This document shows, in pieces, positions 1-64,000 of a stretch of DNA of 64,000 nt. Location of the stretch: positions 103,711 through 167,710 of the forward strand of contig JABLXG010000003.1 in NCBI GenBank assembly GCA_013178165.1. The letters run 5' to 3'. Each line of letters opens with the position of its first letter. The first letter of the stretch is position 1. A program made the translations under genes and the position numbers. The notes under the pieces are model-generated. The model did no database searches. It saw nothing but the letters and a program-made list of their open reading frames with translations, and was not told where the DNA came from. The DNA is from Anaerolineae bacterium. GTDB taxonomy: Bacteria > Chloroflexota > Anaerolineae > Aggregatilineales > Ch27.

Positions 1-90
1 CTGCGAATCGCAATTCTGCCAGCACGTTTCTCCCGGTCAAAAACCACAGAAATGCTGGGGCATTCTGGCTAATCCCGCCCCCGCTTTATG

Positions 91-1095
91 CTACTTCCCC
101 TTGAGCGCCGGGATGACTCGCTCCCCCAGCAGGTGGATGCCAGTCGTCGGGTCGAGTCCATGCGGTGTGCCGAACTCGATCCGGCTCGCCCCGGCGTCAA
201 AGAGCGCCTCGGCCTGGCGGATCAGGTCGGCGGGCGCCCCGGCGAAAGCGAAGCGATCCAGGAGATCGTCGGAGATCAGCGCGGCGGCAGCATCAGACTC
301 CCCGGCGTTGACCAGCGCCTGCAGCCGCCCGATCAATTCCGGGTCAGCCGGAATCGTGGGGTCCAGCGGCAGCACCACCGGCAGGTACAGCGCCGCCGCC
401 CGGCGCGCCGCCTGCCGCGCCCGCCCCCGATCCTCGTCGACCACCGTCACCGCCCCCATCACCACGCCGACTGATCCTTCCGGACGCCCGGCCTGCCGCT
501 CGCCAGCAGCGATCCAGCCGTGCATGACCGGCACCATCGCCGGGTTGGCGGAGCCGCCTACCTTGACCTCATCGGCGATCTCTCCGGCCAGGGCCGCCAG
601 GCGGCGGCCCCATGTCCCGATCAGGATCGGGATCGGCCCCTGCGGCAGCGGGTACGGCGCGCGTACGTGCGCCGCCAGCGGGAAGATGGCGCCGTCAAGC
701 CCGCCCTCCGCCCCGGCGAGCAAGTAGCGTACCACCGCCACCGCCTCGCGGATGGCCGTGAGCGGCGGTTCTAGCTCGCGGATGCCATGCTCGGCCAGCC
801 AGGCCCCGCGGGCGATACCCACATAGACTCCGCCCCGCGCCAGCCCGGCCAGCAGGGCCGTCTCCGCCGCAATGTCGATCGGGTGGATGCGCGAAGGCGA
901 GACTGCCGCCGGTCCCAACCGCGCCCGCCGCAGGTGAGGAGCCATCAGTAGCAGCGGGCCGTAGCTCGGCTGAAATGGCGCATCGCAGTACACACTGACC
1001 GCGTCAAAGGCGTAACGGTCGACCAGCCGGGCCAGGGCGATGTACTGCGCCGGGGATTTATCCGTCTGAAAGGCAATACTGATCTCGCGGGCCAT
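91..1095 (-). CDS. LLM-class flavin-dependent oxidoreductase (1)
   Basis: This 334-residue protein belongs to the luciferase-like monooxygenase superfamily, TIM-barrel enzymes using FMN or coenzyme F420. The N-terminus (ISIAFQTDKSPAQYIALAR) and the segment with SRIHPIDIAAETALLAGLAR followed by GVYVGIARGAWL match the family pattern, in which a conserved stretch before a G-R-x-x-x-G-x-A-x-G-like loop binds the cofactor. A later IPILIGTWGRRLAALAGEIAD segment fits the C-terminal barrel. No signal peptide or membrane helix is seen, so it should be cytosolic. It is the last gene of a five-gene minus-strand operon and its ATG overlaps the stop of the TIGR04076-like gene (TGATG), implying translational coupling. 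A paralogue lies two genes upstream. Substrate and cofactor cannot be read from sequence. Confidence 0.88.
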   Translation of the reverse strand: MAREISIAFQTDKSPAQYIALARLVDRYAFDAVSVYCDAPFQPSYGPLLLMAPHLRRARLGPAAVSPSRIHPIDIAAETALLAGLARGGVYVGIARGAWLAEHGIRELEPPLTAIREAVAVVRYLLAGAEGGLDGAIFPLAAHVRAPYPLPQGPIPILIGTWGRRLAALAGEIADEVKVGGSANPAMVPVMHGWIAAGERQAGRPEGSVGVVMGAVTVVDEDRGRARQAARRAAALYLPVVLPLDPTIPADPELIGRLQALVNAGESDAAAALISDDLLDRFAFAGAPADLIRQAEALFDAGASRIEFGTPHGLDPTTGIHLLGERVIPALKGK

Positions 1096-1412
1096 CAGGT
1101 CAACTCGTCACTGTCCAGTGTCCGGCGAGCAATGCGCTCAATGCGCATGATCAGGCGCTCTTCCGGGTCGGGGCAGGCCACCAGTGTATCGCGCTCCAGC
1201 CAGTCATCAGCCTCAAGCTGGCGCTGCTTGGCCGCCAGCAGGGGCAAGACCGCGCCCAGCGCATAAATGCAAAAGTGCTTGCCCGGCGGCAGGCGAAGCT
1301 TGCTGCTCTCGGTCAACTCGAAGTAGTCGCCAACCTGCATCCCGCATACCGAACGCCCCTCGATGGCGACCACCGTCACCCGCAGATCGTACAGACCGAA
1401 GAGTCTGCTCAT
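1095..1412 (-). CDS. TIGR04076-like small conserved protein
   Basis: A 105-residue protein resembling the TIGR04076 family of unknown function. The pattern YDLRVTVVAIEGRSVCGMQVGD, then an acidic stretch, LPPGKHFCIYALGAVLPLL, and a C-terminal CPDPEERLIMRIERI is typical: two or three Cys residues, a central hydrophobic segment, and a CPD motif before a final beta strand. The family name rests on pattern memory, not a search. The ATG follows a GGAGG sequence at good spacing. It overlaps the LLM gene upstream (ATGA) and the LLM gene downstream (TGATG), so the three are probably made at fixed ratio. Its position between two flavin oxidoreductases suggests an accessory role, which is inference. Confidence 0.7.
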   Translation of the reverse strand: MSRLFGLYDLRVTVVAIEGRSVCGMQVGDYFELTESSKLRLPPGKHFCIYALGAVLPLLAAKQRQLEADDWLERDTLVACPDPEERLIMRIERIARRTLDSDELT

Positions 1413-2413
1413 GGAGCAATCCTCCGCAGATAGGGCAGCACTTCCCGCCCAATGACCTCGATCGCCGCCAGCGGATCAGGCCCCAGCGGCGGCCCGAAGC
1501 TGATGTGCCGTGCGCCCAGTGCGATCAACCCTTCCAGGCGGGGGATCAGCGCGGCAGCCGTGCCCGCTACGCCGATGCGCAACATGGCCGGCGTGACCAG
1601 CGCCTTACCCCGCGCCAGGTCGCGCTCCGCCATGACCGCCTGGGCGATGGGCGCAAAGTCGTCCCGCGTGAGCCCCAGCCGCTCCCAGATCAGCGGGCTG
1701 AGCGACTGACCATAGTAGGCGATCTTCTCCCGCAGGGCGTCTTCCGCCGCCGCCCGGTCATCGGCGACCGAGCACCAGATGCAGGCCGCTACATCCAGCG
1801 CGGCCAGATCGCGCCCGGCCCGCACTGCGCCCTCCTGAATATAGGGCAGCACCGTCGCGTAGTGCTCCGGCGGGAAGAGCAACGGCAACCCGCCATCGGC
1901 CACTTCCCCGATGGCCCGCAGCATATTGGGGCTGAGCGCGCCGAGATAGATCGGGACACGCCGCCGGGGGGTAAAGCGCAGATACGCCTCCTCCGTCCAG
2001 CGCAGGAACTGCCCTTCCAGGGGGACGCGCTCGCCAGAAAGCAGGCGGTTGATTGCGTTGACCGTCTCCACAACAGCCGTGCGCGGCTTTTCCGGCACGA
2101 TCCCGATCCAGGCCAGGAAGTCCGCCGCCCCGGCGGAAAGGCCCAGGTTGAAGCGCCCGCCGGATAGCTCGTCCAGCGTCGCCGCGATCATGGCGATCTC
2201 CGCGGGATGGATCGTGTACGGATTGAGGATGCACGTCCCGATTTCGATCCGCTCCGTCGCCGCCGCAACAGCCGCCAGAATCACCACCCCACTGCGCAGG
2301 AACAGATCATCGCTAACCCAGAACTGGTCAAAGCCAGCAGCCTCCGCTGCCCGCGCCAGCCGGACATACGCCGTAACCGGCAAATCATTGTTGAAGCGCA
2401 GGCTGAACTTCAT
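1409..2413 (-). CDS. LLM-class flavin-dependent oxidoreductase (2)
   Basis: This 334-residue luciferase-like oxidoreductase starts MKFSLRFNNDLPVTAYVRLA and continues with AEAAGFDQFWVSDD, the arrangement seen in F420-dependent LLM enzymes such as methylene-tetrahydromethanopterin reductase-like proteins. IEIGTCILNPYTIHPAEIA and LSGGRFNLGLSAG are the usual cofactor-binding core. VPIYLGALSPNMLRAIGEVAD lies in the C-terminal half. It is the same length as the other LLM protein in this operon but clearly diverged from it, so the two probably catalyse different steps. The ATG follows GGGAG and overlaps the stop of the RidA gene (ATGA). F420 use is family-based inference. Confidence 0.9.
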   Translation of the reverse strand: MKFSLRFNNDLPVTAYVRLARAAEAAGFDQFWVSDDLFLRSGVVILAAVAAATERIEIGTCILNPYTIHPAEIAMIAATLDELSGGRFNLGLSAGAADFLAWIGIVPEKPRTAVVETVNAINRLLSGERVPLEGQFLRWTEEAYLRFTPRRRVPIYLGALSPNMLRAIGEVADGGLPLLFPPEHYATVLPYIQEGAVRAGRDLAALDVAACIWCSVADDRAAAEDALREKIAYYGQSLSPLIWERLGLTRDDFAPIAQAVMAERDLARGKALVTPAMLRIGVAGTAAALIPRLEGLIALGARHISFGPPLGPDPLAAIEVIGREVLPYLRRIAP

Positions 2414-2820
2414 GCGTCGGCTCCCTGCCCGCTGGCCCCGATCACCGCGTCAGCTTCGACTTCCACCAGGTAGCCGTCGCCGACCAGCCGGCTGACCTCG
2501 ATCAGCGTGTTGGCCGGGCGGATGGCGCCAAAGACTTCGGCATGGGCGCGAGCCGCTTCCTCCCAGCGGGTCACATCGGTGACGTAGATGCGCGTCCGTA
2601 CCACATCGGCCAGCGTCGCGCCCGCCGCTTCAAGCGCAGCCCCGATCTTGCTCAGGATGTAAGCTGTTTGAGCATAGACATCGCCCGGCCCAACCAGACG
2701 CCCCTGCTCATCGGTCGCCGTTGTACCGGAGACGAACACCAGATCGCCAACACGTACAGCCCGCGAGTAGCCAGCGATTCCCTCCCAGACCGTGCCGGAA
2801 GCAATGTTCTGGCGCTGCAT
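2410..2820 (-). CDS. RidA/YjgF-family enamine-imine deaminase-like protein
   Basis: A 136-residue member of the RidA (YjgF/YER057c/UK114) family. These proteins hydrolyse reactive enamine or imine intermediates or act in N-heterocycle catabolism (RutC type). Family signatures are RVGDLVFVSGTTATDEQG, AQTAYILSKIGAALEAAGAT and the catalytic-site region DVVRTRIYVTDVTRW. RPANTLIEVSRLVGDGYLVEVEADA is the usual C-terminal strand. An upstream TTG gives a longer frame, but the ATG at 2820 has a strong GGGAGAGG site at the right distance. That site lies in the short gap after the M24 peptidase stop. It sits between a peptidase and two LLM oxidoreductases in one operon. Confidence 0.93.
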   Translation of the reverse strand: MQRQNIASGTVWEGIAGYSRAVRVGDLVFVSGTTATDEQGRLVGPGDVYAQTAYILSKIGAALEAAGATLADVVRTRIYVTDVTRWEEAARAHAEVFGAIRPANTLIEVSRLVGDGYLVEVEADAVIGASGQGADA

Positions 2821-2831
2821 GGACCTCTCCC

Positions 2832-3977
2832 TCAATCGATCACGATCAGCGATGGGTAGCCGGTGGTCAGCGGCTCGCCGCCGCCGGGCCGGACTATAAC
2901 AACATCTTCCACCCGCGCCGCCGGCCCCCAGGGGACGAGGATACTCGGCTCCACCGTGAAGAGCATCCCTTCCGCCAGTACGGTCTCGTCCCCCGCCGTC
3001 AGGAAGGGCGGCTCATGCACGTCCAGGCCGATGCCATGCCCCAGCCGGTGGCGGAAGTTCGGGCCATACCCGGCCTCTTCAATCACCTGCCGCGCGGCAG
3101 CATCTGCCTGGGCCGCTGTCGCCTGACCGGCCCGCAGCGCGGCGATCCCCGCTGCCTGCGAAGCCATCACCAGTTCATGCACACGCTGCATTTCCTCATC
3201 CGGCTGGCCAAAGTAGACTGTACGCCCGTAGTCGTAGCAGTAACCCTCGTAGATCGCGCCGAAGTCAAACAGGATGGCCACCGGCGGCTTGAGCGGACGG
3301 TGCCAGGTTTGCTCGTGCTTGCCGAAGATCAGTTCGTGGTGTGGGCCGGTATTGTAAAGCGCCGTGGTAAAGGATGGCCCCAGCGATCCATGACGGCGCA
3401 GTTGATAATCTACCTCGGCCATGATCTCCAGTTCGGTGATGCCATGGCGAAGCCTGGGCAGTACATCGGCGAAAGCTGCCTCTGTGATCGCCCCGGCCCG
3501 GCGCATGATGGCGATCTCTGCTTCGCTCTTGATCGCCCGCAGCGGGCGCAGCAGATCGGTGGCGGAGACAAAGGTCGCGCCGGGGAAGATCGCGTGCAGG
3601 CGGGAAGCGGTCTCCGCCCGTGCGCGGTCACCGAGGGCGATGCGTGGCCCGGGCGGCACACCAAATCGCGCCGCAATCTCGCGCACCAGCGCCGCCGGAT
3701 CGTCGTGATCGCCCAGGATACGCAGCTCAACGCCGGTGGAATCGGCCAGACCGCCAAATTCCGCCGTCATACGCGGCAGGGCCAGCAGGGGCGCGCCCTG
3801 TGGGGCCATCCACAACCCCTCCAGCCATGCGCCAGGGTGGATCGTCGCCCCGAAGTTAGGGAAGTCGCGGGGCACACCGGTCAGATACTGCAAATCGGCG
3901 GAAACCGGCAGAAAGGCCAGATCAGCGCTGTGTCCAAGCGCCTCCTGAAACCGTTGCTGGCGTTCGCTGTAGTTCAT
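2832..3977 (-). CDS. M24-family metallopeptidase (Xaa-Pro aminopeptidase/creatinase fold)
   Basis: A 381-residue protein with the two-domain layout of M24 enzymes: a creatinase-like N-domain to about residue 150, then the pita-bread catalytic domain. Metal-site landmarks are visible: PVAILFDFGAIYEGYCYDYG (two Asp ligands), HRLGHGIGLDVHEPP (His ligand), FTVEPSILVP (Glu) and AARVEDVVIV (Glu). This points to prolidase or aminopeptidase P activity, but creatinase-like amidinohydrolases share the fold. The start at 3977 was chosen because GGAGAGAGG lies just upstream; a longer frame exists without such a site. It is the first gene of the operon ending at 91 and is divergent from the GntR regulator. 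Substrate is unknown. Confidence 0.92.
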   Translation of the reverse strand: MNYSERQQRFQEALGHSADLAFLPVSADLQYLTGVPRDFPNFGATIHPGAWLEGLWMAPQGAPLLALPRMTAEFGGLADSTGVELRILGDHDDPAALVREIAARFGVPPGPRIALGDRARAETASRLHAIFPGATFVSATDLLRPLRAIKSEAEIAIMRRAGAITEAAFADVLPRLRHGITELEIMAEVDYQLRRHGSLGPSFTTALYNTGPHHELIFGKHEQTWHRPLKPPVAILFDFGAIYEGYCYDYGRTVYFGQPDEEMQRVHELVMASQAAGIAALRAGQATAAQADAAARQVIEEAGYGPNFRHRLGHGIGLDVHEPPFLTAGDETVLAEGMLFTVEPSILVPWGPAARVEDVVIVRPGGGEPLTTGYPSLIVID

Positions 3978-4265
3978 GTAAACCTCTCTCCGGAGCAGTA
4001 AGCGAGCTATTCGGGTACACCCGGCGGCATGAACCAGCAGCAGCCGGGCGCCCGGTCGCGCTTTATTGTCACCGAATCGCGCCGGGATGCAACCCGGCTG
4101 TGCCGCAGTCATGACGCACAGAACATCAGCGATCCAGTCGTCGGGCGAAAGAGGGGTGAGAACAGGCTGCCGGCCAGAACCATGCCCGTGCTGCCAGCGG
4201 TCATCTTTCGCCTATCTCCCGGCTCGCTGACTTTCCAGCCCGGGACACAGATCAGACCAACAGGA

Positions 4266-4294
4266 TTGACTCCAGATGGATTTTACCCTATGCT
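4266..4294 (+). promoter_or_regulatory. Predicted sigma-70-type promoter of the GntR operon
   Basis: TTGACT at 4266-4271 and TATGCT at 4289-4294 are separated by exactly 17 bp, a good housekeeping-type promoter in an otherwise GC-rich stretch. It lies about 75 bp before the GTG start of the GntR regulator. Confidence 0.6.
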
Positions 4295-4304
4295 GATAAG
4301 TAGC

Positions 4305-4314
4305 GGTATATACC
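4305..4314. promoter_or_regulatory. Candidate GntR operator (10-bp perfect palindrome)
   Basis: GGTATATACC is a perfect palindrome lying about ten bases after the predicted -10 box, where bound repressor would block the start of transcription. HutC/UTRA-type GntR regulators typically bind GGT-N4-ACC palindromes, as in DasR and NagR sites. Assignment to the adjacent regulator is inference. Confidence 0.5.
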
Positions 4315-4369
4315 ACCATAGACCAAAGAAGTCCGAATGCCCGGGCAGCGCGTCAGGGGGAGACACGCC

Positions 4370-5161
4370 GTGAACGTGCAGCCGCATTCATCCGAGCCGT
4401 TCTACATCCAGATCAAGAACTACCTGCAGATGCAGATTCAGACGGGCGCCTACCCGGTCGGCGCACGGCTGCCTTCCGAGCGCGAACTGGCCGAGCAGTT
4501 CAATGTCAGCCGGATGACTGCCCGCCAGGCCCTGCTCCTGCTGGCCCGCGAGGGCCTGACTTACACCCGCGTCGGCAAGGGCACCTATGTTTCCCCGCCC
4601 AAGTTTGACCAGGACCTGGATGCCCTGCGCAGTTTTACCGAAGAGATGCGCCAGCGCGGGGTGGAACCTTCCAGCCGCGTGCTGGAGGCCACACTGCGAC
4701 CCGCTGACGATGAAGTCGCAGCGCGGCTACAGATCGCGCCGGGGGCGGAGGTTGTCGTCCTCAGTCGCGTCCGTCTGGCCGATGGCAAACCACTAGCCAT
4801 CGAAACGACCCACCTCGATCATCAGATGTGCCCCGGCATTCTGGACGGGCACGATTTTAGCCGCGAATCACTCTATGGCGTGTTACGCCGCGAATATGGC
4901 TGGGTGCTGGTCTGGGCGGACCAGATCATCGAGGCCCGCCTGCCCCAGCCTCACGAGCGCCGCCTGTTGAACATTGACCGCCAGACGCCGGTGCTGGGCA
5001 TCCGCCGTACAACTTACTCCCGGCATGACCGGCCGGTTGAATTCGTCTATTCCGTTTACCGTGGCGACCAGTACCAGCTCCGGGCCATCCTCCGCCACCC
5101 CGATACGACGGCGATCAGTGGCGTGGTGCAGGCCCCGGCAGGCGATTCCGGCACAGGGTAG
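4370..5161 (+). CDS. GntR-family transcriptional regulator with UTRA domain (HutC subfamily)
   Basis: A 263-residue repressor-type protein. Residues about 8-75 form the winged helix: PFYIQIKNYLQMQIQ, then LPSERELAEQFNVSRMTARQ and a wing ending VGKGTYV. Residues about 95-245 form a UTRA ligand-binding domain (PGAEVVVLSRVRLADGKPLA, then ETTHLDH, with a terminal RPVEFVYSVYRGDQYQL). UTRA domains usually bind sugar phosphates or small metabolites. The GTG start at 4370 is preferred over an ATG 33 bases upstream because AGGGGGAG lies just before it. It heads a plus-strand set of ROK kinase, amidotransferase-like protein and sugar importer that it probably controls, together with itself through the palindrome at 4305-4314. 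Confidence 0.93.
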   Translation: MNVQPHSSEPFYIQIKNYLQMQIQTGAYPVGARLPSERELAEQFNVSRMTARQALLLLAREGLTYTRVGKGTYVSPPKFDQDLDALRSFTEEMRQRGVEPSSRVLEATLRPADDEVAARLQIAPGAEVVVLSRVRLADGKPLAIETTHLDHQMCPGILDGHDFSRESLYGVLRREYGWVLVWADQIIEARLPQPHERRLLNIDRQTPVLGIRRTTYSRHDRPVEFVYSVYRGDQYQLRAILRHPDTTAISGVVQAPAGDSGTG

Positions 5162-5226
5162 CGGACGGGACGCGCCCCGGCAGCGCCGGGCAGCGTCACC
5201 CCATACAGCATGAGGAGTGCTGCGAT

Positions 5227-6189
5227 ATGGCTGAGCTAGCGTTGGGCATTGACCTGGGCGGGACCAAGATCGCCGGGGCGCTGGTCACCCGCGAGGGCAC
5301 AGTCGTCGCCGAAGTCCGGACGCCGACCCGACCGGAAGAAGGCGTTGAGCCGGTGATCGGACGGATGGCGGAGTGCATCCGGGCCTTACAGGCCCAGGCC
5401 GGGTCGGGCCATCGCATCGTCGGGATCGGCATCGGGGCCGCCGGTTCCACCGATCACGTGCGCGGCGTGGTGATCATGGGGTCCAATCTGCGCTGGGTCA
5501 ATGTGCCTTTGCGCGACCGCCTGCTGGCTCACCTGGGCGATGCCTGGGCCGGGCCGATCAGCGTCGCCAAGGATACCAACGCCGCTGCGTTGGGCGAGCT
5601 GCTTTACGGCGCAGGCCGTGGCGCACAGACCATCCTCTACGTCACCGTCGGGACGGGCATCGGCGGCGGTCTGGTGCTGGAAGGTAAGCTGTATCACGGC
5701 GTCAGCGGCGGCGCTGCTGACCTGGGCCACCTGATCGTGGAGACAGACGGCCCGCTGTGTGGCTGTGGCAAGCGCGGCTGTGTGGAGGCGCTGGCCTCCG
5801 GCCCGGCCATCGCCCGCCAGGCGCGGGAGCAACTGGCCGCCGGGCGGCCTTCGATCCTGGCCGATCGCCCCCCCGAGACGCTGACCGCTGTCGACGTGGT
5901 TGAGGCAGCCCAGCGGGGCGACGCCCTGGCTCGTGAGATCATCACCCTGGCCGGGCAACGGCTGGGCATGGTGCTGGCCTGGTGCGTGGATGTGGTCAAT
6001 CCGGAGCGGATCATCATCGGCGGCGGCGTAGCGGCAGCGGGCGACCTGCTGTTTGAGCCGGTGCGCCAGACGGTTGCCGTACGCGCCCTGCCTTCTAACG
6101 TGGAAGCCGTGCGCATTGTGCCCGCCGGGCTGGGCGCCAATTCCGGCGAGATCGGCGCCGCCGCGCTGGTCTGGGCGGGCGCGGCATGA
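5227..6189 (+). CDS. ROK-family sugar kinase (glucokinase-like)
   Basis: A 320-residue ROK protein. The N-terminal ATP phosphate loop (LGIDLGGTKIAGALV), the KDTNAAALGELLYGAG segment with the catalytic Asp, YVTVGTGIGGG, and the zinc-binding CGCGKRGCVEALASGP motif are all present, so it looks catalytically intact. ROK kinases phosphorylate glucose, N-acetylglucosamine, N-acetylmannosamine and related sugars. The motifs do not separate these. The ATG follows TGAGGAG, and the gene lies 65 bp after the GntR regulator and upstream of an amidotransferase-like protein and an importer. It likely phosphorylates the sugar brought in by that importer. A second ROK protein (35717-36637) lacks the zinc motif. 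Confidence 0.92.
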   Translation: MAELALGIDLGGTKIAGALVTREGTVVAEVRTPTRPEEGVEPVIGRMAECIRALQAQAGSGHRIVGIGIGAAGSTDHVRGVVIMGSNLRWVNVPLRDRLLAHLGDAWAGPISVAKDTNAAALGELLYGAGRGAQTILYVTVGTGIGGGLVLEGKLYHGVSGGAADLGHLIVETDGPLCGCGKRGCVEALASGPAIARQAREQLAAGRPSILADRPPETLTAVDVVEAAQRGDALAREIITLAGQRLGMVLAWCVDVVNPERIIIGGGVAAAGDLLFEPVRQTVAVRALPSNVEAVRIVPAGLGANSGEIGAAALVWAGAA

Positions 6190-6235
6190 GCGGGAAGTGC
6201 AGCAGGTAGCGGTCACCGACCGCAGGAGAGGGGTT

Positions 6236-6997
6236 ATGAGCAAAGTTCTGTATGCTGGCGACTCGGCCATCATGGCTGTCCTGGGGCTGGAAGGCATCGA
6301 GGTCTTCCCTCTGCTGGATCAAATCTGGGACGCCGGGACATACCTGCGCAGTGCGCTGGAAAGCAGCGGGCACACCGTCACCCGGATGCTCTCCCATGAA
6401 GCGTACTACCATCTGCCGGAGACGGCAGAGGCGCTGGCAGCCTACGACGTGCTGATCCTCAGCGACATCGGCCACGACACGGTGGTGCTCTACCCCGGCG
6501 CGCGCCGCAACGCCGTGCCAATGGGGCCGAACCGCCTGAAGGAGATCGTCCGCTTTGTGGAAAACGGCGGCGGGCTGGCTTATGTCGGCGGCTACTTCAC
6601 TTACCAGGGGCATCACGGTCAGGGCCGCTGGTATGGGACGCCGGTCGCCCGTATCCTGCCGGTGGAGATTCTGCCCATGCATGACGACCGGATCGAGACG
6701 CCAGAAGGCGCACGCCCGCGCATCCTGCGCCCCGATCACCCGATCCTGGCCGGTATCCCCACCGATCCCATGCCCATGTTCATGGGCTACAACAAGACTG
6801 CCCCGCGCCAGGGCGCCGACCTGCTGGCCCGTATCGGCGACGATGACGACCCCTTCCTGGCCTGCTGGACGGTCGGCAAGGGCCGCGTGCTGGCTATTAC
6901 GTCGGATGTCGCGCCGCACTGGGGCAGCGATTTCATTCGCTGGCCACACTATCAGCAATTCTGGGATCAGGCCATCCGCTGGCTCAGCGGAGCGTAA
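6236..6997 (+). CDS. Putative glutamine amidotransferase-like protein (GATase1-like)
   Basis: A 253-residue cytosolic protein of the class-I glutamine-amidotransferase-like fold (putative glutamine amidotransferase family, also related to ThuA-like proteins). Features are SKVLYAGDSAIM at the N-terminus, AYDVLILSDIGHDT, ENGGGLAYVGGYFTYQGHHG where a flavodoxin-like nucleophile loop would lie, and GKGRVLAITSDVAPHWG near the C-terminus. The usual G-x-C-x-G nucleophile is not obvious: GGYFTYQG has no Cys, so amidotransferase activity is doubtful. ThuA-type relatives act in sugar metabolism, which fits the neighbouring ROK kinase and importer. The ATG at 6236 has GGAGAGGGG just upstream; a longer frame overlaps the ROK gene. 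Confidence 0.78.
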   Translation: MSKVLYAGDSAIMAVLGLEGIEVFPLLDQIWDAGTYLRSALESSGHTVTRMLSHEAYYHLPETAEALAAYDVLILSDIGHDTVVLYPGARRNAVPMGPNRLKEIVRFVENGGGLAYVGGYFTYQGHHGQGRWYGTPVARILPVEILPMHDDRIETPEGARPRILRPDHPILAGIPTDPMPMFMGYNKTAPRQGADLLARIGDDDDPFLACWTVGKGRVLAITSDVAPHWGSDFIRWPHYQQFWDQAIRWLSGA

Positions 6998-7117
6998 AGC
7001 CTGCTCAGCGAGAAAAGGAGGGAAAAGCGCCAAGACCTGAGTTTTTGTTGCGCGGATAACCGATGACCACGCGCTCCGTTCGTTCTTGAAAGGTTTTGCT
7101 AAGAGGAGAAGTTGCAG

Positions 7118-8407
7118 ATGTCAAAGATCGCACGTTTGCTGCTAATCGCTGTTTTTCTGACCGTCGCCATCGGCCCGGTGGCCGCGCAGGGGCCGGTTGA
7201 GATCGTCTTCTGGCACATGGAGCAACCGCCGCATCGTGTTGCCCGCGTGCAGGAACTGCTCGACGAATTCAACGCCGCCCACCCGGATATCGTCGTCCGC
7301 CAGGAGCCGCAGAACTGGGGCGAGATTTACACCAAGGCGCCCGCTGCGGTCGCCGCTGGCAATGCTCCAGATATGCTCTTTGCCATCCCGGACTTCACGC
7401 CGATCATCCGGGCGGTGGGCGCGGTGCAGCCGGTCGATGACTTCGTAGCCGAGATGAACGAGGCCCATGGCTTCTTCCCGGCGGCCATTGAGCCGTATAG
7501 CTACGAAGATCACGTCTGGGCGGTGCCGCTGTGGAACATGGCCCATTCGCTGTGGTATCGCAAGAGTGTCTTTGCTGAGGCCGGTGTTGAGCCGCCGACC
7601 ACCTGGGACGAGTGGCTGGCCGCCGTCCAGACCCTGACCACCGATACCCAGTACGGCATCGGCCTACCCGCTAACCGCCATCTGTACACCGACCAGACGA
7701 CCTACGACTTCATGATCAACGCCGGCGCCTCGGAGATCTACAACCCTGATGGCACGCTGCGCTTCAACAATGAGGCGACCGTCGCCGCCTTCGACTTCTA
7801 CAAGCAGCTCTACCAGTACTCGCCGCCCGATAGCCCGAACTGGACCTGGGGCGAGGCCGAGGCCTGCTTTGCCAGCCGTACCTGCGCCTCCATCCTCCAG
7901 TTCACGGTGATCACCACCTACGACACCCAGGCTGAGGGCGATCCGGAAGACCTGGGCGTGATGGCCATCCCGCATGCGGCGGATGTCGAGCAGTCGGGCA
8001 CCATCGCCTACGTGAATGGCGTCATGGTCCTGACCGATGACCCTGCCAAGCAGGAAGCGATCTACACCTTCCTGCGCTTCCTGCTGGAGCCGGAGAACTA
8101 TGGCCGCTTCCTGAACATGGAGCCGGGCCTGTTCCTGCCGGTCACCGAAAGCGGTAGCCAGGCTGCCAGCTACTGGGAAGACCCGATGGTCGTCAAGTAC
8201 AAGAGCCAGATCGAAGTCATGCTGGAGAACTCCCGCAACGGCATGCTGTTCGGCTTCACCGGCGGCAACATCTTCCCCAGCATCGCCCAGATTTCGGCCC
8301 AGAACCTGCTGGCCCAGACCCTGCAGAAGGTCGTGATCGACAATATGGACCCGGCGGAAGCGGTGGCCGAAGGCCAGGCCCTGATGGAAGAAGCGATCGA
8401 AGACTGA
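7118..8407 (+). CDS. Sugar ABC transporter substrate-binding protein (family 1)
   Basis: A 429-residue secreted binding protein. The signal peptide (SKIARLLLIAVFLTVAIGPV) ends at AAQ-GP with no lipobox Cys. The mature part begins with VEIVFWHMEQPP and continues with LLDEFNAAHPDIVVRQEPQN, PAAVAAGNAPDMLF and AVPLWNMAHSLWYRKSVF. These are the standard landmarks of extracellular solute-binding family 1 (maltose/multiple-sugar type). The ATG at 7118 has AAGAGGAG nine bases upstream and is preferred to a TTG six bases earlier. It is followed by a strong hairpin and two permease genes but no ATPase gene. The ROK kinase upstream suggests a monosaccharide or amino-sugar ligand, which is inference. Confidence 0.93.
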   Translation: MSKIARLLLIAVFLTVAIGPVAAQGPVEIVFWHMEQPPHRVARVQELLDEFNAAHPDIVVRQEPQNWGEIYTKAPAAVAAGNAPDMLFAIPDFTPIIRAVGAVQPVDDFVAEMNEAHGFFPAAIEPYSYEDHVWAVPLWNMAHSLWYRKSVFAEAGVEPPTTWDEWLAAVQTLTTDTQYGIGLPANRHLYTDQTTYDFMINAGASEIYNPDGTLRFNNEATVAAFDFYKQLYQYSPPDSPNWTWGEAEACFASRTCASILQFTVITTYDTQAEGDPEDLGVMAIPHAADVEQSGTIAYVNGVMVLTDDPAKQEAIYTFLRFLLEPENYGRFLNMEPGLFLPVTESGSQAASYWEDPMVVKYKSQIEVMLENSRNGMLFGFTGGNIFPSIAQISAQNLLAQTLQKVVIDNMDPAEAVAEGQALMEEAIED

Positions 8408-8438
8408 TCGTCCGCTGTCCCCGCGGGGACTTCCTGAC

Positions 8439-8469
8439 CCGGTGGGAAGGGGGCTTCCCTTCCCACCGG
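8439..8469 (+). terminator. Intercistronic hairpin between binding protein and permease
   Basis: A perfect 13-bp stem (CCGGTGGGAAGGG, loop GGCTT, then CCCTTCCCACCGG) stands 31 bp after the binding-protein stop. A smaller 14-bp perfect palindrome (GTCCCCGCGGGGAC) lies at 8417-8430. No proper T-run follows, so this is more likely a leaky terminator or 3-prime stabiliser than a full stop, making binding protein more abundant than permeases. Confidence 0.7.
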
Positions 8470-8490
8470 CTTTACCTATGAGGGATACCC

Positions 8491-9441
8491 ATGACCAACG
8501 CCACCCCCACCACGACCGGGCGAGCCAGGGCCGGCCTGCTCGCCGGGCGCTTTCGTCGGCCAGCAGGGGATACCCTGCTCGGCTACCTGCTGGTGGCCCC
8601 GCTGATTCTATGGCTGGCCGGGACCATCCTCTACCCGCTGCTTTCAGCGGTGCGCCTGAGCTTCCTGGATGTCGGGATTATCGGCACCGGCGGCCAGTTT
8701 GTTGGCCTGGAGAACTACAGTAAAGTCCTCGGCTCCGATAACTTCTGGGAAGCTTTCGGGCGCAGCCTGGTGTGGGTGGTCGCCAACGCCGTGCTGCAAA
8801 CCCTGGCTGCTTTCCTCACCGCCCTGATCCTCAAGCAGCGCTTCCGCGGGCAGGGGCTGGCCCGTGTATGGGTGATTCTGTCCTGGATCGTGCCGACGGT
8901 GGTCGTGGTGATCATCTGGCGCTGGTTGCTGGGCACCTCCGGCGGGATTGTCAACTATCTGTTGGTAACACTGGGCATCACGCCGCAGCCAATCGGTTTC
9001 TTCGGCACCGGGCCAAGCGCACGCGCTTCAGTCATCTTCATCAACTCCTGGCGTTGGTTCCCGCTGATGGCCGTGATCCTGCTGGCGGGGATGCAGAGCA
9101 TCCCGGAGGAACTGTACGAAGCGGCTTCGGTGGATGGCGCGTCAGCCTGGCAGCGCTTCTGGCACATCACCATGCCGGGCCTGCAGGCTGTGCTGTTCGT
9201 CATGGGGCTGGTCGGGATGCTATGGTCGATCAATGTCTTCGACATCATCTGGCTGCTGACTCGCGGCGGGCCATCTGCGGCCACCACCACGCTGCCCGTG
9301 TTCATCTACGACACCGCTTTCTTCAAGTACCGGCTCAGCCGCTCGGCGGCGGCTTCGGTCGTGCTGGGGCTGGCATTGCTGGCTTTCGCCATGCTGTACA
9401 CTCGCTTGATGGCCCCGCGTGCTGAGGAGGAGCAGGGATGA
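8491..9441 (+). CDS. Sugar ABC transporter permease (MalF/UgpA-like)
   Basis: A 316-residue inner-membrane permease with six or so helices: LLGYLLVAPLILWLAG near the N-terminus, a helix about residues 90-112, VWVILSWIVPTVVVVIIW, PLMAVILLAGM, and a last helix near VVLGLALLAFAMLYTRL. The EAA loop that contacts the ATPase is visible as ELYEAASVDGASAWQRFW. The ATG follows GAGGGA. It overlaps the second permease (ATGA), and the pair forms the heterodimeric channel of the importer that begins at 7118. No ATPase is encoded in this operon. Confidence 0.94.
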   Translation: MTNATPTTTGRARAGLLAGRFRRPAGDTLLGYLLVAPLILWLAGTILYPLLSAVRLSFLDVGIIGTGGQFVGLENYSKVLGSDNFWEAFGRSLVWVVANAVLQTLAAFLTALILKQRFRGQGLARVWVILSWIVPTVVVVIIWRWLLGTSGGIVNYLLVTLGITPQPIGFFGTGPSARASVIFINSWRWFPLMAVILLAGMQSIPEELYEAASVDGASAWQRFWHITMPGLQAVLFVMGLVGMLWSINVFDIIWLLTRGGPSAATTTLPVFIYDTAFFKYRLSRSAAASVVLGLALLAFAMLYTRLMAPRAEEEQG

Positions 9442-10274
9442 TGACTGATCTGGCAGGATTGCGCCGCTCGCTGGGGGTGTACCTGTCCGTGGCCGTGCTG
9501 TTGATCGTGGTCATCGCCCCCTTCTACTGGATCTTCACCGGGTCGATCAAGGCGCCGCAGGAGATCATCGCCCAGGTGCCGACGCTGATCCCGCAGTCGT
9601 TCACGCTGGAGCACTATGACCATCTGCTGGCGTCGTCGGCCTTCCCGCGTTACCTGCTCAACAGCACCATTATCGCCGCCCTGACGATGGTGATCACGGT
9701 CGTGCTGGCCTCACTGGCGGCCTATGGCATCTACCGGCTGCGCTTCCCCGGCAGCCAGTTCCTGTTCAAGATCATCCTGGTCACCTACGCCTTCCCCAGT
9801 ATCCTGCTGCTGGTGCCCCTGTACGGCATGTTGAGCCAGGTCGGGCTGATCGATAGCCTGTGGGCGCTGGTGATCGTCAATGTCACCTTCGCCGCGCCGT
9901 TTGCTGTGTGGATGCTGCAGGCTTTCTTCCGCGCCGTACCCTACGAACTGGAGGAGGCCGCCGCACTGGATGGCGCTGGCCGCCTGCGGGTTATGCTGCG
10001 TATCACCCTGCCGCTGACCGCGCCGGGCATCGCCAGCATCGCCATCTACGCCTTCATCACCTCCTGGACGGAGTACATGCTGGCTTCGGTGCTGATCATC
10101 AGCGACGCCAACCGGACGCTGCCGGTCGGCCTGGCCGGGATCATCGGCCAGTATCAGGTCGACTGGGGGCTGCTGCTGGCCGGGGCCACGCTGACCACGC
10201 TGCCGGTGCTGATCCTGTTCGGGATGGTGGGCCGCAACTTCGTGGACGGGCTGACCGCCGGAGCCATCAAGTGA
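9438..10274 (+). CDS. Sugar ABC transporter permease (MalG/UgpE-like)
   Basis: A 278-residue carbohydrate permease of the MalG type. It has an N-terminal helix (VYLSVAVLLIVVIAPFYWIF), FTGSIKAPQEI immediately after it (typical of this subfamily), and the EAA loop ELEEAAALDGAGRLRVMLR. It ends NFVDGLTAGAIK, the usual C-terminal F-x-x-G-x-x-x-G-A-x-K signature. Its ATG overlaps the stop of the first permease and is preceded by GAGGAG. This is the last gene of the operon; an imperfect inverted repeat after the stop (10275-10310) could end the transcript. Confidence 0.95.
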   Translation: MMTDLAGLRRSLGVYLSVAVLLIVVIAPFYWIFTGSIKAPQEIIAQVPTLIPQSFTLEHYDHLLASSAFPRYLLNSTIIAALTMVITVVLASLAAYGIYRLRFPGSQFLFKIILVTYAFPSILLLVPLYGMLSQVGLIDSLWALVIVNVTFAAPFAVWMLQAFFRAVPYELEEAAALDGAGRLRVMLRITLPLTAPGIASIAIYAFITSWTEYMLASVLIISDANRTLPVGLAGIIGQYQVDWGLLLAGATLTTLPVLILFGMVGRNFVDGLTAGAIK

Positions 10275-10355
10275 CGCCGGGATACCATCACCTCCCCCGG
10301 CAATCCGGCGACATGATCTTTCAGGTCTCTGGCGGCGCCTCCCCTGATCCTGGCC

Positions 10356-10361
10356 TATAAT
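10356..10361 (+). promoter_or_regulatory. Possible -10 box upstream of formate dehydrogenase
   Basis: TATAAT at 10356-10361 is a perfect -10 hexamer about 115 bp before the formate dehydrogenase ATG. No good -35 box lies 16-18 bp upstream, so an activator or another sigma factor may be involved. Just before the ribosome site, GGCTG-TAC-CAGCC (about 10449-10461) can form a short hairpin. Confidence 0.35.
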
Positions 10362-10474
10362 GAAGGCATAGGGCCGTCCCGCCCCGGTCAGGCATACCGG
10401 GCCGGGCGCCGGGACGCGACCCCCGACCGCTGAATCGTAACCGGGGATGGGCTGTACCAGCCGGGAGGAACCTG

Positions 10475-12586
10475 ATGACCCATGCCAGCAGCGACCACGT
10501 CGCTCTCCACCAGGCAAATGCCATTCAGCCCGATCGCGTCGTCCGCACCACGTGCGAGTACTGCGGTGTTGGCTGCCAGATTCTGTTGCACGTCAAAGAC
10601 GGTGTGATCTACCGGGTCAGCGCCCCTTTCGACGCCGCCCCTAACTACGGCAACCTGTGCGTCAAAGGCCGCTTTGGCCATGATTACGTCTGGCACCGCG
10701 ACCGCCTGACCACACCACTCATCCGGCGCAACGGCGTATTGCGACCCGCCAGCTGGGATGAGGCACTGAACCTGGTCGCCAACCGGCTGGCGGCGGTCAA
10801 AGCCGCCCATGGCCCGGACGCGATCGCCTTCCTGTGCAGCGCCAAATGCACCAACGAAGAAAACTACCTGATGCAGAAGCTGGCCCGCCAGGTCATCGGC
10901 ACGCACAACATCGACCATTGCGCTCGCCTCTGACACAGCAGCACCGTAACAGGCCTCGTGCAGGCCTTCGGCAGCGGCGCGATGACCAACAGTATCGCCG
11001 ACATCACCCAGGCGCGGACCATCCTGCTGATTGGCACCAATACCACCGCCAACCACCCGGTGATCAGCCTGCAGATCAAAAAGGCGGTACGCCAGCATGG
11101 CGCGGCATTGATCGTCGCCGATCCCCGCCGGATCGAGCTGGCCGAGTTCGCTACCCTGTTCCTCCAGCATGAAGGCGGGACGGATATCGCCCTGCTCAAC
11201 GGCCTGGCCCACATCATCTTACGCGAAGGTCTGCACGATGAGGCGTTCATCGCCGCCCGCACGGAGAATTTTGAGACCTGGCGGGCCGTTGTTGAGGAGT
11301 ACACCCCAGAGCGCGTCAGCCAGATCACGGGTGTGCCCGTTGCCGACCTGGAGCAGGCCGCGCGGTTGTACGGGGGCCGCAAGCCAGCCGCTATCTTCTA
11401 CGCGATGGGCATCACCCAGCACACTGTCGGCCATCAGAATGTCCTGGCCGTAGCCAACCTGGCCATGCTCACCGGTAACCTTGGCATCCCTGGCGGCGGC
11501 GTGAACCCTCTGCGCGGCCAAAATAACGTCCAGGGGGCTTGCGATGTCGGTGGCCTGCCCAATGTTTACCCCGGCTATCAATCCGTGGCCGACGAAAGCA
11601 TCCGCGCGGCGATGGCCGCCTTCTATGGCGTCCCTCAGCCTCCAGCCGTCCCCGGCCTGACCCTGACCGAGATGATCGACGCCGCGGGGGATGGTCACGT
11701 CAAAGCCCTTTACTTCATGGGGGAAAACCCTGCCATGAGCGACCCGGATTCCAATCATGTTCGCGAATGCCTGGCCAGAACCGAATTTCTGGTCGTGCAG
11801 GACATCTTCCTCCATGAAACGACCGAGTTTGCCGATGTCGTCCTGCCAGCGGCTAGCTTCGCGGAGAAAGACGGCACGTTCACCAACACCGAGCGCCGTA
11901 TCCAGCGCGTGCGCCGGGCCTGTGATCCCCCCGGCCAGGCCCGCCCGGACTGGCAGATCGTGGCGGAAGTTGCCCGGCGGCTGGGAGCGACTGGCTGGGA
12001 TTACGCCGACCCGGCGGCGATCATGGCCGAGATCGCAGAGGTTACGCCGATCTACCGTGGTATACGCTACGAGCGGCTAGAAGACGGCGGTCTGCAGTGG
12101 CCCTGCCCGGCTCCCGATCACCCCGGCACGCCGATCCTGCACACGACACGCTTCACACGCGGTCTGGGCCGCTTCAGCCCGGTGCATCACCAGCCCGCCG
12201 CTGAATTGCCCGACGACGACTACCCCTTCATGCTGACCACCGGGCGTATCCTGGAGCACTGGCACACCGGGACGATGACCCGCCGCGTCACCGGCCTTGA
12301 CCTGCTGGCTCCGGAAGAACGCGTGGAGATTCACCCGGCTGACGCCGCCGCCCTGGGCATCGCCGATGGCGACTGGATCCGCGTCTCGTCGCGGCGCGGG
12401 ACAGTGACCGCCCGTGCCGGCGTAATGCGCCGTCCCCGGCCAGGGCTGGTCTTCATGACCTTCCATTATGCCGAGGCGCTGGGGAATATCCTGACCAATA
12501 AGGCTCTCGACCCGATCGCCAAAATTCCGGAATATAAGGTCTGTGCGGTGAAGGTGGAAAAAGTTGCGCCACCCACCGGCCTCTGA
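10475..12586 (+). CDS. fdhF: Formate dehydrogenase catalytic subunit, selenocysteine-containing (UGA at codon 153)
   Basis: A 703-residue molybdopterin oxidoreductase. Residues about 24-31 (CEYCGVGC) plus NLCVKG bind a [4Fe-4S] cluster. The context NIDHCARL, then UGA at 10931-10933, then HSSTVTGL is the active-site signature of formate dehydrogenase alpha subunits, where this residue is selenocysteine or cysteine and ligates the metal. The frame continues intact for 550 codons beyond the UGA and ends with a molydopterin-binding domain (TTGRILEHWHTGTMTRR; FHYAEALGNILTN). This supports readthrough, not a broken gene. Size and lack of N-terminal ferredoxin-like domains resemble E. coli FdhF. No Tat signal is seen, so it is cytosolic. 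No electron-transfer subunit or selABCD gene lies nearby. The start has GGGAGG upstream. Confidence 0.93.
10931..10967 (+). promoter_or_regulatory. Bacterial SECIS element for UGA decoding
   Basis: Directly after the in-frame UGA, AGGCCT (10951-10956), loop CGTGC and AGGCCT (10962-10967) form a 6-bp stem. There are 23 bases between the UGA and the loop, and G is the second loop base. This fits the known bacterial SECIS pattern of a small stem-loop whose apical loop lies roughly 16-37 bases from the UGA with a G in its first two positions. SelB would bind it during translation. Confidence 0.7.
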
Positions 12587-12911
12587 AGCTGTCACCAGCG
12601 GGGTGTGCTCGCTGACAGAAACGGCGTCAGCGGAAGCCATGACAGGCCAGGACACTCAGAGCGCAATCTAAAAAATTCGTAAAAAATAGACCGGTGCGTT
12701 AATCCAACACAGGTTTCACGTTTTGCATCTACCTGAAAAGAGGTAACATTGGGGTCAGGTGCTTTGTACAACAGGATCATCAGCCGACATTCACGCTGGC
12801 CTGACAGGGCCAGGGCCGCCGCCAGACATCACCCGCTTCATCGCCCGGCCCGGCATCATACCCCCACTTCGTAACCTGTGCAGGACTGCGCTTTTGTGCA
12901 GGAGACAGCCA
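12587..12911. other. Intergenic region between formate dehydrogenase and FHA gene
   Basis: This 325-bp spacer starts with an imperfect hairpin (CTGTCA at about 12590 with TGACAG about 25 bases on) that may end the fdhF transcript. An unusually AT-rich patch follows around 12669-12700. TTGCAT about 15 bp before TAACAT near 12725-12750 is a weak promoter candidate for the FHA operon. No convincing gene is present. Confidence 0.4.
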
Positions 12912-13451
12912 GTGAGCACCATTACCTGTCCAAGCTGCAGCCAGGTTAACCCGGACACCAACCTGTTCTGCTCCCACTGTGGCGAGATGCTTGATCGCTT
13001 TCAGAAAACGCCCAAGATCGATGTCGGCAACCTGCGCGTCAACCATCCCCAGTGGGGTAATGCTCGCATCTCCAGCCGCCATCGCCTGGTATTGCGCCTG
13101 GTGAACTCCCTCAAACAGATCCGGATCGATCTGGTGGAAAATCAGCCAGTAACGCTCGGGCGGGCTGACCCGCTGGCGGACATTACACCTGATTTCGACC
13201 TGAGCCGCTACAACGGTCTGGCGATGGGCGTCTCGCGCCGCCATGCCTCACTGGTCATGCAGGATAACACCCTGCAGATCACTGACCTGGACAGCACTAA
13301 CGGCACCTACCTCAACGGCAAACGCCTGATTCCCTACCGCCCCAACATCCTGCGCGACGGTGACGAGATCCGCCTAGGCGATCTGCGTATGCTGGCGATG
13401 TTCGTGGAAGTCACCGACCCCTTCGATCACGCTCAGGAAGCCCGCCGCTAG
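12912..13451 (+). CDS. Zinc-ribbon and FHA-domain protein
   Basis: A 179-residue cytosolic protein. Residues about 5-24 are a zinc ribbon with two CxxC pairs (CPSCSQ and CSHCGE). Residues about 75-160 form an FHA domain: VTLGRADP, then GVSRRHASLVMQDNTLQI and TDLDSTNGTYLNGKRL. The Arg, Ser-x-x-His and Asn-Gly phosphothreonine-binding positions are kept. Such proteins read the output of Ser/Thr kinases, and an FHA-bearing kinase lies 3.5 kb downstream on the same strand. The GTG start at 12912 follows GGAGA; longer frames have no such site. The ligand of this FHA domain is unknown. Confidence 0.88.
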   Translation: MSTITCPSCSQVNPDTNLFCSHCGEMLDRFQKTPKIDVGNLRVNHPQWGNARISSRHRLVLRLVNSLKQIRIDLVENQPVTLGRADPLADITPDFDLSRYNGLAMGVSRRHASLVMQDNTLQITDLDSTNGTYLNGKRLIPYRPNILRDGDEIRLGDLRMLAMFVEVTDPFDHAQEARR

Positions 13452-13781
13452 GCTGTCATTCACGCAACCCATCGGGAAAGAAATTCAGTCACCGCCCAGG
13501 CTGTGCTGCCTGTCATGATGCTATGCCCTAGTCTGGTTTGTCCCTTCGCTGATCACCTGCCGCCCTGGCCCCTTGTTTTCTTCCCTGCCATTTAGCACCA
13601 AGACCTCTGTTGAATTTTCGCCTGCACCGGCCCGCAGCAAATGTCCCCGGTTGTCCTGCCAGTGCCCTGACGTATAATACCGGGGTGTAGCAGCGCGGGA
13701 TGGTTCCCTGATCGCGCTCCGGGCGCGCACAGCCAGGTTCCGGCGAGTATAGATACCGCCACCTGTTTACATGGCGAAATT
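13452..13781. other. Intergenic region upstream of the large FHA-LysM gene
   Basis: The 330-bp region carries no convincing gene. Its right half holds a good promoter (13651-13678), so the large FHA protein and probably the kinase genes behind it start a transcript here, separate from the zinc-ribbon FHA gene. About 100 bp of untranslated leader lie between that promoter and the ATG. Confidence 0.5.
13651..13678 (+). promoter_or_regulatory. Predicted promoter of the FHA-kinase operon
   Basis: TTGTCC at 13651-13656 and a perfect TATAAT at 13673-13678 are separated by 16 bp. The downstream gene starts at 13782. Confidence 0.55.
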
Positions 13782-16700
13782 ATGACCACAGAACACACGC
13801 GGCTGGTCGTCCGGTTGGTCAATGAGCGGGGCGATCTGCTGTCTTACGAGCTGGGCAAGCGACCGGTTGTGATTGGCTCGGCTGCCAATGCCCATATTCA
13901 GCTGACCGGCCAGAACATCGCCGGGCAGCAGCTGCTGATCCTGCGCTCTGGTGGCGAGATTCTGGTCGTCGATCCAGGCAGCCCGTCGGGTGTGTTGCTC
14001 AATGGGCGGCGCATCCCGCCTAACCAGAAGATCCGTTGGGCGCCCGGCGACACGCTGAGCATCGGCCATTACCGGCTGAGCCTGATCCCGGAAGTGGCCG
14101 GGGCAGCGATGGAAGGCACGGAAGAGCAAGCGGGCGATTTGCGCCTGACGGTGGAACCGCCGGTCATTCATGTTCCCCTTCCGGCAGCGCTGCAACTGCA
14201 TCACGCCGGTGCAGAAACCCGCCAGGTCTTCTTTGAGGCAGTCGCCGATTCTCCGAACCTGGCGATCGACCTGGAGCCAGCACAGGCGTTTGTCGCCCCC
14301 GGCGCGGATGCCAGCGTACAGGTGCGGGCCTACCCGGTCGGACCGTTCCCGTTCGGTGGCCGGGTGCAGGCAACCTTCACGGCCTTCACCACAGATGGTC
14401 TGGCGGCCAGCGCACGGGCGTTGATCGTCGTCCGTCCACCGCTGCGCAAGTGGGCGCTGGCGGGCCTGTTGCTGCTCCTGTTCCTGGGTGTTGTTGGCGG
14501 GGTAATCCTCTCTCTCCCGTATCAATTGCCCACCGCGACCCCCACCATCCTGGCGCTGGTAACTACCGCTACGCCGCCCCCGGCCACAACCACGGCGACT
14601 GAAACCGCCCTCCCCACCGCGACAGAAACGCCCACAGCGACGCCTACGAATACACTGGAGCCAACACCGACCACCGTCCAACTGGGCATCCTGCCCACGC
14701 CGACTCCCAGCGCAACGGTCTATGTGTGTACCAACCAGTGCGCCCAGCTGGGCTGGCCGCGCATCACCATCCAGCGCGGCGACACGCTGTTCAACCTGGC
14801 GCAGGCGGCCAATATCAGCGTGGCTCTGGCGGCGCAGGTCAACTGCATCCCGGACCCGGGGCTGATCTTCGCCGGGCAGAGCATCTGCCTGCCCTGCGCG
14901 GATACCGATCGGGATGGGTTGTGCGATGCGCTGGATAACTGCCCGGCGGTCTACAACCCCGATCAGGCCGACACAGACGGCGACGGGATCGGTGATGCCT
15001 GCACGCCGCCTTTCACCCTGACCTGGATCACCTTGCCGCCCGGCCTGATGGCCGCCGATAACCGGAGTTGCCCGCAGACGCCGACAGGCGCCCGTGTCGT
15101 CGTCAGCGCTGCCAGCAGCTACGGGATCGCGGAGATGGCCGCCGAACTGATCATCGATGGCCGGCAGCCCCAGCGCCTGACCATTGTGCCGGAGACGCCG
15201 GGCAGCGCCAATTTTGTCTTTGACATCGCCATTCCGGGCGATGTGGCTGGCGGCGGGGATGTCGGCGCGCGGGTGCGCGTGACCTCCCGCGATGGCCGGG
15301 GGCGCACCGCCGAGATCAGCACGACCTTCACCATCACCCGCTGCATCCCGCCGGTGACGCCGACTCCGTCGCTCTCACCGACACCGACGCTGTCGCCAAC
15401 ACCAACGCCGACGTTTACGCCCACGCCCTCGCCCACGCCGCGTGGTCTGGCCCTGAGCTGGGCGGTTGCGCCGCCGCCTGCCATGACCGCCGACAACTTC
15501 TACTGCGCCGCAACGCCGCAGCAAGCCACAGCGATCGTCCAGGCAACAGGCGATCTGGCCGTCGCCAGCCTGACCGCGGCCATCGCTTTTGATACAGGTG
15601 GCCCCTCCCCCCTGAACTTCGCCCTGCCGGTAACCGAAGACCCGGCCACCCGCCAGTACAGCATCGATCTGGACGCGGCGACGTTCACCGGCGCCGGGGA
15701 AGCCACAGGCCTGTTGAAAGTCTCCGCCACCGACACAGAAGGCAACCTGCGCGAGTTGACAGCCACAGTGGCGCTGACCGCCTGCCGCCTGACACTGACC
15801 TGGCAGACCGATCCGACCGGGACGCTGACCGCCAGCAATGCCCTGTGCCCGGCCATCCCGGAAAACGCCTATGGCGTCGCGGTGGTCTCGGTGCCGGAAG
15901 TGGTGGAAGACAGTGGCGTGACGGCTTCCGTCAGCGGCCCGGCGGGTTCCGGCCTGGCGGAAGCGCTGGCGGTGACTCCGCTTGGCGCGGGCGCTTATGC
16001 CCTGGACTTTGACCCAGGTGCGCTGGGGGTAACTTACACCGGCCCGGCGACGATCACCGTCCGCGTGGTTGACCGGCGCGGCGCGACGCACACGCTCTCC
16101 GCCGCTGTGACCCTGGCCGACTGCACGATGGTCTTCACCTGGATCACCCTGCCGGACAGCGTGGTCGCCGGCAGCAACGCCACCTGCCCGGAAGTGCCGC
16201 TGCGCACCAGCGGCTTTGTGGGCGCGTCGCTGCCAGACGCCGTGGACAATGTGGCCGCGGTGATCTCAATTACCGGCTACGTTACGCCATTCCGGCTGGA
16301 TGTGCTGGATCAGGACGACGGTGTGTACCGGGTGGACATCGAAGGCGACGAATTGCCAGCTGTGACTGCTTCTGCTACGGTGCGTGTCACCCTGATCGAT
16401 ATCGCCGGCGGGACATATGAGGTGACCGCCCCTCTACAGCTGCGGGACTGCCGCGGGACGCTGACCTGGGTTGTACCACCACCCGCAAATATCAATCTCA
16501 CGCCGTGCGGTGGGCTGCCATCGCTGCCCTTTGATGTAAGCTTCCAGGCAGAAATCCCGGATCTGGTGGCCCTGCAAGCGGTGACCGCGGATGGGATCAA
16601 CGAACAGGGGCGCGTGGTCTACGGGCCGATCACCTCGCCTGCACCTGGCGTGTACACCTTCACCGTTAACCAGGCCCCGCCGGGGACCAGCTTCGTCGTG

Positions 16701-16886
16701 CGCGCCTTCGCCCCCGATCACAAGCAGACGCCGGCGATCATCACCCGCATCCTGCCCTGCGACGATGACGACAATCCGGATGCGCTGGCCCCGGCCAGCA
16801 ACGGGGATGCCGACGCCCTGCTAACGCTGGCGTTGACGCCACAGCCGACGCTGACAGAAACACCCTCCGGGCCGGGCGGCAACTAA
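13782..16886 (+). CDS. Membrane-spanning FHA protein with LysM, TSP3-like and five extracellular Cys-paired repeats
   Basis: A 1034-residue protein with the following order. A degenerate FHA domain (about 20-95) and an Ig-like segment (about 125-215) come first. One membrane helix follows (about 225-247, WALAGLLLLLFLGVVGGVIL), then a Thr/Pro-rich linker. A LysM domain (about 328-371, ITIQRGDTLFNLAQAANISV) is followed by a thrombospondin-3-like calcium motif (about 374-407, DTDRDGLCDALDNCP). Five tandem modules begin near 413, 558, 672, 785 and 894. Each opens with an L/F-T/S-W motif, has a Cys about 15-20 residues in and a second Cys at its end. The N-terminus should face the cytosol and the rest the cell wall. 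FHA conservation is weak (no clear Ser-x-x-His). It may link wall sensing to the kinase encoded next. Function is inference. Confidence 0.85.
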   Translation: MTTEHTRLVVRLVNERGDLLSYELGKRPVVIGSAANAHIQLTGQNIAGQQLLILRSGGEILVVDPGSPSGVLLNGRRIPPNQKIRWAPGDTLSIGHYRLSLIPEVAGAAMEGTEEQAGDLRLTVEPPVIHVPLPAALQLHHAGAETRQVFFEAVADSPNLAIDLEPAQAFVAPGADASVQVRAYPVGPFPFGGRVQATFTAFTTDGLAASARALIVVRPPLRKWALAGLLLLLFLGVVGGVILSLPYQLPTATPTILALVTTATPPPATTTATETALPTATETPTATPTNTLEPTPTTVQLGILPTPTPSATVYVCTNQCAQLGWPRITIQRGDTLFNLAQAANISVALAAQVNCIPDPGLIFAGQSICLPCADTDRDGLCDALDNCPAVYNPDQADTDGDGIGDACTPPFTLTWITLPPGLMAADNRSCPQTPTGARVVVSAASSYGIAEMAAELIIDGRQPQRLTIVPETPGSANFVFDIAIPGDVAGGGDVGARVRVTSRDGRGRTAEISTTFTITRCIPPVTPTPSLSPTPTLSPTPTPTFTPTPSPTPRGLALSWAVAPPPAMTADNFYCAATPQQATAIVQATGDLAVASLTAAIAFDTGGPSPLNFALPVTEDPATRQYSIDLDAATFTGAGEATGLLKVSATDTEGNLRELTATVALTACRLTLTWQTDPTGTLTASNALCPAIPENAYGVAVVSVPEVVEDSGVTASVSGPAGSGLAEALAVTPLGAGAYALDFDPGALGVTYTGPATITVRVVDRRGATHTLSAAVTLADCTMVFTWITLPDSVVAGSNATCPEVPLRTSGFVGASLPDAVDNVAAVISITGYVTPFRLDVLDQDDGVYRVDIEGDELPAVTASATVRVTLIDIAGGTYEVTAPLQLRDCRGTLTWVVPPPANINLTPCGGLPSLPFDVSFQAEIPDLVALQAVTADGINEQGRVVYGPITSPAPGVYTFTVNQAPPGTSFVVRAFAPDHKQTPAIITRILPCDDDDNPDALAPASNGDADALLTLALTPQPTLTETPSGPGGN

Positions 16887-16969
16887 CCTACGCCGGCGCG
16901 CTCGCTGGCGCGGACAGCTCGCCTGCTGTAAGCTCAGGGAGTGAAAAGGTGGGTGAGGAGTGACACGGC

Positions 16970-19153
16970 GTGACCGTAGGCGAATTAACCAGCAGCGATC
17001 CGCTGATCAACCGTGTCATTGAGGGCTACCAGTTCATCAAGCGACTGGGGGAAGGCTCTTACGGGCTGGTTTACCTTGCCCGACACCCGCGGATCACCAA
17101 CCGGCTGGTAGCGGTCAAGTACATCAAGCTGGAAAACCCGGACCAGATCCGCGATGTTGAGCGCGAGGTTGAAGTCCTGGCCCGCCTGCAGCACCCTAAT
17201 ATCGTTGACATTTACGACACCTATCGCTTTGACCGTTACCAGCTCATCGTGATGGAACTGGTGCGGGGTGGGACACTGCTGCATGCCCTGCAGCGCCTGC
17301 CGCGCCCGCTGGATGTGCAGACCAGCGTGGCGATGGTGGAGCAACTCGCCTTCGCCCTGGGCTATGTGCACGCCCAAAACATCCTGCACCTGGACCTCAA
17401 GCCGGCCAACATCCTGCTCGATCCGGTTGCCGATGGACGGGAAGCCCGTCCCCTGCTGACCGACTTCGGCATCGCCAAAATTGTCAACCCCGGCGGGGCA
17501 ATTTCCACCAACATCATCGGCACGCCGATGTATATGTCGCCGGAGCACTTTGGATTTGGCGACAACAAGCCCGATCATCGCTCCGACATCTATTCGCTGG
17601 GCATCATCCTCTACGAACTGATCGTGGGGGAGGTACCGTACCGCGCGCCGGAACTGCTGGAAGTGCTCAACATGCACGCCTACAGCCCGATTCCGGTACC
17701 CTCGGCCAAAATCCCCAGCCTGCCGCCGGAGCTGGACTATGTGATCCTGCGTGCCCTGGCCAAGCTGCCAGAGGATCGCTTTCAGTCGGCCAACGAGATG
17801 GGTAGCCTCCTGCGCGAATTACGCCAGGGGCCGCTGACGACGCTCAAGCCGCTGCCGGGGCGCGTTTCGGGCGAGGCGCTGGGGGCGATCGCCAGCAAGC
17901 ATGCCGAGGCGATGGCCGGGGTCGACGCTGCCTACGCCCGCGCCAGAGCGCCGGCCTTTAGCCTGGTGATGATGGGGCCGGATGGCGAGCAGCAGACGGT
18001 CAGCTTTCACGAGCGATCGGTCATCATTGGCCGTCACGAATCGGCGGGCCTGCGGCTGGATCACCCGTCGGTCTCCCGGCAACATGCCCGGATCGATTGC
18101 GACAGCAACGGCAATCTGTTCGTCACCGATCTGAACAGCATGAACGGCACTTACCTGGACGGCCTGCGCCTGCCGCCGCAGGAGCGCACTTACTGGAAGA
18201 ACACCCAGTTCCTGCAGGTGCAGGGTTACCTGTTCCAGGTAGCGGAGCTGCCCGCCGGAGAAATGCCGGCGGTCGAACCCTTCATCTTCACCACTGAACA
18301 GGTCAAGGTTCTGCTGGACGAACTGGATCGTCAGCAGAACCGGCCCGGCGTGCGCGTCAGCCTGTCGCCGGATATCGTCTACCTGGAGCCGGGCAAGCGC
18401 CAGTATGTCCAGGTGCAGGTCAGGCCGGAGAACGCCCCGCCCGCCCGCTACGAGCTGCGGGCGCGGCCCGGCCCGGAGATTGACGACCGCTGGTATGTCC
18501 TGCCCGCCGGGCATGTGATCGAGGCGGGCGAAACCTACACCTTCGACCTGGTGATCAGCGCACCGCTGACCGGCACAGTAGGCGGCAAAACCCACGAAAT
18601 CGCTCTGGAGGTCGTCTCCAACCAGCCAGGCATCCGCAGTGTGGTGCAGGTGCTTAAAGTAAGGGTGATGCCGGTAACGCGCTTTACCGTAGCCCTGCAG
18701 CCCAACCAGGTCACCCATGGCCGCCGCGCCCGCGCGGATCTGGTGATCATGAACAGCGGCAACGCTACCGAGAGCTTCGCCATTGAGTTCGAAGCGCCCG
18801 ATACGCTGGCTATCCTGCCGGCGGCGCGGGAACTGACCGTTGAACCGGCCCAGGTGGGGACGGTGACGCTGCGTTTCAGGCCGGCCCGCAGCGCCGTACA
18901 GGAGCGCAGCCGCCTGATCTTTTCCGCGCTGGTGCGCGCTTCATCCGGTGTGGTGGAACGGGCGCACGGCAGCTATGTGTTTCAGCGCCGCCAGCGCCGC
19001 CAGCCGCTGGGATTGATCGCGCTGTGGGTGCTGATCGTTGCCGCGGCAACGCGCCAGTTCGTCCTTGGCGTCCCCCTGGCCGATCAACTCGACCAGCTGC
19101 GCCAGCTGATCGAACAGCTTGCCGGGCTGGTGCTGCGAGGACCAGGGCCATGA
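16970..19153 (+). CDS. Ser/Thr protein kinase with C-terminal FHA domain and membrane helix
   Basis: A 727-residue kinase. The catalytic domain covers about 20-280: glycine loop GEGSYGLVYLARHP, VAVKYIKLE with the ATP-binding Lys, HLDLKPANILL as catalytic loop, DFGIAK, and TPMYMSPEHFG as activation segment. The usual His-Arg-Asp is His-Leu-Asp, so this is a non-RD kinase and may not need activation-loop phosphorylation. An FHA domain follows at about 345-420 (SVIIGRHESAGLRL; VSRQHARIDCD; TDLNSMNGTYLDG). Then come two beta-rich segments and a probable membrane helix near 680-702 (LGLIALWVLIVAAATRQFVL). The GTG start follows GTGAGGAG. It overlaps the next gene (ATGA). It is the only kinase in this FHA cluster and the likely source of its phosphothreonines. 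Confidence 0.93.
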   Translation: MTVGELTSSDPLINRVIEGYQFIKRLGEGSYGLVYLARHPRITNRLVAVKYIKLENPDQIRDVEREVEVLARLQHPNIVDIYDTYRFDRYQLIVMELVRGGTLLHALQRLPRPLDVQTSVAMVEQLAFALGYVHAQNILHLDLKPANILLDPVADGREARPLLTDFGIAKIVNPGGAISTNIIGTPMYMSPEHFGFGDNKPDHRSDIYSLGIILYELIVGEVPYRAPELLEVLNMHAYSPIPVPSAKIPSLPPELDYVILRALAKLPEDRFQSANEMGSLLRELRQGPLTTLKPLPGRVSGEALGAIASKHAEAMAGVDAAYARARAPAFSLVMMGPDGEQQTVSFHERSVIIGRHESAGLRLDHPSVSRQHARIDCDSNGNLFVTDLNSMNGTYLDGLRLPPQERTYWKNTQFLQVQGYLFQVAELPAGEMPAVEPFIFTTEQVKVLLDELDRQQNRPGVRVSLSPDIVYLEPGKRQYVQVQVRPENAPPARYELRARPGPEIDDRWYVLPAGHVIEAGETYTFDLVISAPLTGTVGGKTHEIALEVVSNQPGIRSVVQVLKVRVMPVTRFTVALQPNQVTHGRRARADLVIMNSGNATESFAIEFEAPDTLAILPAARELTVEPAQVGTVTLRFRPARSAVQERSRLIFSALVRASSGVVERAHGSYVFQRRQRRQPLGLIALWVLIVAAATRQFVLGVPLADQLDQLRQLIEQLAGLVLRGPGP

Positions 19154-20559
19154 GCCAGCATCAAGGCTTTGTCTACCAGATCGTGGCCCTGCGGCGCGGG
19201 CAGGATGGCCTGGAACGGCGCGCCCGGCTGGGACATCGCCCGTTCTTGATCGGCAGCGGCGCCGCTGCCGACCTGTGCCTGGAAGGCGAGCCGATCCGGG
19301 CGGTGCAGGCCCGTCTATTCCTGACCACGACCGGCCAGGTCATGCTGACCAACCTGGGGGAAGCTGGCGCCATCACGCTGGATGGCGTCGCGCTGCCCAG
19401 CTTTGCCTGCATCCCCTGGAAGCCGGGCGCAGTGCTGGCGATCGGGGCGTATGACCTGCGCCTGGGAACGCTCCGTGCTGAAGGCGAAGACGGCGATCTG
19501 GAGATCATCGACTTCCCGGTGATCACGCAGGAGAATCGGGCCGTTGAGGACGAAGCGGCCCTGCCGGAAGAAGCGGCGGCCAGCCCGGCAAAAGTGGTTT
19601 CCCCACCGCCACGAGAAGCATTTGTGTCGGCCTTTGGGCACGCCGCGCCGGAGCCGGACAAACCGGCGGAGCGCCAGGCGGCGGACGCTGGCGATAGTGC
19701 GGCAGGCGAGGATCAAGCACCGGCGGCGCCCGTCGAAGCAGTTGCCCCAGCGACTCCGGTCGCCCGACCGCCTGACGCCCTGGCAGTATATGAGGATGGT
19801 TCCACATACCTCCCGGCTCATCCGCTACCAGCAGCAGCGCCGGGAGCAGGAGCGGCCCTGTTTTCCACCCTCCCCAAAGACTGGCAGTACACCGGCCTGT
19901 TTGGCGTTCAGCTTCCGGTGCCGGTGGTCAGCCTGGTAGCGGGTGAACGGGTGCGCGTCCCTATTTCGCTGCGCAATGGCTACGCGGAGGAACTGCGCCT
20001 GCATGTTGCTGTTGAGGGCGTTCCACCGGAATGGGTCCTGGGGCCGCAATCGCTGGTGACGCTGGCGGCAGGTGAGATTCAGACTATCGATCTGGTGCTG
20101 CAAACGCAGCCTTCCCCCGCCCTGGAACAGGTGCGCGAACTGCACATCCGCTTCGTAGATCGGAGCACGCCGCAGGTGATGGCCGCGGCAACGCTGACCC
20201 TCAGCTTCAAGGACGAGCCGAATCTGGTAGGGCGGCTGGAGCCGGTTGAAGCGGTAGAGACGCGCCCCGTGCATCTGTTGCTGCAGAATCACACCCAGGC
20301 CGCAACCGAGATTTTCATCACCGCCCGCGCGACCGACCGGGAGCATCTGCTGGTGACGCCGCAACAGGCACAACTGCGCCTGCCACCGGGCGGCAGCGTT
20401 CAGGTGGGGGTGACCTTCCAGGTGCTACGCCGGCCGTGGCTGCGGTCAGTGACTTGCGACTACAGCCTGACTGTGACCCACAGCCATCGCGCCCCACTGG
20501 ATTACCCCGGCAGGGTACGCCTCCGGCCACGGCTGTGGCCGCCATGGCTCTGGCGCTAG
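19150..20559 (+). CDS. FHA-like protein translationally coupled to the kinase
   Basis: A 469-residue protein whose first 100 residues resemble an FHA sandwich (LGHRPFLIGSGAAADLCLEG, then TLDGVALPSF-like turns). The Ser-x-x-His and Asn-Gly residues are absent, so phosphopeptide binding is doubtful. A low-complexity Ala/Pro/Glu linker spans about 130-235. Residues about 250-460 hold two beta-rich segments with phrases such as GERVRVPISLRNGYAEELRL and VTLAAGEIQTIDL. These resemble the beta-sandwich segments at the end of the kinase and look like NEW3 or Ig-like folds. The ATG overlaps the kinase stop, so the two proteins are probably partners. No membrane helix or signal peptide is clear. Function is unknown. 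Confidence 0.78.
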   Translation: MSQHQGFVYQIVALRRGQDGLERRARLGHRPFLIGSGAAADLCLEGEPIRAVQARLFLTTTGQVMLTNLGEAGAITLDGVALPSFACIPWKPGAVLAIGAYDLRLGTLRAEGEDGDLEIIDFPVITQENRAVEDEAALPEEAAASPAKVVSPPPREAFVSAFGHAAPEPDKPAERQAADAGDSAAGEDQAPAAPVEAVAPATPVARPPDALAVYEDGSTYLPAHPLPAAAPGAGAALFSTLPKDWQYTGLFGVQLPVPVVSLVAGERVRVPISLRNGYAEELRLHVAVEGVPPEWVLGPQSLVTLAAGEIQTIDLVLQTQPSPALEQVRELHIRFVDRSTPQVMAAATLTLSFKDEPNLVGRLEPVEAVETRPVHLLLQNHTQAATEIFITARATDREHLLVTPQQAQLRLPPGGSVQVGVTFQVLRRPWLRSVTCDYSLTVTHSHRAPLDYPGRVRLRPRLWPPWLWR

Positions 20560-20700
20560 GCAGACGGTTCCGGCGGTAGCAGCGCCCCCAACCAGACCTT
20601 CCCGAGATCAGCGCCAGGCAGGCCCCCCGCTGGCGGAGGCCGCCGCGTTGGAACAACCATGAGTGCATGTGAACGGAAACAGGAGGAGAGCAAAGCCACA

Positions 20701-21768
20701 ATGTATACCTACGGGCGCAAGACCGGCTGCCGGATCAGCCTGGACTATACCTACAAGGACATGCGTATCGCCTACCTGGAAAACGCCCTGCTCCGCGTGG
20801 GCGTCCTGCTGGACAAAGGCGCCGATATCTTCGAGTTCACCTACAAACCCCGCGATCTGGATTTTATGTGGCAATCCCCCACGCCCATGCAAAAGCCCTT
20901 CATCGCCACCAGCGCCCTGCCCAGCGGCGCCTTCCATGATTATTACTATGGCGGTTGGCAGGAGGTATTGCCCTCGGCGGGTTTTTCACCGGAGCCATAC
21001 CGGGATGTCTACCAGGGCCTGCACGGGGAAGTCTCCCTGCTGCCCTTTGAGGCCCAGATCGCTGAGGATACGCCCGATTGCGTCAGCCTGCGGGCGCGCG
21101 TCCGGCTGTACCGCACGCCGCTGGCCCTGGAGCGCACCATGACCCTCCGCCGGGATACCGCCGCCCTGTTCATCCACGAACGGCTGGAGAATGAATCGCC
21201 CGGCCCATTTGCCATCATGTGGGGCCACCACCCCGCTTTTGGCGAGCCATTCCTGGATGAGAGCTGCGTCGCTCACATCCCGGCCTCGCAGGTGGACGTG
21301 CTGGACTTTCACCCCAACGGCCAGTGGCAGCCTGGCCAGGACTACACCTTTCCGCTGGTCAGGAACCGCCGTAACGGAGCGCTGGAAGATGTCACACGGG
21401 TATTGCCCCGCGCCAACCATTCGGTCGATCTGATTTACTTCAAGGGGCTGGCCGAAGGCTGGTATGGCCTGACCAACCGGCGGCAGGGCGTGGGCTTCGG
21501 GATGGCCTGGGACGCCAGCCTGTTTCGCTCCGTATGGATGTGGCAGCTCTACGGCGGCCACGACGATTACCCCTGGTTTGGGCGAGCCTACACCTGCGCG
21601 CTGGAGCCGTTCACAAGCCATCCCGGTCTGGGCGTCAAGCGAGCCGTTGAGGACGGCACTGCCGTAATCCTGGGACCGAAAGAAGTGCGGGAGACCGATC
21701 TGGTGGCCGTCGCCTACGAAGGCGAAGGCGTGACGCGCATCGCACCCGACGGTACCATCGAGCACTGA
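20701..21768 (+). CDS. Aldose-1-epimerase-like protein (DUF4432-like)
   Basis: A 355-residue protein resembling galactose-mutarotase-fold proteins of the DUF4432 type. It has an N-terminal YGRKTGCRISLDYTYKDMR, NALLRVGVLLDKGADIFEF, and a central MWGHHPAFGEPFLDESC that could supply catalytic His residues. YTCALEPFTSHPG near the C-terminus resembles the epimerase Glu region. These enzymes interconvert sugar anomers or act on sugar acids. The start at 20701 was chosen because an AGGAGGAG site lies 12 bp upstream. The longer frame from 20659 has none. It stands alone between the FHA cluster and a convergent subtilase and may be transcribed separately. Confidence 0.78.
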   Translation: MYTYGRKTGCRISLDYTYKDMRIAYLENALLRVGVLLDKGADIFEFTYKPRDLDFMWQSPTPMQKPFIATSALPSGAFHDYYYGGWQEVLPSAGFSPEPYRDVYQGLHGEVSLLPFEAQIAEDTPDCVSLRARVRLYRTPLALERTMTLRRDTAALFIHERLENESPGPFAIMWGHHPAFGEPFLDESCVAHIPASQVDVLDFHPNGQWQPGQDYTFPLVRNRRNGALEDVTRVLPRANHSVDLIYFKGLAEGWYGLTNRRQGVGFGMAWDASLFRSVWMWQLYGGHDDYPWFGRAYTCALEPFTSHPGLGVKRAVEDGTAVILGPKEVRETDLVAVAYEGEGVTRIAPDGTIEH

Positions 21769-21777
21769 TGATCAGCA

Positions 21778-21818
21778 GGCCGCCCGCGCATCCTCTTTCC
21801 GGCGCTGCGCGGGCGGCC
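21778..21818. terminator. Bidirectional hairpin terminator between convergent genes
   Basis: A perfect 12-bp stem (GGCCGCCCGCGC at 21778-21789 with GCGCGGGCGGCC at 21807-21818) fills the 73-bp gap between the epimerase-like gene and the subtilase. It is followed on the plus strand by a T-containing stretch (GTTCTGGTTATTCTTC). Its symmetry should serve both strands. Confidence 0.75.
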
Positions 21819-21841
21819 ATGTTCTGGTTATTCTTCAACCC

Positions 21842-22951
21842 CTAAGGCAGGTACGCCAGCATATCGGGGCAGTAAGCCTCCGCCGCTTGCGGCAGGGTCA
21901 GGTTCTTCCACTCGCCGGAAGCCAGCGCAAAGAAGCCCTCCTCATCCCGGCAATAGTCACCACCCACCTCGGCCAGGTAAAGGGCTACGGCCATACTCAG
22001 GCGCGGCGCGGCAAAAGACGTCCCGGCGATCACGGCCTGGCTTGTGGCGCCGGCAACCGCGCTGGCATATTCGCCCGGCATCATCACCTCACCGTAGTTG
22101 GAAATCCGCAGGCGCTGGTTCGGTCGGTCGCCGGGAATTGTCAACAGCGGCACATCGGTCTTGCTGTCCCACGACTGGGCCGGGTAGAAGCCCTGCCCCT
22201 GGCTGGCGCTGACACTGACCACCCCCGGCCAGGCTCCCGGCCAGAACGGGAAGTTCAGCCCGAAGTTGCCCGCGGAAGCCACCGCCACAACCCCCGCCTC
22301 CGCCAGATACGCCTGTAGCGGATCAAGCGGCTGGTTAGGCTGAGCCTGTTGCGATCGGCGGGACATCGCCGGAAATACTGTGTCGTTGTAGAACAAAACG
22401 GCCCGCTGGAACAGGCTCCGATAGCGGTTTAGATTGCCAGCGTCCCGTGCGGCCAGCAACTGCCCGCCGAAGTCGACCATCGCCTGCAGGTACTCGCACG
22501 GGATCACGGCGAAACTCATATTGAGCAGGACTACATCGGCCTCGACCTCGGCCAGCGCAGCCTCGATGCGCTCCGCCGCCACCTCCGTTGACACCCCATG
22601 CACGTCAACCGGGATCAGCGTGATGATCTCTTCAGCCCCGGCCTCGGCGATCATCTCCTCAAGCTGGCCGAGCACCACGTCGCCATGCGACTGTTCGGTC
22701 AGCGGATCGGCGGTGGCCCCACGCACGGCAAACGCCTGCCCTTCCAGGCTGATCGCACAGCTCTCCCCCGCCTCAAAGGCGCCGAAATCAACCGCAGCTA
22801 GGTCAGTAAGGCCAAAGTCGTCTACCACCAGAATAGCCACCGCATGCGGTTCCTGGGCGGCGGCAGGCGTCAACCCACCCAGCGCCCCCAGGCTGAGCGC
22901 CACGACCAGCGCCAGGCGGCCCACCCATACGCCTTTACGTAACATACCCAT
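21842..22951 (-). CDS. Secreted subtilisin-like (S8) serine protease
   Basis: A 369-residue protein with a signal peptide (LALVVALSLGALGGLTPAAA, cleavage before QEP). The mature part fits a compact subtilase. VAILVVDDFGLTDL supplies the likely catalytic Asp, EQSHGDVVLGQLEEM the His, VVAVASAGNFGLNFPF the oxyanion Asn region, and VIAGTSFAAPRLSMAVALYL the nucleophile Ser. The domain is longer than minimal between His and Asn (an insert around 165-215) and has no propeptide of usual length. It lies 30 bp behind the STAND ATPase gene on the same strand, so both are probably co-transcribed. The substrate is unknown. A secreted protease is an unexpected companion for a cytosolic STAND protein. Confidence 0.85.
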   Translation of the reverse strand: MGMLRKGVWVGRLALVVALSLGALGGLTPAAAQEPHAVAILVVDDFGLTDLAAVDFGAFEAGESCAISLEGQAFAVRGATADPLTEQSHGDVVLGQLEEMIAEAGAEEIITLIPVDVHGVSTEVAAERIEAALAEVEADVVLLNMSFAVIPCEYLQAMVDFGGQLLAARDAGNLNRYRSLFQRAVLFYNDTVFPAMSRRSQQAQPNQPLDPLQAYLAEAGVVAVASAGNFGLNFPFWPGAWPGVVSVSASQGQGFYPAQSWDSKTDVPLLTIPGDRPNQRLRISNYGEVMMPGEYASAVAGATSQAVIAGTSFAAPRLSMAVALYLAEVGGDYCRDEEGFFALASGEWKNLTLPQAAEAYCPDMLAYLP

Positions 22952-22981
22952 GGTTTCCCCTCCCGGGATATTCTCTAGACT

Positions 22982-25357
22982 TCACGCGATCGGATAATCA
23001 GCCTGCCTCATGTATGCCTCAACCTCAGCCATTTTGCTCTTGAGGCCGCACTCACGGAACAGGGCCAGCGCCTCCTCAAAACACTGCCGGGCTTTGCCCC
23101 GGTCACCCAGACGATGATGATCTTCCCCCAGAGACTGCAGAGCGTGGGCCGTCCAGACGCGGTTATCCAGCCGGCGGGCCAGCGCCAGCGCCTGCTCATG
23201 GTTGGCCAGGGCCAGCGCATATTCGCCCAGTTCATGTTCGGCGGAGCCGAGGTTGAACACGGCCACCAGCTGCGTTTCCGGGTCGTTGATCGCCTCCGCC
23301 AGCGCCGCCTCCTCGGCAAAGCAGCGCCGGGCCGCCGGGTAGTCGCGCCGCAACTGGGCCAGGTAACCCTGGTGCTCCAGCACAAAAGCCCTCAGGAAGC
23401 CGTCATCCAGCGCGGCGGCGATACTGGCCGCCTGCTCAAAATGGGCCGCAGCAGCGGTGTGATCACCCTGTTCGGCCAGCACCTTGCCTGCCGCGCAGAG
23501 CAGCACCGTCTCCCGATCGCGCAGGCCCAGTTCGCGGGCAATCTCCAGCGCGGCGCTGTACTGGCGGAGCGCCCCCGGCAGGTCGCCGCGGTCATAGGCA
23601 GCGTTGCCGCACTTGCCCAGCAGGAACTGCCGGACCTCGGCGCGGGGCGGTTCCATCCGTCCGGCGGCTTCCTGAGCGGCTTCCAGCAGACGCAGGAAAG
23701 GCAGCGTATGCCCCCGCGCGGAAAGATATGGCCCGGCCAGGGTCTGCATGATCGCCACCAGCGTCGCGTCATCACTGCTGCTGAGCGCCGCCTCTGCCGC
23801 GCCGAGCAGGTTGCCGATCTCCACATCCAGCGCGTCCAGATCAGCACGATGATCGGCGGCGTACGCCCGGCAGGCTTCCAGCGCCGCCCGGCGGCGCTCC
23901 GGCGTGGCCGCCGCCGCCCGCGCATAGCTGTGAGCCAGATCGTGGATCCGGTAGTAGACAGGCTGATCCTCAGCGCGGCGCAGGCGATCCGCCAGGCCGC
24001 GCCGTTGCAGAGTCACCAGGGCGGTTTCGACCTCATCAGCCGGGCGGCCCATACAGCGGGCCAGCAGATCGGGGGTGGCGCTGGGCGTGAACAGCGCGCC
24101 GAAGGCCAGGAAGACCTGCCGCACGTCCTCTTCCAGCGCCAGCAGACTGGCGGTCATCAGTTCGTTGATGCTGGTTCGCCCTTCTTCAGCGAAATCCTCC
24201 GGCATGACCAGGCTATGGGGCGCATCAGCCAGGCGGCGCATCAGTTCGCCCGGTCCGATCTGGTCGACCTTGAGCGTCTTACCCGCGACCTCCAGGGCGA
24301 AGGCATGGTAGCCGAGCTGGTGGCACAACTCACGGGCCGTCGGATCATCTTTGTAGCTGGCCCCGGCATGGTGGCTCAGCAGGCGCAACGCTTCGTCCGG
24401 CTCCAGCCGCCCTACCTCCACGATGGCGTCCAGGGCGTAGCGGTGGCGGGCGGTCACCAGCACGGGCAACTGGCGCGGCACGGCCTTGAGCACCTGGCTC
24501 AGCGCCGCGCCGTTCCATACGTCATCCAGCACCAGCAGCGACACAGCATTTTCAGCCAGCAGGCGACGCATAACCTTGATCCGGGCGCTGCCGGTGGCGC
24601 TGGCGATCTCCTGGTGGGCGCCAAAAGGCCGGGCCAGAGCCTCCAGCAGGGCGTCGGCCTCCTCGCTGCCCGCGTTGAGCCACAGCACAGCCCCTTCATG
24701 AGTCTCCAGCCAGTCGGCGGCGACGCTGGCTGCCAGAGCCGACTTGCCCATGCCTCCAAAGCCCTGCAGCAGGACGTTGGTCCCTTCCTCCAGCAGTTCG
24801 CGCACACGGGCCAGCAGCGCCTGGCGACCGATCAGGCGGGGTGGCAGATCGGGAACGTCATCGGGCGATTCGGCCAGGGTTGCGCTGCTGTCGCCCAGGT
24901 GACGCAATAACCGGTCGCGCAGCCAGACGGCGATCGAGCGGCTGACCTGCCGCCGCAGGTCGTCCAGGTCGGTGAACCAGCGGGGGGTGATCCCGGCAAT
25001 GACATTGCTCTGCTCATCCAGAAAGGCCTGCAGGCGCGGGTCACGCCCGGCGGTGTCAACCGATTTCACATAGATGTGGCGGTCGATGCCCCACGCCGTC
25101 GCCCGCTGGAACTCGTCAATCGTCCACTCGCCGTATTCCTTCCAGAACAGGCCGATGTACAGTGCGGACTGCTTGAGCGCGCTCAGGTACACCTCCCGGA
25201 TCGAGCGTTGCGAGGCCGGAGCATCCTCCTCAAAGGCCCAGGCGCTGAGTTTGACCAGCTCATTGCCCAGCGTCGGCAGCAGGGCGCGCAATACCTGGCG
25301 CTCCGCCGCCAGCTCCTGCATCTTTGAGCTGATGAAGATGTGTAGTTCGGTCACCAT
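22982..25357 (-). CDS. DUF4062 - NB-ARC/STAND ATPase - TPR protein
   Basis: A 791-residue signal-transduction ATPase. Residues about 1-110 match DUF4062 (ELHIFISSKMQELAAERQVL; ALYIGLFWKEYGEWTIDEF). The NB-ARC type NTPase follows at about 170-420, with Walker A GFGGMGKSALA near 195 and Walker B SLLVLDDVWNG near 275. A winged-helix segment runs to about 490. The C-terminal 230 residues are helical TPR-like repeats (GNAAYDRGDLPGALRQYSAA; NLGSAEHELGEYALALANHE). STAND proteins oligomerise on sensing a ligand through their repeats and activate the N-terminal domain. Many prokaryotic ones act in anti-phage immunity or regulated signalling. Which applies here cannot be read from sequence. It is divergent from the LacI gene and precedes the subtilase. 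Confidence 0.9.
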   Translation of the reverse strand: MVTELHIFISSKMQELAAERQVLRALLPTLGNELVKLSAWAFEEDAPASQRSIREVYLSALKQSALYIGLFWKEYGEWTIDEFQRATAWGIDRHIYVKSVDTAGRDPRLQAFLDEQSNVIAGITPRWFTDLDDLRRQVSRSIAVWLRDRLLRHLGDSSATLAESPDDVPDLPPRLIGRQALLARVRELLEEGTNVLLQGFGGMGKSALAASVAADWLETHEGAVLWLNAGSEEADALLEALARPFGAHQEIASATGSARIKVMRRLLAENAVSLLVLDDVWNGAALSQVLKAVPRQLPVLVTARHRYALDAIVEVGRLEPDEALRLLSHHAGASYKDDPTARELCHQLGYHAFALEVAGKTLKVDQIGPGELMRRLADAPHSLVMPEDFAEEGRTSINELMTASLLALEEDVRQVFLAFGALFTPSATPDLLARCMGRPADEVETALVTLQRRGLADRLRRAEDQPVYYRIHDLAHSYARAAAATPERRRAALEACRAYAADHRADLDALDVEIGNLLGAAEAALSSSDDATLVAIMQTLAGPYLSARGHTLPFLRLLEAAQEAAGRMEPPRAEVRQFLLGKCGNAAYDRGDLPGALRQYSAALEIARELGLRDRETVLLCAAGKVLAEQGDHTAAAAHFEQAASIAAALDDGFLRAFVLEHQGYLAQLRRDYPAARRCFAEEAALAEAINDPETQLVAVFNLGSAEHELGEYALALANHEQALALARRLDNRVWTAHALQSLGEDHHRLGDRGKARQCFEEALALFRECGLKSKMAEVEAYMRQADYPIA

Positions 25358-25612
25358 AGGCTGAACCTGGCCGGGCCTGTTGCGGGAGGCATTTATCAGA
25401 CGCTTACATCTGCCATTATATCCAAAGCTAGCAGAGAGACTCTAATCAGCCAGGCGTGAGCACAACCAGATCCCAAACCCCGACCATTTTCCCCTGTTCT
25501 AGCTGCGCTGACCCTGGGGTTGCCGTTCCACATTGCGCTCGCTGCCCACCCGGCGCCCGGCCACCACCACCCCGCCAGGTTCGGGCACTTTGCTCAGAGT
25601 CATCTGGGCTTG

Positions 25613-25642
25613 TTGACAGTCCAAAACCTTTTGGACTATACT
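25613..25642 (+). promoter_or_regulatory. Strong predicted promoter of the LacI-ABC operon
   Basis: A perfect TTGACA (25613-25618) and TATACT (25637-25642) are separated by 18 bp. The whole spacer is occupied by a palindromic operator, so repressor and RNA polymerase binding would exclude each other. Confidence 0.75.
25619..25636. promoter_or_regulatory. Operator 1 (18-bp palindrome in the promoter spacer)
   Basis: GTCCAAAACCTTTTGGAC has perfect 8-bp arms around a central CC. It lies exactly between the -35 and -10 boxes. Its 16-bp core is the exact reverse complement of operator 2. LacI-family repressors bind such palindromes as dimers. Confidence 0.75.
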
Positions 25643-25649
25643 GAAATTA

Positions 25650-25667
25650 ATCCAAAAGGTTTTGGAT
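25650..25667. promoter_or_regulatory. Operator 2 (18-bp palindrome downstream of the promoter)
   Basis: ATCCAAAAGGTTTTGGAT lies just after the expected transcription start. Its centre is 31 bp from that of operator 1, about three helical turns, so two repressor dimers would sit on the same face of the DNA. In RNA the two palindromes could also pair with each other. Confidence 0.72.
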
Positions 25668-25744
25668 CATCCGATCTGTCGCTGCACCTTTATTCCCTGC
25701 GCGTGTTTGAGGCGCTCCCCTCTGTTCAGGAACAGGAGTCTTTG

Positions 25745-26767
25745 GTGCGGGTCACGCTCAAGGATCTGGCGGAAGAAACCGGCTTTTCGATCACCACGGT
25801 TTCACGGGCGCTGGCGGGCTACAACGACGTTTCCGAAAAAACGCGCCAACTCATCATGGAGACGGCCCAGCAACTGGGTTACCAGCCCAACCTGCTGGCC
25901 CGCCAGCTCAAGAGTCGCCGCACCGAAACGCTGGGCATCATCCTGCCCTCCTACGGCCCCTACCTGACTGACCCCTTCTTTTACGAATTTCTGGCCGGCG
26001 TCGGCAGCGAAGCCGGTAACCTCTCTTACGATCTTCTACTGGGCACCCATGCAACCGCTGCCGATGAACTGGCCGCCTATAAACGGATGGTCGGCGGTAG
26101 CCGCGTCGATGGCATGATCGTCCTGCGCACACGGCGGCGCGATCCGCGCATCCAGTATCTGCACGAGATCGGGATGCCTGTTGTCGCCTTTGGGCGCAGC
26201 GAAACCGACTTCCCCTTCAGTTACGTCGATGTAGATGGCGAGATCGGGTTGCGTTTGCTCACCCAGCACTTCATCGATCTGGGGCATCGCTGCATCGCCT
26301 ACATCTCCACCTCCCCTGACCTGATGTTCACCGAGCATCGTTTGCTCGGTTACCGTCGCACGCTGGAAGCCAACGGAATCCCGTTTGACCCCACGCTGGT
26401 CGAGATCGGCAACCTGACCGAGGAAAGCGGTCTGGAATGCGGCCTGCGCCTGCTGGAACATACGCCGCGTCCCACTGCGATCATCGCCGCCAACGACATG
26501 ATGGCCCTGGGCGTCATGATGGCTGCCCGGCAGCGCGGGTTGCGCGTGGGGCCAGAGCTGGCCGTGGGCGGCTACGACGACACTCAGCTGGCCCGCCATA
26601 CCGATCCGCCGCTGACCAGCGTCAGCCAGCCCAGCTTTGAAGTCGGACAGCAGATTTGCCTGCTGCTGATCGAGCAGATCCGCGCCGAAGAGCCAACCAT
26701 CACCCAGCGCATCCTGGAACCAAAGCTGATTGTCCGTGCGTCCAGCGGACCTAGCCGCGTCAGTTGA
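25745..26767 (+). CDS. LacI-family transcriptional regulator (1)
   Basis: A 340-residue repressor. The N-terminal helix-turn-helix and hinge are typical: VTLKDLAEETGFSITTVSRA, then YNDVSEKTRQLIMETAQQLG and YQPNLLARQLKSRRT. The remainder is a periplasmic-binding-protein-like effector domain (LGIILPSYGPYLTDPF; VDGMIVLRTRR; YDDTQLARHTDPPLTSVSQ). A GTG start at 25745 gives the normal length and has AGGAG upstream; longer frames would read through its own operator region. It sits between its two probable operators and the sugar importer, so autoregulation with control of the whole operon is likely. The inducer is probably a sugar carried by that importer. Confidence 0.93.
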   Translation: MRVTLKDLAEETGFSITTVSRALAGYNDVSEKTRQLIMETAQQLGYQPNLLARQLKSRRTETLGIILPSYGPYLTDPFFYEFLAGVGSEAGNLSYDLLLGTHATAADELAAYKRMVGGSRVDGMIVLRTRRRDPRIQYLHEIGMPVVAFGRSETDFPFSYVDVDGEIGLRLLTQHFIDLGHRCIAYISTSPDLMFTEHRLLGYRRTLEANGIPFDPTLVEIGNLTEESGLECGLRLLEHTPRPTAIIAANDMMALGVMMAARQRGLRVGPELAVGGYDDTQLARHTDPPLTSVSQPSFEVGQQICLLLIEQIRAEEPTITQRILEPKLIVRASSGPSRVS

Positions 26768-26882
26768 ACTTGCTGTGGCTGTGTCTGCGTCACATCACAC
26801 AAGGGAGGTGGATATCGAACACAATCCGTAACCGGGTAAACTACCCGCCCATTCTGCCTGATTTAACGCCTGGAGGAGAAAC

Positions 26883-28166
26883 ATGAAAACCCGTACAGTG
26901 TTGTTTGCGCTGGTCATCGTCCTGGTTTCTGTGTCGATCGTGGTCGCTCAGGGGCCGGTTAGCTTCTTCGGCACACAGTTCTCGCCGGTCGAAGAAGGTG
27001 AGAAGTTCCGCGCCATCCTGAGTGAATTCGGTGAGGTGGACTACTTCAACCAGCTCCAGGAAGGCGAATTGCTGGACCTGGTGATCGCCGAAGCGGAAGC
27101 CGGGCAGGGCACTGTTGACCTGGTGGGCATCCTGCATGGTGGCTTCCCCAGCCTGGTCAAGGCCGACGTCCTCATGGACCTGACCGACCTGCTGGAAGAT
27201 CTGGAAGCTGACCGCGACCTGGCCGACGCCTTTGTGGAGCTAGGCCTGATGGGGAGCGAAGACTACCAGTATTACATCCCCTGGATGCAGGCCACCTATG
27301 TCATGGCCGCACACAAAGATGCCCTGGAATACCTGCCGGAAGGCGCCGACCTGAATGCCTTGACCTGGGATCAACTGGCTGAGTGGGCCAAGGCCATCAA
27401 AGACGAAACCGGCCAGGCCCGCCTGGGCTTCCCGCTGGGCGAAGGCGGCCTGTGGCATCGCTTCATGGAGGGCTACATCTACCCCTCCTACACTGGCGGC
27501 ATGGTCACGGGGTTCAAGAGCGAAGCCGCTGTTGAGATGTTCCAGTTCCTCAAGGACCTGTGGCCCTACGTCCATGAGCAGTCGATCACCTACTCCCAGA
27601 TGCAGGAGCCGCTGCTGGCCGGTGAGGTCTGGGTCGCCTTTGACCACACCGCCCGCCTGATCAACGCTTTCCGCGAGCAGCCCGACAACTTCATCGCCTT
27701 CCCGGCGCCCGCCGGTCCTGCCGGGCGTGGTTTCATGCCGGTCGTGGTTGGCCTGGGCATCCCCAAGAGCGCCCCCAATCCCGAAGGCGCAATGGCCCTG
27801 ATCGACTACCTGACCACCCCCGAGGTGCAGGCGCAGGTGCTGCGCGATCTGGCCTTCTTCCCGGTTGTTGCTGGTGTGGATGTGGAAGCCCTGCCGGTGG
27901 AAGTAGCTATCGAAGCGGCTGCGGTCAACGCCCAGGCCACCGCGCCTGACGCCCTGCCGGCCCTGCTGCCGGTTGGTCTTGGCGAGCGCGGCGGTGAGAT
28001 CAATGGCATCTACCGCGCCGTCTTCACCCGCATTGTGCTGGATGGTGAGGACATTGTCACCGTCCTGAACGAAGAGGCCGCCAATCTGCAGGCCCTGTTG
28101 AACGATACCGGCGCCGCCTGCTGGCCGCCCGACCCGGTCAGCGAAGGCATCTGCCAGGTCGAATAG
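26883..28166 (+). CDS. Sugar ABC transporter substrate-binding protein (LacI operon)
   Basis: A 427-residue secreted binding protein with signal peptide (TVLFALVIVLVSVSIVVA, cleaved before QGP; no lipobox Cys). The mature part has the family-1 pattern: FFGTQFSPVEEGEKFRAILSE, LVDLVGIL-like core phrase GTVDLVGILHGGFPSLVKAD, LTWDQLAEWAKAIKDETG and VVGLGIPKSAPNPEGAMAL. The C-terminus carries two Cys (AACWPPDP and GICQVE), which may form a disulfide. GGAGGAG precedes the ATG. It is followed by a hairpin and by permease, permease, ATPase and glycosidase genes. Ligand is unknown; an oligosaccharide cleaved by the co-encoded glycosidase is the simplest idea. Confidence 0.92.
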   Translation: MKTRTVLFALVIVLVSVSIVVAQGPVSFFGTQFSPVEEGEKFRAILSEFGEVDYFNQLQEGELLDLVIAEAEAGQGTVDLVGILHGGFPSLVKADVLMDLTDLLEDLEADRDLADAFVELGLMGSEDYQYYIPWMQATYVMAAHKDALEYLPEGADLNALTWDQLAEWAKAIKDETGQARLGFPLGEGGLWHRFMEGYIYPSYTGGMVTGFKSEAAVEMFQFLKDLWPYVHEQSITYSQMQEPLLAGEVWVAFDHTARLINAFREQPDNFIAFPAPAGPAGRGFMPVVVGLGIPKSAPNPEGAMALIDYLTTPEVQAQVLRDLAFFPVVAGVDVEALPVEVAIEAAAVNAQATAPDALPALLPVGLGERGGEINGIYRAVFTRIVLDGEDIVTVLNEEAANLQALLNDTGAACWPPDPVSEGICQVE

Positions 28167-28204
28167 GCTGCCCCCGGTCATCCGGGACAGCATCTCAACG
28201 CACC

Positions 28205-28237
28205 AGGGGAAGCCGGGCAACCCTGTCCGGCTCCCCT
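28205..28237 (+). terminator. Intercistronic hairpin between binding protein and permease
   Basis: AGGGGAAGCCGG (28205-28216) pairs with CCGGCTCCCCT (28227-28237), giving an 11-bp stem with one bulged A and a 10-base loop. No T-run follows, so it is probably an mRNA stabiliser or leaky terminator. Confidence 0.6.
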
Positions 28238-28262
28238 CTTACTTCTGGCAGGGAGGACGCCT

Positions 28263-29666
28263 GTGAACCTGCAACGACGAACAAAGATCAACTGGACGCC
28301 TTACCTGCTGCTCCTGCCATCAACAATCTTCCTGATCCTGTTCTTCGCCTGGCCAATGGTACGATCGTTGACTCTCGCCTTCCGGGCGGAGGAGTCCATC
28401 CTCACCCTGTACGCTGAGCCAACCACTGCCAGCGCTATCGTGGGCAGGATGCAGCAGAGCACACAGGTAATCCTGCTGGGCAACCGGGGCATCGCCGCCG
28501 GCCCATCCACCGCAGTTGAAACGCCTGAAGAAGCCACTGAAGGGGGAACGCAGGCGGTCAGCATTGAAATCTGGTACCACATCGAGGGCCTGGACGCCGA
28601 AGGAGCACCTTTTAGCGGCTGGGTCCCAGAAAGCTACGTGCGGGAAAACGAGCCGGAGAGCGAAGGCGCCCCCGCCACCAGCGGAATCATCAGGCGACGC
28701 GACCGTGATGTGCGCAGCGAGCCGGGGCCAATCAGCCCTGTCACCGCCCGCGTACTACAGGATACCGAAGTCACCATTCTTGAACGGGCAACATTCGAAA
28801 TCTGGTATGAGGTCAGCGGCCCGGCAGTTGACGGCAGCCCGATCACCGGCTGGGCGCCTGGTCGCTACCTGCAGGTTCTTTCGGAAAGCGGGGGGACGAT
28901 CAACGGTCTGGTTGAGACCGGCGATAGTGGCGAGTGGACGCTGCGCTACATCGAGCGCATGGTCAACGACCGCGACTTCATGCCCGCCCTGACCACTACC
29001 CTGCTGCTGATCGCGCTCATCCTGCCCATTCAGTTTTTGCTGGCCTTTACCATGGCTATGGTGCTCCAGCAGCGGCTGCGCGGTAACAGCCTGTTCCTGT
29101 ATATCTTCTCGATCCCCCTGGCGACTTCCGATCTGGCAGTCGGCATTGTGTGGTTCTCGATCTTCACCCAGGCGGGCTTCCTCAACAGCCTGCTTGTCGG
29201 CCTGGGGATCATCGACAGCCCGATCATTTTTCTCAGCCCCAATACAACCTATTACATGATTCTGGCAGTTGTGCTGGCCGAAGTCTGGCGGGCCACATCA
29301 ATCGTGATGGTTATTATTGTCTCCGGGCTGCAGGCCGTCCCGGAATCCTACCTGGAGGCGGCAGAGTTGTTCGGCGCGGGGTTGTGGCAACGTATTCGTT
29401 ATGTCATCCTGCCGCTGCTTAAACCCAGTCTACAGGTCGCCCTCATCCTGCGCACAATCCTGGCCTTCCAGGTCTTCGGTGTGGTGATCGCCATCGCGGG
29501 CCGTGGCCTGACCGTGTTGGCCAACGAGACCTACCGCTGGTACATTGAGTTCCGCAACCCCAATATCGCCGCTGCCTACGCCGGCCTGATCCTGCTGATC
29601 TCGATGGTGACGGCCATCTTCTACCTGCGTTCGGTCCGGACCCAAGAGGAGGCCCTCGGTGAATAG
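28263..29666 (+). CDS. Sugar ABC permease (MalF/UgpA-like) with two SH3-like modules inserted after the first helix
   Basis: A 467-residue permease, about 160 residues longer than usual. Helix 1 is at about 13-35 (LLLLPSTIFLILFFAWPM). Instead of the normal short loop, about 44-210 form two related modules. The first includes LYAEPTTASAIVGRM and ends IEIWYHIEGL then GWVPESYV. The second includes VRSEPGPISPVTARVLQD and ends FEIWYEVSGP then GWAPGRYL. Both follow the bacterial SH3 (SH3b) pattern and would lie outside the membrane. From about 228 the normal permease resumes (RMVNDRDFMPALTTTLLLIA), with the EAA loop SYLEAAELFGAGLWQRIRY. The GTG start follows GGGAGG. The stop overlaps the next permease. 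Confidence 0.9.
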   Translation: MNLQRRTKINWTPYLLLLPSTIFLILFFAWPMVRSLTLAFRAEESILTLYAEPTTASAIVGRMQQSTQVILLGNRGIAAGPSTAVETPEEATEGGTQAVSIEIWYHIEGLDAEGAPFSGWVPESYVRENEPESEGAPATSGIIRRRDRDVRSEPGPISPVTARVLQDTEVTILERATFEIWYEVSGPAVDGSPITGWAPGRYLQVLSESGGTINGLVETGDSGEWTLRYIERMVNDRDFMPALTTTLLLIALILPIQFLLAFTMAMVLQQRLRGNSLFLYIFSIPLATSDLAVGIVWFSIFTQAGFLNSLLVGLGIIDSPIIFLSPNTTYYMILAVVLAEVWRATSIVMVIIVSGLQAVPESYLEAAELFGAGLWQRIRYVILPLLKPSLQVALILRTILAFQVFGVVIAIAGRGLTVLANETYRWYIEFRNPNIAAAYAGLILLISMVTAIFYLRSVRTQEEALGE

Positions 29667-30531
29667 TCAAGCCCTCCCCCCGCTGTCCGCAGAAATGGCA
29701 GCCATCCAGCGCCGGGCCATCCGCCGCCGTCGTTTCAACCGGGCGTTGGTCTACACCCTGGCGATCATCCTTTCCACCTGGATTCTGTTGCCGATTCTGC
29801 TGATCGCTAATATGGCCTTCAGTACGGTTGAGGCCGTGCGTGGCTTCCCCAAGAGCCTGCTACCCAATCCAGTCTCCTTTGAGACAATGAACTTTTTCCT
29901 GAACTCGCAGGGCGTGTTGGATGCAACCGGCCGCAGTATCGTGGTCGCGCTCTTAACAGTTGCTATCTCCAGCCTGGTGGCCATCCCGGCAGGATACGCC
30001 ATCTCGCGCTACCTGTTCCGCGGGCGCACTGCCTTCCGGCTGGCGATCCTGGCGGTGCGTGCCTTTCCGATTGTGGTGCTGGCCATCCCCCTGGCAGTGA
30101 TCTTCATCCAGTTGCGGATGCGCGACTCGCTGATCAGCCTGGCCCTGATGCACACAGCGCTGACCCTGCCCACCACCGTTCTGGTGATGTCCAGCGTGTT
30201 CGCCAGCGTCCCGCGCGAGCTGGAAGAGGCGGCGCAGGTTTTCGGCAGTTCGCCCCTACGGGCGTTTGTGCGCGTTGTCTTGCCGCTGGCCGCGCCGGGC
30301 ATCGCTGCGTCAGCGATTTTCACCTTCGTGATGTCCTGGAACGAGGTTTTTGCAGCGGTTGTCCTGACGGTGCGTAACCGCACGTTGCCGGCCCAGGTGC
30401 TCACAGTGCTGGGCACGTCCCCCCTGGAGTACAAGTTCGCCGGCGGGTTTTTCATGCTGATTCCATCGCTGATCTTCATCTTCTTCATCCGCCGCTATCT
30501 GTTCAATATGTGGGGGCAGATCACCAAGTGA
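29659..30531 (+). CDS. Sugar ABC transporter permease (MalG/UgpE-like, LacI operon)
   Basis: A 290-residue MalG-type permease. Helix 1 (LVYTLAIILSTWILLPILLI) follows a basic N-terminus. The EAA loop is RELEEAAQVFGSSPLRAFVR. Further helices include VVALLTVAISSLVAIPAGYA and a C-terminal FMLIPSLIFIFFIRR. It ends YLFNMWGQITK, where the usual F-x-x-G-x-x-x-G-A-x-K ending is only partly kept. The GTG overlaps the stop of the SH3-bearing permease and follows GAGGAGG. It should pair with that permease as a heterodimer energised by the ATPase encoded next. Confidence 0.94.
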   Translation: MNSQALPPLSAEMAAIQRRAIRRRRFNRALVYTLAIILSTWILLPILLIANMAFSTVEAVRGFPKSLLPNPVSFETMNFFLNSQGVLDATGRSIVVALLTVAISSLVAIPAGYAISRYLFRGRTAFRLAILAVRAFPIVVLAIPLAVIFIQLRMRDSLISLALMHTALTLPTTVLVMSSVFASVPRELEEAAQVFGSSPLRAFVRVVLPLAAPGIAASAIFTFVMSWNEVFAAVVLTVRNRTLPAQVLTVLGTSPLEYKFAGGFFMLIPSLIFIFFIRRYLFNMWGQITK

Positions 30532-30540
30532 GGCAAGGCT

Positions 30541-31631
<1,091 letters not shown>

Positions 31632-31635
<4 letters not shown>

Positions 31636-33533
31636 ACACAAGCGAACTTCTAACGACGTACCACCGCCGCCGGTTGATCCAGTCAGCAGGCGGCAAACCT
31701 CTGGATTTTGCTGGCGGTGGTCTCACCGGCAGTGTCAACCACGACGGGCGCCTGACTGCCCTCAACGGCTACCACCCGGCGCACGGCTACGTTACGCTCA
31801 CCACCGCCCTGCCCTTCCCGGAGGGGGGACGCTACAACCCGGCAGCAGTGCGGGCCTACCGCGCCGGGTTGGCTACCCTGGAAGGCTTCGGTCTGTCGTT
31901 CGCTACGCCGATCGTCGGGCGCGAAGCCTGGCTGGTCGAAGACGCTGTGCCTCACCTGCGCCTGACCCTGGCCGACGGGTCAACCGCCGAATGCACCACC
32001 TTCATCCCTGTTGATACGCCCGTGGGATTGATTCAGATCTGGCGCTTCTCGCGGGCCGGTATGCCTGTCCGTCTGAGTGGGCGAGTCTCGCTCCAGCGCT
32101 GTGCCTACACCCAGCTCACCGAGGGCGGGCCGCTGCCCATGCCCTCCCACGAAACACGGCCCTTCTACCCCCGCTCAGGTGGCCCAGTAGGCCTGGTAAA
32201 CCCGGCGCTGGGCTGGGCAGTTGTGCTTTCCGCCACCGAAGCCAACCCGAACCCTGACGGTACACTCATGCTCGGTGGCGCGCCTCTCACTGCGCCTGGC
32301 TGTGATCCTGCTATGCCGGAGATCGCCCTCTTCATCGCCCCAGGCAGCAATCCGGACGAGGCCTGGGATACCTGGAGAAGGCTGGCCGAAGACTCCTCAC
32401 CGCCAGCTGAGTTGCTGCGCCGCACCCTTGACATGTGGCAGGCCCGCTGGATTGACTGGCCGCATGCCGCCCATCCGCTGGATGCTGTTTTGCGCCGGGC
32501 GTTGGTTTACGCCCTGGCCTGTGCCGTCCCCGTCCCCGGCAAGGCTGCTGGCGACGCCCTCTGCCTGCTGACCGATCACCAACTCCTGCCGCTTTCCTGG
32601 AACCGCGACTCGTACTATGCGGCGCTGGCCCTGCTGCGCTGGCGGCGGGAGATGGCCGAAGTGGTCCGCCGTCACTTGCTGTGGTTGTTTGAGGTCGCGG
32701 AACGCCCCGGCGGGGCCTGGGGGCGCTCTTACCTGGCCAACGGGCAACTGAAAGACCCAATCTTCCAGCTGGATCAGCAGATCTTTCCGCTACTGGAACT
32801 GGCCGATTATGTAGATGCTACCGGCGATCATGCCATGCTGGCCCGTCTGGGGGGACATGCCGACCTGATCCTGGCCATGCTACGCGCCCGCCAGGACAGC
32901 GCCAGCGGACTGTTACCCACCGCTGAGACGCCCGCCGACGATCCGGTTGCCATGCCTTACCACCTCTCCAGCCATATTCTGCTATGGTATACCTTGCGCC
33001 GGATCGGGCGTTTGCTGGCTGATGCCGGGCTTTTTGCCTGGGCAGAACAACTCCGGGCGGCTACGCGCCAGCATTTCACCGCCGATTACGGGGGGCGCGC
33101 CCTCCTCGCCTACCTGACCGATGGTCATGGTCACCACCACCTCTACCACGACGCCAACGACCTGCCGCTGGTTCTGGCGCCGATCTGGGGCTTCTGTGAA
33201 GCAGATGATCCGCTCTGGAGAGCGACCCTGGAATTCGCTTTTTCGGAGGCCAATACCGGGGGGTACTACACCGGCCCGCTGGGCGGATTGGGGTCCATCC
33301 ATACGCCTGCGCCGTGGCCGCTGGGTTTGGTCCAGGAGTTGCTCTACGCCCGCCTGATCGGCGACAACAACCGGGCCACACACGTTATCGCCCGCCTGAC
33401 GCAGATGGCCCAGTGGGATGGCGCGCTGTCCGAAGCTTGCGATGCACTCAGCGGCGCGGTTGTTTCCCGACACTGGTTCGCCTGGCCGGGAGCAGCCCTG
33501 GCCGCCCTGCTGGACGCCGCCCCATCAACATAA
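31632..33533 (+). CDS. Probable (alpha/alpha)6-barrel glycoside hydrolase
   Basis: A 633-residue cytosolic protein with no signal peptide. The first 250 residues are beta-rich (LIQSAGGKPLDFAGGGLTGS; AECTTFIPVDTPVGLIQIW), like the N-domain of clan-type six-hairpin glycosidases. The second half is helical with LLPLSWNRDSYYAALALLRW, where an Arg-Asp pair is typical of the first catalytic region of GH15, GH63 and GH125-like enzymes, and HDANDLPLVLAPIWGFCEA further on. I cannot assign the family; GH125-like or GH63-like are possible. The GTG overlaps the ATPase stop, so it belongs to the import operon and probably hydrolyses the imported glycan in the cytoplasm. Confidence 0.72.
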
Positions 33534-33541
33534 CAAATGCC

Positions 33542-33573
33542 AGACGGCCGGTCAAATACAGGGCCGGCCGTCT
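33542..33573. terminator. Bidirectional hairpin terminator between convergent operons
   Basis: A perfect 10-bp stem (AGACGGCCGG at 33542-33551, CCGGCCGTCT at 33564-33573) fills the gap between the LacI-ABC operon on the plus strand and the muramidase operon on the minus strand. CTCCTTCCC follows on the plus strand. Confidence 0.72.
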
Positions 33574-33612
33574 CCTTCCCGAATGAGCAGCGCAATGGCG
33601 CTACACTTCGCT

Positions 33613-34908
33613 TTATGGCTGCACCATCCGCAGATGGTAGCCGTTGAGCAGGGCATCGCCACCCGGCCCCCAGGTTGCCAGGTAAAATGGGGCCGCTGCC
33701 CCGGCGGGCAAGCCACCCAACAAATAACTCTCGCCACTGGCCACATCGACCAGGCGCACGCTCATCCGCGCCCGCGCCGCCGGATCGAGCGATTCCAGCG
33801 TCTCGTCCGGTAGCTTGCCGCTGGCGGCGATCAGCAGCGACCCGCCGTCCGGCGACCAGGCCGCTTGCAGCGGCCAGATTCCGCGCCGGGTGCCGCTGTC
33901 GTTAGGATGAGCCGGCAGCGGCAGCGGCGTGATTGAACCGTCGGCCAGCGTGATCCAGAAGGCCCAGATGGCTACCGGATTGGCATTGATATTGCCCGCC
34001 CAGAAGAGCAGCCGCGCCCCATCCGGCGACCAGCTCAGCGGCCCCAGGCTGGCCAGCGTCACCTCCGGGTAGACCGCGCTCAGGCTGGCCTGAATATCCG
34101 CCAGCGCCGCGACCTGAGTCAGCGCGCCGCTTTCCAGGTCCACCAGCCACACGCCATCAACCGCAGCATCCAGCGAGCTATGGGCCAGGCTAAGCGCCAG
34201 CTGCGCCCCATCCGGCGACCAGGTCAGCCCGGCGGTCGCCCCGGCGTCAAAAGGGTACTGGCTGCTGCCGGGCAGCGTGGTCAGGTCGGTGACCGCGCCC
34301 GTCGCCGCCTCAACCAGGCTGATCGTGGACGGCTGCAAAGCGCCATCTGTACCGGTTACGGTGCGCTCCACAGCGATGAACGCCCCATCGGGCGACCAGG
34401 CGGGTTGGAGTTCCAGCGTCACGCCGGGTGGGACTTCAGCGGCGGTCAGCAGACCGTCGTAACCGTCATCGGCCAGGTTAGTCCACGTCCCGGCAGCTAC
34501 GTCCATGATCCACAGGTCAACATCGTCCCCGGTCAACAACGGCTGACCCACAAAAGCCAGGCGCGATCCATCTGCCGCCCAGCCCACCGGCATGAAGGCT
34601 GTCCGCGCTTCCACGTCCAGGCCGCGCTCCACATTCTCCAGCGGGACCAGGCACAGCGCCTCAGTGGCCGACAGGCTATCCGCCGCGCACAGGAAACGGT
34701 CGATGTGGCCGTTCAGGCGGACGGCGCTCTCGTAGGCGTAGTGCCGCCCATCCGGCGCGGGGAAAGTGCGCAGCCCGACGCTGCTGGGCAGCGCCAGCGG
34801 AGCGGCCTCCGCTACCGCCCAGGCTGGCCCGCCCTGAGCAGTAACGCCCACCGCAGCCATCAACAGACCGGCAACCAGCGCGATCATCGCCATGCGTTGA
34901 GCCGTCAT
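33613..34908 (-). CDS. Secreted TolB/PD40-like beta-propeller protein
   Basis: A 431-residue protein with a signal peptide (MAMIALVAGLLMAAVGVTAQ, cleaved before or at QGG). The mature part is made of about six or seven propeller blades marked by WSPDG and related motifs: LTWSPDGAQLALSLAH, PLSWSPDGARLLFWAG, QAAWSPDGGSLLIAASG and AWSPDGAFIAVERTV. This matches WD40-like PD40/TolB propellers. The start at 34908 has GGAGGGAGG upstream and begins a signal peptide; a longer frame runs into the SIS gene. It is the last gene of the ten-gene muramidase operon. Propellers of this type often bind glycans or peptides, but the role is unknown. Confidence 0.85.
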   Translation of the reverse strand: MTAQRMAMIALVAGLLMAAVGVTAQGGPAWAVAEAAPLALPSSVGLRTFPAPDGRHYAYESAVRLNGHIDRFLCAADSLSATEALCLVPLENVERGLDVEARTAFMPVGWAADGSRLAFVGQPLLTGDDVDLWIMDVAAGTWTNLADDGYDGLLTAAEVPPGVTLELQPAWSPDGAFIAVERTVTGTDGALQPSTISLVEAATGAVTDLTTLPGSSQYPFDAGATAGLTWSPDGAQLALSLAHSSLDAAVDGVWLVDLESGALTQVAALADIQASLSAVYPEVTLASLGPLSWSPDGARLLFWAGNINANPVAIWAFWITLADGSITPLPLPAHPNDSGTRRGIWPLQAAWSPDGGSLLIAASGKLPDETLESLDPAARARMSVRLVDVASGESYLLGGLPAGAAAPFYLATWGPGGDALLNGYHLRMVQP

Positions 34909-34957
34909 GATCCTCCCTCCTCCCGGCGCTGCACCGGGGCGGGCCTGCGCCCCCCGC

Positions 34958-35713
34958 TTACAGCCGCTTTTCAAAGGCCATATAGTCGCGGAAGACCTGC
35001 TGGTTGTTTTCCGGGTTGACTTCCTTGACGTTGGGCGAAACAAAGATGCGCTCCGGAGCATGCCCCAGGCGCACCAACTCCGCCGTAATCTCGGAGAGCA
35101 GGGCCATGGTGATGGCCACCGCCGCCAGCGTGGAACTGGCCCCGACCTTCTCCGGGCGGCCTTCCACCGGCACCAGCGCATCTTCCGGTGGGCAGCAGTT
35201 ATCGATCACGATATCCGCTGCCGTATAGAGCGAATGGCCGCTAGAATGGGTCGGCTTGTTGATCTGATGGTTGGCGACCGACGTGACGCCGATGACGGTC
35301 AGGCCCTTTTCCTTGCCGGCCAGGGCCATTTCCACCGGCGCAGCGTTAAGGCCGCCATGCGAGTACACCACCAGCGAGTCGCGGGGATCAAGGTTGTGCG
35401 AGAGCAACACCTGGGCGACATAGCCCTCCGTGCGCTCCAGCCACAGCAGTTCGCGTGCGCCGCCCGGCCCGGTGACGCTGAACCACATCAGGCGTGGATC
35501 CATGATCGGGTGCAAGCCGACATACGACCCGTAACGCGGGAACATATCCATCACCGGCAGAACAGAATGGCCGGAACCAAAGAAGTGCACGGCCCGCCCG
35601 GCGGCGATGGAAGCGGCGCAGGCTTTGGCCGCCTTCTGAATAGCGCCAAGCTGCGTCCGGTGAATGGTTTCCAGCAAACTGGCAGCCTTCTGAAAATAGG
35701 TCTCAGCAGACAT
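34958..35713 (-). CDS. SIS-domain phosphosugar-binding protein (UPF0309-like)
   Basis: A 251-residue cytosolic protein with a sugar isomerase (SIS) fold: RAVHFFGSGHSVLPVMDMFP in the phosphosugar-binding loop, DSLVVYSHGGLNAAPVEMAL, and GLTVIGVTSVANHQINKPTH, then an A-D-I-V-I-D strand. It resembles the UPF0309 group of SIS proteins, which is related to but distinct from MurQ etherases and GlmS isomerase domains. The ATG follows AGGAG, three bases after the ROK kinase. In this setting it probably converts the phosphorylated amino sugar produced by that kinase. The reaction (isomerase, deaminase or etherase) cannot be assigned from sequence. Confidence 0.85.
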   Translation of the reverse strand: MSAETYFQKAASLLETIHRTQLGAIQKAAKACAASIAAGRAVHFFGSGHSVLPVMDMFPRYGSYVGLHPIMDPRLMWFSVTGPGGARELLWLERTEGYVAQVLLSHNLDPRDSLVVYSHGGLNAAPVEMALAGKEKGLTVIGVTSVANHQINKPTHSSGHSLYTAADIVIDNCCPPEDALVPVEGRPEKVGASSTLAAVAITMALLSEITAELVRLGHAPERIFVSPNVKEVNPENNQQVFRDYMAFEKRL

Positions 35714-35716
35714 GCA

Positions 35717-36637
35717 TTATGCTCCTGACAGATCAAGACGACGAAAGGCGGAATACGCTGCCCCCAGCAGGCTGGCTTCCTCCCCCAGCGCCGAACTGAC
35801 GATCGGCACGCCGCTGGCCGAAATCGGCTGGGCCCAGCGGTTCACCGTTTCCTGCACCGTCGGTAACAGCAGGTCGCCCTGCTGCCCAACGCTCCCCCCC
35901 AGTACCACGATTTCCGGGTTGACCAGGCTGATCACGCTGGCCACACCCTGCCCGATCACGACGGCGGCCTCGCGGACGACCTGCAATGCCAGCGGGTCAC
36001 CGCCCCGCGCCGCCTCAAAGATCTCCCGTGCCGTGAGCGCCTCTGGCTCCAGGGTTGACGGCTCGCCCTCTGCCAGTAATGCTGCCGCCCGGCGGGCGAT
36101 GGCCGGCCCGGCAGCCAGATTCTCCCAGTGATCGGGGCCATCTGGCCCGGCCAGCGGGAACCAGCCCACCGCCCCGGCCAGGCGATCCCGCCCCGGCCAC
36201 AACGCATCGTTGACGATGAAGCCACCCCCGATGCCGGTGCCGATGATGATCGAGGCCAGGCTATGGTAGCCCCGCCCCGCGCCGACCCACCATTCGCCGA
36301 GCGCTGCCGCATGGCCGTCAAACTCCAGGCAGGCCGGGATGCCCAGCCGCTCCTGCAACATCTCCCGCAGCGGGACATCGCGCCAGCCAGGCAGGTTGGG
36401 CGCCCACAGCACGCGGTCAGTCCCATCGCTGGCCAGCGCGGCAGGCACCGCCGCCCCCACCGCGCTGGAAGCGCCAACGGGATCAAGCTGCCGGGCCAGG
36501 GCGGCGATCTGCGCCACCACGGCATCTGGCCCTTCCAGGCAGGTCGGCTCCTGGACTTTGGCCAGTAACTCGCCCCGGTCGGTTACCAGCGCCGCCGCGA
36601 CTTTTGTGCCTCCAACATCTACCGCCAGCAGCCGCAT
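35717..36637 (-). CDS. ROK-family kinase lacking the zinc-binding Cys motif
   Basis: A 306-residue ROK protein: LLAVDVGGTKVAAALVTD as the phosphate loop, FDGHAAALGEWWVGAG with the catalytic Asp, and SIIIGTGIGGGFIV. The normal Cys-x-Cys-Gly-x-x-Gly-Cys zinc motif is replaced by a stretch around WFPLAGPDGPDHWENLAAGP, so it belongs to a divergent ROK subgroup. This is unlike the intact kinase at 5227-6189. The ATG at 36637 lies one base after the PIG-L stop. A longer frame has no ribosome site. It probably phosphorylates an amino sugar released by the upstream enzymes, analogous to MurK or NagK. That is inferred from context. Confidence 0.87.
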   Translation of the reverse strand: MRLLAVDVGGTKVAAALVTDRGELLAKVQEPTCLEGPDAVVAQIAALARQLDPVGASSAVGAAVPAALASDGTDRVLWAPNLPGWRDVPLREMLQERLGIPACLEFDGHAAALGEWWVGAGRGYHSLASIIIGTGIGGGFIVNDALWPGRDRLAGAVGWFPLAGPDGPDHWENLAAGPAIARRAAALLAEGEPSTLEPEALTAREIFEAARGGDPLALQVVREAAVVIGQGVASVISLVNPEIVVLGGSVGQQGDLLLPTVQETVNRWAQPISASGVPIVSSALGEEASLLGAAYSAFRRLDLSGA

Positions 36638-36638
36638 A

Positions 36639-37349
36639 TCACTCGTCCAGCAGCAGCCCCGTCCGGCGCTCAAAGCGATACATGCTGTGGGAGTACATCA
36701 GCGTCACCGCCCGGTCAAAGCCGGCCAGCGCGCCGCGCATTTTGCCCAACGCCTCGTAGTAGTTGTAGTAACGGAAGCTGGCGTAGTTTTCCCGCATTAA
36801 GGCGTGAGTCTTGAGCAGCTTCAGATAGTCGTCAAAGACATCGCTGACATCGACATAAATGTCGGGCACGTAGCCTTCCATGTCTTCCCAGTTTTCCGGG
36901 AAGAGCACCGCTTGCGGTGAGTGCGGTGGATACTCCCGTCTGAAGGCCGGCAACCCTGCTTTGAAGAGCGCTTTACGCACGATCTCGTTGGTGTTGGCGT
37001 GATCCTGGTGCATGCTGCCATGCCAGTGCGTCAGGATGACCGTCGGCCTGTATTTGCGAATCAGGTCGGCCATCAACCAGGTGGATTCCTCGTTGACCGG
37101 CAACTCGCCGTCGCGGTAAGGTAGCAGCTCGAAGTTCGCTCCGATGAATTCGGAAGAAGCCCTGGCGTCCTCAAGCCGCATCTTGAGGTATTCCTCCGGC
37201 GGCAGCGTGGGGTGGCCTTTCTCGCCAGCGGTGGCCGCCACGATAGTCACATCCCAGCCGGCCCGCTTGTGCTTGAGCATCAGCGCCCCGGCCATGTTCT
37301 CCGGGTCGGAGATATGCCCGCCAACAACCATCAGGTGATTCTTTGCCAT
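36639..37349 (-). CDS. PIG-L-family N-deacetylase
   Basis: A 236-residue member of the PIG-L/LmbE family, zinc hydrolases that remove N-acetyl groups from GlcNAc-type sugars. Metal-site landmarks are HLMVVGGHISDPE at the start (the position of the usual H-P-D-D is modified), VAATAGEKGHPT, and ILTHWHGSMHQDHANTNEIV, the H-x-D-H-x-x-T motif. The first metal motif reads GGHISDPE, so zinc coordination may differ from the canonical pattern. The ATG at 37349 follows AGGAAGG. It lies between a tandem acetyltransferase and a ROK kinase in the muramidase operon, suggesting action on an amino sugar or its conjugate. Confidence 0.88.
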   Translation of the reverse strand: MAKNHLMVVGGHISDPENMAGALMLKHKRAGWDVTIVAATAGEKGHPTLPPEEYLKMRLEDARASSEFIGANFELLPYRDGELPVNEESTWLMADLIRKYRPTVILTHWHGSMHQDHANTNEIVRKALFKAGLPAFRREYPPHSPQAVLFPENWEDMEGYVPDIYVDVSDVFDDYLKLLKTHALMRENYASFRYYNYYEALGKMRGALAGFDRAVTLMYSHSMYRFERRTGLLLDE

Positions 37350-37374
37350 CAGTTGCCTTCCTTTAGAGTGCAGT

Positions 37375-38316
37375 TTACAGATCCAGATGCAGCACGGCGA
37401 ATTCCCGACGGCGCTTGAAGCCCGCCAGCGCGTACAACCGGGCGGCGTCTTCGCCCGTCCACAGGAAGTAGGCGAAGTAGATATTCCGGGCACTCATCGT
37501 CTCCAGGCAGCGGAAGAGCAACAACCGCCCAACGCCCTTGTTACGGCACTCCGGGTCCACGCCGAACGGCCCAAAGCGCTCGCCGCGCTGCTGGCAATAG
37601 CCGACAATCCTGCCGCGTTCCCGCGCCACCAGGAAACAGATCTGATGCGGTGACCCGCCGAAAAGCTCCTGCAGGTAAGCCTGGGCGTGCCGGTACCAGT
37701 CCCAGCCGAAATGCTTGACGATGAACGGCATCAGTTCCGGCAGGTCAGCTGCGGTGACCGGGCGGATGGTGATGCCGTCTTCCTCTTCCCGGCGGCGCTC
37801 CAGTTCCAGGATTTCCGGCGGAATCTGAAAGCCGGAGAGATCCGCGCCCATGCTGATCGCCCGGTAGAGCGTGCGGAAGCCAATAGCTTGCTCCAGGAAG
37901 GTGATCGTCCCCGGGTAAGCCGCCACATCCACGCCCGGCACGAAGTAGTTGGGCACATACGGGGAGATGTCCACCGTCTTGCGCCCCTCCGCCCGCAGGC
38001 AATCCAGCACATGCTCGAACAGCGCGCGACCAATTCCCCGCCGCCGGTAGTCCGGGTGGACGCCAAAGGCCGTGATCCAGGCCTTCTCCGGCTCCAGCCC
38101 CTGCAGGAAGAGCGGCACCTGGCGGGTCAGCGCCAGCACGAACCCCACCACACGCCCGTCTTCCACCGCCACCGGCAGGTTTTCCGGCGTGAAGTTGGGG
38201 TCAAGCAGCACCTGTGTCCGGAAGATGTTGGGGGAAATGCGGTCATGAGTCATGGCGGCGTGCCAGACGTCCAGCACTTCCGCCTCATCCGTCCCCTGAT
38301 AAGGTCTGATCTGCAT
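37375..38316 (-). CDS. Tandem GNAT acetyltransferase
   Basis: A 313-residue protein with two GNAT folds. The first (about 1-150) has ITAFGVHPDYRRRGIGRALF as the acetyl-CoA pyrophosphate loop. The second (about 175-313) has FGPFGVDPECRNKGVGRLLL, followed by YFAYFLWTGEDAARLYALAG. Both R/Q-x-x-G-x-G/A motifs look functional. Tandem GNAT proteins include mycothiol synthase and other amino-sugar-linked acetyltransferases. The PIG-L deacetylase next to it recalls the MshB plus MshD pairing, but other thiol-pathway genes are absent. The ATG at 38316 follows AAGGAT and lies four bases after the permease stop. The substrate is unknown. Confidence 0.87.
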   Translation of the reverse strand: MQIRPYQGTDEAEVLDVWHAAMTHDRISPNIFRTQVLLDPNFTPENLPVAVEDGRVVGFVLALTRQVPLFLQGLEPEKAWITAFGVHPDYRRRGIGRALFEHVLDCLRAEGRKTVDISPYVPNYFVPGVDVAAYPGTITFLEQAIGFRTLYRAISMGADLSGFQIPPEILELERRREEEDGITIRPVTAADLPELMPFIVKHFGWDWYRHAQAYLQELFGGSPHQICFLVARERGRIVGYCQQRGERFGPFGVDPECRNKGVGRLLLFRCLETMSARNIYFAYFLWTGEDAARLYALAGFKRRREFAVLHLDL

Positions 38317-38320
38317 GCTT

Positions 38321-39169
38321 CTATCCTTTGAGACCGGTGAGCGTGATGCCCTGGATGAAGTAACGCTGCAGGAAAATGAACAGAATGAGCGTCGGCACGA
38401 CCGACAGGACCGTGCCACTCATCAGCAGGTTGAGGTTACGCGCCTCGGCGGCGAAGGTCCGCAGAGTATTGAGGCCCAGCGGTACCGTGTACAGATCGCG
38501 GCTGTTGATCACCAGCAGCGGCCACAGGAAGGCGTTCCACGAGCCAATGAAGACGAACGTCCCCAGCGTGGCCAGGGCCGGGCGCGTCAGCGGGATGATG
38601 ATCCGCCAGTAGATCATCGGCTCCGGCGCTCCGTCAATGCGCGCCGCGTCGATCAGTTCATCGGGGATGGAGACGATAAACTGGCGCATCAAGAAGATGC
38701 CATAGGCAGAGGTGATACTGGGCAGGATCAGCCCCTGGTACGAGTCGATCCAGCCAAGCTGGCGCACGATGTAGAACACCGGGATCAGGGTGACAAAGAA
38801 GGGGATCATCATCGTCGCCAGGATGATGTAGAACAGCACTTCCCGCCCCGGAAACTGATATTTAGCGAAGGCAAAACCCGCCAGCGAACTGGTGAATAGC
38901 ACGCCGATCACCGTGGAAATGGTCACGATCAGGCTGTTGAGGTACAGCCGACCAAACGGCAGGACATCCAGTAACTGGGTGAAGTTCTGCCACTGGACCT
39001 CTGCGGGGTACAGGGCCGGCGGGCGGCGCTGAATCTCGCTGGAGGTCATCAGCGAGGCGTCGATCATCCAGGCGAAGGGGAAGACCATCATGATCGCGCC
39101 GATGATCAGGATGGCGTACTTGAGCGCTGTCCCCAGCCGTTCCAGCAGCAGATTTCGCTCTTGCATCAT
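38321..39169 (-). CDS. Sugar ABC transporter permease (MalG/UgpE-like, muramidase operon)
   Basis: A 282-residue permease of MalG type with LKYAILIIGAIMMVFPFAWM as first helix, then MIDASLMTSSEIQRRPPALY, helices such as TISTVIGVLFTSSLAGFAFA, and the EAA loop DELIDAARIDGAPEPMIYWR. The C-terminus YFIQGITLTGLKG keeps the family ending. GAGGGGG precedes the start. It follows the first permease by ten bases. No ATPase gene is in this operon. Confidence 0.95.
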   Translation of the reverse strand: MMQERNLLLERLGTALKYAILIIGAIMMVFPFAWMIDASLMTSSEIQRRPPALYPAEVQWQNFTQLLDVLPFGRLYLNSLIVTISTVIGVLFTSSLAGFAFAKYQFPGREVLFYIILATMMIPFFVTLIPVFYIVRQLGWIDSYQGLILPSITSAYGIFLMRQFIVSIPDELIDAARIDGAPEPMIYWRIIIPLTRPALATLGTFVFIGSWNAFLWPLLVINSRDLYTVPLGLNTLRTFAAEARNLNLLMSGTVLSVVPTLILFIFLQRYFIQGITLTGLKG

Positions 39170-39179
39170 GGCATCCCCC

Positions 39180-40127
39180 TCAGGCAGTAGTGCGATCGCG
39201 GAACAGCCGCAGCTGGACGATCGTGATGAGCAGGATGATCCCGAACAGCACGAAGGCCATCGCCGAGGCCCGGCCCATCCGGGAGTACTTGAAGGCGGTA
39301 TTGTACATGTACAGCACGACCGTCATCGTGCTGTTGGCCGGCGCGCCGCCGGTAGTGGCAAACACCAGGTCGAAGACCTGCAACGCCCCGATGGTGTTGG
39401 TGACGATGATGAACAGCATCACAGGCCGTAGCAGTGGCAGGGTGATGTACCAGAGTTCCTGCCAGTAACTGGCGCCGTCTACCCGCGCCGCGTCGTAGTA
39501 ATCCTGCGGGATATCCTGCAGACCGGCCAGATAGATCACGATGTAGTAGCCCACATACTGATAAACGGCGATGGCGATCAGCACGAACATCGCCTGGTTG
39601 GGATCGTTCAGAAAGCCCTGCCGGGGCAGGTTCAGCACCACCAGCAGGTTATTGATCACGCCGTAATTGCGGTTGAACATGAAGGCGAAGATCACGCCCA
39701 GCGCCAGCGGCGCCGTGATCACCGGCAGGAAGTACAGCACCCGCCAGAGCGTACGGCCCCGGATTTTGGTGTTGAGCAGCAGGGCAAAAGCCAACCCCAG
39801 GACGACATTCGTGGTCACGCCGCCGATGGCAAACAGAAAGGTGTTGCCCAGCGCCTTGGGAAACACATTGTCCCGGGTGAAGATGTAATCATAGTTTTCC
39901 AGCCCGGTGTACGGCATCTCCGCCACCGGCGTGATCATGTCCCAGCGGTGCAGGCTAACCCACCCGCTGAACAGAATCGGCCCCAGCGAAAACACCAGCA
40001 GCCACAGAATGGGGATGGCGATGAACACATACCCCCAGATCATCCGCCGGCGCATCAGGCCGCTGCTCGGCCAGGAAGCAGGACGCCACCGCGCCTGGCC
40101 GTTGATAGACACATTAGGAGGGCGCAT
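39180..40127 (-). CDS. Sugar ABC transporter permease (MalF/UgpA-like, muramidase operon)
   Basis: A 315-residue permease of MalF type. Helix 1 is MIWGYVFIAIPILWLLVFSL, followed by LGPILFSGWVSLHRWDMI, the short first loop normal for this family (unlike the SH3-bearing permease at 28263). The EAA loop is DYYDAARVDGASYWQELWY, and the last helices contain ASAMAFVLFGIILLITIVQL. It is preceded by GCGAGG and sits downstream of the binding-protein gene across a strong hairpin. It should pair with the permease at 38321-39169. Confidence 0.94.
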   Translation of the reverse strand: MRPPNVSINGQARWRPASWPSSGLMRRRMIWGYVFIAIPILWLLVFSLGPILFSGWVSLHRWDMITPVAEMPYTGLENYDYIFTRDNVFPKALGNTFLFAIGGVTTNVVLGLAFALLLNTKIRGRTLWRVLYFLPVITAPLALGVIFAFMFNRNYGVINNLLVVLNLPRQGFLNDPNQAMFVLIAIAVYQYVGYYIVIYLAGLQDIPQDYYDAARVDGASYWQELWYITLPLLRPVMLFIIVTNTIGALQVFDLVFATTGGAPANSTMTVVLYMYNTAFKYSRMGRASAMAFVLFGIILLITIVQLRLFRDRTTA

Positions 40128-40177
40128 TGCATACCTCGCTTACTGGCAACAGGGATGGCGGTCAAACCCGCTGGGAA

Positions 40178-40212
40178 CCGCCGGGGAAGGGCGGCAGGCC
40201 CCTCCCCGGCGG
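40178..40212 (-). terminator. Intercistronic hairpin between binding protein and permease
   Basis: CCGCCGGGGA (40178-40187) pairs with TCCCCGGCGG (40203-40212), a perfect 10-bp stem in the 99-bp gap between the binding-protein gene and the first permease. No T-run follows on the minus strand. Its position matches the hairpins at 8439 and 28205. Confidence 0.68.
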
Positions 40213-40226
40213 CAAGGGTACTGCGG

Positions 40227-41528
40227 TTAGCCGCCCGCGCCCGCCCGGAATTCTTCCAGAATGGCGTTGGCTTCCGGCACCACGTAGTCAATCAGCGACT
40301 GCGGATCGGTCATGCCCGTGAACAGCGATTCGATCTCAACCTGGAGCAGGCTCTTGATCTCCTGGCTGCCGCCGATCACCGGCTCCTGCCGCGCGTAGGC
40401 GGTAGAGGCCACAAACGGCGCCAGGAAGTGATCGCCCAGGTCCTCAGCAAAGGCGGCTTGATCGGGGAGCAGGCTGGGGATCGCGCCCAGCTCATTGACC
40501 AGGAAGTTGCCCATCGGCGAAGGCTCGCCCTCGCCACGCGGCGTGTTCATCCACTCGACAAAGTCCCAGGCTGCTTCCTGGTTGGGGGAGTTGGCGTCAA
40601 CGCTCCACAGCCAGTTGTAGGCCAGGGTGGAGCTTTCGGTGCCGCTGGGGCCGACCGGGATCGGGGCGACCCCCACTTCGGTCTCATAGTCGATGTTCTC
40701 GGAAGCCCGCAGGGTGGCCCGCCACCAGTTGGCCATGATGATCATGCCCACCGTGCCGTTGGGGAAGTCCCAGCCAGAGATGCTGGTGTCCATCCCGCCG
40801 CTGTCCAGCAGGTCCTGGTAGAGCTGGAAGACTTCCAGCCCGGCCTGGTTGCCAAAGGCGACTTCGGTGAAGTCCTCGTTGAAGTACTCGCCACCATTGG
40901 AATACAGCAGGGCCATGAACGGATGCACCACACCGGAGTCCCAGCCGGTGATCGCGGCGAAGCCGGTCTGGGTCACCGCGCCGGTTTCGTCCTTCTTGGT
41001 GATGGCTGAGGCGATCTCAACCAGTTCCTCGAAGGTCTTGGGCGGTTCGCTGTAGCCAGCCTCGGCCAGCAGCCGCTTGTTGTAGAGCAAGAGGTAGGTG
41101 TTGACCTCCGTGGGCACGCCCCACAGCTGGTCGTTGTAGGTCACGCCGACCACAGAAGTCGCGGCAGCGTTCTCGCTGACCCAGGCAGCCAGGTCTTCCG
41201 GCATCGGGGCCAGCAGACCGCCATTGGTGAACTCCGGCAGCCACAGGTTGTAGATGTGATAGATGTCAGGGCTGGTGCCAGCGGTGCGGGAGGTCACAAT
41301 ACGGGTGAGCAGCTCCTCAAACGGCACAGTTTGCAGTTCGATGCTCACGTTGGGGTGCGCCGCCACGTACTCGTCGATCATGGCCTGCTGGGCGACAAGC
41401 AGACGCTCCTCACCCCAGTGGGTGAGCACGGTCAGCTTGATCGGCTCCTGAGCCATGACGCCGGGGGCCAGCCCCGCCAGAAGAACGGCCAGGATAAGAA
41501 GAACTGCGACAGGACGCTTCGACAACAT
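40227..41528 (-). CDS. Sugar ABC transporter substrate-binding protein (muramidase operon)
   Basis: A 433-residue secreted binding protein. The signal peptide (VAVLLILAVLLAGLAPGVMA) is cleaved before QEP and has no lipobox Cys. Family-1 landmarks are IKLTVLTHWGEERLLVAQQ, VSIELQTVPFEELLTRIV, TAGTSPDIYHIYNLWLPEF and WGVPTEVNTYLLLYNKRLL. The C-terminal half has WDFVEWMNTPRGEGEPSP. The ATG at 41528 is preceded by GGGAGG. NamZ and the LacI regulator lie just upstream. Context suggests a MurNAc- or GlcNAc-containing saccharide as ligand. Confidence 0.93.
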   Translation of the reverse strand: MLSKRPVAVLLILAVLLAGLAPGVMAQEPIKLTVLTHWGEERLLVAQQAMIDEYVAAHPNVSIELQTVPFEELLTRIVTSRTAGTSPDIYHIYNLWLPEFTNGGLLAPMPEDLAAWVSENAAATSVVGVTYNDQLWGVPTEVNTYLLLYNKRLLAEAGYSEPPKTFEELVEIASAITKKDETGAVTQTGFAAITGWDSGVVHPFMALLYSNGGEYFNEDFTEVAFGNQAGLEVFQLYQDLLDSGGMDTSISGWDFPNGTVGMIIMANWWRATLRASENIDYETEVGVAPIPVGPSGTESSTLAYNWLWSVDANSPNQEAAWDFVEWMNTPRGEGEPSPMGNFLVNELGAIPSLLPDQAAFAEDLGDHFLAPFVASTAYARQEPVIGGSQEIKSLLQVEIESLFTGMTDPQSLIDYVVPEANAILEEFRAGAGG

Positions 41529-41595
41529 CTTTTCCTCCCTGAGACAAATAGCATTGCCTGGTGTCATACAACACCGGATGGATGGTCCCGGCTGG

Positions 41596-42765
41596 TCACC
41601 CGGCGTATAGCAGGGCGGCCCGCCGCTGTTCGGCGAATACCGCCTGCCCGCCCCGCCAGCTTTCGACCAGTTCCGGGATAGGGCGATTGGCGTCCAGGTG
41701 CCTGCGCACCGTATCGCCACCGGCAAGAAGATCGATCGGGTAATGTCCCCCGGGTTCCCAGGGTTCCCGCCAGCTAAAATGATCGGGGTAGGCCAGCCTG
41801 ACCTGCCGGATCAGGTGCAGGATCATGGTCACCGGCTGGAAGATCTCCCGATCGGTTACATAAACGTGCACCCCCCGGCAGGATTGTCCGGCATGCTTGC
41901 TGAAGGTCGGTGTAAAGTACACCGGTCGGAAGCGCACTCCCGGCAGCCCCAACCCGTTCAGGTCCCGCGCCAGGCGCTCCGGGTCGCTGATCCAGGGTGC
42001 GCCAAGATACTCAAAAGGTTTGGTTGTGCCGCGTCCTTCGGAAAGATTTGTGCCTTCGATCAGGCAGGTGCCGGGATACAGGGTCAGCGCGGAGAGCGTC
42101 GGCAGGTTGGGCGAAGGCGGGATGAACGGCAGGCCAGTCTGGTCGTACCACATGGCGCGCTGCCAGCCGTGCATAGGGATCACCGTCAAATCGCAGCCGA
42201 TGCCGAAGGCCTCGTTGAACAGGCGGGCTGCCTCCCCGATGGTCATCCCGTAACGGATGGGGATGGGGTACAGGCCGACAAATGAGGCATAGGCCGGATC
42301 AAGCACCGGCCCCTCGATTTTCAGGCCACCCAGCGGCGTAGGCCGATCCAGGATAATTACCGGCAACCCGGCTTCCGCCGCCGCCCGCATCACATAGGCC
42401 ATCGTGTACAGGTACGTGTAAAAGCGCACGCCGCCGTCCTGCATATCCACGACCAGGGCGTCCAGCCCGGCCAGCATCTCCGGAGTGGGTTTCTTGGTGT
42501 CTCCATAGAGGCTGTACACCGGCAGACCGGTCACGTGATCGGTCGCTGTTGATACCTTTTCACCAGCCTGGGCTTCCCCGCGGAGGCCATGCTCCGGCCC
42601 GAAGAGGGCCGCCAGAGTGAAATCGGCCGCCGCATGCAGGCGCTCCACCGTGCTGACCAGATCGGGATCGACGCTGCTGGCGCTGACGACCAGCCCGACG
42701 CGCCGCCCCCGTACACTTGCCGGCGGCTCAGCCAGAAACCGTTCCAGACCCAGGATGACCCTCAT
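41596..42765 (-). CDS. namZ: Exo-beta-N-acetylmuramidase NamZ-like protein (DUF1343, GH171)
   Basis: A 389-residue protein that closely follows the DUF1343 pattern. Residues include LFGPEHGLRGEAQAGEKVST, VDMQDGGVRFYTYLYTMAYV, IILDRPTPLGGLKIEGPVLD, RYGMTIGEAARLFNE and FIPPSPNLPTLSALTLYPGT, then SEGRGTTKPFEYLGAPW. DUF1343 includes Bacillus NamZ, founder of GH171, which removes MurNAc from non-reducing ends. The PEHG Glu and the Asp of the DxQDxGxRFYT motif are kept. No signal peptide is seen, so it would act in the cytosol on imported saccharide, unlike the secreted Bacillus enzyme. It overlaps the LacI gene (ATGA) and heads the catabolic genes. Confidence 0.93.
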   Translation of the reverse strand: MRVILGLERFLAEPPASVRGRRVGLVVSASSVDPDLVSTVERLHAAADFTLAALFGPEHGLRGEAQAGEKVSTATDHVTGLPVYSLYGDTKKPTPEMLAGLDALVVDMQDGGVRFYTYLYTMAYVMRAAAEAGLPVIILDRPTPLGGLKIEGPVLDPAYASFVGLYPIPIRYGMTIGEAARLFNEAFGIGCDLTVIPMHGWQRAMWYDQTGLPFIPPSPNLPTLSALTLYPGTCLIEGTNLSEGRGTTKPFEYLGAPWISDPERLARDLNGLGLPGVRFRPVYFTPTFSKHAGQSCRGVHVYVTDREIFQPVTMILHLIRQVRLAYPDHFSWREPWEPGGHYPIDLLAGGDTVRRHLDANRPIPELVESWRGGQAVFAEQRRAALLYAG

Positions 42766-43784
42766 TGGGGCGCCTCCGCAGTAGAACCCCGGACAACCAG
42801 CTCAAAGGGCAGGATGTGCAACGTCTCCTCGACGTCCTGCCCGTCCATCAGCCGCAACAGCGTCGTCACCGCGCTGGCCGCCATATCTGTAAACGGCTGG
42901 CGGATGGTGGTCAGCGGCGGCGTGGCGTAAGCGGCAGCCTCGATGTCATCAAAGCCCACCACAGAAATATCCTGTGGAATGCGCAACCCGGCCTCAACAA
43001 TGGCCCGGTACGCGCCGATGGCCATCTGATCGCTGGCAGCAAAAACAGCTGTCGGGCGCGGATCACCTTCCAGCAGCTCGCGCATGGCCCGGTAGCCAGA
43101 GGCAAAATCCCAGTCCCAGGAGGCTTTCATCAGGTAGACCACCCGCTCGTAAGTCAGACCATGATCGGCCAGAGCGCGGCGGTAACCCTCCAGACGCTGC
43201 TGAGAGATGATCATCGGCGCAGAGCCAGAAATGTGAGCGATCCGCCGATGCCCTAGCCGGATCAGGTGCTCGGTTGCCACATACCCCGCCCGGACGTTAT
43301 CCACCATCACCGTCGGCACAGCAGAATCAGACTGGCAGTCGATCAACACAGACTGGATCTCTTCTTCGGCCAGAAAGCGCAGGGTGCGTTCGCGGTCCAC
43401 CGAGTTGACGATGACCAGTCCGTCAACCAACCCTTCAGCCACCGCCTCCAAGCTTTCGCGCTCGCGCTCCGGGCTGTTGCTGACGTTGTAGAGGATGACT
43501 TTGTAGCCGTTGGCGTGGGCGGCGCTTTCCACCGCCTCGGCAATCACGGAGTGAACGGGGTTGGTGATGTCCAACACCAGCAGGCCGATCAGGCGGGTCT
43601 GGCGGGTGCGCATACTACGGGCGATCGGATCGGGGCGATAGTTCAGTTCATCAATGGCACGGAGCACACGCTGGCGGGTTCGGGTGGAGATGCTACCCGT
43701 CCCGTTGACCACGCACGACACTGTCTGCACGGAGACACCGGCGAGTCGCGCCACGTCTTTCATGGTAGGCGTTTTGGCGGCCAT
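42762..43784 (-). CDS. LacI-family transcriptional regulator (2)
   Basis: A 340-residue LacI-type protein: TMKDVARLAGVSVQTVSCVV is the helix-turn-helix, ISTRTRQRVLRAIDELNYRP the second part, and DPIARSMRTRQTRLIGLLVL the hinge and first strand. The effector domain has VDGLVIVNSVDRE, VMVDNVRAGYVATEHLIRLG and FDDIEAAAYATPPLTTIRQ. One oddity is a Cys in place of the usual Arg or Ser in VQTVSCVVNG. The ATG is preceded by GGAGGGGG, and a 20-bp palindrome lies 22 bp upstream. It overlaps namZ, so it is the first gene of the ten-gene operon and likely its repressor. Confidence 0.94.
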   Translation of the reverse strand: MAAKTPTMKDVARLAGVSVQTVSCVVNGTGSISTRTRQRVLRAIDELNYRPDPIARSMRTRQTRLIGLLVLDITNPVHSVIAEAVESAAHANGYKVILYNVSNSPERERESLEAVAEGLVDGLVIVNSVDRERTLRFLAEEEIQSVLIDCQSDSAVPTVMVDNVRAGYVATEHLIRLGHRRIAHISGSAPMIISQQRLEGYRRALADHGLTYERVVYLMKASWDWDFASGYRAMRELLEGDPRPTAVFAASDQMAIGAYRAIVEAGLRIPQDISVVGFDDIEAAAYATPPLTTIRQPFTDMAASAVTTLLRLMDGQDVEETLHILPFELVVRGSTAEAPQ

Positions 43785-43806
43785 GCCCCCTCCAGACCGC
43801 GAAAGT

Positions 43807-43826
43807 GAACGTTCAATTGAACGTTC
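43807..43826. promoter_or_regulatory. Candidate LacI operator (20-bp perfect palindrome)
   Basis: GAACGTTCAATTGAACGTTC is a perfect 20-bp palindrome containing two copies of GAACGTTC, itself palindromic. The core TGAACGTTCA resembles sites of LacI/CcpA-type regulators. It sits 22 bp upstream of the repressor start codon, close enough to block the transcription start. The minus-strand promoter upstream of it is not clear. Confidence 0.7.
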
Positions 43827-43977
43827 TACCTGACTCTATCACAGCTTATTGCCCAATGATCCTTAAAAAAGAATTGAGATTTCTTCCATCGTGTCACCTG
43901 AGTTACTGCAACCCACTTCCCATCACGGTCTCACCAACTGCTCATCCAGCTACCCGGCCAATAGCGGATTGATCCGG

Positions 43978-43983
43978 TATAAT
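43978..43983 (+). promoter_or_regulatory. -10 box upstream of msrA
   Basis: A perfect TATAAT 35 bp upstream of the msrA start. No good -35 hexamer lies at the normal distance. Confidence 0.45.
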
Positions 43984-44017
43984 TTGCAGACAAAATGGTT
44001 GGAGAAAGGTTGATCGG

Positions 44018-44554
44018 ATGAACACGGAACTTGCGACGCTGGGCGGAGGATGCTTCTGGTGCCTGGAAGCGGTCTATGAGCTATTGCGGGGTGTTCTCAA
44101 GGTAGAGCCTGGCTATGCCGGTGGGCATGTCCCCTTCCCCACTTACCGCCAGGTTTGCACCGGCCTGACCGGCCATGCTGAGGTCGTTCAGATCACCTAT
44201 GACCCGGCGGTCATCACCTACCGGGACCTGCTGGATGTCTTCTTCACCATTCACGATCCAACCACGCCCGATCGGCAGGGCGCTGATGTCGGCCCGCAGT
44301 ACCGTTCGATCATCCTCTACCACTCCCCGGAGCAGAAACGCATCGCGGAACAGACCATCGCAGAGGTGACCGCGGCAGGCCTGTGGCCCGCGCCGATCGT
44401 CACCCAGGTTGTGCCGCTGGAAGCGTTCTATCCGGCGGAGGACTACCACCACGAATACTTCCGCAACAATCCGGAGCAGGGCTACTGCCGGGTGGTGATC
44501 GCGCCCAAAGTCGCCAAGTTCCGCAAGCAATACCTGGATCGCCTCAAAGCCTGA
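44018..44554 (+). CDS. msrA: Peptide-methionine (S)-S-oxide reductase MsrA
   Basis: A 178-residue enzyme that reduces methionine-S-sulfoxide in proteins. The active-site motif GGGCFWCLEAVYELL (nucleophile Cys at residue 12) is followed by VEPGYAGGHVPFPTYRQVCT and GHAEVVQITYDP. Then come IHDPTTPDRQGADVGPQYRS and a late Cys near residue 164 in EQGYCRVVIAPK. The sequence is of normal length and complete. Cys, not selenocysteine, is used here even though the organism appears to decode UGA in formate dehydrogenase. GGAGAAAGG precedes the ATG. A terminator follows directly, so it is probably monocistronic. It should be cytosolic. Confidence 0.97.
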   Translation: MNTELATLGGGCFWCLEAVYELLRGVLKVEPGYAGGHVPFPTYRQVCTGLTGHAEVVQITYDPAVITYRDLLDVFFTIHDPTTPDRQGADVGPQYRSIILYHSPEQKRIAEQTIAEVTAAGLWPAPIVTQVVPLEAFYPAEDYHHEYFRNNPEQGYCRVVIAPKVAKFRKQYLDRLKA

Positions 44555-44566
44555 TGCTGGCTCCCC

Positions 44567-44593
44567 GCCCCCGGCCCGCCGGGGGCTGTTTTT
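44567..44593 (+). terminator. Rho-independent terminator of msrA
   Basis: GCCCCCGG (44567-44574) pairs with CCGGGGGC (44579-44586), an 8-bp GC stem with a 4-base loop, followed after two bases by five Ts (44589-44593). It starts 12 bp after the msrA stop. Confidence 0.85.
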
Positions 44594-44694
44594 GCCGCAG
44601 ACCCCGACCCTGGCATGGTGTACACTGGAAATGTGAACACTGCAGCGCCGTATCACCGCTGCAACACCAAACCAGTCAGGAAAGGGGAAACACC

Positions 44695-47262
44695 ATGCGC
44701 TCTGCTGCTCGCCTGATCGTGCTGTTGTTGGGGGCTGCGGCGACCCTGGCCGCGCTCATCCCCGCTGCCGCCCAGGGGCCGCTGGCCCCGGATGGCCTGC
44801 CGGGCCAGACTTACCTGGCGCCATTCCCGTTGACCATCACCCTGGACGGCAACCTGAGCGACTGGGCGGGCGTCCCGCGCGTGACCGTCCCGCCTGACGC
44901 CGACCTGACCACCGGTGTGCCAGCGATCACCTTCGCCGCCGCCGCCGATGCCACCTACCTCTACTTCATGGCTGATGTAATCGACAGCAACATCATCAGC
45001 GGCGCACACGGCACCGAATACTGGAACGAAGACTCAGTCGAGTTCTATGTCAATGCTACAGGCAACCTGACCCTCCGCGAGTATGTGGATGGCGTGGCCC
45101 AGATCACCATCCCGGCCCTGAACATTGGTCGTGCGCCGGAGGAGGCCGTGATCGGCGGGATGCGCGGACTGACGGCGAATGCCCTGGCCACCGCCGCCAC
45201 TACGCCGACGGGCTACGTGGTTGAGGCTGCCGTGCCATTACACAATGACGTCTGGGACATCACTGTCGCGCACGGGGCGGTCATCGGCTTCCAGGTGCAC
45301 CTCAACGGCGCATCCCGCGCCGACCGCGATACCAAGCTGATCTGGTCGGTCTTCGACACTGCTGATCGCTCCTACCTGGATCCGTCGCTCTTCGGGCAGC
45401 TGATCTTCTTTGAGATCGGCCAGACGGCTATTCCTCCCACGCCAACGCCGATCCCCACGGCGACGCCCATCCCGCTCCCCTCCGGCGCGCTCTACCGGGA
45501 CTCCACCGCCTCGATTGACGACCGGGTAGAAGACCTGCTGGCCCGGATGACACTGGCCGAGAAGATCGGGCAGATGACGCTGGTGGAGAAGAACAGCATC
45601 CGCCGGGCCGATATCACTGCACTGGGCATCGGCGGACTGCTCAGCGGCGGAGGCGGCTATCCCGACCGCTTCAACAATACGCCAGAAGCCTGGGCCGAGA
45701 TGGTCAACAGCTTCCAGGCGGAAGCGCTGCGATCGCGCCTGGGCGTGCCGCTGATCTACGGCGTGGACGCCGTGCACGGCCATAACAACGTGCGCGGGAC
45801 GGTGATCTTCCCGCACAACATCGGTCTGGGCGCGGCGGACGACCCGGCTCTAATGGAGGAAATCGGGCGCGTCACCGCCCTGGAAATGATCGCGACCGGC
45901 ATCTACTGGAACTACGCTCCGGTGGTGGCCGTCCCGCAGGATATCCGCTGGGGCCGCACCTATGAAGCCTACAGCGAGAACACCGAACTGGTCACGCGGC
46001 TGGCGGTTGCCTACCTGCGCGGTCTGCAGGGGGACGATCTGGCCGATCCGGCAACCGTGCTGGCTACACCCAAGCACTACGTCGGCGATGGCGGCACGGC
46101 CTGGGGTAGCTCGACCACCGGCGAGTACATGCTTGACCAGGGTGTGACTGATATTGACGAGGCGACTCTGCGCGCCGTGCATCTGCCGCCCTACATCGCC
46201 GCCATCGAGGCCGGGGCGCAGAGCATTATGATCTCTTTCTCCAGCTGGGGCGGCCTGAAGATGCACGCCCAGCGCTACCTGATCACCGACGTACTCAAGG
46301 GCGAACTGGGCTTCAGCGGCTTCGTCGTCTCCGACTGGGGTGGGATTGACCAGATCTCGCCCGATTACTACGCTGCTGTCGTGACAGCCATCAACGCCGG
46401 CATCGACATGAACATGGTGCCCTACGACTACCGCCGCTTCATCGACACGCTGACCGCCGCTGTGGAAAACGGTGACGTACCCCTGGCCCGGATCGACGAC
46501 GCTGTGCGGCGCATCCTGCGCGTCAAGTTCGCCCTGGGACTGTTCGAGCATCCCTTCGGCGATGACGCGCTGCTGGCGCAGGTTGGTTCGGCGGAACACC
46601 GCGCCATAGCTCGCGCTGCCGTGACCCGCTCGCTGGTGCTGCTCAGAAATGAGGGCAACGTCCTGCCACTGGACCCGGCCACACCGGTGATCTTCGTCGG
46701 CGGTCAGGCAGCAGATGACATCGGCATCCAGTCCGGTGGCTGGACAATCGAGTGGCAGGGCGCGGTTGGCGAGATCACCGAAGGGACGACCATTCTGGAG
46801 GGCATTGAGGCCGCTGTTGACGGGGCGACGCAGGTCTTCTACGACCGCTTCGGGCGCTTCAATAACGCTGGCGGTGTGACGCCCGACGCCTGCATCGCCG
46901 TCGTAGGCGAGCAGCCCTACGCGGAAGGCATTGGCGACCGGGCCAACCTGGCGCTGGCCGAGCCGGACATTGCTCTGCTGGCGCGGATGCGCGGCCTCTG
47001 CGCGAAGCTGATCGTAATCGTGATCTCCGGGCGGCCACTTATCCTCACCGATCAACTGGAGGATATGGACGCACTGGTGGCGGCCTGGCTGCCCGGCAGC
47101 GAGGGCCAGGGCGTGGCCGATGCGCTGTTCGGCCTGCAGCCGTTCACCGGGCGATTGCCCTTCACCTGGCCGCGCAGCATGGATCAGGTGCCGCTGAGCC
47201 GGCTCAGCGCCGGGGAAGAGCCGCTCTTCCCGCGCGGTTTTGGCCTGCAGACCGGGGAGTAG
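44695..47262 (+). CDS. Secreted GH3 beta-glucan glucohydrolase-type enzyme with N-terminal DOMON/CBM9-like domain
   Basis: An 855-residue secreted protein. The signal peptide (LIVLLLGAAATLAALIPAAA) is cleaved before QGP. Residues about 35-235 resemble a CBM9/DOMON-type beta-sandwich (ITLDGNLSDWAGVPRVTVPP; YLYFMADVIDSN; WNEDSVEFYVNA). After a Pro/Thr-rich linker (about 242-262), the GH3 N-domain begins with DRVEDLLARMTLAEKIGQM. TPKHYVGDGGTAWGSS, IMISFSSWGGLKMHAQRYLI and the nucleophile segment FVVSDWGGIDQIS match exo-1,3/1,4-beta-glucanases such as plant ExoI. They do not match NagZ, which has a different KH motif. The GH3 C-domain has VLLRNEGNVLPLDP and FGLQPFTGRLPFTW. The ATG at 44695 follows AGGAAAGGGG. 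Confidence 0.92.
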   Translation: MRSAARLIVLLLGAAATLAALIPAAAQGPLAPDGLPGQTYLAPFPLTITLDGNLSDWAGVPRVTVPPDADLTTGVPAITFAAAADATYLYFMADVIDSNIISGAHGTEYWNEDSVEFYVNATGNLTLREYVDGVAQITIPALNIGRAPEEAVIGGMRGLTANALATAATTPTGYVVEAAVPLHNDVWDITVAHGAVIGFQVHLNGASRADRDTKLIWSVFDTADRSYLDPSLFGQLIFFEIGQTAIPPTPTPIPTATPIPLPSGALYRDSTASIDDRVEDLLARMTLAEKIGQMTLVEKNSIRRADITALGIGGLLSGGGGYPDRFNNTPEAWAEMVNSFQAEALRSRLGVPLIYGVDAVHGHNNVRGTVIFPHNIGLGAADDPALMEEIGRVTALEMIATGIYWNYAPVVAVPQDIRWGRTYEAYSENTELVTRLAVAYLRGLQGDDLADPATVLATPKHYVGDGGTAWGSSTTGEYMLDQGVTDIDEATLRAVHLPPYIAAIEAGAQSIMISFSSWGGLKMHAQRYLITDVLKGELGFSGFVVSDWGGIDQISPDYYAAVVTAINAGIDMNMVPYDYRRFIDTLTAAVENGDVPLARIDDAVRRILRVKFALGLFEHPFGDDALLAQVGSAEHRAIARAAVTRSLVLLRNEGNVLPLDPATPVIFVGGQAADDIGIQSGGWTIEWQGAVGEITEGTTILEGIEAAVDGATQVFYDRFGRFNNAGGVTPDACIAVVGEQPYAEGIGDRANLALAEPDIALLARMRGLCAKLIVIVISGRPLILTDQLEDMDALVAAWLPGSEGQGVADALFGLQPFTGRLPFTWPRSMDQVPLSRLSAGEEPLFPRGFGLQTGE

Positions 47263-47280
47263 TCTCGGCGAAGAAAGAGA

Positions 47281-47318
47281 GACCGGCGTCGGCAAGCGGA
47301 ACAGCGCTGACGCCGGTC
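47281..47318. terminator. Bidirectional hairpin between GH3 and DUF1638 genes
   Basis: A perfect 10-bp stem (GACCGGCGTC at 47281-47290, GACGCCGGTC at 47309-47318) in the 64-bp gap between two convergent genes. No strong T-run flanks it on either strand. Confidence 0.65.
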
Positions 47319-47326
47319 GCAGCAAC

Positions 47327-48067
47327 TCAGCTTACGAGCACAGCCTCCATCACGCCGTCCGTGTAAGACTGCTGGATGACATGGCCCGGCGGCACAACCA
47401 GAAAATCGGCGGGGTCCCACTGGCCGTTGACCAGCGCCGCCAGCAGGCGACGGTTCCCTTCCTTGCGCTCAAAAATCCAGCCCTCGGCCTCCGCCTTGGC
47501 GCGGGCCATTTGTTCGTAGGGGGCCGGATCACCCAGGCCGGTATCGATGAAAACGGCGCGGGTGTAATGGCGCGACCAGCGGCGCATCTCTTCCACCAGC
47601 ATATCGGCCATCTCCTGCCCGTACTTCTCCACATAAGCCGCGTACTGATCCTCGTCGAGGGTCATGTCCACTGCGCCGAGGGCCGTCGTTTTGCCGTCGG
47701 AGCGCTCCAGGTAATCGACACTGTACCAGTACGTACCAGGATGGGCGTTGAACTCCTCCTGGTAGCGTTCCCGCGAGCCAAGATAGAGGGTGATGCAATC
47801 ATGCGCGCGGGGGATAACCAGCGGCGTGTGGCGGGCGGCCAACCCGACGGTGGAGGTGCCGCACAGGCCATAGACCAGCAGGATGGCGTCGCATTCCCCC
47901 GGCGCGATGGCGTCGATCTGCTCCTGCAGGGTTGCCCGCAGACGGCGCGGGGTATTGTGCAGCCCCTGCTTGAAGAGGCGCACGGAGATGGTATGCGGCG
48001 ATGTGGCGGCGACGGCGTAGATGCTGCGCGCCAGCGCTTCGCAGGTCAGGGCGATGAAATGGCTCAT
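47327..48067 (-). CDS. DUF1638-domain protein
   Basis: A 246-residue cytosolic protein with the DUF1638 pattern: FIALTCEALARSIYAVAATS, CDAILLVYGLCGTSTVGLAA, LVIPRAHDCITLYLGSRERY and YWYSVDYLERSD. DUF1638 genes are often found near corrinoid methyltransferases, but none is in this window, and the reaction is unknown. Several Cys and His residues (YGLCG, RAHDC) are conserved-looking and could bind metal. The ATG at 48067 follows AGGAG at long spacing; the TTG- or ATG-initiated longer frame has no better site. It is the only minus-strand gene between the GH3 gene and the orphan membrane gene. Confidence 0.82.
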   Translation of the reverse strand: MSHFIALTCEALARSIYAVAATSPHTISVRLFKQGLHNTPRRLRATLQEQIDAIAPGECDAILLVYGLCGTSTVGLAARHTPLVIPRAHDCITLYLGSRERYQEEFNAHPGTYWYSVDYLERSDGKTTALGAVDMTLDEDQYAAYVEKYGQEMADMLVEEMRRWSRHYTRAVFIDTGLGDPAPYEQMARAKAEAEGWIFERKEGNRRLLAALVNGQWDPADFLVVPPGHVIQQSYTDGVMEAVLVS

Positions 48068-48199
48068 AGCGGGCAGGCGCTCCTGGGTGCGGTTTGAACC
48101 GGGCGTTGCCGCCAATCTTACCGCTGCCGGGGGGCGTACTTCAACTATACTACTAGGCCTCTTGGCGAACGGTTTTCAGGCAGGCTCTCCTGCAAAAAG

Positions 48200-49012
48200 T
48201 TGCTCAGCTGTTGCTTGATCTGCTGGCTCGGTGCTATTCTCCGACTTGACTCATGGCGCGTAGCTTTCCTTCTTTGGAATGGAATTCGCTATTTCAAAAG
48301 GATAGCGCATGCCTCCCCTTTTTACAGAAGTTTACTGACATCACCGTCGCCAAAGGCTTATGAGGGCAAGAAACAGAGACGATTTAACAAGCACGCTTTA
48401 GGAATTTCAGGGAGAAACATCTATGAACTGGCAGCGTGTCAGGCAGTGGGTCTTTCGCATGTGTTTTTGCTTCTTGCGGTCGCCTACGTAGTAGTTCAAG
48501 AGCCACCATTCGAGCGCGTAATGGAGGTTATTCGAACGCTCGGAGAACTGTACCTCTGGCCGATGGTGGTTTTGGTGCTTGCCGGATGGTCTTTTCGTGA
48601 ACCAGTAAGTCGGCTAATCGATCGCGTAAGAAGTCTTCCCACTCCCTTAGGCACAGTCGAGTTGTTGTCTATCCCTATGGTACAGGGTCAGCTTGATAAA
48701 AATCACCCAGGGAACATTTTCTGGCTTGCTCACAATCTCCAGCATACCCAACTTAGACTTGAGCTTCTATGGCCGAAAAACGAGGTAATTGCCATGTTGG
48801 ACCGTAGTATCTATCATGCGCGACAAGCGCAAGTGCCAAGTGAGATTATTGGCCGACTTGAGGATGTTAGACAAAGAATAATGGACACACCTCCAGACAA
48901 AGCACTCTGGCACGAGTATGCTCAAGAACTTGAAGTAATATTCCGCACAATCGCAAAAGTAGCTGAGAACAGCCATCCCAAAGGGGACGAATTCGTCTTG
49001 CCACCTGGATAG
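48200..49012 (+). CDS. Unrecognised membrane protein in an AT-richer patch (start uncertain)
   Basis: Up to 270 residues. I do not recognise the family. Two hydrophobic helices are likely (HVFLLLAVAYVVVQEPPF and LYLWPMVVLVLAGWSFREPV), with a hydrophobic N-terminus (LSCCLICWLGAILRL) that may be a third. The C-terminal half is soluble and charged: VELLSIPMVQGQLDKNHPG, then FWLAHNLQHTQLRLELLWP and YHARQAQVPSEIIGRLEDVR. Base composition is clearly more AT-rich than the surroundings, and codon choice is mixed, unlike neighbouring genes. This suggests transfer. The frame opens with TTG at 48200 without a good ribosome site, so the real start could be further in. Confidence 0.62.
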   Translation: MLSCCLICWLGAILRLDSWRVAFLLWNGIRYFKRIAHASPFYRSLLTSPSPKAYEGKKQRRFNKHALGISGRNIYELAACQAVGLSHVFLLLAVAYVVVQEPPFERVMEVIRTLGELYLWPMVVLVLAGWSFREPVSRLIDRVRSLPTPLGTVELLSIPMVQGQLDKNHPGNIFWLAHNLQHTQLRLELLWPKNEVIAMLDRSIYHARQAQVPSEIIGRLEDVRQRIMDTPPDKALWHEYAQELEVIFRTIAKVAENSHPKGDEFVLPPG

Positions 49013-49097
49013 AGGTAGGGCAAGGCAACTTTCTCGGTGCAGAAGACATTAATGAGCGTGAACCAGTACCGCTCGTTGTGGTTACATTGGTGACACC

Positions 49098-49376
49098 CTA
49101 CTTCTTCCTCCCCCGCAGCACCTGATGCACCCGCTGCTCGGAGATGCCAAACCGCCGCGCCAGGTCCGGCACGCTCATCCCCGCCGCATACTGAGCGCGG
49201 ATCGCCGTATTGCGTTCACGTTTGAGGGGTGATACGGGAGCCGGGGGAAGCGAAAAGCCACGATACAGCTGCTGCAGAACGCGGCTCGTGGCTTGCTCAA
49301 GCGTGTATAAGGTTGTGCCCCATAGGGGGCTAATCGTCCGGGGATTGCGCGCTTCGCGTTCCGGCGGAGCACGCAT
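49098..49376 (-). CDS. Small helix-turn-helix protein
   Basis: A 92-residue basic protein whose C-terminus forms a clear helix-turn-helix (IRAQYAAGMSVPDLARRFGI then SEQRVHQVLRGRKK), similar to the resolvase/Hin-type recognition helix. The N-terminal half is Pro- and Arg-rich and not recognisable. No good ribosome site precedes the ATG at 49376, so the true start may differ, or this may be a decayed remnant. It lies in the accessory patch between the orphan membrane gene and the giant kinase gene. It could be a small regulator or a piece of a mobile element. Confidence 0.5.
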   Translation of the reverse strand: MRAPPEREARNPRTISPLWGTTLYTLEQATSRVLQQLYRGFSLPPAPVSPLKRERNTAIRAQYAAGMSVPDLARRFGISEQRVHQVLRGRKK

Positions 49377-49481
49377 CGGTGAAGCGATGGATTAACGGCA
49401 TCCGGCTGGTCTACCTCTGGAGTATCTCCACAGCGAATCTATCAGGTCTTCCGCGACAGTTGAACGCTACGACACCCCGTA

Positions 49482-52400
49482 TCAGCTACACAGCGGCTCT
49501 ATCCGGTATTGCTCGCGCTCCTCGCAGGTGAAATCGCGGATGTAACGATTCGCCTTTACCCAACTCAGTAAGTCCTCGAGTGACCACTCGCTGACCTGCC
49601 ATTCCCGCAGTGTACCGTCCGCAGACGCTGAATAGAGTCGCCCGGCATCCGGGCTGAATGCGACATCGAAAATCCAGCCCATGTGGCCCGTGTAGCGGTG
49701 AACCACCTGGGCCCCTGCATAGTCCCACACAATGACGCTGCCATCCGATGATCCGGACGCCATCAGGCGGCCATCCGCGCTGAGATCAAGGCTCCACACC
49801 GGCCCATCATGCCCCACAAACTGCCTGATCCTCTCACCGGTCTGGCTGTCCCATTCCGTGATGCTGCCATCATTGCTGGCGGTGATGATCGTGGTTTCGT
49901 CGGGGCCATAGAGGATACTCAGCACACACGCCGGCTGCTCCGGATAGGATCGGATTGCCTGGCCGGAGGCGATATCCCAGCGTGTGGCGTCCTCAAAATA
50001 GCACGACCCGCTTATCGCCTGCGTTCCATCCCTGCTAAACGCGATCGAGGTGATGTCTTCCGAGGTATCAAACTGCCTGACGATCTCCCAGGTCTCCAGG
50101 TCCAGGAGAAACAGCTCACCACCCAGGTCATCCTCGCTGAAGTCCTGCGTGCCAACGAGCGCGTACCTCTCATCCGGGCTGAAAGCCGTACTTCGATAGG
50201 GAAACTTACGCCCGTTCATTTCCTGGCTCGCTTCTCCTGAATCGAGATCCCACAACGTGAGACGAGAGGCCATCACCTGGCTATCCGTTTCCAGGGCTGC
50301 TACCAGGGCATACCGCCCACCGGGGTCAAGGGCAATGGCGCCCGGCGCAACGGTCAACCCCTGACCTTCAATCAGGCGAGCCAAAGCCGCAGATGATGTT
50401 TCGAATACCCACAGATTGCCTGCGGACGTGCCTTCGCCAGCCACCAGCCGGCTACCATCCGGACTGACTTCAAGTGCAAAGATCGGTGCTTCTGCGCTAT
50501 AGCGATGCACTTCTTCCTGCACAGCAATGTTCCATATCCGGACCGTCCCATCGCTGGAGGCGGTTGCCGCCAGCCCGCCATCCGGACTGAATGCCACATC
50601 CCAGATGCGCTGCGTATGCCCGGTCAGCAGTTGATCCTGCCACCAAACTTCGGTGTCCCACAGGTAAAGCTCCGTGCCAATCGGGAACAGCACCGTGCGG
50701 CCGTTCGGGCTAACCGCGATGCCACCACCATAGGCGCCGATCATCCGCTGCCGGAGCTCAACGCCGGTCTGCACATCCCACAGGCGGAAGGAAAGGTCCG
50801 AACTGTTGGAGAGAATCGCCGCACCGTCCGACACAAAAGCCACGCCCAAAACACCCGAGCTATGCCCCTCAAACCGCCGCACAACCTGACCGAAGAGCGG
50901 GGAAGCCGGCTCAATATCCCAGATGAGAATGGTCCGATCATCCGATGCGGTCGCCGCGCGCATGCCATCCGGGCTGACCGCCACCATGTTGATACATGCC
51001 GTATGGCCTTCCAACCGGCTGAGGATTTGGCCGCTGGCTGCATCCCACATGATCACAGCGCCGTCTTCGGACGCAGACAGGATGGCCTGCCCGCCGGGCA
51101 CAAAGATCACGTCGTTGATCGCCCCGGAATGACTTTCCAGGCGGCGGAGTTCGCGGCCTGCCGCCACATCCCACACGCTCAGCGTCCCGTCAGCCGAGGC
51201 GGACACTGCCCTGATCACGCCTTGCTGATCGGGTGCGAAAGCAACGGCGTTGATCCAACCGGTATGGCCCTCCCAACGATTCAGCCTGTCACCGGAGTCC
51301 AGATTCCACTGGATCAGTTCGCCACGATCACAGTCACCGCCTTCAGAAACGTTGTGGGAACACCCCGCTGACAGGAGTGTGTGCCCATCAGGGCTGAAGG
51401 CCACCGCCGTGACCTCACCCTGATGTCCGGCCAGTACCATGCGGGTTCCGGGAGCAAACGCAACATTGGCCAGCGTATTACGCACATCCGCCGGTGGCTC
51501 GTCGATGGCAGCCGCCTCCAGGGCCAACGCCAGCGCCAGGTCCCCCCTACCCACCTCGGATTCCTCGCGCGCATTGGCGGCCAGCACCAGGCTGTGATTG
51601 ACCGTAGCCTCGCGCTCAGCCTTCTTACGCGAGTCAGTAGCTTCGCGCTCCTTGGCAAAGGCAAATACGGAGAGGACAAGCGCAATCACCAGGAACCCCG
51701 CCAGGCCCGCCACCAGGAAGCGGAGCCAGTGCGTTGCCCGGCGCTGGGCAGCTGCGGCCTGCCGGGCCGATTCTGCGGCCTCCCTGGCCAGCGCCAGCTC
51801 ACGTGCCTGCCGCTCGCGTTCGGTCTCGTCGTGCTGGTGCTGCGCCGTGACGCTGACCTCTAGAAACTCGCGTTCTTCCGGGGTCAGGGCCAGCGGAGCC
51901 TGGGCCAGCCAGCTACTGAACTGTTCCAGGCGAGCGCCATGCAACAGGTAACTGGGGTCACGTCCGGCGCTCAACCAGTCGGCGGCGGCCGTCGCAAGCC
52001 AACGCTGCTGCCGGATATCATGGCGGCTCTCATCCAGCCAGGCCTGCAGCCGGCGCCACTCGCGCAGGATGGCCTCGTGCGCAACTTCCACCACCGGTGT
52101 GCGCGTAGCCGGATCGTGATCCAGCGACAGCAGCCGGTATCCGGTGTAGGTATCGATCAGGGACTCCATCAGATCAGGGTCGACAGCGATTGCCAGTAAC
52201 TCCGATCGCGACGCGCGGCGGCGGGTGTCTTCCGCGCCTTCGCCCAGCGTTACCAGCCGCAGGAACATCTGGCGCGCAGCCTCACGCCCCGCTTCATCGA
52301 GTTCGTCATAGAGCGCGTCAGCGCGGCGGGCCAGCGCGCCGGTAATCCTGCCGATTTGCTCGTAGGCGCGATGGGTCAAAGAACACTGCTCGCGGTTTTC

Positions 52401-54278
52401 AAACAATTCAGTCAGGGCATACTGCAACAACGGAAGCGCGCCGGGCTGGTAGTGAATCTCCGAAACAATCGTCGCGATTAACCCTTCCTCAAACATCACC
52501 CCCACCTGCTGGGCGGGCTTGCCAATCGCCCGCTGGAGTTCGTCCGCTGAGAGTGGCAGGATCGTTTCCATCCGACTTCGCACCATCTCGCCAAATTCCG
52601 GATAGTGCAGCGGTTTGTCATAGAAGTCCGCCCGCAGGGTGATCAGCACGCGTACCCGGCTGCGGGGTGCGGTCACAGCGGTGTACAGCAGGTCCAGGAA
52701 ATGCTGACGCGCCGCCTCATCCTCAACCAGGGTGAAGACTTCCTCAAACTGATCGACAATCACCAGGAGTTCACTGTCATCATCCGGCAGGATCAACTGC
52801 GCCGCGCGCAGCAGGCCGCGCGGATCGCGGGTCAGTGGCTCGTGCAGGTTACGCGCCTGGTCCGCCGCTACGCGCATCAGCGCGACCTCCAATTCGTCCA
52901 GCGGGTACGCTCCGGGCAGCATATCGACGATGAACCAGCGCTCCGATCCTGGCAGTTCGCCGCGCCACAGGGCCGGGATCAGCCCGGCGCGTACAACACT
53001 GGATTTGCCACTGCCGCTTGGCCCAACTACTGCAAGGAAGCGTGCAAACTCAACATGCTCTGTCATTCTCGCCACCAGGGCGGCTGTCAGTTTCTCACGT
53101 CCGAAGAAATCACGTGTATCCGCCACCTGAAAGGGTCGCAGCCCTTTGTATGGGTTCTCCGGCTGAAACAGAAGACTGGTAGCCGTTCCCTCTCCGGTGA
53201 GAACAGGCAGGTCGAAGTCGCTCTCACCATCAACGACCAGCCGCAATTCGCGCGCCCGGACGATGCACTGCATCCGGCTGCGTACCCCAAGCTTGCGAAA
53301 AATCTTGTTGATGTACCATTTGACGGTGGTGATCTCCACAAAGAGGTCCTGCGCAATGTCCCGGTTCGATGCCCCGGCGATCATACGCTGCAGGATCTCC
53401 TGCTCGCGGCGTGTCAGCCGTTCGACGATGTCATCCCCTACCATCACCCGGTCAAGGCGGGCTGCCTCGCGAAACGCGGCCGCCATCCCCAGCGCATCGC
53501 CGTAGCGGCGAGCCGGATCCTTGGCGGTTGCCTTCTGTATAACGGCGTTAACGTCGTCACGCACGCTATCATCCAGAGTGGGGATCACTGGCAGCGGGTC
53601 ATTGATGTGCCTGTACAGACGCTCCACCGAGGTTAAGCCAGGGAAAGGGTGCTCACCGGCCAGGACTTCGTAGAGCACAACCCCCAGGCTGTAAATGTCC
53701 GTGCGTGGCGTGACTGGTTCGCCGCGCGCCTGCTCAGGCGAGATATAGTCCAAGGAACCGACGATCACATCTGCGCTGGTCAGTCCCATCTCTGAGCGCT
53801 CAATATCTTTGGCAATGCCGAAATCGGCCAGGTATGCGTTGCCATCCTCATCCAGCAGGATGTTGCCCGGCTTCAGGTCGCGGTGAATCACGCCGCTGCG
53901 GTGGGCTACCGCCAGCGCCGCCGCCACCTGGTCCAGCAGCAGCGCCGTGGCGGCAAGCGCATAGGGGCCATCGTGCAGCGCATCCGCCAGGCTGCCGCCC
54001 CGGAAGTAACGCATGACCAGGTAAGCGCCTTCCGGGTCGCGCCAATAATCGTACAGCGGCGCGATATGCATGTGCTCCAGCCGCGCGATCGTCTGCGCTT
54101 CGATCTCAAAACGCCGGATGAACTCCGGGTTGTTAGCCAACTGCGGCAGGATCGCCTTGATGACGACTTCCCGCCCGACCGTCACCTGGCAGGCCCGGTA
54201 GACCGCGCCAAAGCCGCCTGCTCCGATCAGCTCCTGCACTTTGTAGCCTTTGAGCACGGTGCCTGTCAGGTCGTTCAT
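49482..54278 (-). CDS. Ser/Thr kinase - LuxR HTH - nSTAND ATPase - membrane helix - WD40 fusion
   Basis: A 1598-residue protein. The kinase domain spans about 1-265 (LIGAGGFGAVYRACQ; VIHRDLKPGNILLDEDG; ADFGIAKD). A LuxR-type helix-turn-helix lies at about 280-345 (LTRREQEILQRMIAGASNRD; VKWYINKIFRKLGVRSR). An nSTAND-type ATPase begins near 374 (NPYKGLRPFQVADTRDFFGR) with Walker A GPSGSGKSSVVR near 418 and Walker B LLVIVDQFEEV. A charged helix precedes a membrane helix at about 848-874 (FLVAGLAGFLVIALVLSVFA). About 14 WD40 repeats (946-1590) would make two seven-blade propellers. The propellers probably lie outside and all other domains inside. The start at 54278 follows GGGAGG. The order suggests sensing by WD40, ATP-driven switching, and output by kinase and DNA binding. 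That output is inference. Confidence 0.92.
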   Translation of the reverse strand: MNDLTGTVLKGYKVQELIGAGGFGAVYRACQVTVGREVVIKAILPQLANNPEFIRRFEIEAQTIARLEHMHIAPLYDYWRDPEGAYLVMRYFRGGSLADALHDGPYALAATALLLDQVAAALAVAHRSGVIHRDLKPGNILLDEDGNAYLADFGIAKDIERSEMGLTSADVIVGSLDYISPEQARGEPVTPRTDIYSLGVVLYEVLAGEHPFPGLTSVERLYRHINDPLPVIPTLDDSVRDDVNAVIQKATAKDPARRYGDALGMAAAFREAARLDRVMVGDDIVERLTRREQEILQRMIAGASNRDIAQDLFVEITTVKWYINKIFRKLGVRSRMQCIVRARELRLVVDGESDFDLPVLTGEGTATSLLFQPENPYKGLRPFQVADTRDFFGREKLTAALVARMTEHVEFARFLAVVGPSGSGKSSVVRAGLIPALWRGELPGSERWFIVDMLPGAYPLDELEVALMRVAADQARNLHEPLTRDPRGLLRAAQLILPDDDSELLVIVDQFEEVFTLVEDEAARQHFLDLLYTAVTAPRSRVRVLITLRADFYDKPLHYPEFGEMVRSRMETILPLSADELQRAIGKPAQQVGVMFEEGLIATIVSEIHYQPGALPLLQYALTELFENREQCSLTHRAYEQIGRITGALARRADALYDELDEAGREAARQMFLRLVTLGEGAEDTRRRASRSELLAIAVDPDLMESLIDTYTGYRLLSLDHDPATRTPVVEVAHEAILREWRRLQAWLDESRHDIRQQRWLATAAADWLSAGRDPSYLLHGARLEQFSSWLAQAPLALTPEEREFLEVSVTAQHQHDETERERQARELALAREAAESARQAAAAQRRATHWLRFLVAGLAGFLVIALVLSVFAFAKEREATDSRKKAEREATVNHSLVLAANAREESEVGRGDLALALALEAAAIDEPPADVRNTLANVAFAPGTRMVLAGHQGEVTAVAFSPDGHTLLSAGCSHNVSEGGDCDRGELIQWNLDSGDRLNRWEGHTGWINAVAFAPDQQGVIRAVSASADGTLSVWDVAAGRELRRLESHSGAINDVIFVPGGQAILSASEDGAVIMWDAASGQILSRLEGHTACINMVAVSPDGMRAATASDDRTILIWDIEPASPLFGQVVRRFEGHSSGVLGVAFVSDGAAILSNSSDLSFRLWDVQTGVELRQRMIGAYGGGIAVSPNGRTVLFPIGTELYLWDTEVWWQDQLLTGHTQRIWDVAFSPDGGLAATASSDGTVRIWNIAVQEEVHRYSAEAPIFALEVSPDGSRLVAGEGTSAGNLWVFETSSAALARLIEGQGLTVAPGAIALDPGGRYALVAALETDSQVMASRLTLWDLDSGEASQEMNGRKFPYRSTAFSPDERYALVGTQDFSEDDLGGELFLLDLETWEIVRQFDTSEDITSIAFSRDGTQAISGSCYFEDATRWDIASGQAIRSYPEQPACVLSILYGPDETTIITASNDGSITEWDSQTGERIRQFVGHDGPVWSLDLSADGRLMASGSSDGSVIVWDYAGAQVVHRYTGHMGWIFDVAFSPDAGRLYSASADGTLREWQVSEWSLEDLLSWVKANRYIRDFTCEEREQYRIEPLCS

Positions 54279-54481
54279 GGCCGCCTCCCACTTACTTACA
54301 CTGTTTTCATTGTATGGGGAATTTCGGCCACAGGACGCGATTCCATACCTATTCACACCGGAATACCCAACCTTTTCCCATCTCCCGCGCAGGCAAGGGT
54401 CGGCATACGATGAAATCAGCCGTCATAGCCGCCATCATCACCACGCAGATGCACGGCCAGGATGTTGAGGAGGGTTACACC

Positions 54482-56140
54482 ATGTTCACCGTTCGAGCCA
54501 GAACAGTTGTCGTCGTTACGCTGATCGCTTGCCTGGTGATGCCCATGCTGATGGCCGTACCGTCAGCAGTGGCTCAGGAGGAGCCGCCCCGGATCGGTCT
54601 GCACCCCTTCGCGGAAGGTTACGCGCTACACGGCCCGTACTGGGTGGGCACGCGCCAGTTGGTGATCGAGCCGGAAGCCGAGCGTCCCCTTCCACTGACG
54701 GTCTGGTACCCTGCGCTGAATCCTGACGGCGCAGCGGAAGCCGTCACCTATACCTACCAGGCCAAATGGATTCCTGGGCCAGACTTCACCCCGACCGTCG
54801 CCGGACACGCCCTGCAGGATGCCGCGCCGGACATGGTCGGCGCCCCCTATCCACTGCTGGTATTCTCACCTGGCTGGGGAACGAATCCCGCATCGTATGC
54901 CAACCTGCTCGAACACACCGCCTCCTACGGGTTTGTCGTGCTGGCCCCCGATCATCCGGATCATGTGTATTTTATGCAGGAGAACCCCTTCAGCGAGGTG
55001 CCTATCAGCGCGATCGAGAACCCGCGGGACATCACCCGGGTCCTTGACTATGCCGCAAGCCTGACGGCTGACGGTGGCACATTCGCGGGACTGCTGGACC
55101 TGAAACGCGTGGCGGTAGCCGGTCACTCGAGCGGCGGTCAGACGGCACTCGCCGCCGGCGGCGCGCGCATCGACCTGCCCGCCTTTAATGCGCGCTGTGC
55201 CGCCGCCCGTGCTGCAGGCGATCCCTCTGCCTGGCTGTGCGATCCGTTTGAGCCGTTTGAGGCGGAAATGGCTGCACTGGCCGGGCTTGACGCGCAACCG
55301 GAAGGCCTGTGGCCTTCCTGGGGAGACCCACGCGTGGACGCGATCATCACCATGGCAGGCGACTCCTACCTGTTCGGGCCGGACGGGCTGGCCGCGATCA
55401 GTATTCCCCTGCTGGCGCTGGGCGGCTCCGCAGATACCGGCACCCCGGTGGACTGGGGCATTCGCCCGGCGTTTGATCACGCCTCCAGCACCCACAAAGC
55501 CCTGGTGCTCCTCGACGGCGCCGAGCACGGTATTGTCGCCAACAGCTGCGCGTCCTCGCCCTGGCTGGTGGACATCGGCCTGGGGTTCCAATGCGCCGAT
55601 GCGATCTGGGACAAACTGCGCGCCAATGACCTGGTCAACCATTTCGCAACGGCATTTTTGCTGGCAACATTGACCGGTGACACGGAGGCCGCCGCGGCGC
55701 TCGCGCCGGAGGCGGCGGTCTTCCCTGGAATCACCTACAGCGCGCAGGGATTCCCCATGCTGGATACCACGGTCGCCGCGACCGTAGCACGGGACGGCAC
55801 GCCGGTGCTCAGTGCGGAGGAAATCCTGGGGACCTGGCGCTGGCAGTTGGGCATGTTCCACTTCCAGTTCAGGGCTGATGGCACGTTCCGGGCCAACCAG
55901 TCCTACGAAGGGCTGGACGCGGATACCGTTGAGGATCTGGGGACCTATCAGGTGCAGAACGGCGTGCTGACGCTGACCAGCGGGGAGACAACCCGCTTCT
56001 GCCGCCCTGGCGAGGTGGGGGTGTATACCGTTTATCGGGCGGAAGGTGAGGATCAACTGGCGCTCGTGGTGCGCGAAGAGGCCTGCTATATGCGCGCACC
56101 TTCTTCCCCCCGCCCGCAGCTCTTCAACCAGGTCGACTGA
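54482..56140 (+). CDS. Secreted PAF-acetylhydrolase-like alpha/beta hydrolase with lipocalin-like tail
   Basis: A 552-residue protein with signal peptide (VVVTLIACLVMPMLMAVPSA, cleaved before QEE). The hydrolase part (about 40-420) resembles platelet-activating-factor acetylhydrolase or dienelactone hydrolase. It has LPLTVWYPALNPDG, PLLVFSPGWGTNPASYANLL, FVVLAPDHPDHVYFMQEN and the nucleophile elbow VAVAGHSSGGQTALAAGG (Ser near 215). A late LLDGAEHGIVANSC supplies the likely His. The C-terminal 110 residues (EEILGTWRWQLGMFHFQFRA; then LGTYQVQNGVLTLTSGE) look like a lipocalin-type beta barrel. Such a tail is uncommon on this hydrolase family. The ATG at 54482 follows GAGGAGGG. It is divergent from the giant kinase gene. 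Confidence 0.86.
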   Translation: MFTVRARTVVVVTLIACLVMPMLMAVPSAVAQEEPPRIGLHPFAEGYALHGPYWVGTRQLVIEPEAERPLPLTVWYPALNPDGAAEAVTYTYQAKWIPGPDFTPTVAGHALQDAAPDMVGAPYPLLVFSPGWGTNPASYANLLEHTASYGFVVLAPDHPDHVYFMQENPFSEVPISAIENPRDITRVLDYAASLTADGGTFAGLLDLKRVAVAGHSSGGQTALAAGGARIDLPAFNARCAAARAAGDPSAWLCDPFEPFEAEMAALAGLDAQPEGLWPSWGDPRVDAIITMAGDSYLFGPDGLAAISIPLLALGGSADTGTPVDWGIRPAFDHASSTHKALVLLDGAEHGIVANSCASSPWLVDIGLGFQCADAIWDKLRANDLVNHFATAFLLATLTGDTEAAAALAPEAAVFPGITYSAQGFPMLDTTVAATVARDGTPVLSAEEILGTWRWQLGMFHFQFRADGTFRANQSYEGLDADTVEDLGTYQVQNGVLTLTSGETTRFCRPGEVGVYTVYRAEGEDQLALVVREEACYMRAPSSPRPQLFNQVD

Positions 56141-56209
56141 TCGCGTGAGGCAGCAGGCTGGGGAAAATCTGACGCTATTCTGAACGACGATAAACAGGCA
56201 AGACAAACG

Positions 56210-56232
56210 CAGCGGGCCCAGTGGGTCCGCTG
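56210..56232 (+). terminator. Hairpin after the PAF-acetylhydrolase-like gene
   Basis: CAGCGGGCCC and GGGTCCGCTG form a 10-bp stem including one G-T pair with a 3-base loop, 70 bp after the hydrolase stop. Only a weak T-containing stretch follows. Confidence 0.45.
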
Positions 56233-56394
56233 TATCATGCTCTATTCTGCTGATTGAGTACAAACTGTGTCCAATGCCCCATAGGGGAATACGGGAACGA
56301 GGTCAATTTTCCTCCCTCCGCAGTCGTGGCCAGAGTGACAAAATGCGTCATGAAAGCCTTCAGCATGCGGTATCCGCCGCCTGATGCGCCCATG

Positions 56395-56637
56395 TCAACT
56401 CAGGAGGGAAGCCCCACGCTTCACGTCAAGCGTCAGGTGAGCCAGGAACTCCAGCTCCTCCCAGAACACATCGTTGGTGTAGTGGCGCACGATCGCGTGG
56501 CTGATGAACATCAAGTCCTCATCATCCAGCTGGGCGATTTCCTCTTCGGTCAGATTTGTGTGCTTCAGGTGTGCGGGCGTGATGCACACAACGGGCAGAA
56601 ACCGGAAAAGGCTTTCGCTCTCTTGCGGCTCCATCAC
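56395..56637 (-). CDS. Small acidic hypothetical protein
   Basis: An 80-residue acidic protein (79 if it starts at the second codon), not recognised. The composition looks coding: RFLPVVCITPAHLKHTNLTE, then EEIAQLDDEDLMFISHAIVR and HYTNDVFWEELEFLAHLTLD. The helical middle part is rich in Glu, Asp and Leu. Starts are a GTG at 56637 or the adjacent ATG at 56634, preceded by GGAAGG at short spacing. It lies between the hydrolase gene and a 216-bp inverted-repeat element, in a region of lower gene density. A function cannot be proposed. Confidence 0.55.
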   Translation of the reverse strand: MMEPQESESLFRFLPVVCITPAHLKHTNLTEEEIAQLDDEDLMFISHAIVRHYTNDVFWEELEFLAHLTLDVKRGASLLS

Positions 56638-56694
56638 CTTCCAGGCGCATCACAGCACACGCGACTGCGGGGGTGTCAAGCACCCCGTGATTCG

Positions 56695-56910
56695 GGGTGC
56701 ATTCCAGATTGGGGGCAAAAAAGCGAGAAGCTGGCGGAACACTGAGGATGGGTGGGTAATTGGAAACAATACTCGCCCGGCTGGTCTGAGAATGCCCTGA
56801 TCCCCCCGTGTTGAGCGGATGCTTGTCCTGCGTTCTGCAGTCTTGAGCCACGACTTCGGTGACCTCTGGGCTGTGGCGGCTTGATCCTGCCCCAAATTTG
56901 GAATGCACCC
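56695..56910. repeat. 216-bp element bounded by 23-bp imperfect inverted repeats (MITE-like)
   Basis: The left end (56695-56717, starting GGGTGCATTCCA) and right end (56888-56910, ending TGGAATGCACCC) are reverse complements over 23 bp with two mismatches. The inside has no convincing gene. A further perfect 8-bp hairpin (GCACCCCG with CGGGGTGC, 56680-56700) overlaps the left end. No clear target duplication flanks it. The 303-bp gap 56638-56940 contains nothing else recognisable. Confidence 0.55.
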
Positions 56911-56940
56911 GCAACCCCCACCCCCTTGCTGCTTCTTCGC

Positions 56941-58965
<2,025 letters not shown>

Positions 58966-59060
58966 GGGGGAGGCCCTCAGCACTATAATCTTAGCGTGGC
59001 TGGTAACCGGAACGGGGTAACGCGATGTTGCCCGGTCACGGGGAACGGACAACTCAGAAG

Positions 59061-59093
59061 CGAACAATTGTGCGAACCAGAGTTGTCATTATA
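59061..59093 (-). promoter_or_regulatory. Candidate uvrB promoter with SOS-box-like operator
   Basis: On the minus strand TATAAT occupies 59093-59088. About 13 bp further downstream, 59061-59074 reads CGAACAATTGTGCG on the plus strand. It matches the Gram-positive LexA box (CGAAC-N4-GTTCG type) at 12 of 14 positions. A repressor there would sit near the transcription start. No clear -35 is present, and the box assignment is tentative. Confidence 0.4.
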
Positions 59094-59282
59094 GCGCAGG
59101 GCGGCCAGCTTCGCCAGCTATTTTGGAGGCCAAGGTAAAGGCAACTGGCGATCCACCACCGGCAGCAGGGGGCCGCCAGCATGACTGACAGGTTCTGCCC
59201 CCCCACCCTTCTTTTTTTCACACACCGGCTTTGACGCTATACTTGCCGCTGTTTTGCCCTGCTGTACCCTTGCCGGAGGCCC

Positions 59283-60329
59283 ATGACCGTATCCACGCTC
59301 CAGCCGCTGACGCTCGGCGGCATCACCATCGATCCCCCGCTGATCCTGGCTCCGATGGCCGGATACACCGACTATCCCTTCCGGGTGCTGATCCGCGCTC
59401 TGGGTGGCTGTGGCCTGGTCTATACCGAACTGATCAGCAGCGATGGTATCACCCGCCGCAACCGCCGCACCCTGGATATTGCTGCCTGGGAGCGGGACGA
59501 GCGTCCGATCGCCGTCCAGCTCTACGGCAGCGATCCGGCAGTCATCGCCGCCGCGGCGCAACAAGTGGTCGCCCGTGGGGCGGAGATTGTGGACATCAAC
59601 ATGGGCTGCTGGGTGCCCAAACTGGCCCAGAAGGGCGCGGGAGCAGCCCTGTTGCGCGACGTGCGCCTGGCGGCCCGTGTGGTGGAAGCAGTGGTCAGGG
59701 CGGTGGATGTGCCGGTGACGGTCAAGGTCCGCAGCGGCTGGGACGAGGAGCGCCCGACGGCGCTCGAATTTGCCCGCGCCGCCGAGGATGCCGGTGCGAA
59801 GCTGATCGCTGTACACGCCCGTTATGCCCGGCAGGGCTTCAGCGGACGGGCCGACTGGGACATCATCCGCCGGGTTAAGGAGATTGTGCGCATCCCCGTG
59901 ATCGGCAATGGCGACGTAGCCAGTGCCGCCGACGCAGCCCGCATGTTCGCCCACACCGGCTGCGACGGGGTGATGATCGGGCGCGCGGCGCGGGGTAACC
60001 CCTGGATCTTCCGCCAGATCGCCCACGAACTACACACCGGGGAACCGCTGCCGGGGCCAACCCCGGCGGAACGAGCCGCCATCGCCCTGCATCACGCCCG
60101 GCTGGCGATGGCCTTCGCCCGGCACAGCGAGGCCGTCACCGTCCTGGAACTGCGCAAGCACTTCTCCCGCTACCGGCTGGACGCACCCGGCGCTGCCGAG
60201 CTGCGGCGCGGCCTGCTGCGCTGCGAATCGCTGGCCGGAATCGAGACGCTGCTGTTACCCCTGGCGGCAGAAGCCGACCCGGCGTCACCGTGGCTGGCGA
60301 CTTTGCCCGCCCTCGCCGCGCCTGTTTGA
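59283..60329 (+). CDS. dusB: tRNA-dihydrouridine synthase (DusB type)
   Basis: A 348-residue flavoenzyme that reduces uridine in tRNA. It has PPLILAPMAGYTDYPFRVLI at the start, LVYTELISSDGI, IAVQLYGSDPAVIAAAAQQV and VDINMGCWVPKLAQKGAGAA with the catalytic Cys at residue 109. VTVKVRSGWDEE, LIAVHARYARQGFSG and IPVIGNGDVASAADAARMF complete the FMN barrel. The usual Asn-Gly-Cys-Pro is Met-Gly-Cys-Trp here, a minor change. The normal helical C-domain follows. The gene abuts the convergent DUF1475-like gene with no spacer: TGATCA contains both stop codons. Confidence 0.95.
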   Translation: MTVSTLQPLTLGGITIDPPLILAPMAGYTDYPFRVLIRALGGCGLVYTELISSDGITRRNRRTLDIAAWERDERPIAVQLYGSDPAVIAAAAQQVVARGAEIVDINMGCWVPKLAQKGAGAALLRDVRLAARVVEAVVRAVDVPVTVKVRSGWDEERPTALEFARAAEDAGAKLIAVHARYARQGFSGRADWDIIRRVKEIVRIPVIGNGDVASAADAARMFAHTGCDGVMIGRAARGNPWIFRQIAHELHTGEPLPGPTPAERAAIALHHARLAMAFARHSEAVTVLELRKHFSRYRLDAPGAAELRRGLLRCESLAGIETLLLPLAAEADPASPWLATLPALAAPV

Positions 60330-60656
60330 TCAGACCCGCCGGCCCAGCCAGAAGCGCCGCCAGTCGCCGCCGCTGGTCGCCAGCGCGTAAAGCGTGTAGC
60401 CGGTAGCGGTCAGGCTGCCCAGCACGATCATCAGCACCAGCAGGATCAACGCCCGCGGCCATGACGCTTCGCGGTAGAGCATCCAGCCCCAGATCAGCAG
60501 GAAGCTGATGTAGATATCGATCAGCGTGATACGGCCCCAGGTCAGGGCCACGATCACCGCACCTTCTGTGCCAAAGCTGGCGCTGGCCAGGCCATAGATG
60601 ATGGCGACGGCCATGATCACAAAACCGATAGCCGCCAAAATTTTCGCCACGGTCAT
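60330..60656 (-). CDS. DUF1475-like small membrane protein
   Basis: A 108-residue membrane protein with three helices: VAKILAAIGFVIMAVAIIYG, ITLIDIYISFLLIWGWML and ALILLVLMIVLGSLTATGYT. The WGRITLIDIYISFLLIWGWM segment and the following short REA stretch resemble DUF1475 family proteins, which are of unknown function. The start at 60656 is preceded by GGGAGAAG; two ATG codons upstream in the same frame lack such a site. It ends at the base next to the dusB stop, so the two convergent transcripts must overlap in their 3-prime ends. There is no signal for a terminator between them. Confidence 0.72.
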   Translation of the reverse strand: MTVAKILAAIGFVIMAVAIIYGLASASFGTEGAVIVALTWGRITLIDIYISFLLIWGWMLYREASWPRALILLVLMIVLGSLTATGYTLYALATSGGDWRRFWLGRRV

Positions 60657-60740
60657 AGGGGCTTCTCCCTTCAACATAAAAACGGCGCACACCCGACGCG
60701 AATCGCCACCCGATCGCCACCGATCACCCGCGCCTCCCGC

Positions 60741-62027
60741 CTATGCCCCGCTACCCTCCAGCGGTGGCCCGCCACGGGTGTAAGTGACGGAATCCAGGAC
60801 GACCAGCCAGTCGAAGTCAGTGAAACTCCGGGCGGTTAACGGGCTATAGCTTGGATTCCTGGCACTGCCGGAGCGCGTCGGCAACGCGGCGAGTTCCGCA
60901 TCAGGCAGCCCGGCGCCCCGGTGAGTCGGGATGGCCAGCGCCGTGCCCGGCAGGGCTGTCAGCCGCGCCTCCAGGGAACCGGGTTCGGGCTGGCCGATGC
61001 CGTTCGCTTCGGAGGTTCCTACCGCTGTGCCGATGACGGCGTAACGCGGGCCGAACATCGTATTGAGTTGCGATCCCGCTGGCCAGAAGGTATACCACGG
61101 CCAGACGGCCTGCCCGCGCTGCAGGTGGCTGGTGTGGGCAAAAGCCAGGACACGCCCCCGCCCCTCCTCGCGGCACACAATATAGGCCAGGTTGTCGGCC
61201 ATCAGGGCGTCGCGGATGCCAAGCCGGAAGCCAAAGTCCGCACCGGCTGCCGTCGCGGCATGGTAGTTCAGCAGATGCCGGGCTATAGCCACGTAGTGGG
61301 CGGCCTCCAGATAGCGATCCTGGCCGCCTCTGGCGACCAGTTCCGGGCAGCGCACCCGCAACTCGGTCAGCAGGTCTTCTGTGGTGATGCGCAGAGCGGT
61401 CGCGGCGGGCGAGAGTCCCACCGCCTGAGTCGGGTCAATATTCGCCGCTGGATTTTCCCAGTCGGAATCCGCGCCAAGCAGCGGCTCGATCCGCTGGCGG
61501 TACTCCTCGCTACCGGCGACCTCCAGGGCTGCCAGGTAATCGAGGACAGCGTACAGCACCTGCCGCGGGCTGGCCATGCTGCCTGTGGCAACCGGCATAT
61601 CGAAGCCGTAAAAGTGAAGTTCGACCCGGTGGGCCGGATCGGCGTTATAGGCCCGCATCCACTCGATCAGTTCGCGGTTGGCTTCAAGCTGGCCGAAGCC
61701 ATGGCTGATACCGGCATCCCGCACGGCCTCATACGAATCCGGGCCGCGACCGACCACGTAGTCATTGGCGATCCGTCCCATGGGGAAGCTGCTCTCGATG
61801 GCAATGGCGCTGAAACCATGGGCGACCACCAGCCGTTGGAAGAGCCGGTTGCGGAAAGCAAGAATCTCCTCGCCACCGTGGAGCGCCTCGCCAAGCCCGA
61901 GCAAGACTACTGAATCATCCAGGGAGGTGAGGATGCCGTCAACAGCGGCGGTGAGGGTGGCTGGCGAATCGAGGTCGAACGGAATCGCTTCCTGCCGGAT
62001 CCAGTCATCGAGCGTGCGATAGCTCAT
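60741..62027 (-). CDS. Erythromycin-esterase-family protein
   Basis: A 428-residue cytosolic protein of the erythromycin esterase (EreA/EreB) family. LLGLGEALHGGEE carries His50, AIAIESSFPMG carries Glu78, and VLAFAHTSHLQRG carries candidate late His298 and His301. The 28-residue gap between the first His and Glu equals that of EreA (His46, Glu74). Known members hydrolyse the macrolide lactone, but many homologues, for example succinoglycan biosynthesis proteins, act on other esters, so resistance should not be assumed. The ATG follows AGGAG. It lies downstream of pyruvate kinase, separated by a terminator. Confidence 0.85.
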   Translation of the reverse strand: MSYRTLDDWIRQEAIPFDLDSPATLTAAVDGILTSLDDSVVLLGLGEALHGGEEILAFRNRLFQRLVVAHGFSAIAIESSFPMGRIANDYVVGRGPDSYEAVRDAGISHGFGQLEANRELIEWMRAYNADPAHRVELHFYGFDMPVATGSMASPRQVLYAVLDYLAALEVAGSEEYRQRIEPLLGADSDWENPAANIDPTQAVGLSPAATALRITTEDLLTELRVRCPELVARGGQDRYLEAAHYVAIARHLLNYHAATAAGADFGFRLGIRDALMADNLAYIVCREEGRGRVLAFAHTSHLQRGQAVWPWYTFWPAGSQLNTMFGPRYAVIGTAVGTSEANGIGQPEPGSLEARLTALPGTALAIPTHRGAGLPDAELAALPTRSGSARNPSYSPLTARSFTDFDWLVVLDSVTYTRGGPPLEGSGA

Positions 62028-62094
62028 CGACCAACACTCCTGTACCAGGGAGGCTGCTCAGACCTGCACCGGATCGTACCACCGGGAAACGCCC

Positions 62095-62131
62095 AAAGAA
62101 AACCAGGCGCGGGAAGCCCCCCTCGCCTGGT
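62095..62131 (-). terminator. Rho-independent terminator of pyruvate kinase
   Basis: On the minus strand ACCAGGCG (62131-62124) pairs with CGCCTGGT (62109-62102), an 8-bp stem, followed by the tract TTTTCTTT read from about 62102 to 62095. It starts 35 bp after the pyruvate kinase stop and separates it from the esterase gene. Confidence 0.8.
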
Positions 62132-62165
62132 CGCCTTCTGGAGCTGCGCCGTTCCGCCAGCGCCG

Positions 62166-63602
62166 CTACTCCTGCCCGATCTGCATGATCTTGAGGAAAT
62201 TGGTCGGGCCGTGCTGGTTAAACGGATGCCCGCCGGTGATGACTACGGTATCGCCGGGTCTGGCATACCCGCTCTGGATGACCGTCGGGATAATCTGCTG
62301 CCAGAACTCAAGATCATCCTCGTAGTAGTCCGATTTGAGCGGCTGCACGCCCCACAGCAGCGCCAGGCGGCGATAAATATGATCATAGGGCGTCAGGGCA
62401 ATGATCGGCACTGCCGGCCGGTAATGGGAAACCTGCCGCGCTGTCCGCCCGGACTGGGTGAAGACCCAGATGGCGTTCACCGCCAGCGCCTTGGTGATCG
62501 CGCTGACCGCTGTGCCGATGGCCTGCGGGATCGTCTGCACCTCGTGCAGTACCCAGTCGGTAGAATCGGTATGGGAATGCGGGGGTAGCGTACCGCTGGT
62601 TTCGACAGCGGCGGCGATGGCGGCCATCGTCTGTACGGCCTCGACCGGATACTGGCCGATTGACGTTTCGCCGCTGAGCATCACGGCGTCGCTGCCATCC
62701 AGGATGGCATTGGCGATATCACTGACCTCGGCGCGGGTAGGTGAAGGATCGTTGATCATCGATTCGAGCATCTGGGTGGCGGTGATGACCGGCACGGCGC
62801 GGCGGTTGGCGGCGGCGATGATGTGCTTCTGAATCAGCGGAACCTGCTCCAGCGGGATTTCGACGCCCAGATCGCCGCGGGCGACCATCACGCCATCGGC
62901 GACGTCCAGGATGTCATTGAGCACGGCCAGCGCCTCTGGTCGCTCGATCTTGGCGATGACGGGCACGTTGCGCCCGGCCCCGGCGATCAGCTTCTTGACC
63001 TGTTCCACGTCCCCGGCGCGGCGCACAAACGAAATTGCCACGTAGTCCACGTCATGGGCCAGGCCGAACTCCAGATCGGCGATGTCCTTGCGGGTGACGC
63101 TGGGGGCGCTGATGTTGACGCCGGGCAGGTTGATGCCCTGCTTGGGGCGCAACACGCCGCCGTTGCAGACCCGGCAGATCACCTCCGTGGCCGTTTTTTC
63201 CAGCACTTCCAGAGCGATCCGCCCGTCAGAGAGCAGGATGCGATCAGCAGGATGGACATCCTGCGGCAGGGCTTTGTAGGTGGTGCTGACCCGTTCGGAT
63301 GTACCAAGCACGTCGTCGGTAGTCAGGGTGAATTGCTGGCCTGCCTTCAAAACCAGCGGCTCATCGTGGAGGTGCTCGCCGGTACGCATCTTGGGGCCAG
63401 CCAGGTCCTGCAGGATGGCGACAGGCTGGCCCAGTTCAGCGGCGGCCCGCCGTACCAGCTCAATACGCCGGGCGTGTTCCGCATGATCGCCATGCGAAAA
63501 GTTAAGGCGGGCGACGTTCATCCCGGCCTGGATCAGCCGGACGATCGACTCATAGGAATCGACCGCCGGGCCGAGGGTAGCGACAATCTTGGTGGCGCGC
63601 AT
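62166..63602 (-). CDS. pyk: Pyruvate kinase
   Basis: A 478-residue glycolytic enzyme of normal length, converting phosphoenolpyruvate and ADP to pyruvate and ATP. Features are MRATKIVATLGPAVDSYESI at the start, MNVARLNFSHGDHAEHARRI, the lid-domain region AILQDLAGPKMRTGEH, DGVMVARGDLGVEIPLEQVP and VPVITATQMLESMINDPSPT. AILDGSDAVMLSGETSIGQY and an intact C-terminal allosteric domain (QSGRTARQVSHYRPAVPIIA) follow. No extra phosphotransferase-like tail is present. The ATG at 63602 starts the conserved N-terminus; a longer TTG frame is unlikely. It lies 38 bp after a homocysteine S-methyltransferase gene and is probably co-transcribed with it. Confidence 0.98.
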   Translation of the reverse strand: MRATKIVATLGPAVDSYESIVRLIQAGMNVARLNFSHGDHAEHARRIELVRRAAAELGQPVAILQDLAGPKMRTGEHLHDEPLVLKAGQQFTLTTDDVLGTSERVSTTYKALPQDVHPADRILLSDGRIALEVLEKTATEVICRVCNGGVLRPKQGINLPGVNISAPSVTRKDIADLEFGLAHDVDYVAISFVRRAGDVEQVKKLIAGAGRNVPVIAKIERPEALAVLNDILDVADGVMVARGDLGVEIPLEQVPLIQKHIIAAANRRAVPVITATQMLESMINDPSPTRAEVSDIANAILDGSDAVMLSGETSIGQYPVEAVQTMAAIAAAVETSGTLPPHSHTDSTDWVLHEVQTIPQAIGTAVSAITKALAVNAIWVFTQSGRTARQVSHYRPAVPIIALTPYDHIYRRLALLWGVQPLKSDYYEDDLEFWQQIIPTVIQSGYARPGDTVVITGGHPFNQHGPTNFLKIMQIGQE

Positions 63603-63640
63603 CGAATGGGTATCCTCGCTTTCGCTGGAAGTCAGCCGGG

Positions 63641-64000
63641 TCAACCGATCTGCAAGCGTTCGGCGATAGCGCGGATGTGGGCCGGGGTGCTGCCGCAGCA
63701 GGCGCCGATGATCGTCGCCCCGGCGGCCTGCAGGCGGACGGCGAAATCGGCCATCACCTCCGGCGTGGCGTCGTAGACCGCCGCGCCGCCTTCCAGGCGC
63801 GGCAGACCGGCGTTAGCCTTGGCTACCAGCACAACATCCGGGTTCACGGCCCGCATCCGGTTGATGACGGCCTCCAGTTCATCGGGACCTTTGCCGCAGT
63901 TGCCGCCCAGCGCCAGCGGCCCCAGCGCCCCCAGTTCGGCGATGGCCTGTTCCGGCGTGACGCCCATCATCGTGCGGCCGTTGGTGTCAAAGGTCATCGT
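63641..64000 (-). CDS. Homocysteine S-methyltransferase, C-terminal part (cut by window edge)
   Basis: The visible 118-120 residues are the C-terminal end of a Pfam S-methyl_trans barrel. ALGPLALGGNCGKGPDELEA contains the first zinc Cys and IIGACCGSTPAHIRAIAERL the second and third. The motif GACCGS corresponds to the family G-G-C-C-G-S/T, with Ala for one Gly. The enzymes transfer a methyl group to homocysteine. The N-terminal two-thirds lie beyond position 64000, so the exact type (BHMT, MetH-like or MmuM) cannot be decided. The true start is outside the window, and codons at 63997 are not the start. It precedes pyruvate kinase on the same strand. Confidence 0.88.
   Translation of the reverse strand, partial: TMTFDTNGRTMMGVTPEQAIAELGALGPLALGGNCGKGPDELEAVINRMRAVNPDVVLVAKANAGLPRLEGGAAVYDATPEVMADFAVRLQAAGATIIGACCGSTPAHIRAIAERLQIG

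Follow-up and report, generated by a model that had tools for sequence, protein, structure and literature searches.

Background

Why should a membrane subunit of a sugar importer carry SH3 modules in one of its loops? Bacterial domains of the SH3_3 family (PF08239) are usually thought to bind wall components, and their usual host is an exported enzyme or a surface protein. The question is raised by a 64,000-nucleotide stretch of DNA from an Anaerolineae bacterium of the phylum Chloroflexota (contig JABLXG010000003.1, positions 103,711 to 167,710), here called the window. A preliminary description of its sequence had noticed a MalF/UgpA-type permease with two SH3-like modules between helix 1 and helix 2, and had proposed that they might tether the importer to the wall or add a second substrate site near the channel.

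The comparison that we develop here is with MalF, a subunit of the maltose importer MalFGK2 of E. coli and Salmonella and a member of the same permease superfamily. In the eight-helix MalF a 180-residue domain, P2, lies between helices 3 and 4 (PMC2246101), and the P2 region, residues 91-271, contacts the maltose-binding protein MalE (PMC3150292). The role of P2-like loops rests largely on this one transporter. Our search of the literature on SH3 domains on ABC permeases, which was incomplete and is thus no proof of absence, found nothing on point. Here we describe a permease family that, in the same operon, has zero, one or two extra domains at one point, and thus offers natural controls for deletion and swap; it would, moreover, exemplify SH3 domains that sit directly on an importer.

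A permease with a two-module SH3 insert

The gene set around the permease forms a complete CUT1-type importer, with an extracellular binding protein, a second permease and a MalK-type ATPase that has OB/TOBE domains (Table 1). In the permease itself, Pfam BPD_transp_1 matched residues 258-455 (E 4e-13), hydropathy placed one helix region ahead of the insert and the others behind it, and the glutamate and glycine of the EAA motif were invariant across the aligned orthologues. At 20.7 bits the protein falls below the cut-off of 392 bits of the NCBIfam MalF equivalog and is thus not assigned as a MalF orthologue proper (maltose). The closest solved permease by sequence is SugA of the mycobacterial LpqY-SugABC importer (8ja7, 7cad), likewise of the CUT1 type, which has an ordinary loop without SH3 modules.

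Table 1. Genes of the importer operon and parts of the SH3-bearing permease (window coordinates)
Feature	Position	Strand	Remarks
LacI-family regulator, heading the conserved gene set	25520..26767	+	listed start TTG; the true one probably lies downstream
Extracellular solute-binding protein (SBP_bac_1)	26883..28166	+	signal peptide without lipobox
CUT1-type ABC permease (MalF/UgpA-like, F)	28263..29666	+	467 aa, GTG start, one open frame
Transmembrane helix 1, residues about 13-40	28299..28382	+	hydropathy; basic N-terminus before it; PYLLLLPS...FFAWPM conserved
SH3 module 1, residues 47-126	28401..28640	+	weak SH3_3 match, 21.6 bits (genome-wide SH3_3 search); module alignment
Acidic/Ala/Thr-rich stretch in module 1, residues 77-101	28491..28565	+	most variable part of the modules
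SH3 module 2, residues 150-204	28710..28874	+	SH3_3 30.2 bits, over the cut-off (Pfam, genome-wide search)
Permease core 3' of the insert, residues 220-467	28920..29666	+	pre-helix-2 segment GDSGEWTLRY, helices 2-6
EAA loop docking the ATPase (EAAELFGAGLWQRIRYVILP)	29355..29414	+	sequence; invariant columns in the orthologue alignment
Second permease (MalG-like, G)	29659..30531	+	without insert
ATPase (MalK/UgpC-like, K)	30541..31635	+
Glycoside hydrolase	31632..33533	+	C-terminal part matches GH125 (alpha-mannosidase)

The SH3 identity of the insert, as first proposed, was borne out by Pfam. The insert alone matched SH3_3 with an E value of 1.2e-12 in two stretches, the better one being residues 150-204; in the genome-level search module 2 passed the curated cut-off of 27 bits whereas module 1, which is degenerate, stayed below it. 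Both share the SH3_3 core pattern (GW, IWY), and the motifs originally named are all present, namely AEP/SEP at the starts, IWY twice, and GWVPESY and GWAPGRY at the ends. Modules 1 and 2 are alike well beyond chance, their mutual alignment scoring 88 whereas none of 2000 shuffles scored above 59, so that the insert is indeed a tandem of two related modules between helix 1 and helix 2. Its large size also stood, although the original figure of about 165 extra residues has to be corrected to nearer 175, gauged against module-free orthologues.

Structural comparison gave less. AlphaFold2 models of the full protein and of the insert, each built from two sequences, had pLDDT values of 42 and 32, a very low confidence at which the strands are suggestive at most, and the module profile found a single marginal match among solved structures (2kyb, E 0.04). 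Across all modules the only invariant residues are those of the fold core, and thus there is no sign of a conserved ligand pocket.

In the genome as a whole 117 BPD_transp_1 and 75 SH3_3 matches were listed, and the frame at 28263-29666 was the only one seen with both, which excludes SH3 domains as a widespread habit of this genome's permeases. As originally described, the loop of the permease at 39180 is short and ordinary.

Relatives with two, one or no modules

Relatives were surveyed within Chloroflexota, in genome collections that are largely draft assemblies. Apart from the window's own genome, the closest one shares 72% identity along the full length. Orthologues are numerous in the window's order, where every one that was read over its whole length is either a two-module form of about 465 aa or a one-module form of about 376 aa, and SH3_3 matched 27 of the 29 that were aligned (E 0.001). 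Close relatives thus retain the insert, and a frameshift or assembly artefact can be discarded because many independent genomes carry it. Distribution of the gene is patchy, the same-genus genome G019 having no permease orthologue over the threshold; at locus L179 (G034:C23:382079-383395) the orthologous permease lies in pieces in different frames, through either a sequencing error or pseudogene formation.

A search across the class brought up two-module forms from other orders, together with related permeases of about 290-330 aa that have no insert. In the latter, helix 1 is followed by a short linker and an [FW]T segment ahead of helix 2, and Pfam found no SH3 match in the four that were tested. 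In a phylum-wide sample the other classes showed module-free forms only. Module-free relatives therefore occur in several Chloroflexota classes, and every SH3 form seen came from a part of a single class. The homologue survey suggested by the preliminary description thus yielded relatives holding zero, one or two modules at the same point of the same operon. Wherever the contig was long enough and the gene was found, the gene order LacI-SBP-F-G-K (SBP, solute-binding protein) was kept in all three forms, which makes the permeases positional counterparts.

In a tree of the permease core, built with the insert left out, one strongly supported branch parts the module-free from the SH3-bearing proteins. 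The one-module proteins form one group (support 83) that adjoins four two-module proteins of one family, L016-L019, and with distant outgroups, which have very long branches and give a weak root, the SH3 group is nested inside the module-free ones. A tree of the modules, based on few columns, places module 1 and module 2 of most two-module proteins apart, whereas the two modules of L016-L019 fall together with the single module. Identity between the two modules of one protein is 40% in L016-L019, compared with 23-29% elsewhere. The simplest story that the trees support is one gain on a module-free background and an early two-module state, followed, in either order, by the reduction that left a single module and by a new duplication within one lineage.

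A possible docking site for the binding protein

A profile built from module-free orthologues gives a significant alignment over the part of E. coli MalF that starts at residue 283, and the profile's helix 1 is collinear with MalF 67-105, a piece that scores nothing on its own. By this alignment the SH3 insertion point corresponds to the MalF loop, between helices 3 and 4, that holds P2, and such a match favours contact with the substrate-binding protein. The permease is the F subunit of an ABC importer of the CUT1 type, whose probable substrates are alpha-mannosides. The helix 1-helix 2 loop into which the pair of SH3 modules is inserted would face outside, as expected from the positive-inside rule because a basic N-terminus precedes helix 1. 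We suggest that the modules may work like P2, forming an extracytoplasmic platform to keep the partner sugar-binding protein above the channel and aid its docking. By analogy with MalF we tentatively prefer such a P2-like docking scaffold to a wall tether or a second sugar site, and put its chances at a little under even.

The likeness to MalFGK2 extends to the gene set (binding protein, F, G, K) and to a large extracytoplasmic domain of about 180 residues at the corresponding loop of F. The systems differ in that MalF has eight helices and the permease described here six, that MalFGK2 imports maltose whereas the present gene set points to alpha-mannosides, and that sequence searches revealed no similarity between P2 and the SH3 modules. 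P2 contacts its binding protein, whereas for the SH3 insert we infer such contact by analogy.

Several findings count for docking: the insert is similar to P2 in size, clean empty-site relatives exist in the same operon, the LacI-SBP-F-G-K order persists with zero, one or two modules, and LPNGRTRP and SRTES.TARV are motifs conserved at 90% or more in the one-module clade. A small partial correlation also links divergence of the insert to the binding protein in one-module operons (r 0.20, permutation p 0.026), but not to the ATPase (0.03); this is a weak signal from one test among several, and no such co-divergence was seen in the two-module operons (n 8-9, partial r about 0). Against docking, the insert's partial correlation with the permease core is as strong as that with the binding protein or stronger, and the insert diverges at roughly twice the rate of the core. 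Furthermore, import as such can do without the modules, because relatives that lack them have homologous binding proteins.

A further point for docking comes from binding proteins with fused copies. Outside the window's order, two-module operons often have them; within that order, and next to module-free permeases, none came to light. Six such loci have two-copy genes (L131, L137, L139, L160, L162 and L163), L165 encodes a three-copy protein of 1288 aa, and in L130, the eighth, the contig end cuts the gene. Fused copies are 81-89% identical within one chain. The arrangement recalls GlnPQ in offering more than one binding domain per translocator. In GlnPQ the binding domains are linked to the transmembrane domain (PMC8025302), whereas the tandem copies form a separate lipoprotein, and the window itself lacks them.

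The same spot in the permease thus seems to have been filled twice with unrelated domains, P2 and SH3. A broader idea, that docking domains are exchangeable, the P2 site having been filled independently by P2 in MalF and by SH3 in Chloroflexota, with module number tuned along with the fused binding-protein copies, is speculative and in our judgement unlikely.

Wall tethering, in which the SH3 modules would bind peptidoglycan or a wall glycan and so fix or space the importer under the wall, is the next candidate, and a less likely one than docking. It agrees with the usual wall-binding view of bacterial SH3_3, with the commonness of SH3_3 in this genome and with the genome's transpeptidases, which make peptidoglycan plausible. 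In another member of Chloroflexota, PilO has a fused LysM domain, a precedent for a wall-binding domain on a membrane machine (PMC13319060). The invariant residues, however, are limited to the fold core and include no surface motif common to all modules, the insertion site matches that of P2, and no other permease of the genome was seen with such a domain, though a tether would suit them equally.

The operon and its probable substrate

From the linkage of hydrolase genes the importer probably takes up alpha-mannosides. The last gene of Table 1 has counterparts of its GH125-matching product in L102 and L126, and other operons adjoin GH38 or MGH1-like genes. The GH125 match of the window's hydrolase is confined to the C-terminal third of the protein, the N-terminal part having no Pfam match.

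With a glycan thus at hand, the modules could instead capture an alpha-mannoside, or some larger glycan, and concentrate it at the channel. This second sugar site, as originally proposed, appears improbable: pocket residues are not conserved across the modules, and to our knowledge SH3_3 is not a binder of free oligosaccharides.

Next to the operon, on the minus strand at 22982-25357, lies the gene for a STAND-type NTPase that matches DUF4062, NB-ARC and TPR.

Anchors of the binding proteins and tolerance of the insert

We read by eye the starts of 30 sugar-binding proteins of the window's genome (that of the window and 29 others, L040-L069) and found a lipobox in none of them. Throughout the window's order a lipobox was seen in none of the partner binding proteins whose start can be read, and the fully read permease orthologues carry one or two modules; in nearly all module-free operons the lipobox is present (calls across orders combined a motif rule with reading, rather than a trained predictor). 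The insert might accordingly be imagined to keep an unanchored binding protein near the membrane in place of the missing lipid anchor. There is only a slim chance of this, since many two-module operons of other orders also have lipoprotein binding proteins, which weakens the insert as a plain anchor substitute and implies that the modules predate anchor loss or are independent of it; the genome's other importers, moreover, have unanchored binding proteins yet no insert.

That the modules are a tolerated insertion with no role of their own would suit the fast divergence of the insert and the changes in module number, but is hardly probable given that no orthologue in the SH3 clade was seen with all modules lost and that the one-module clade holds its specific motifs.

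Four of the 30 sugar-binding proteins have Tat-like starts, and the genome has two Lgt genes. The window's binding protein has a cysteine pair near its C-terminus (ACWPPDPVSEGIC), possibly a disulfide, which recurs in the related binding proteins that were read, those of L009, L130, L137, L139 and L165.

Follow-up and report, generated by a model that had tools for sequence, protein, structure and literature searches.

A transmembrane kinase, LuxR-type HTH, nSTAND and WD40 protein of Anaerolineae and a promoter box that accompanies its HTH

Could a protein held in the membrane act on DNA when its DNA-binding domain stands between a kinase and an ATPase, and if so, on which DNA? The question is raised by a gene of an Anaerolineae bacterium, studied here in a 64-kb stretch of one contig (the window, to which all positions refer; Table 1). 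The plus strand of the gene region is full of stops and the real reading frame lies on the minus strand, where a Shine-Dalgarno-like GGGAGG is found just 5′ of the ATG. An alternative N-terminal GTG start at 54356 was ruled out, because it would fall at the proximal box described below and upstream of the -10 element.

Table 1. Features of the regulator gene and of the divergent promoter region in the window
Feature	Position	Strand	Evidence or remark
Whole gene, 1598 aa	49482..54278	-	ATG at 54278
Hanks-type Ser/Thr kinase, residues 12-260	53499..54245	-	Pfam PF00069, 1.4e-49
LuxR/GerE HTH, residues 286-344	53247..53423	-	PF00196, 4.3e-18; recognition helix TVKWYINKIF
nSTAND1 ATPase, residues 376-775	51954..53153	-	PF20703, 1.3e-118; Walker A GPSGSGKS, Walker B VIVDQFEE
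Single transmembrane helix, residues 852-874	51657..51725	-	Hydropathy, AlphaFold helix; follows a long charged helix (800-850)
Two 7-bladed WD40 propellers, residues 944-1561, predicted extracytoplasmic	49596..51449	-	Pfam WD40, AlphaFold, Foldseek
C-terminal Cys pair CEEREQYRIEPLC, residues 1585-1597	49488..49526	-	Recurs in relatives
-10 element TACAAT, regulator gene	54309..54314	-	Same spacing in relatives
Proximal box TGAATAGGTATGG, 10/13 positions	54343..54355	-	41 bp before the -10
Distal box GGGAAAAGGTTGG, exact consensus	54367..54379	-	24 bp upstream of the proximal box
-10 element TACGAT, divergent gene	54406..54411	+	26 bp from the distal box
Divergent gene, exported alpha/beta hydrolase (PAF-acetylhydrolase/chlorophyllase-like)	54482..56140	+	Pfam 4.3e-11

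Domains and membrane topology

The first-pass annotation had described a single five-part fusion, and Pfam, the GerE match, hydropathy and AlphaFold all agree with it: a protein kinase is followed by a LuxR/GerE helix-turn-helix (HTH), an nSTAND1 ATPase, one transmembrane helix and 14 WD40 blades. Two AlphaFold models, of residues 1–848 (pLDDT 85.9) and of residues 838–1598 (pLDDT 88.8), together contain the kinase, a canonical four-helix HTH, the ATPase, a long helix next to the membrane and some 14 blades. The kinase is complete, as had been proposed, with the catalytic K-E-HRD-N-DFG residues intact in the alignment, and its fold is nearest to PknA/PknB in Foldseek.

The presence of a LuxR-type HTH at residues about 280–345 had been set beforehand as a point on which the description could fail. 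The isolated region (residues ~286–340) matched the GerE profile with 65 bits, against a cutoff of 23.5, and its modelled helices (290–300, 305–312, 316–330 and 335–344) are closest in the PDB to VpsT (3kln). Residues T318, R335 and R291 are invariant in the family and K/R320 occurs in 55/56 members, so the domain combines the four helices with conserved contact residues of the LuxR/GerE type, and its likely base-contact positions are conserved. The ATPase presents both the nSTAND1 profile and intact Walker A and B motifs, whose residues are invariant across the family except for one G-to-A and one S-to-T change; searching by sequence, no PDB relatives of nSTAND1 were found.

The membrane helix expected at residues 848–874 was located, with a hydrophobic core at 854–872 (mean Kyte-Doolittle 2.76). 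The prediction of 14 WD40 repeats in two propellers also stands, as AlphaFold places 55 strands within the propeller region and Foldseek ranks among its best matches the highly repetitive propeller 2ymu, the double 7-bladed propeller 1nr0 and Apaf-1 (3shf). A transmembrane helix follows the ATPase in all full-length relatives examined but one. In 67/67 relatives the segment that flanks the helix on the ATPase (inner) side has the higher net charge, and beyond the helix cysteine occurs at double the frequency; the C-terminal Cys pair occurs in about half of the full-length relatives (34/67). In addition, three Xre-kinase-nSTAND relatives (L179, L187 and L192) carry after the propellers a Bmp/PnrA-like substrate-binding domain, a type of domain that works outside the membrane. 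The charge bias, the cysteines and these domains point to an extracellular WD40 part as the most likely arrangement. Among relatives with longer tails, the pre-peptidase C-terminal domain gave a single match, below the cutoff.

Distribution of the family and exchange of its parts

The same domain order was sought in other genomes and found. In 154 genomes of the order, nearly all relatives coming from metagenome-type assemblies, about 50 matches span the kinase, the HTH and the nSTAND domain. The genes collected comprise 56 distinct kinase-HTH-nSTAND genes (Anaerolineae, Chloroflexota), 24 kinase-nSTAND genes that lack the LuxR HTH and three genuine HTH-nSTAND genes that lack the kinase. The fusion is not a chance event, since 56 distinct genes share an identical order of parts. 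The architecture is also present in one further family of the class, beyond the order, and was not found outside the class among 400 genomes sampled from across the phylum. Named database records are nearly all from Chloroflexota, mostly Anaerolineae; one labelled Pleurocapsa is placed among them and is probably mislabelled. The architecture had been called unusual, which holds in relation to characterised systems but not within Anaerolineae, where it is recurrent. No literature on the kinase-LuxR HTH-nSTAND architecture was found.

The main kinase-HTH-nSTAND group forms a clade of 46 rows in the nSTAND tree (support 99) and of 47 rows, 46 of them with the HTH, in the kinase tree (support 96); a small second clade also exists, and L107/L108 join a second-clade kinase and HTH to a first-clade nSTAND. 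The closest relative of the window protein, L073, shares 67–86% in kinase, HTH and nSTAND and only about 30% in WD40, while L087 shares 55–69% in those domains and mostly 50–76% in WD40. As judged from these sequences, the sensor half is exchanged between relatives and the effector half is conserved.

The kinase catalytic residues are intact in 51/55 relatives. The other four (L097, L103, L157 and L169) have lost the catalytic HRD Asp, and thus kinase activity is not always needed; they lie on long branches. Pseudokinases might have been taken to prove that the protein acts mainly through its HTH, but these same four members also lack the upstream box, which weakens the argument.

Other DNA-binding modules are found on the same chassis. 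An Xre-type HTH (HTH_3/HTH_31) precedes the kinase in at least 10 kinase-nSTAND1-TM-WD40 relatives without the LuxR HTH (L175, L176, L177, L179, L180, L184–L186, L188 and L189), which may represent a parallel DNA-binding version with a different operator. A BTAD domain (SARP-type activator) replaces the kinase of an nSTAND1-WD40 protein (L111:5074-10149) and precedes the kinase in a kinase-nSTAND1-WD40 protein (L178:2-5305). Judging by the Xre and BTAD fusions, the membrane ATPase chassis has acquired DNA-binding or transcription-activator modules several times. A paralogue in the window's own genome (L110, G000:C1:450253-454596) is a kinase-nSTAND1-WD40 protein with neither HTH nor box. Four HTH-less kinase-nSTAND genes (L104, L110, L174 and L183) lie directly behind same-strand genes for zinc-ribbon (perhaps FHA-type) or Clp-N-like proteins, a context that differs from that of the HTH-bearing genes. 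The longer spacers of L104 and L173 contained no HTH remnant.

An upstream box and the linked exported-protein genes

The regions upstream of the kinase-HTH-nSTAND genes share oligomers far above shuffled sequences, which resolve to the box GGRAAAAGKNNGG. It lies on the sense strand, 41–43 bp upstream of the -10, and is often doubled at a distance of 22–25 bp; gene starts, signal peptides and -10 elements were assigned by rule, that for signal peptides being home-made. In the window, the distal box (18.7 bits with the position weight matrix, PWM) is the top match of the whole 64 kb. Counting boxes before the first gene of the operon, the box was present in 34/50 kinase-HTH-nSTAND genes and in the window. 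It occurred upstream of 29/50 genes on the sense strand against 1/50 on the antisense strand, and at the training threshold in 30/51 upstream regions against about 1–4 in shuffles.

The PWM was trained on kinase-HTH-nSTAND genes, and the other relatives are out-of-sample. Among these, it found the box in two of the three kinase-less HTH-nSTAND genes (L105 being the one without) and in none of 29 genes lacking the LuxR HTH (0/11 HTH-less, 0/12 Xre-type and 0/6 other nSTAND genes). The association with the LuxR HTH gave a Fisher p of 2.4e-8, an optimistic value because related genes are not independent. A training-free count agrees, with the exact box in 21/53 genes with the LuxR HTH and 0/29 without, and with a -10 distance that peaks at 41–43 bp.

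A recognisable box is missing in 16/50 kinase-HTH-nSTAND relatives, all four pseudokinase members included. It is commoner where the HTH is near the family consensus (27/32 against 7/18), a comparison confounded with ancestry. Variant boxes, such as GGGGGAAANTKGGGGGG, were seen upstream of second-clade or diverged HTHs (L099–L101, L156, L098 and L159), which suggests that HTH and box co-vary. Palindromic (dyad) operators in the upstream regions gave nothing convincing above shuffles.

The window gene faces a divergent gene for a hydrolase with a signal-peptide-like N-terminus (MFTVRARTVVVVTLIACLVMPMLMAVPSAVAQ), homologues of which adjoin L080, L075 and L094; this gene is a probable target of the regulator. 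The upstream neighbour is apparently exported in 28/48 cases, against 26/151 among more distant neighbours. Divergent exported neighbours were found for 19/48 kinase-HTH-nSTAND and 3/3 HTH-nSTAND genes, and for 0/11 HTH-less genes. Of the 16 loci that combine a box with a divergent exported neighbour, 12, the window included, show a -10 of the divergent gene exactly 26/27 bp from the distal box, against 2/16 other loci, and the pattern occurs at most twice at any other single distance in the 60 bp upstream. The box pair therefore lies between two promoters, as in the window. Where an exported-protein gene leads the operon, the box stands before that gene (L082, L089, L090, L133 and L120). The partners vary, including alpha/beta hydrolases, beta-lactamase-fold, SnoaL-like and TPR proteins and lipoproteins, some of these names being our own reading of the sequences. 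No fixed conserved operon was found among the neighbours, and only the exported character recurs.

A composite pattern (box, 28–29 bp and a -10) was searched in the 154 genomes with the reversed pattern as control. It gave 16 matches against 0; 14 lie before genes of this regulator family and two before exported-protein genes (L222:7825 and L221:1668). No regulator was found on the same contig stretch as these two, which are candidate distant targets. The window's own genome showed no wider regulon: its 10 exact boxes do not clearly exceed the 7 of the control, and the composite pattern gave no match there.

The first-pass annotation had proposed a membrane-tethered regulator with a DNA-binding output. 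This gains support from the intact LuxR HTH and, independently, from an operator-like box that tracks it. The kinase output and the ATP-driven assembly after ligand binding to WD40, which it also proposed, stay putative. What is new here, at the level of sequence, is a box common to genes bearing the LuxR HTH, with a fixed spacing to the -10.

Proposed mechanism and comparison with known systems

We propose, as the likely reading, a membrane-tethered MalT-like activator that senses outside the cell and binds tandem boxes at its own promoter and at that of the exported-protein gene. The starting points are the domains, the topology bias, the box with its fixed spacing, its co-occurrence with the HTH and the neighbour pattern. 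From these we infer that the protein binds DNA, activates instead of repressing, assembles and senses a ligand, and that phosphorylation takes part. The WD40 propellers would bind an extracellular ligand or partner, and the nSTAND1 ATPase on the inner side, released from autoinhibition, would self-assemble at the membrane in an ATP-dependent manner. The assembly would align several LuxR-type HTH heads, which would bind the tandem boxes just upstream of the promoters, so capturing the regulator's own promoter region. Binding would activate the regulator gene and the divergent or co-operonic exported-protein gene, and through positive feedback the receptor and the exported protein would increase in parallel. 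The kinase, which adjoins the HTH, is probably a modulator and would most likely tune assembly or DNA binding, with phosphorylation in cis or within the complex.

LuxR-type HTH domains also dimerise, and an unlikely alternative is that the HTH is only an oligomerisation or docking module, the box being the operator of a different regulator and the kinase the real output. The dimerisation, the intact catalytic residues of most kinases and the existence of HTH-less kinase-nSTAND-WD40 siblings, some beside zinc-ribbon proteins, are consistent with it. A second regulator could indeed own the box while co-evolving with the kinase-HTH-nSTAND genes. However, the box is seen only with the LuxR HTH, kinase-less relatives included, and in none of the 29 genes without it; the likely base-contact positions are conserved, and some kinases have lost the catalytic Asp in proteins that retain the HTH motif.

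A repressor or negative autoregulator acting at the same boxes is less probable still. The position of the box alone leaves the regulatory sign unfixed, but the boxes keep a constant distance from the -10 that places them on the upstream side of the -35 zone, clear of the -10 and of the start and close to MalT-type activator sites (in Actinoplanes, the MalT site overlaps the -35; PMC7567727). An anti-invader STAND receptor with kinase and HTH as effector or adaptor domains is very improbable: STAND NTPases with WD40-type repeats and kinases have been discussed as such conflict systems (PMC7159879, PMC10907252) and the sensor half varies over a conserved effector half, but the sensor is predicted to lie on the outside, the gene is linked to a box of its own and to exported proteins of a metabolic type, PADLOC gave generic kinase matches, and no defence genes were seen at the loci examined.

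MalT and other STAND regulators are known in soluble form, and so are apoptosome-like receptors. The activator proposed here shares with MalT/LAL regulators a STAND NTPase and a LuxR-type HTH in one chain, but their HTH is C-terminal, after the sensor repeats, whereas that of the window protein precedes the NTPase; they are soluble and sense through cytoplasmic repeats, and the window protein has a transmembrane helix, a WD40 part predicted outside and an extra kinase. The MalT box, GGGGA(T/G)GAGG, is GG-flanked and asymmetric and occurs as direct repeats near the -35 (PMC7567727); boxes of this type, with a different sequence, also stand upstream of the genes of this family and track the HTH, which would bind them. 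With ToxR/CadC the protein shares, by prediction, a single transmembrane helix, a cytoplasmic DNA-binding head and a sensor outside, and it would likewise control linked genes; CadC clusters form on DNA upon activation (PMC6320335). Their N-terminal head is a winged helix (Trans_reg_C) instead of a GerE-type HTH, and only the window protein has an ATPase and a kinase between head and membrane.

The Eggerthella LuxR regulators with 10–12 transmembrane helices also have a membrane-bound LuxR HTH and activate neighbouring genes, but their N-terminal domain is polytopic and they lack STAND, kinase and WD40 (PMC9734109). PkwA-type WD40 kinases and the kinase-nSTAND1-WD40 proteins share kinase and WD40, and in the Anaerolineae forms also nSTAND1 and the transmembrane helix, but have neither LuxR HTH nor box. 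For the kinase, a parallel is offered by PknH, a Ser/Thr kinase that phosphorylates the LuxR-type HTH of DosR at T198/T205 and lowers its DNA binding (PMC12919924); there, two separate proteins without STAND are involved, and here one chain.

The switch known from MalT seems here to span the membrane: an Apaf-1-like WD40 sensor would lie outside, and the head that acts as transcription factor would lie inside together with the kinase. With an outside sensor, a switch, a DNA head and a matching promoter box, this single molecule seems to hold the whole circuit from signal to gene. We lean slightly towards regarding the family as a new class of one-chain transmembrane receptors, each copy tied by a bidirectional promoter with tandem boxes to one exported partner, in which copies exchange their sensor halves and keep the same DNA-binding half and box. 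With a predicted operator and target, a family that has no described function becomes open to direct tests, and the exported enzyme paired with each copy may allow a guess at its input.
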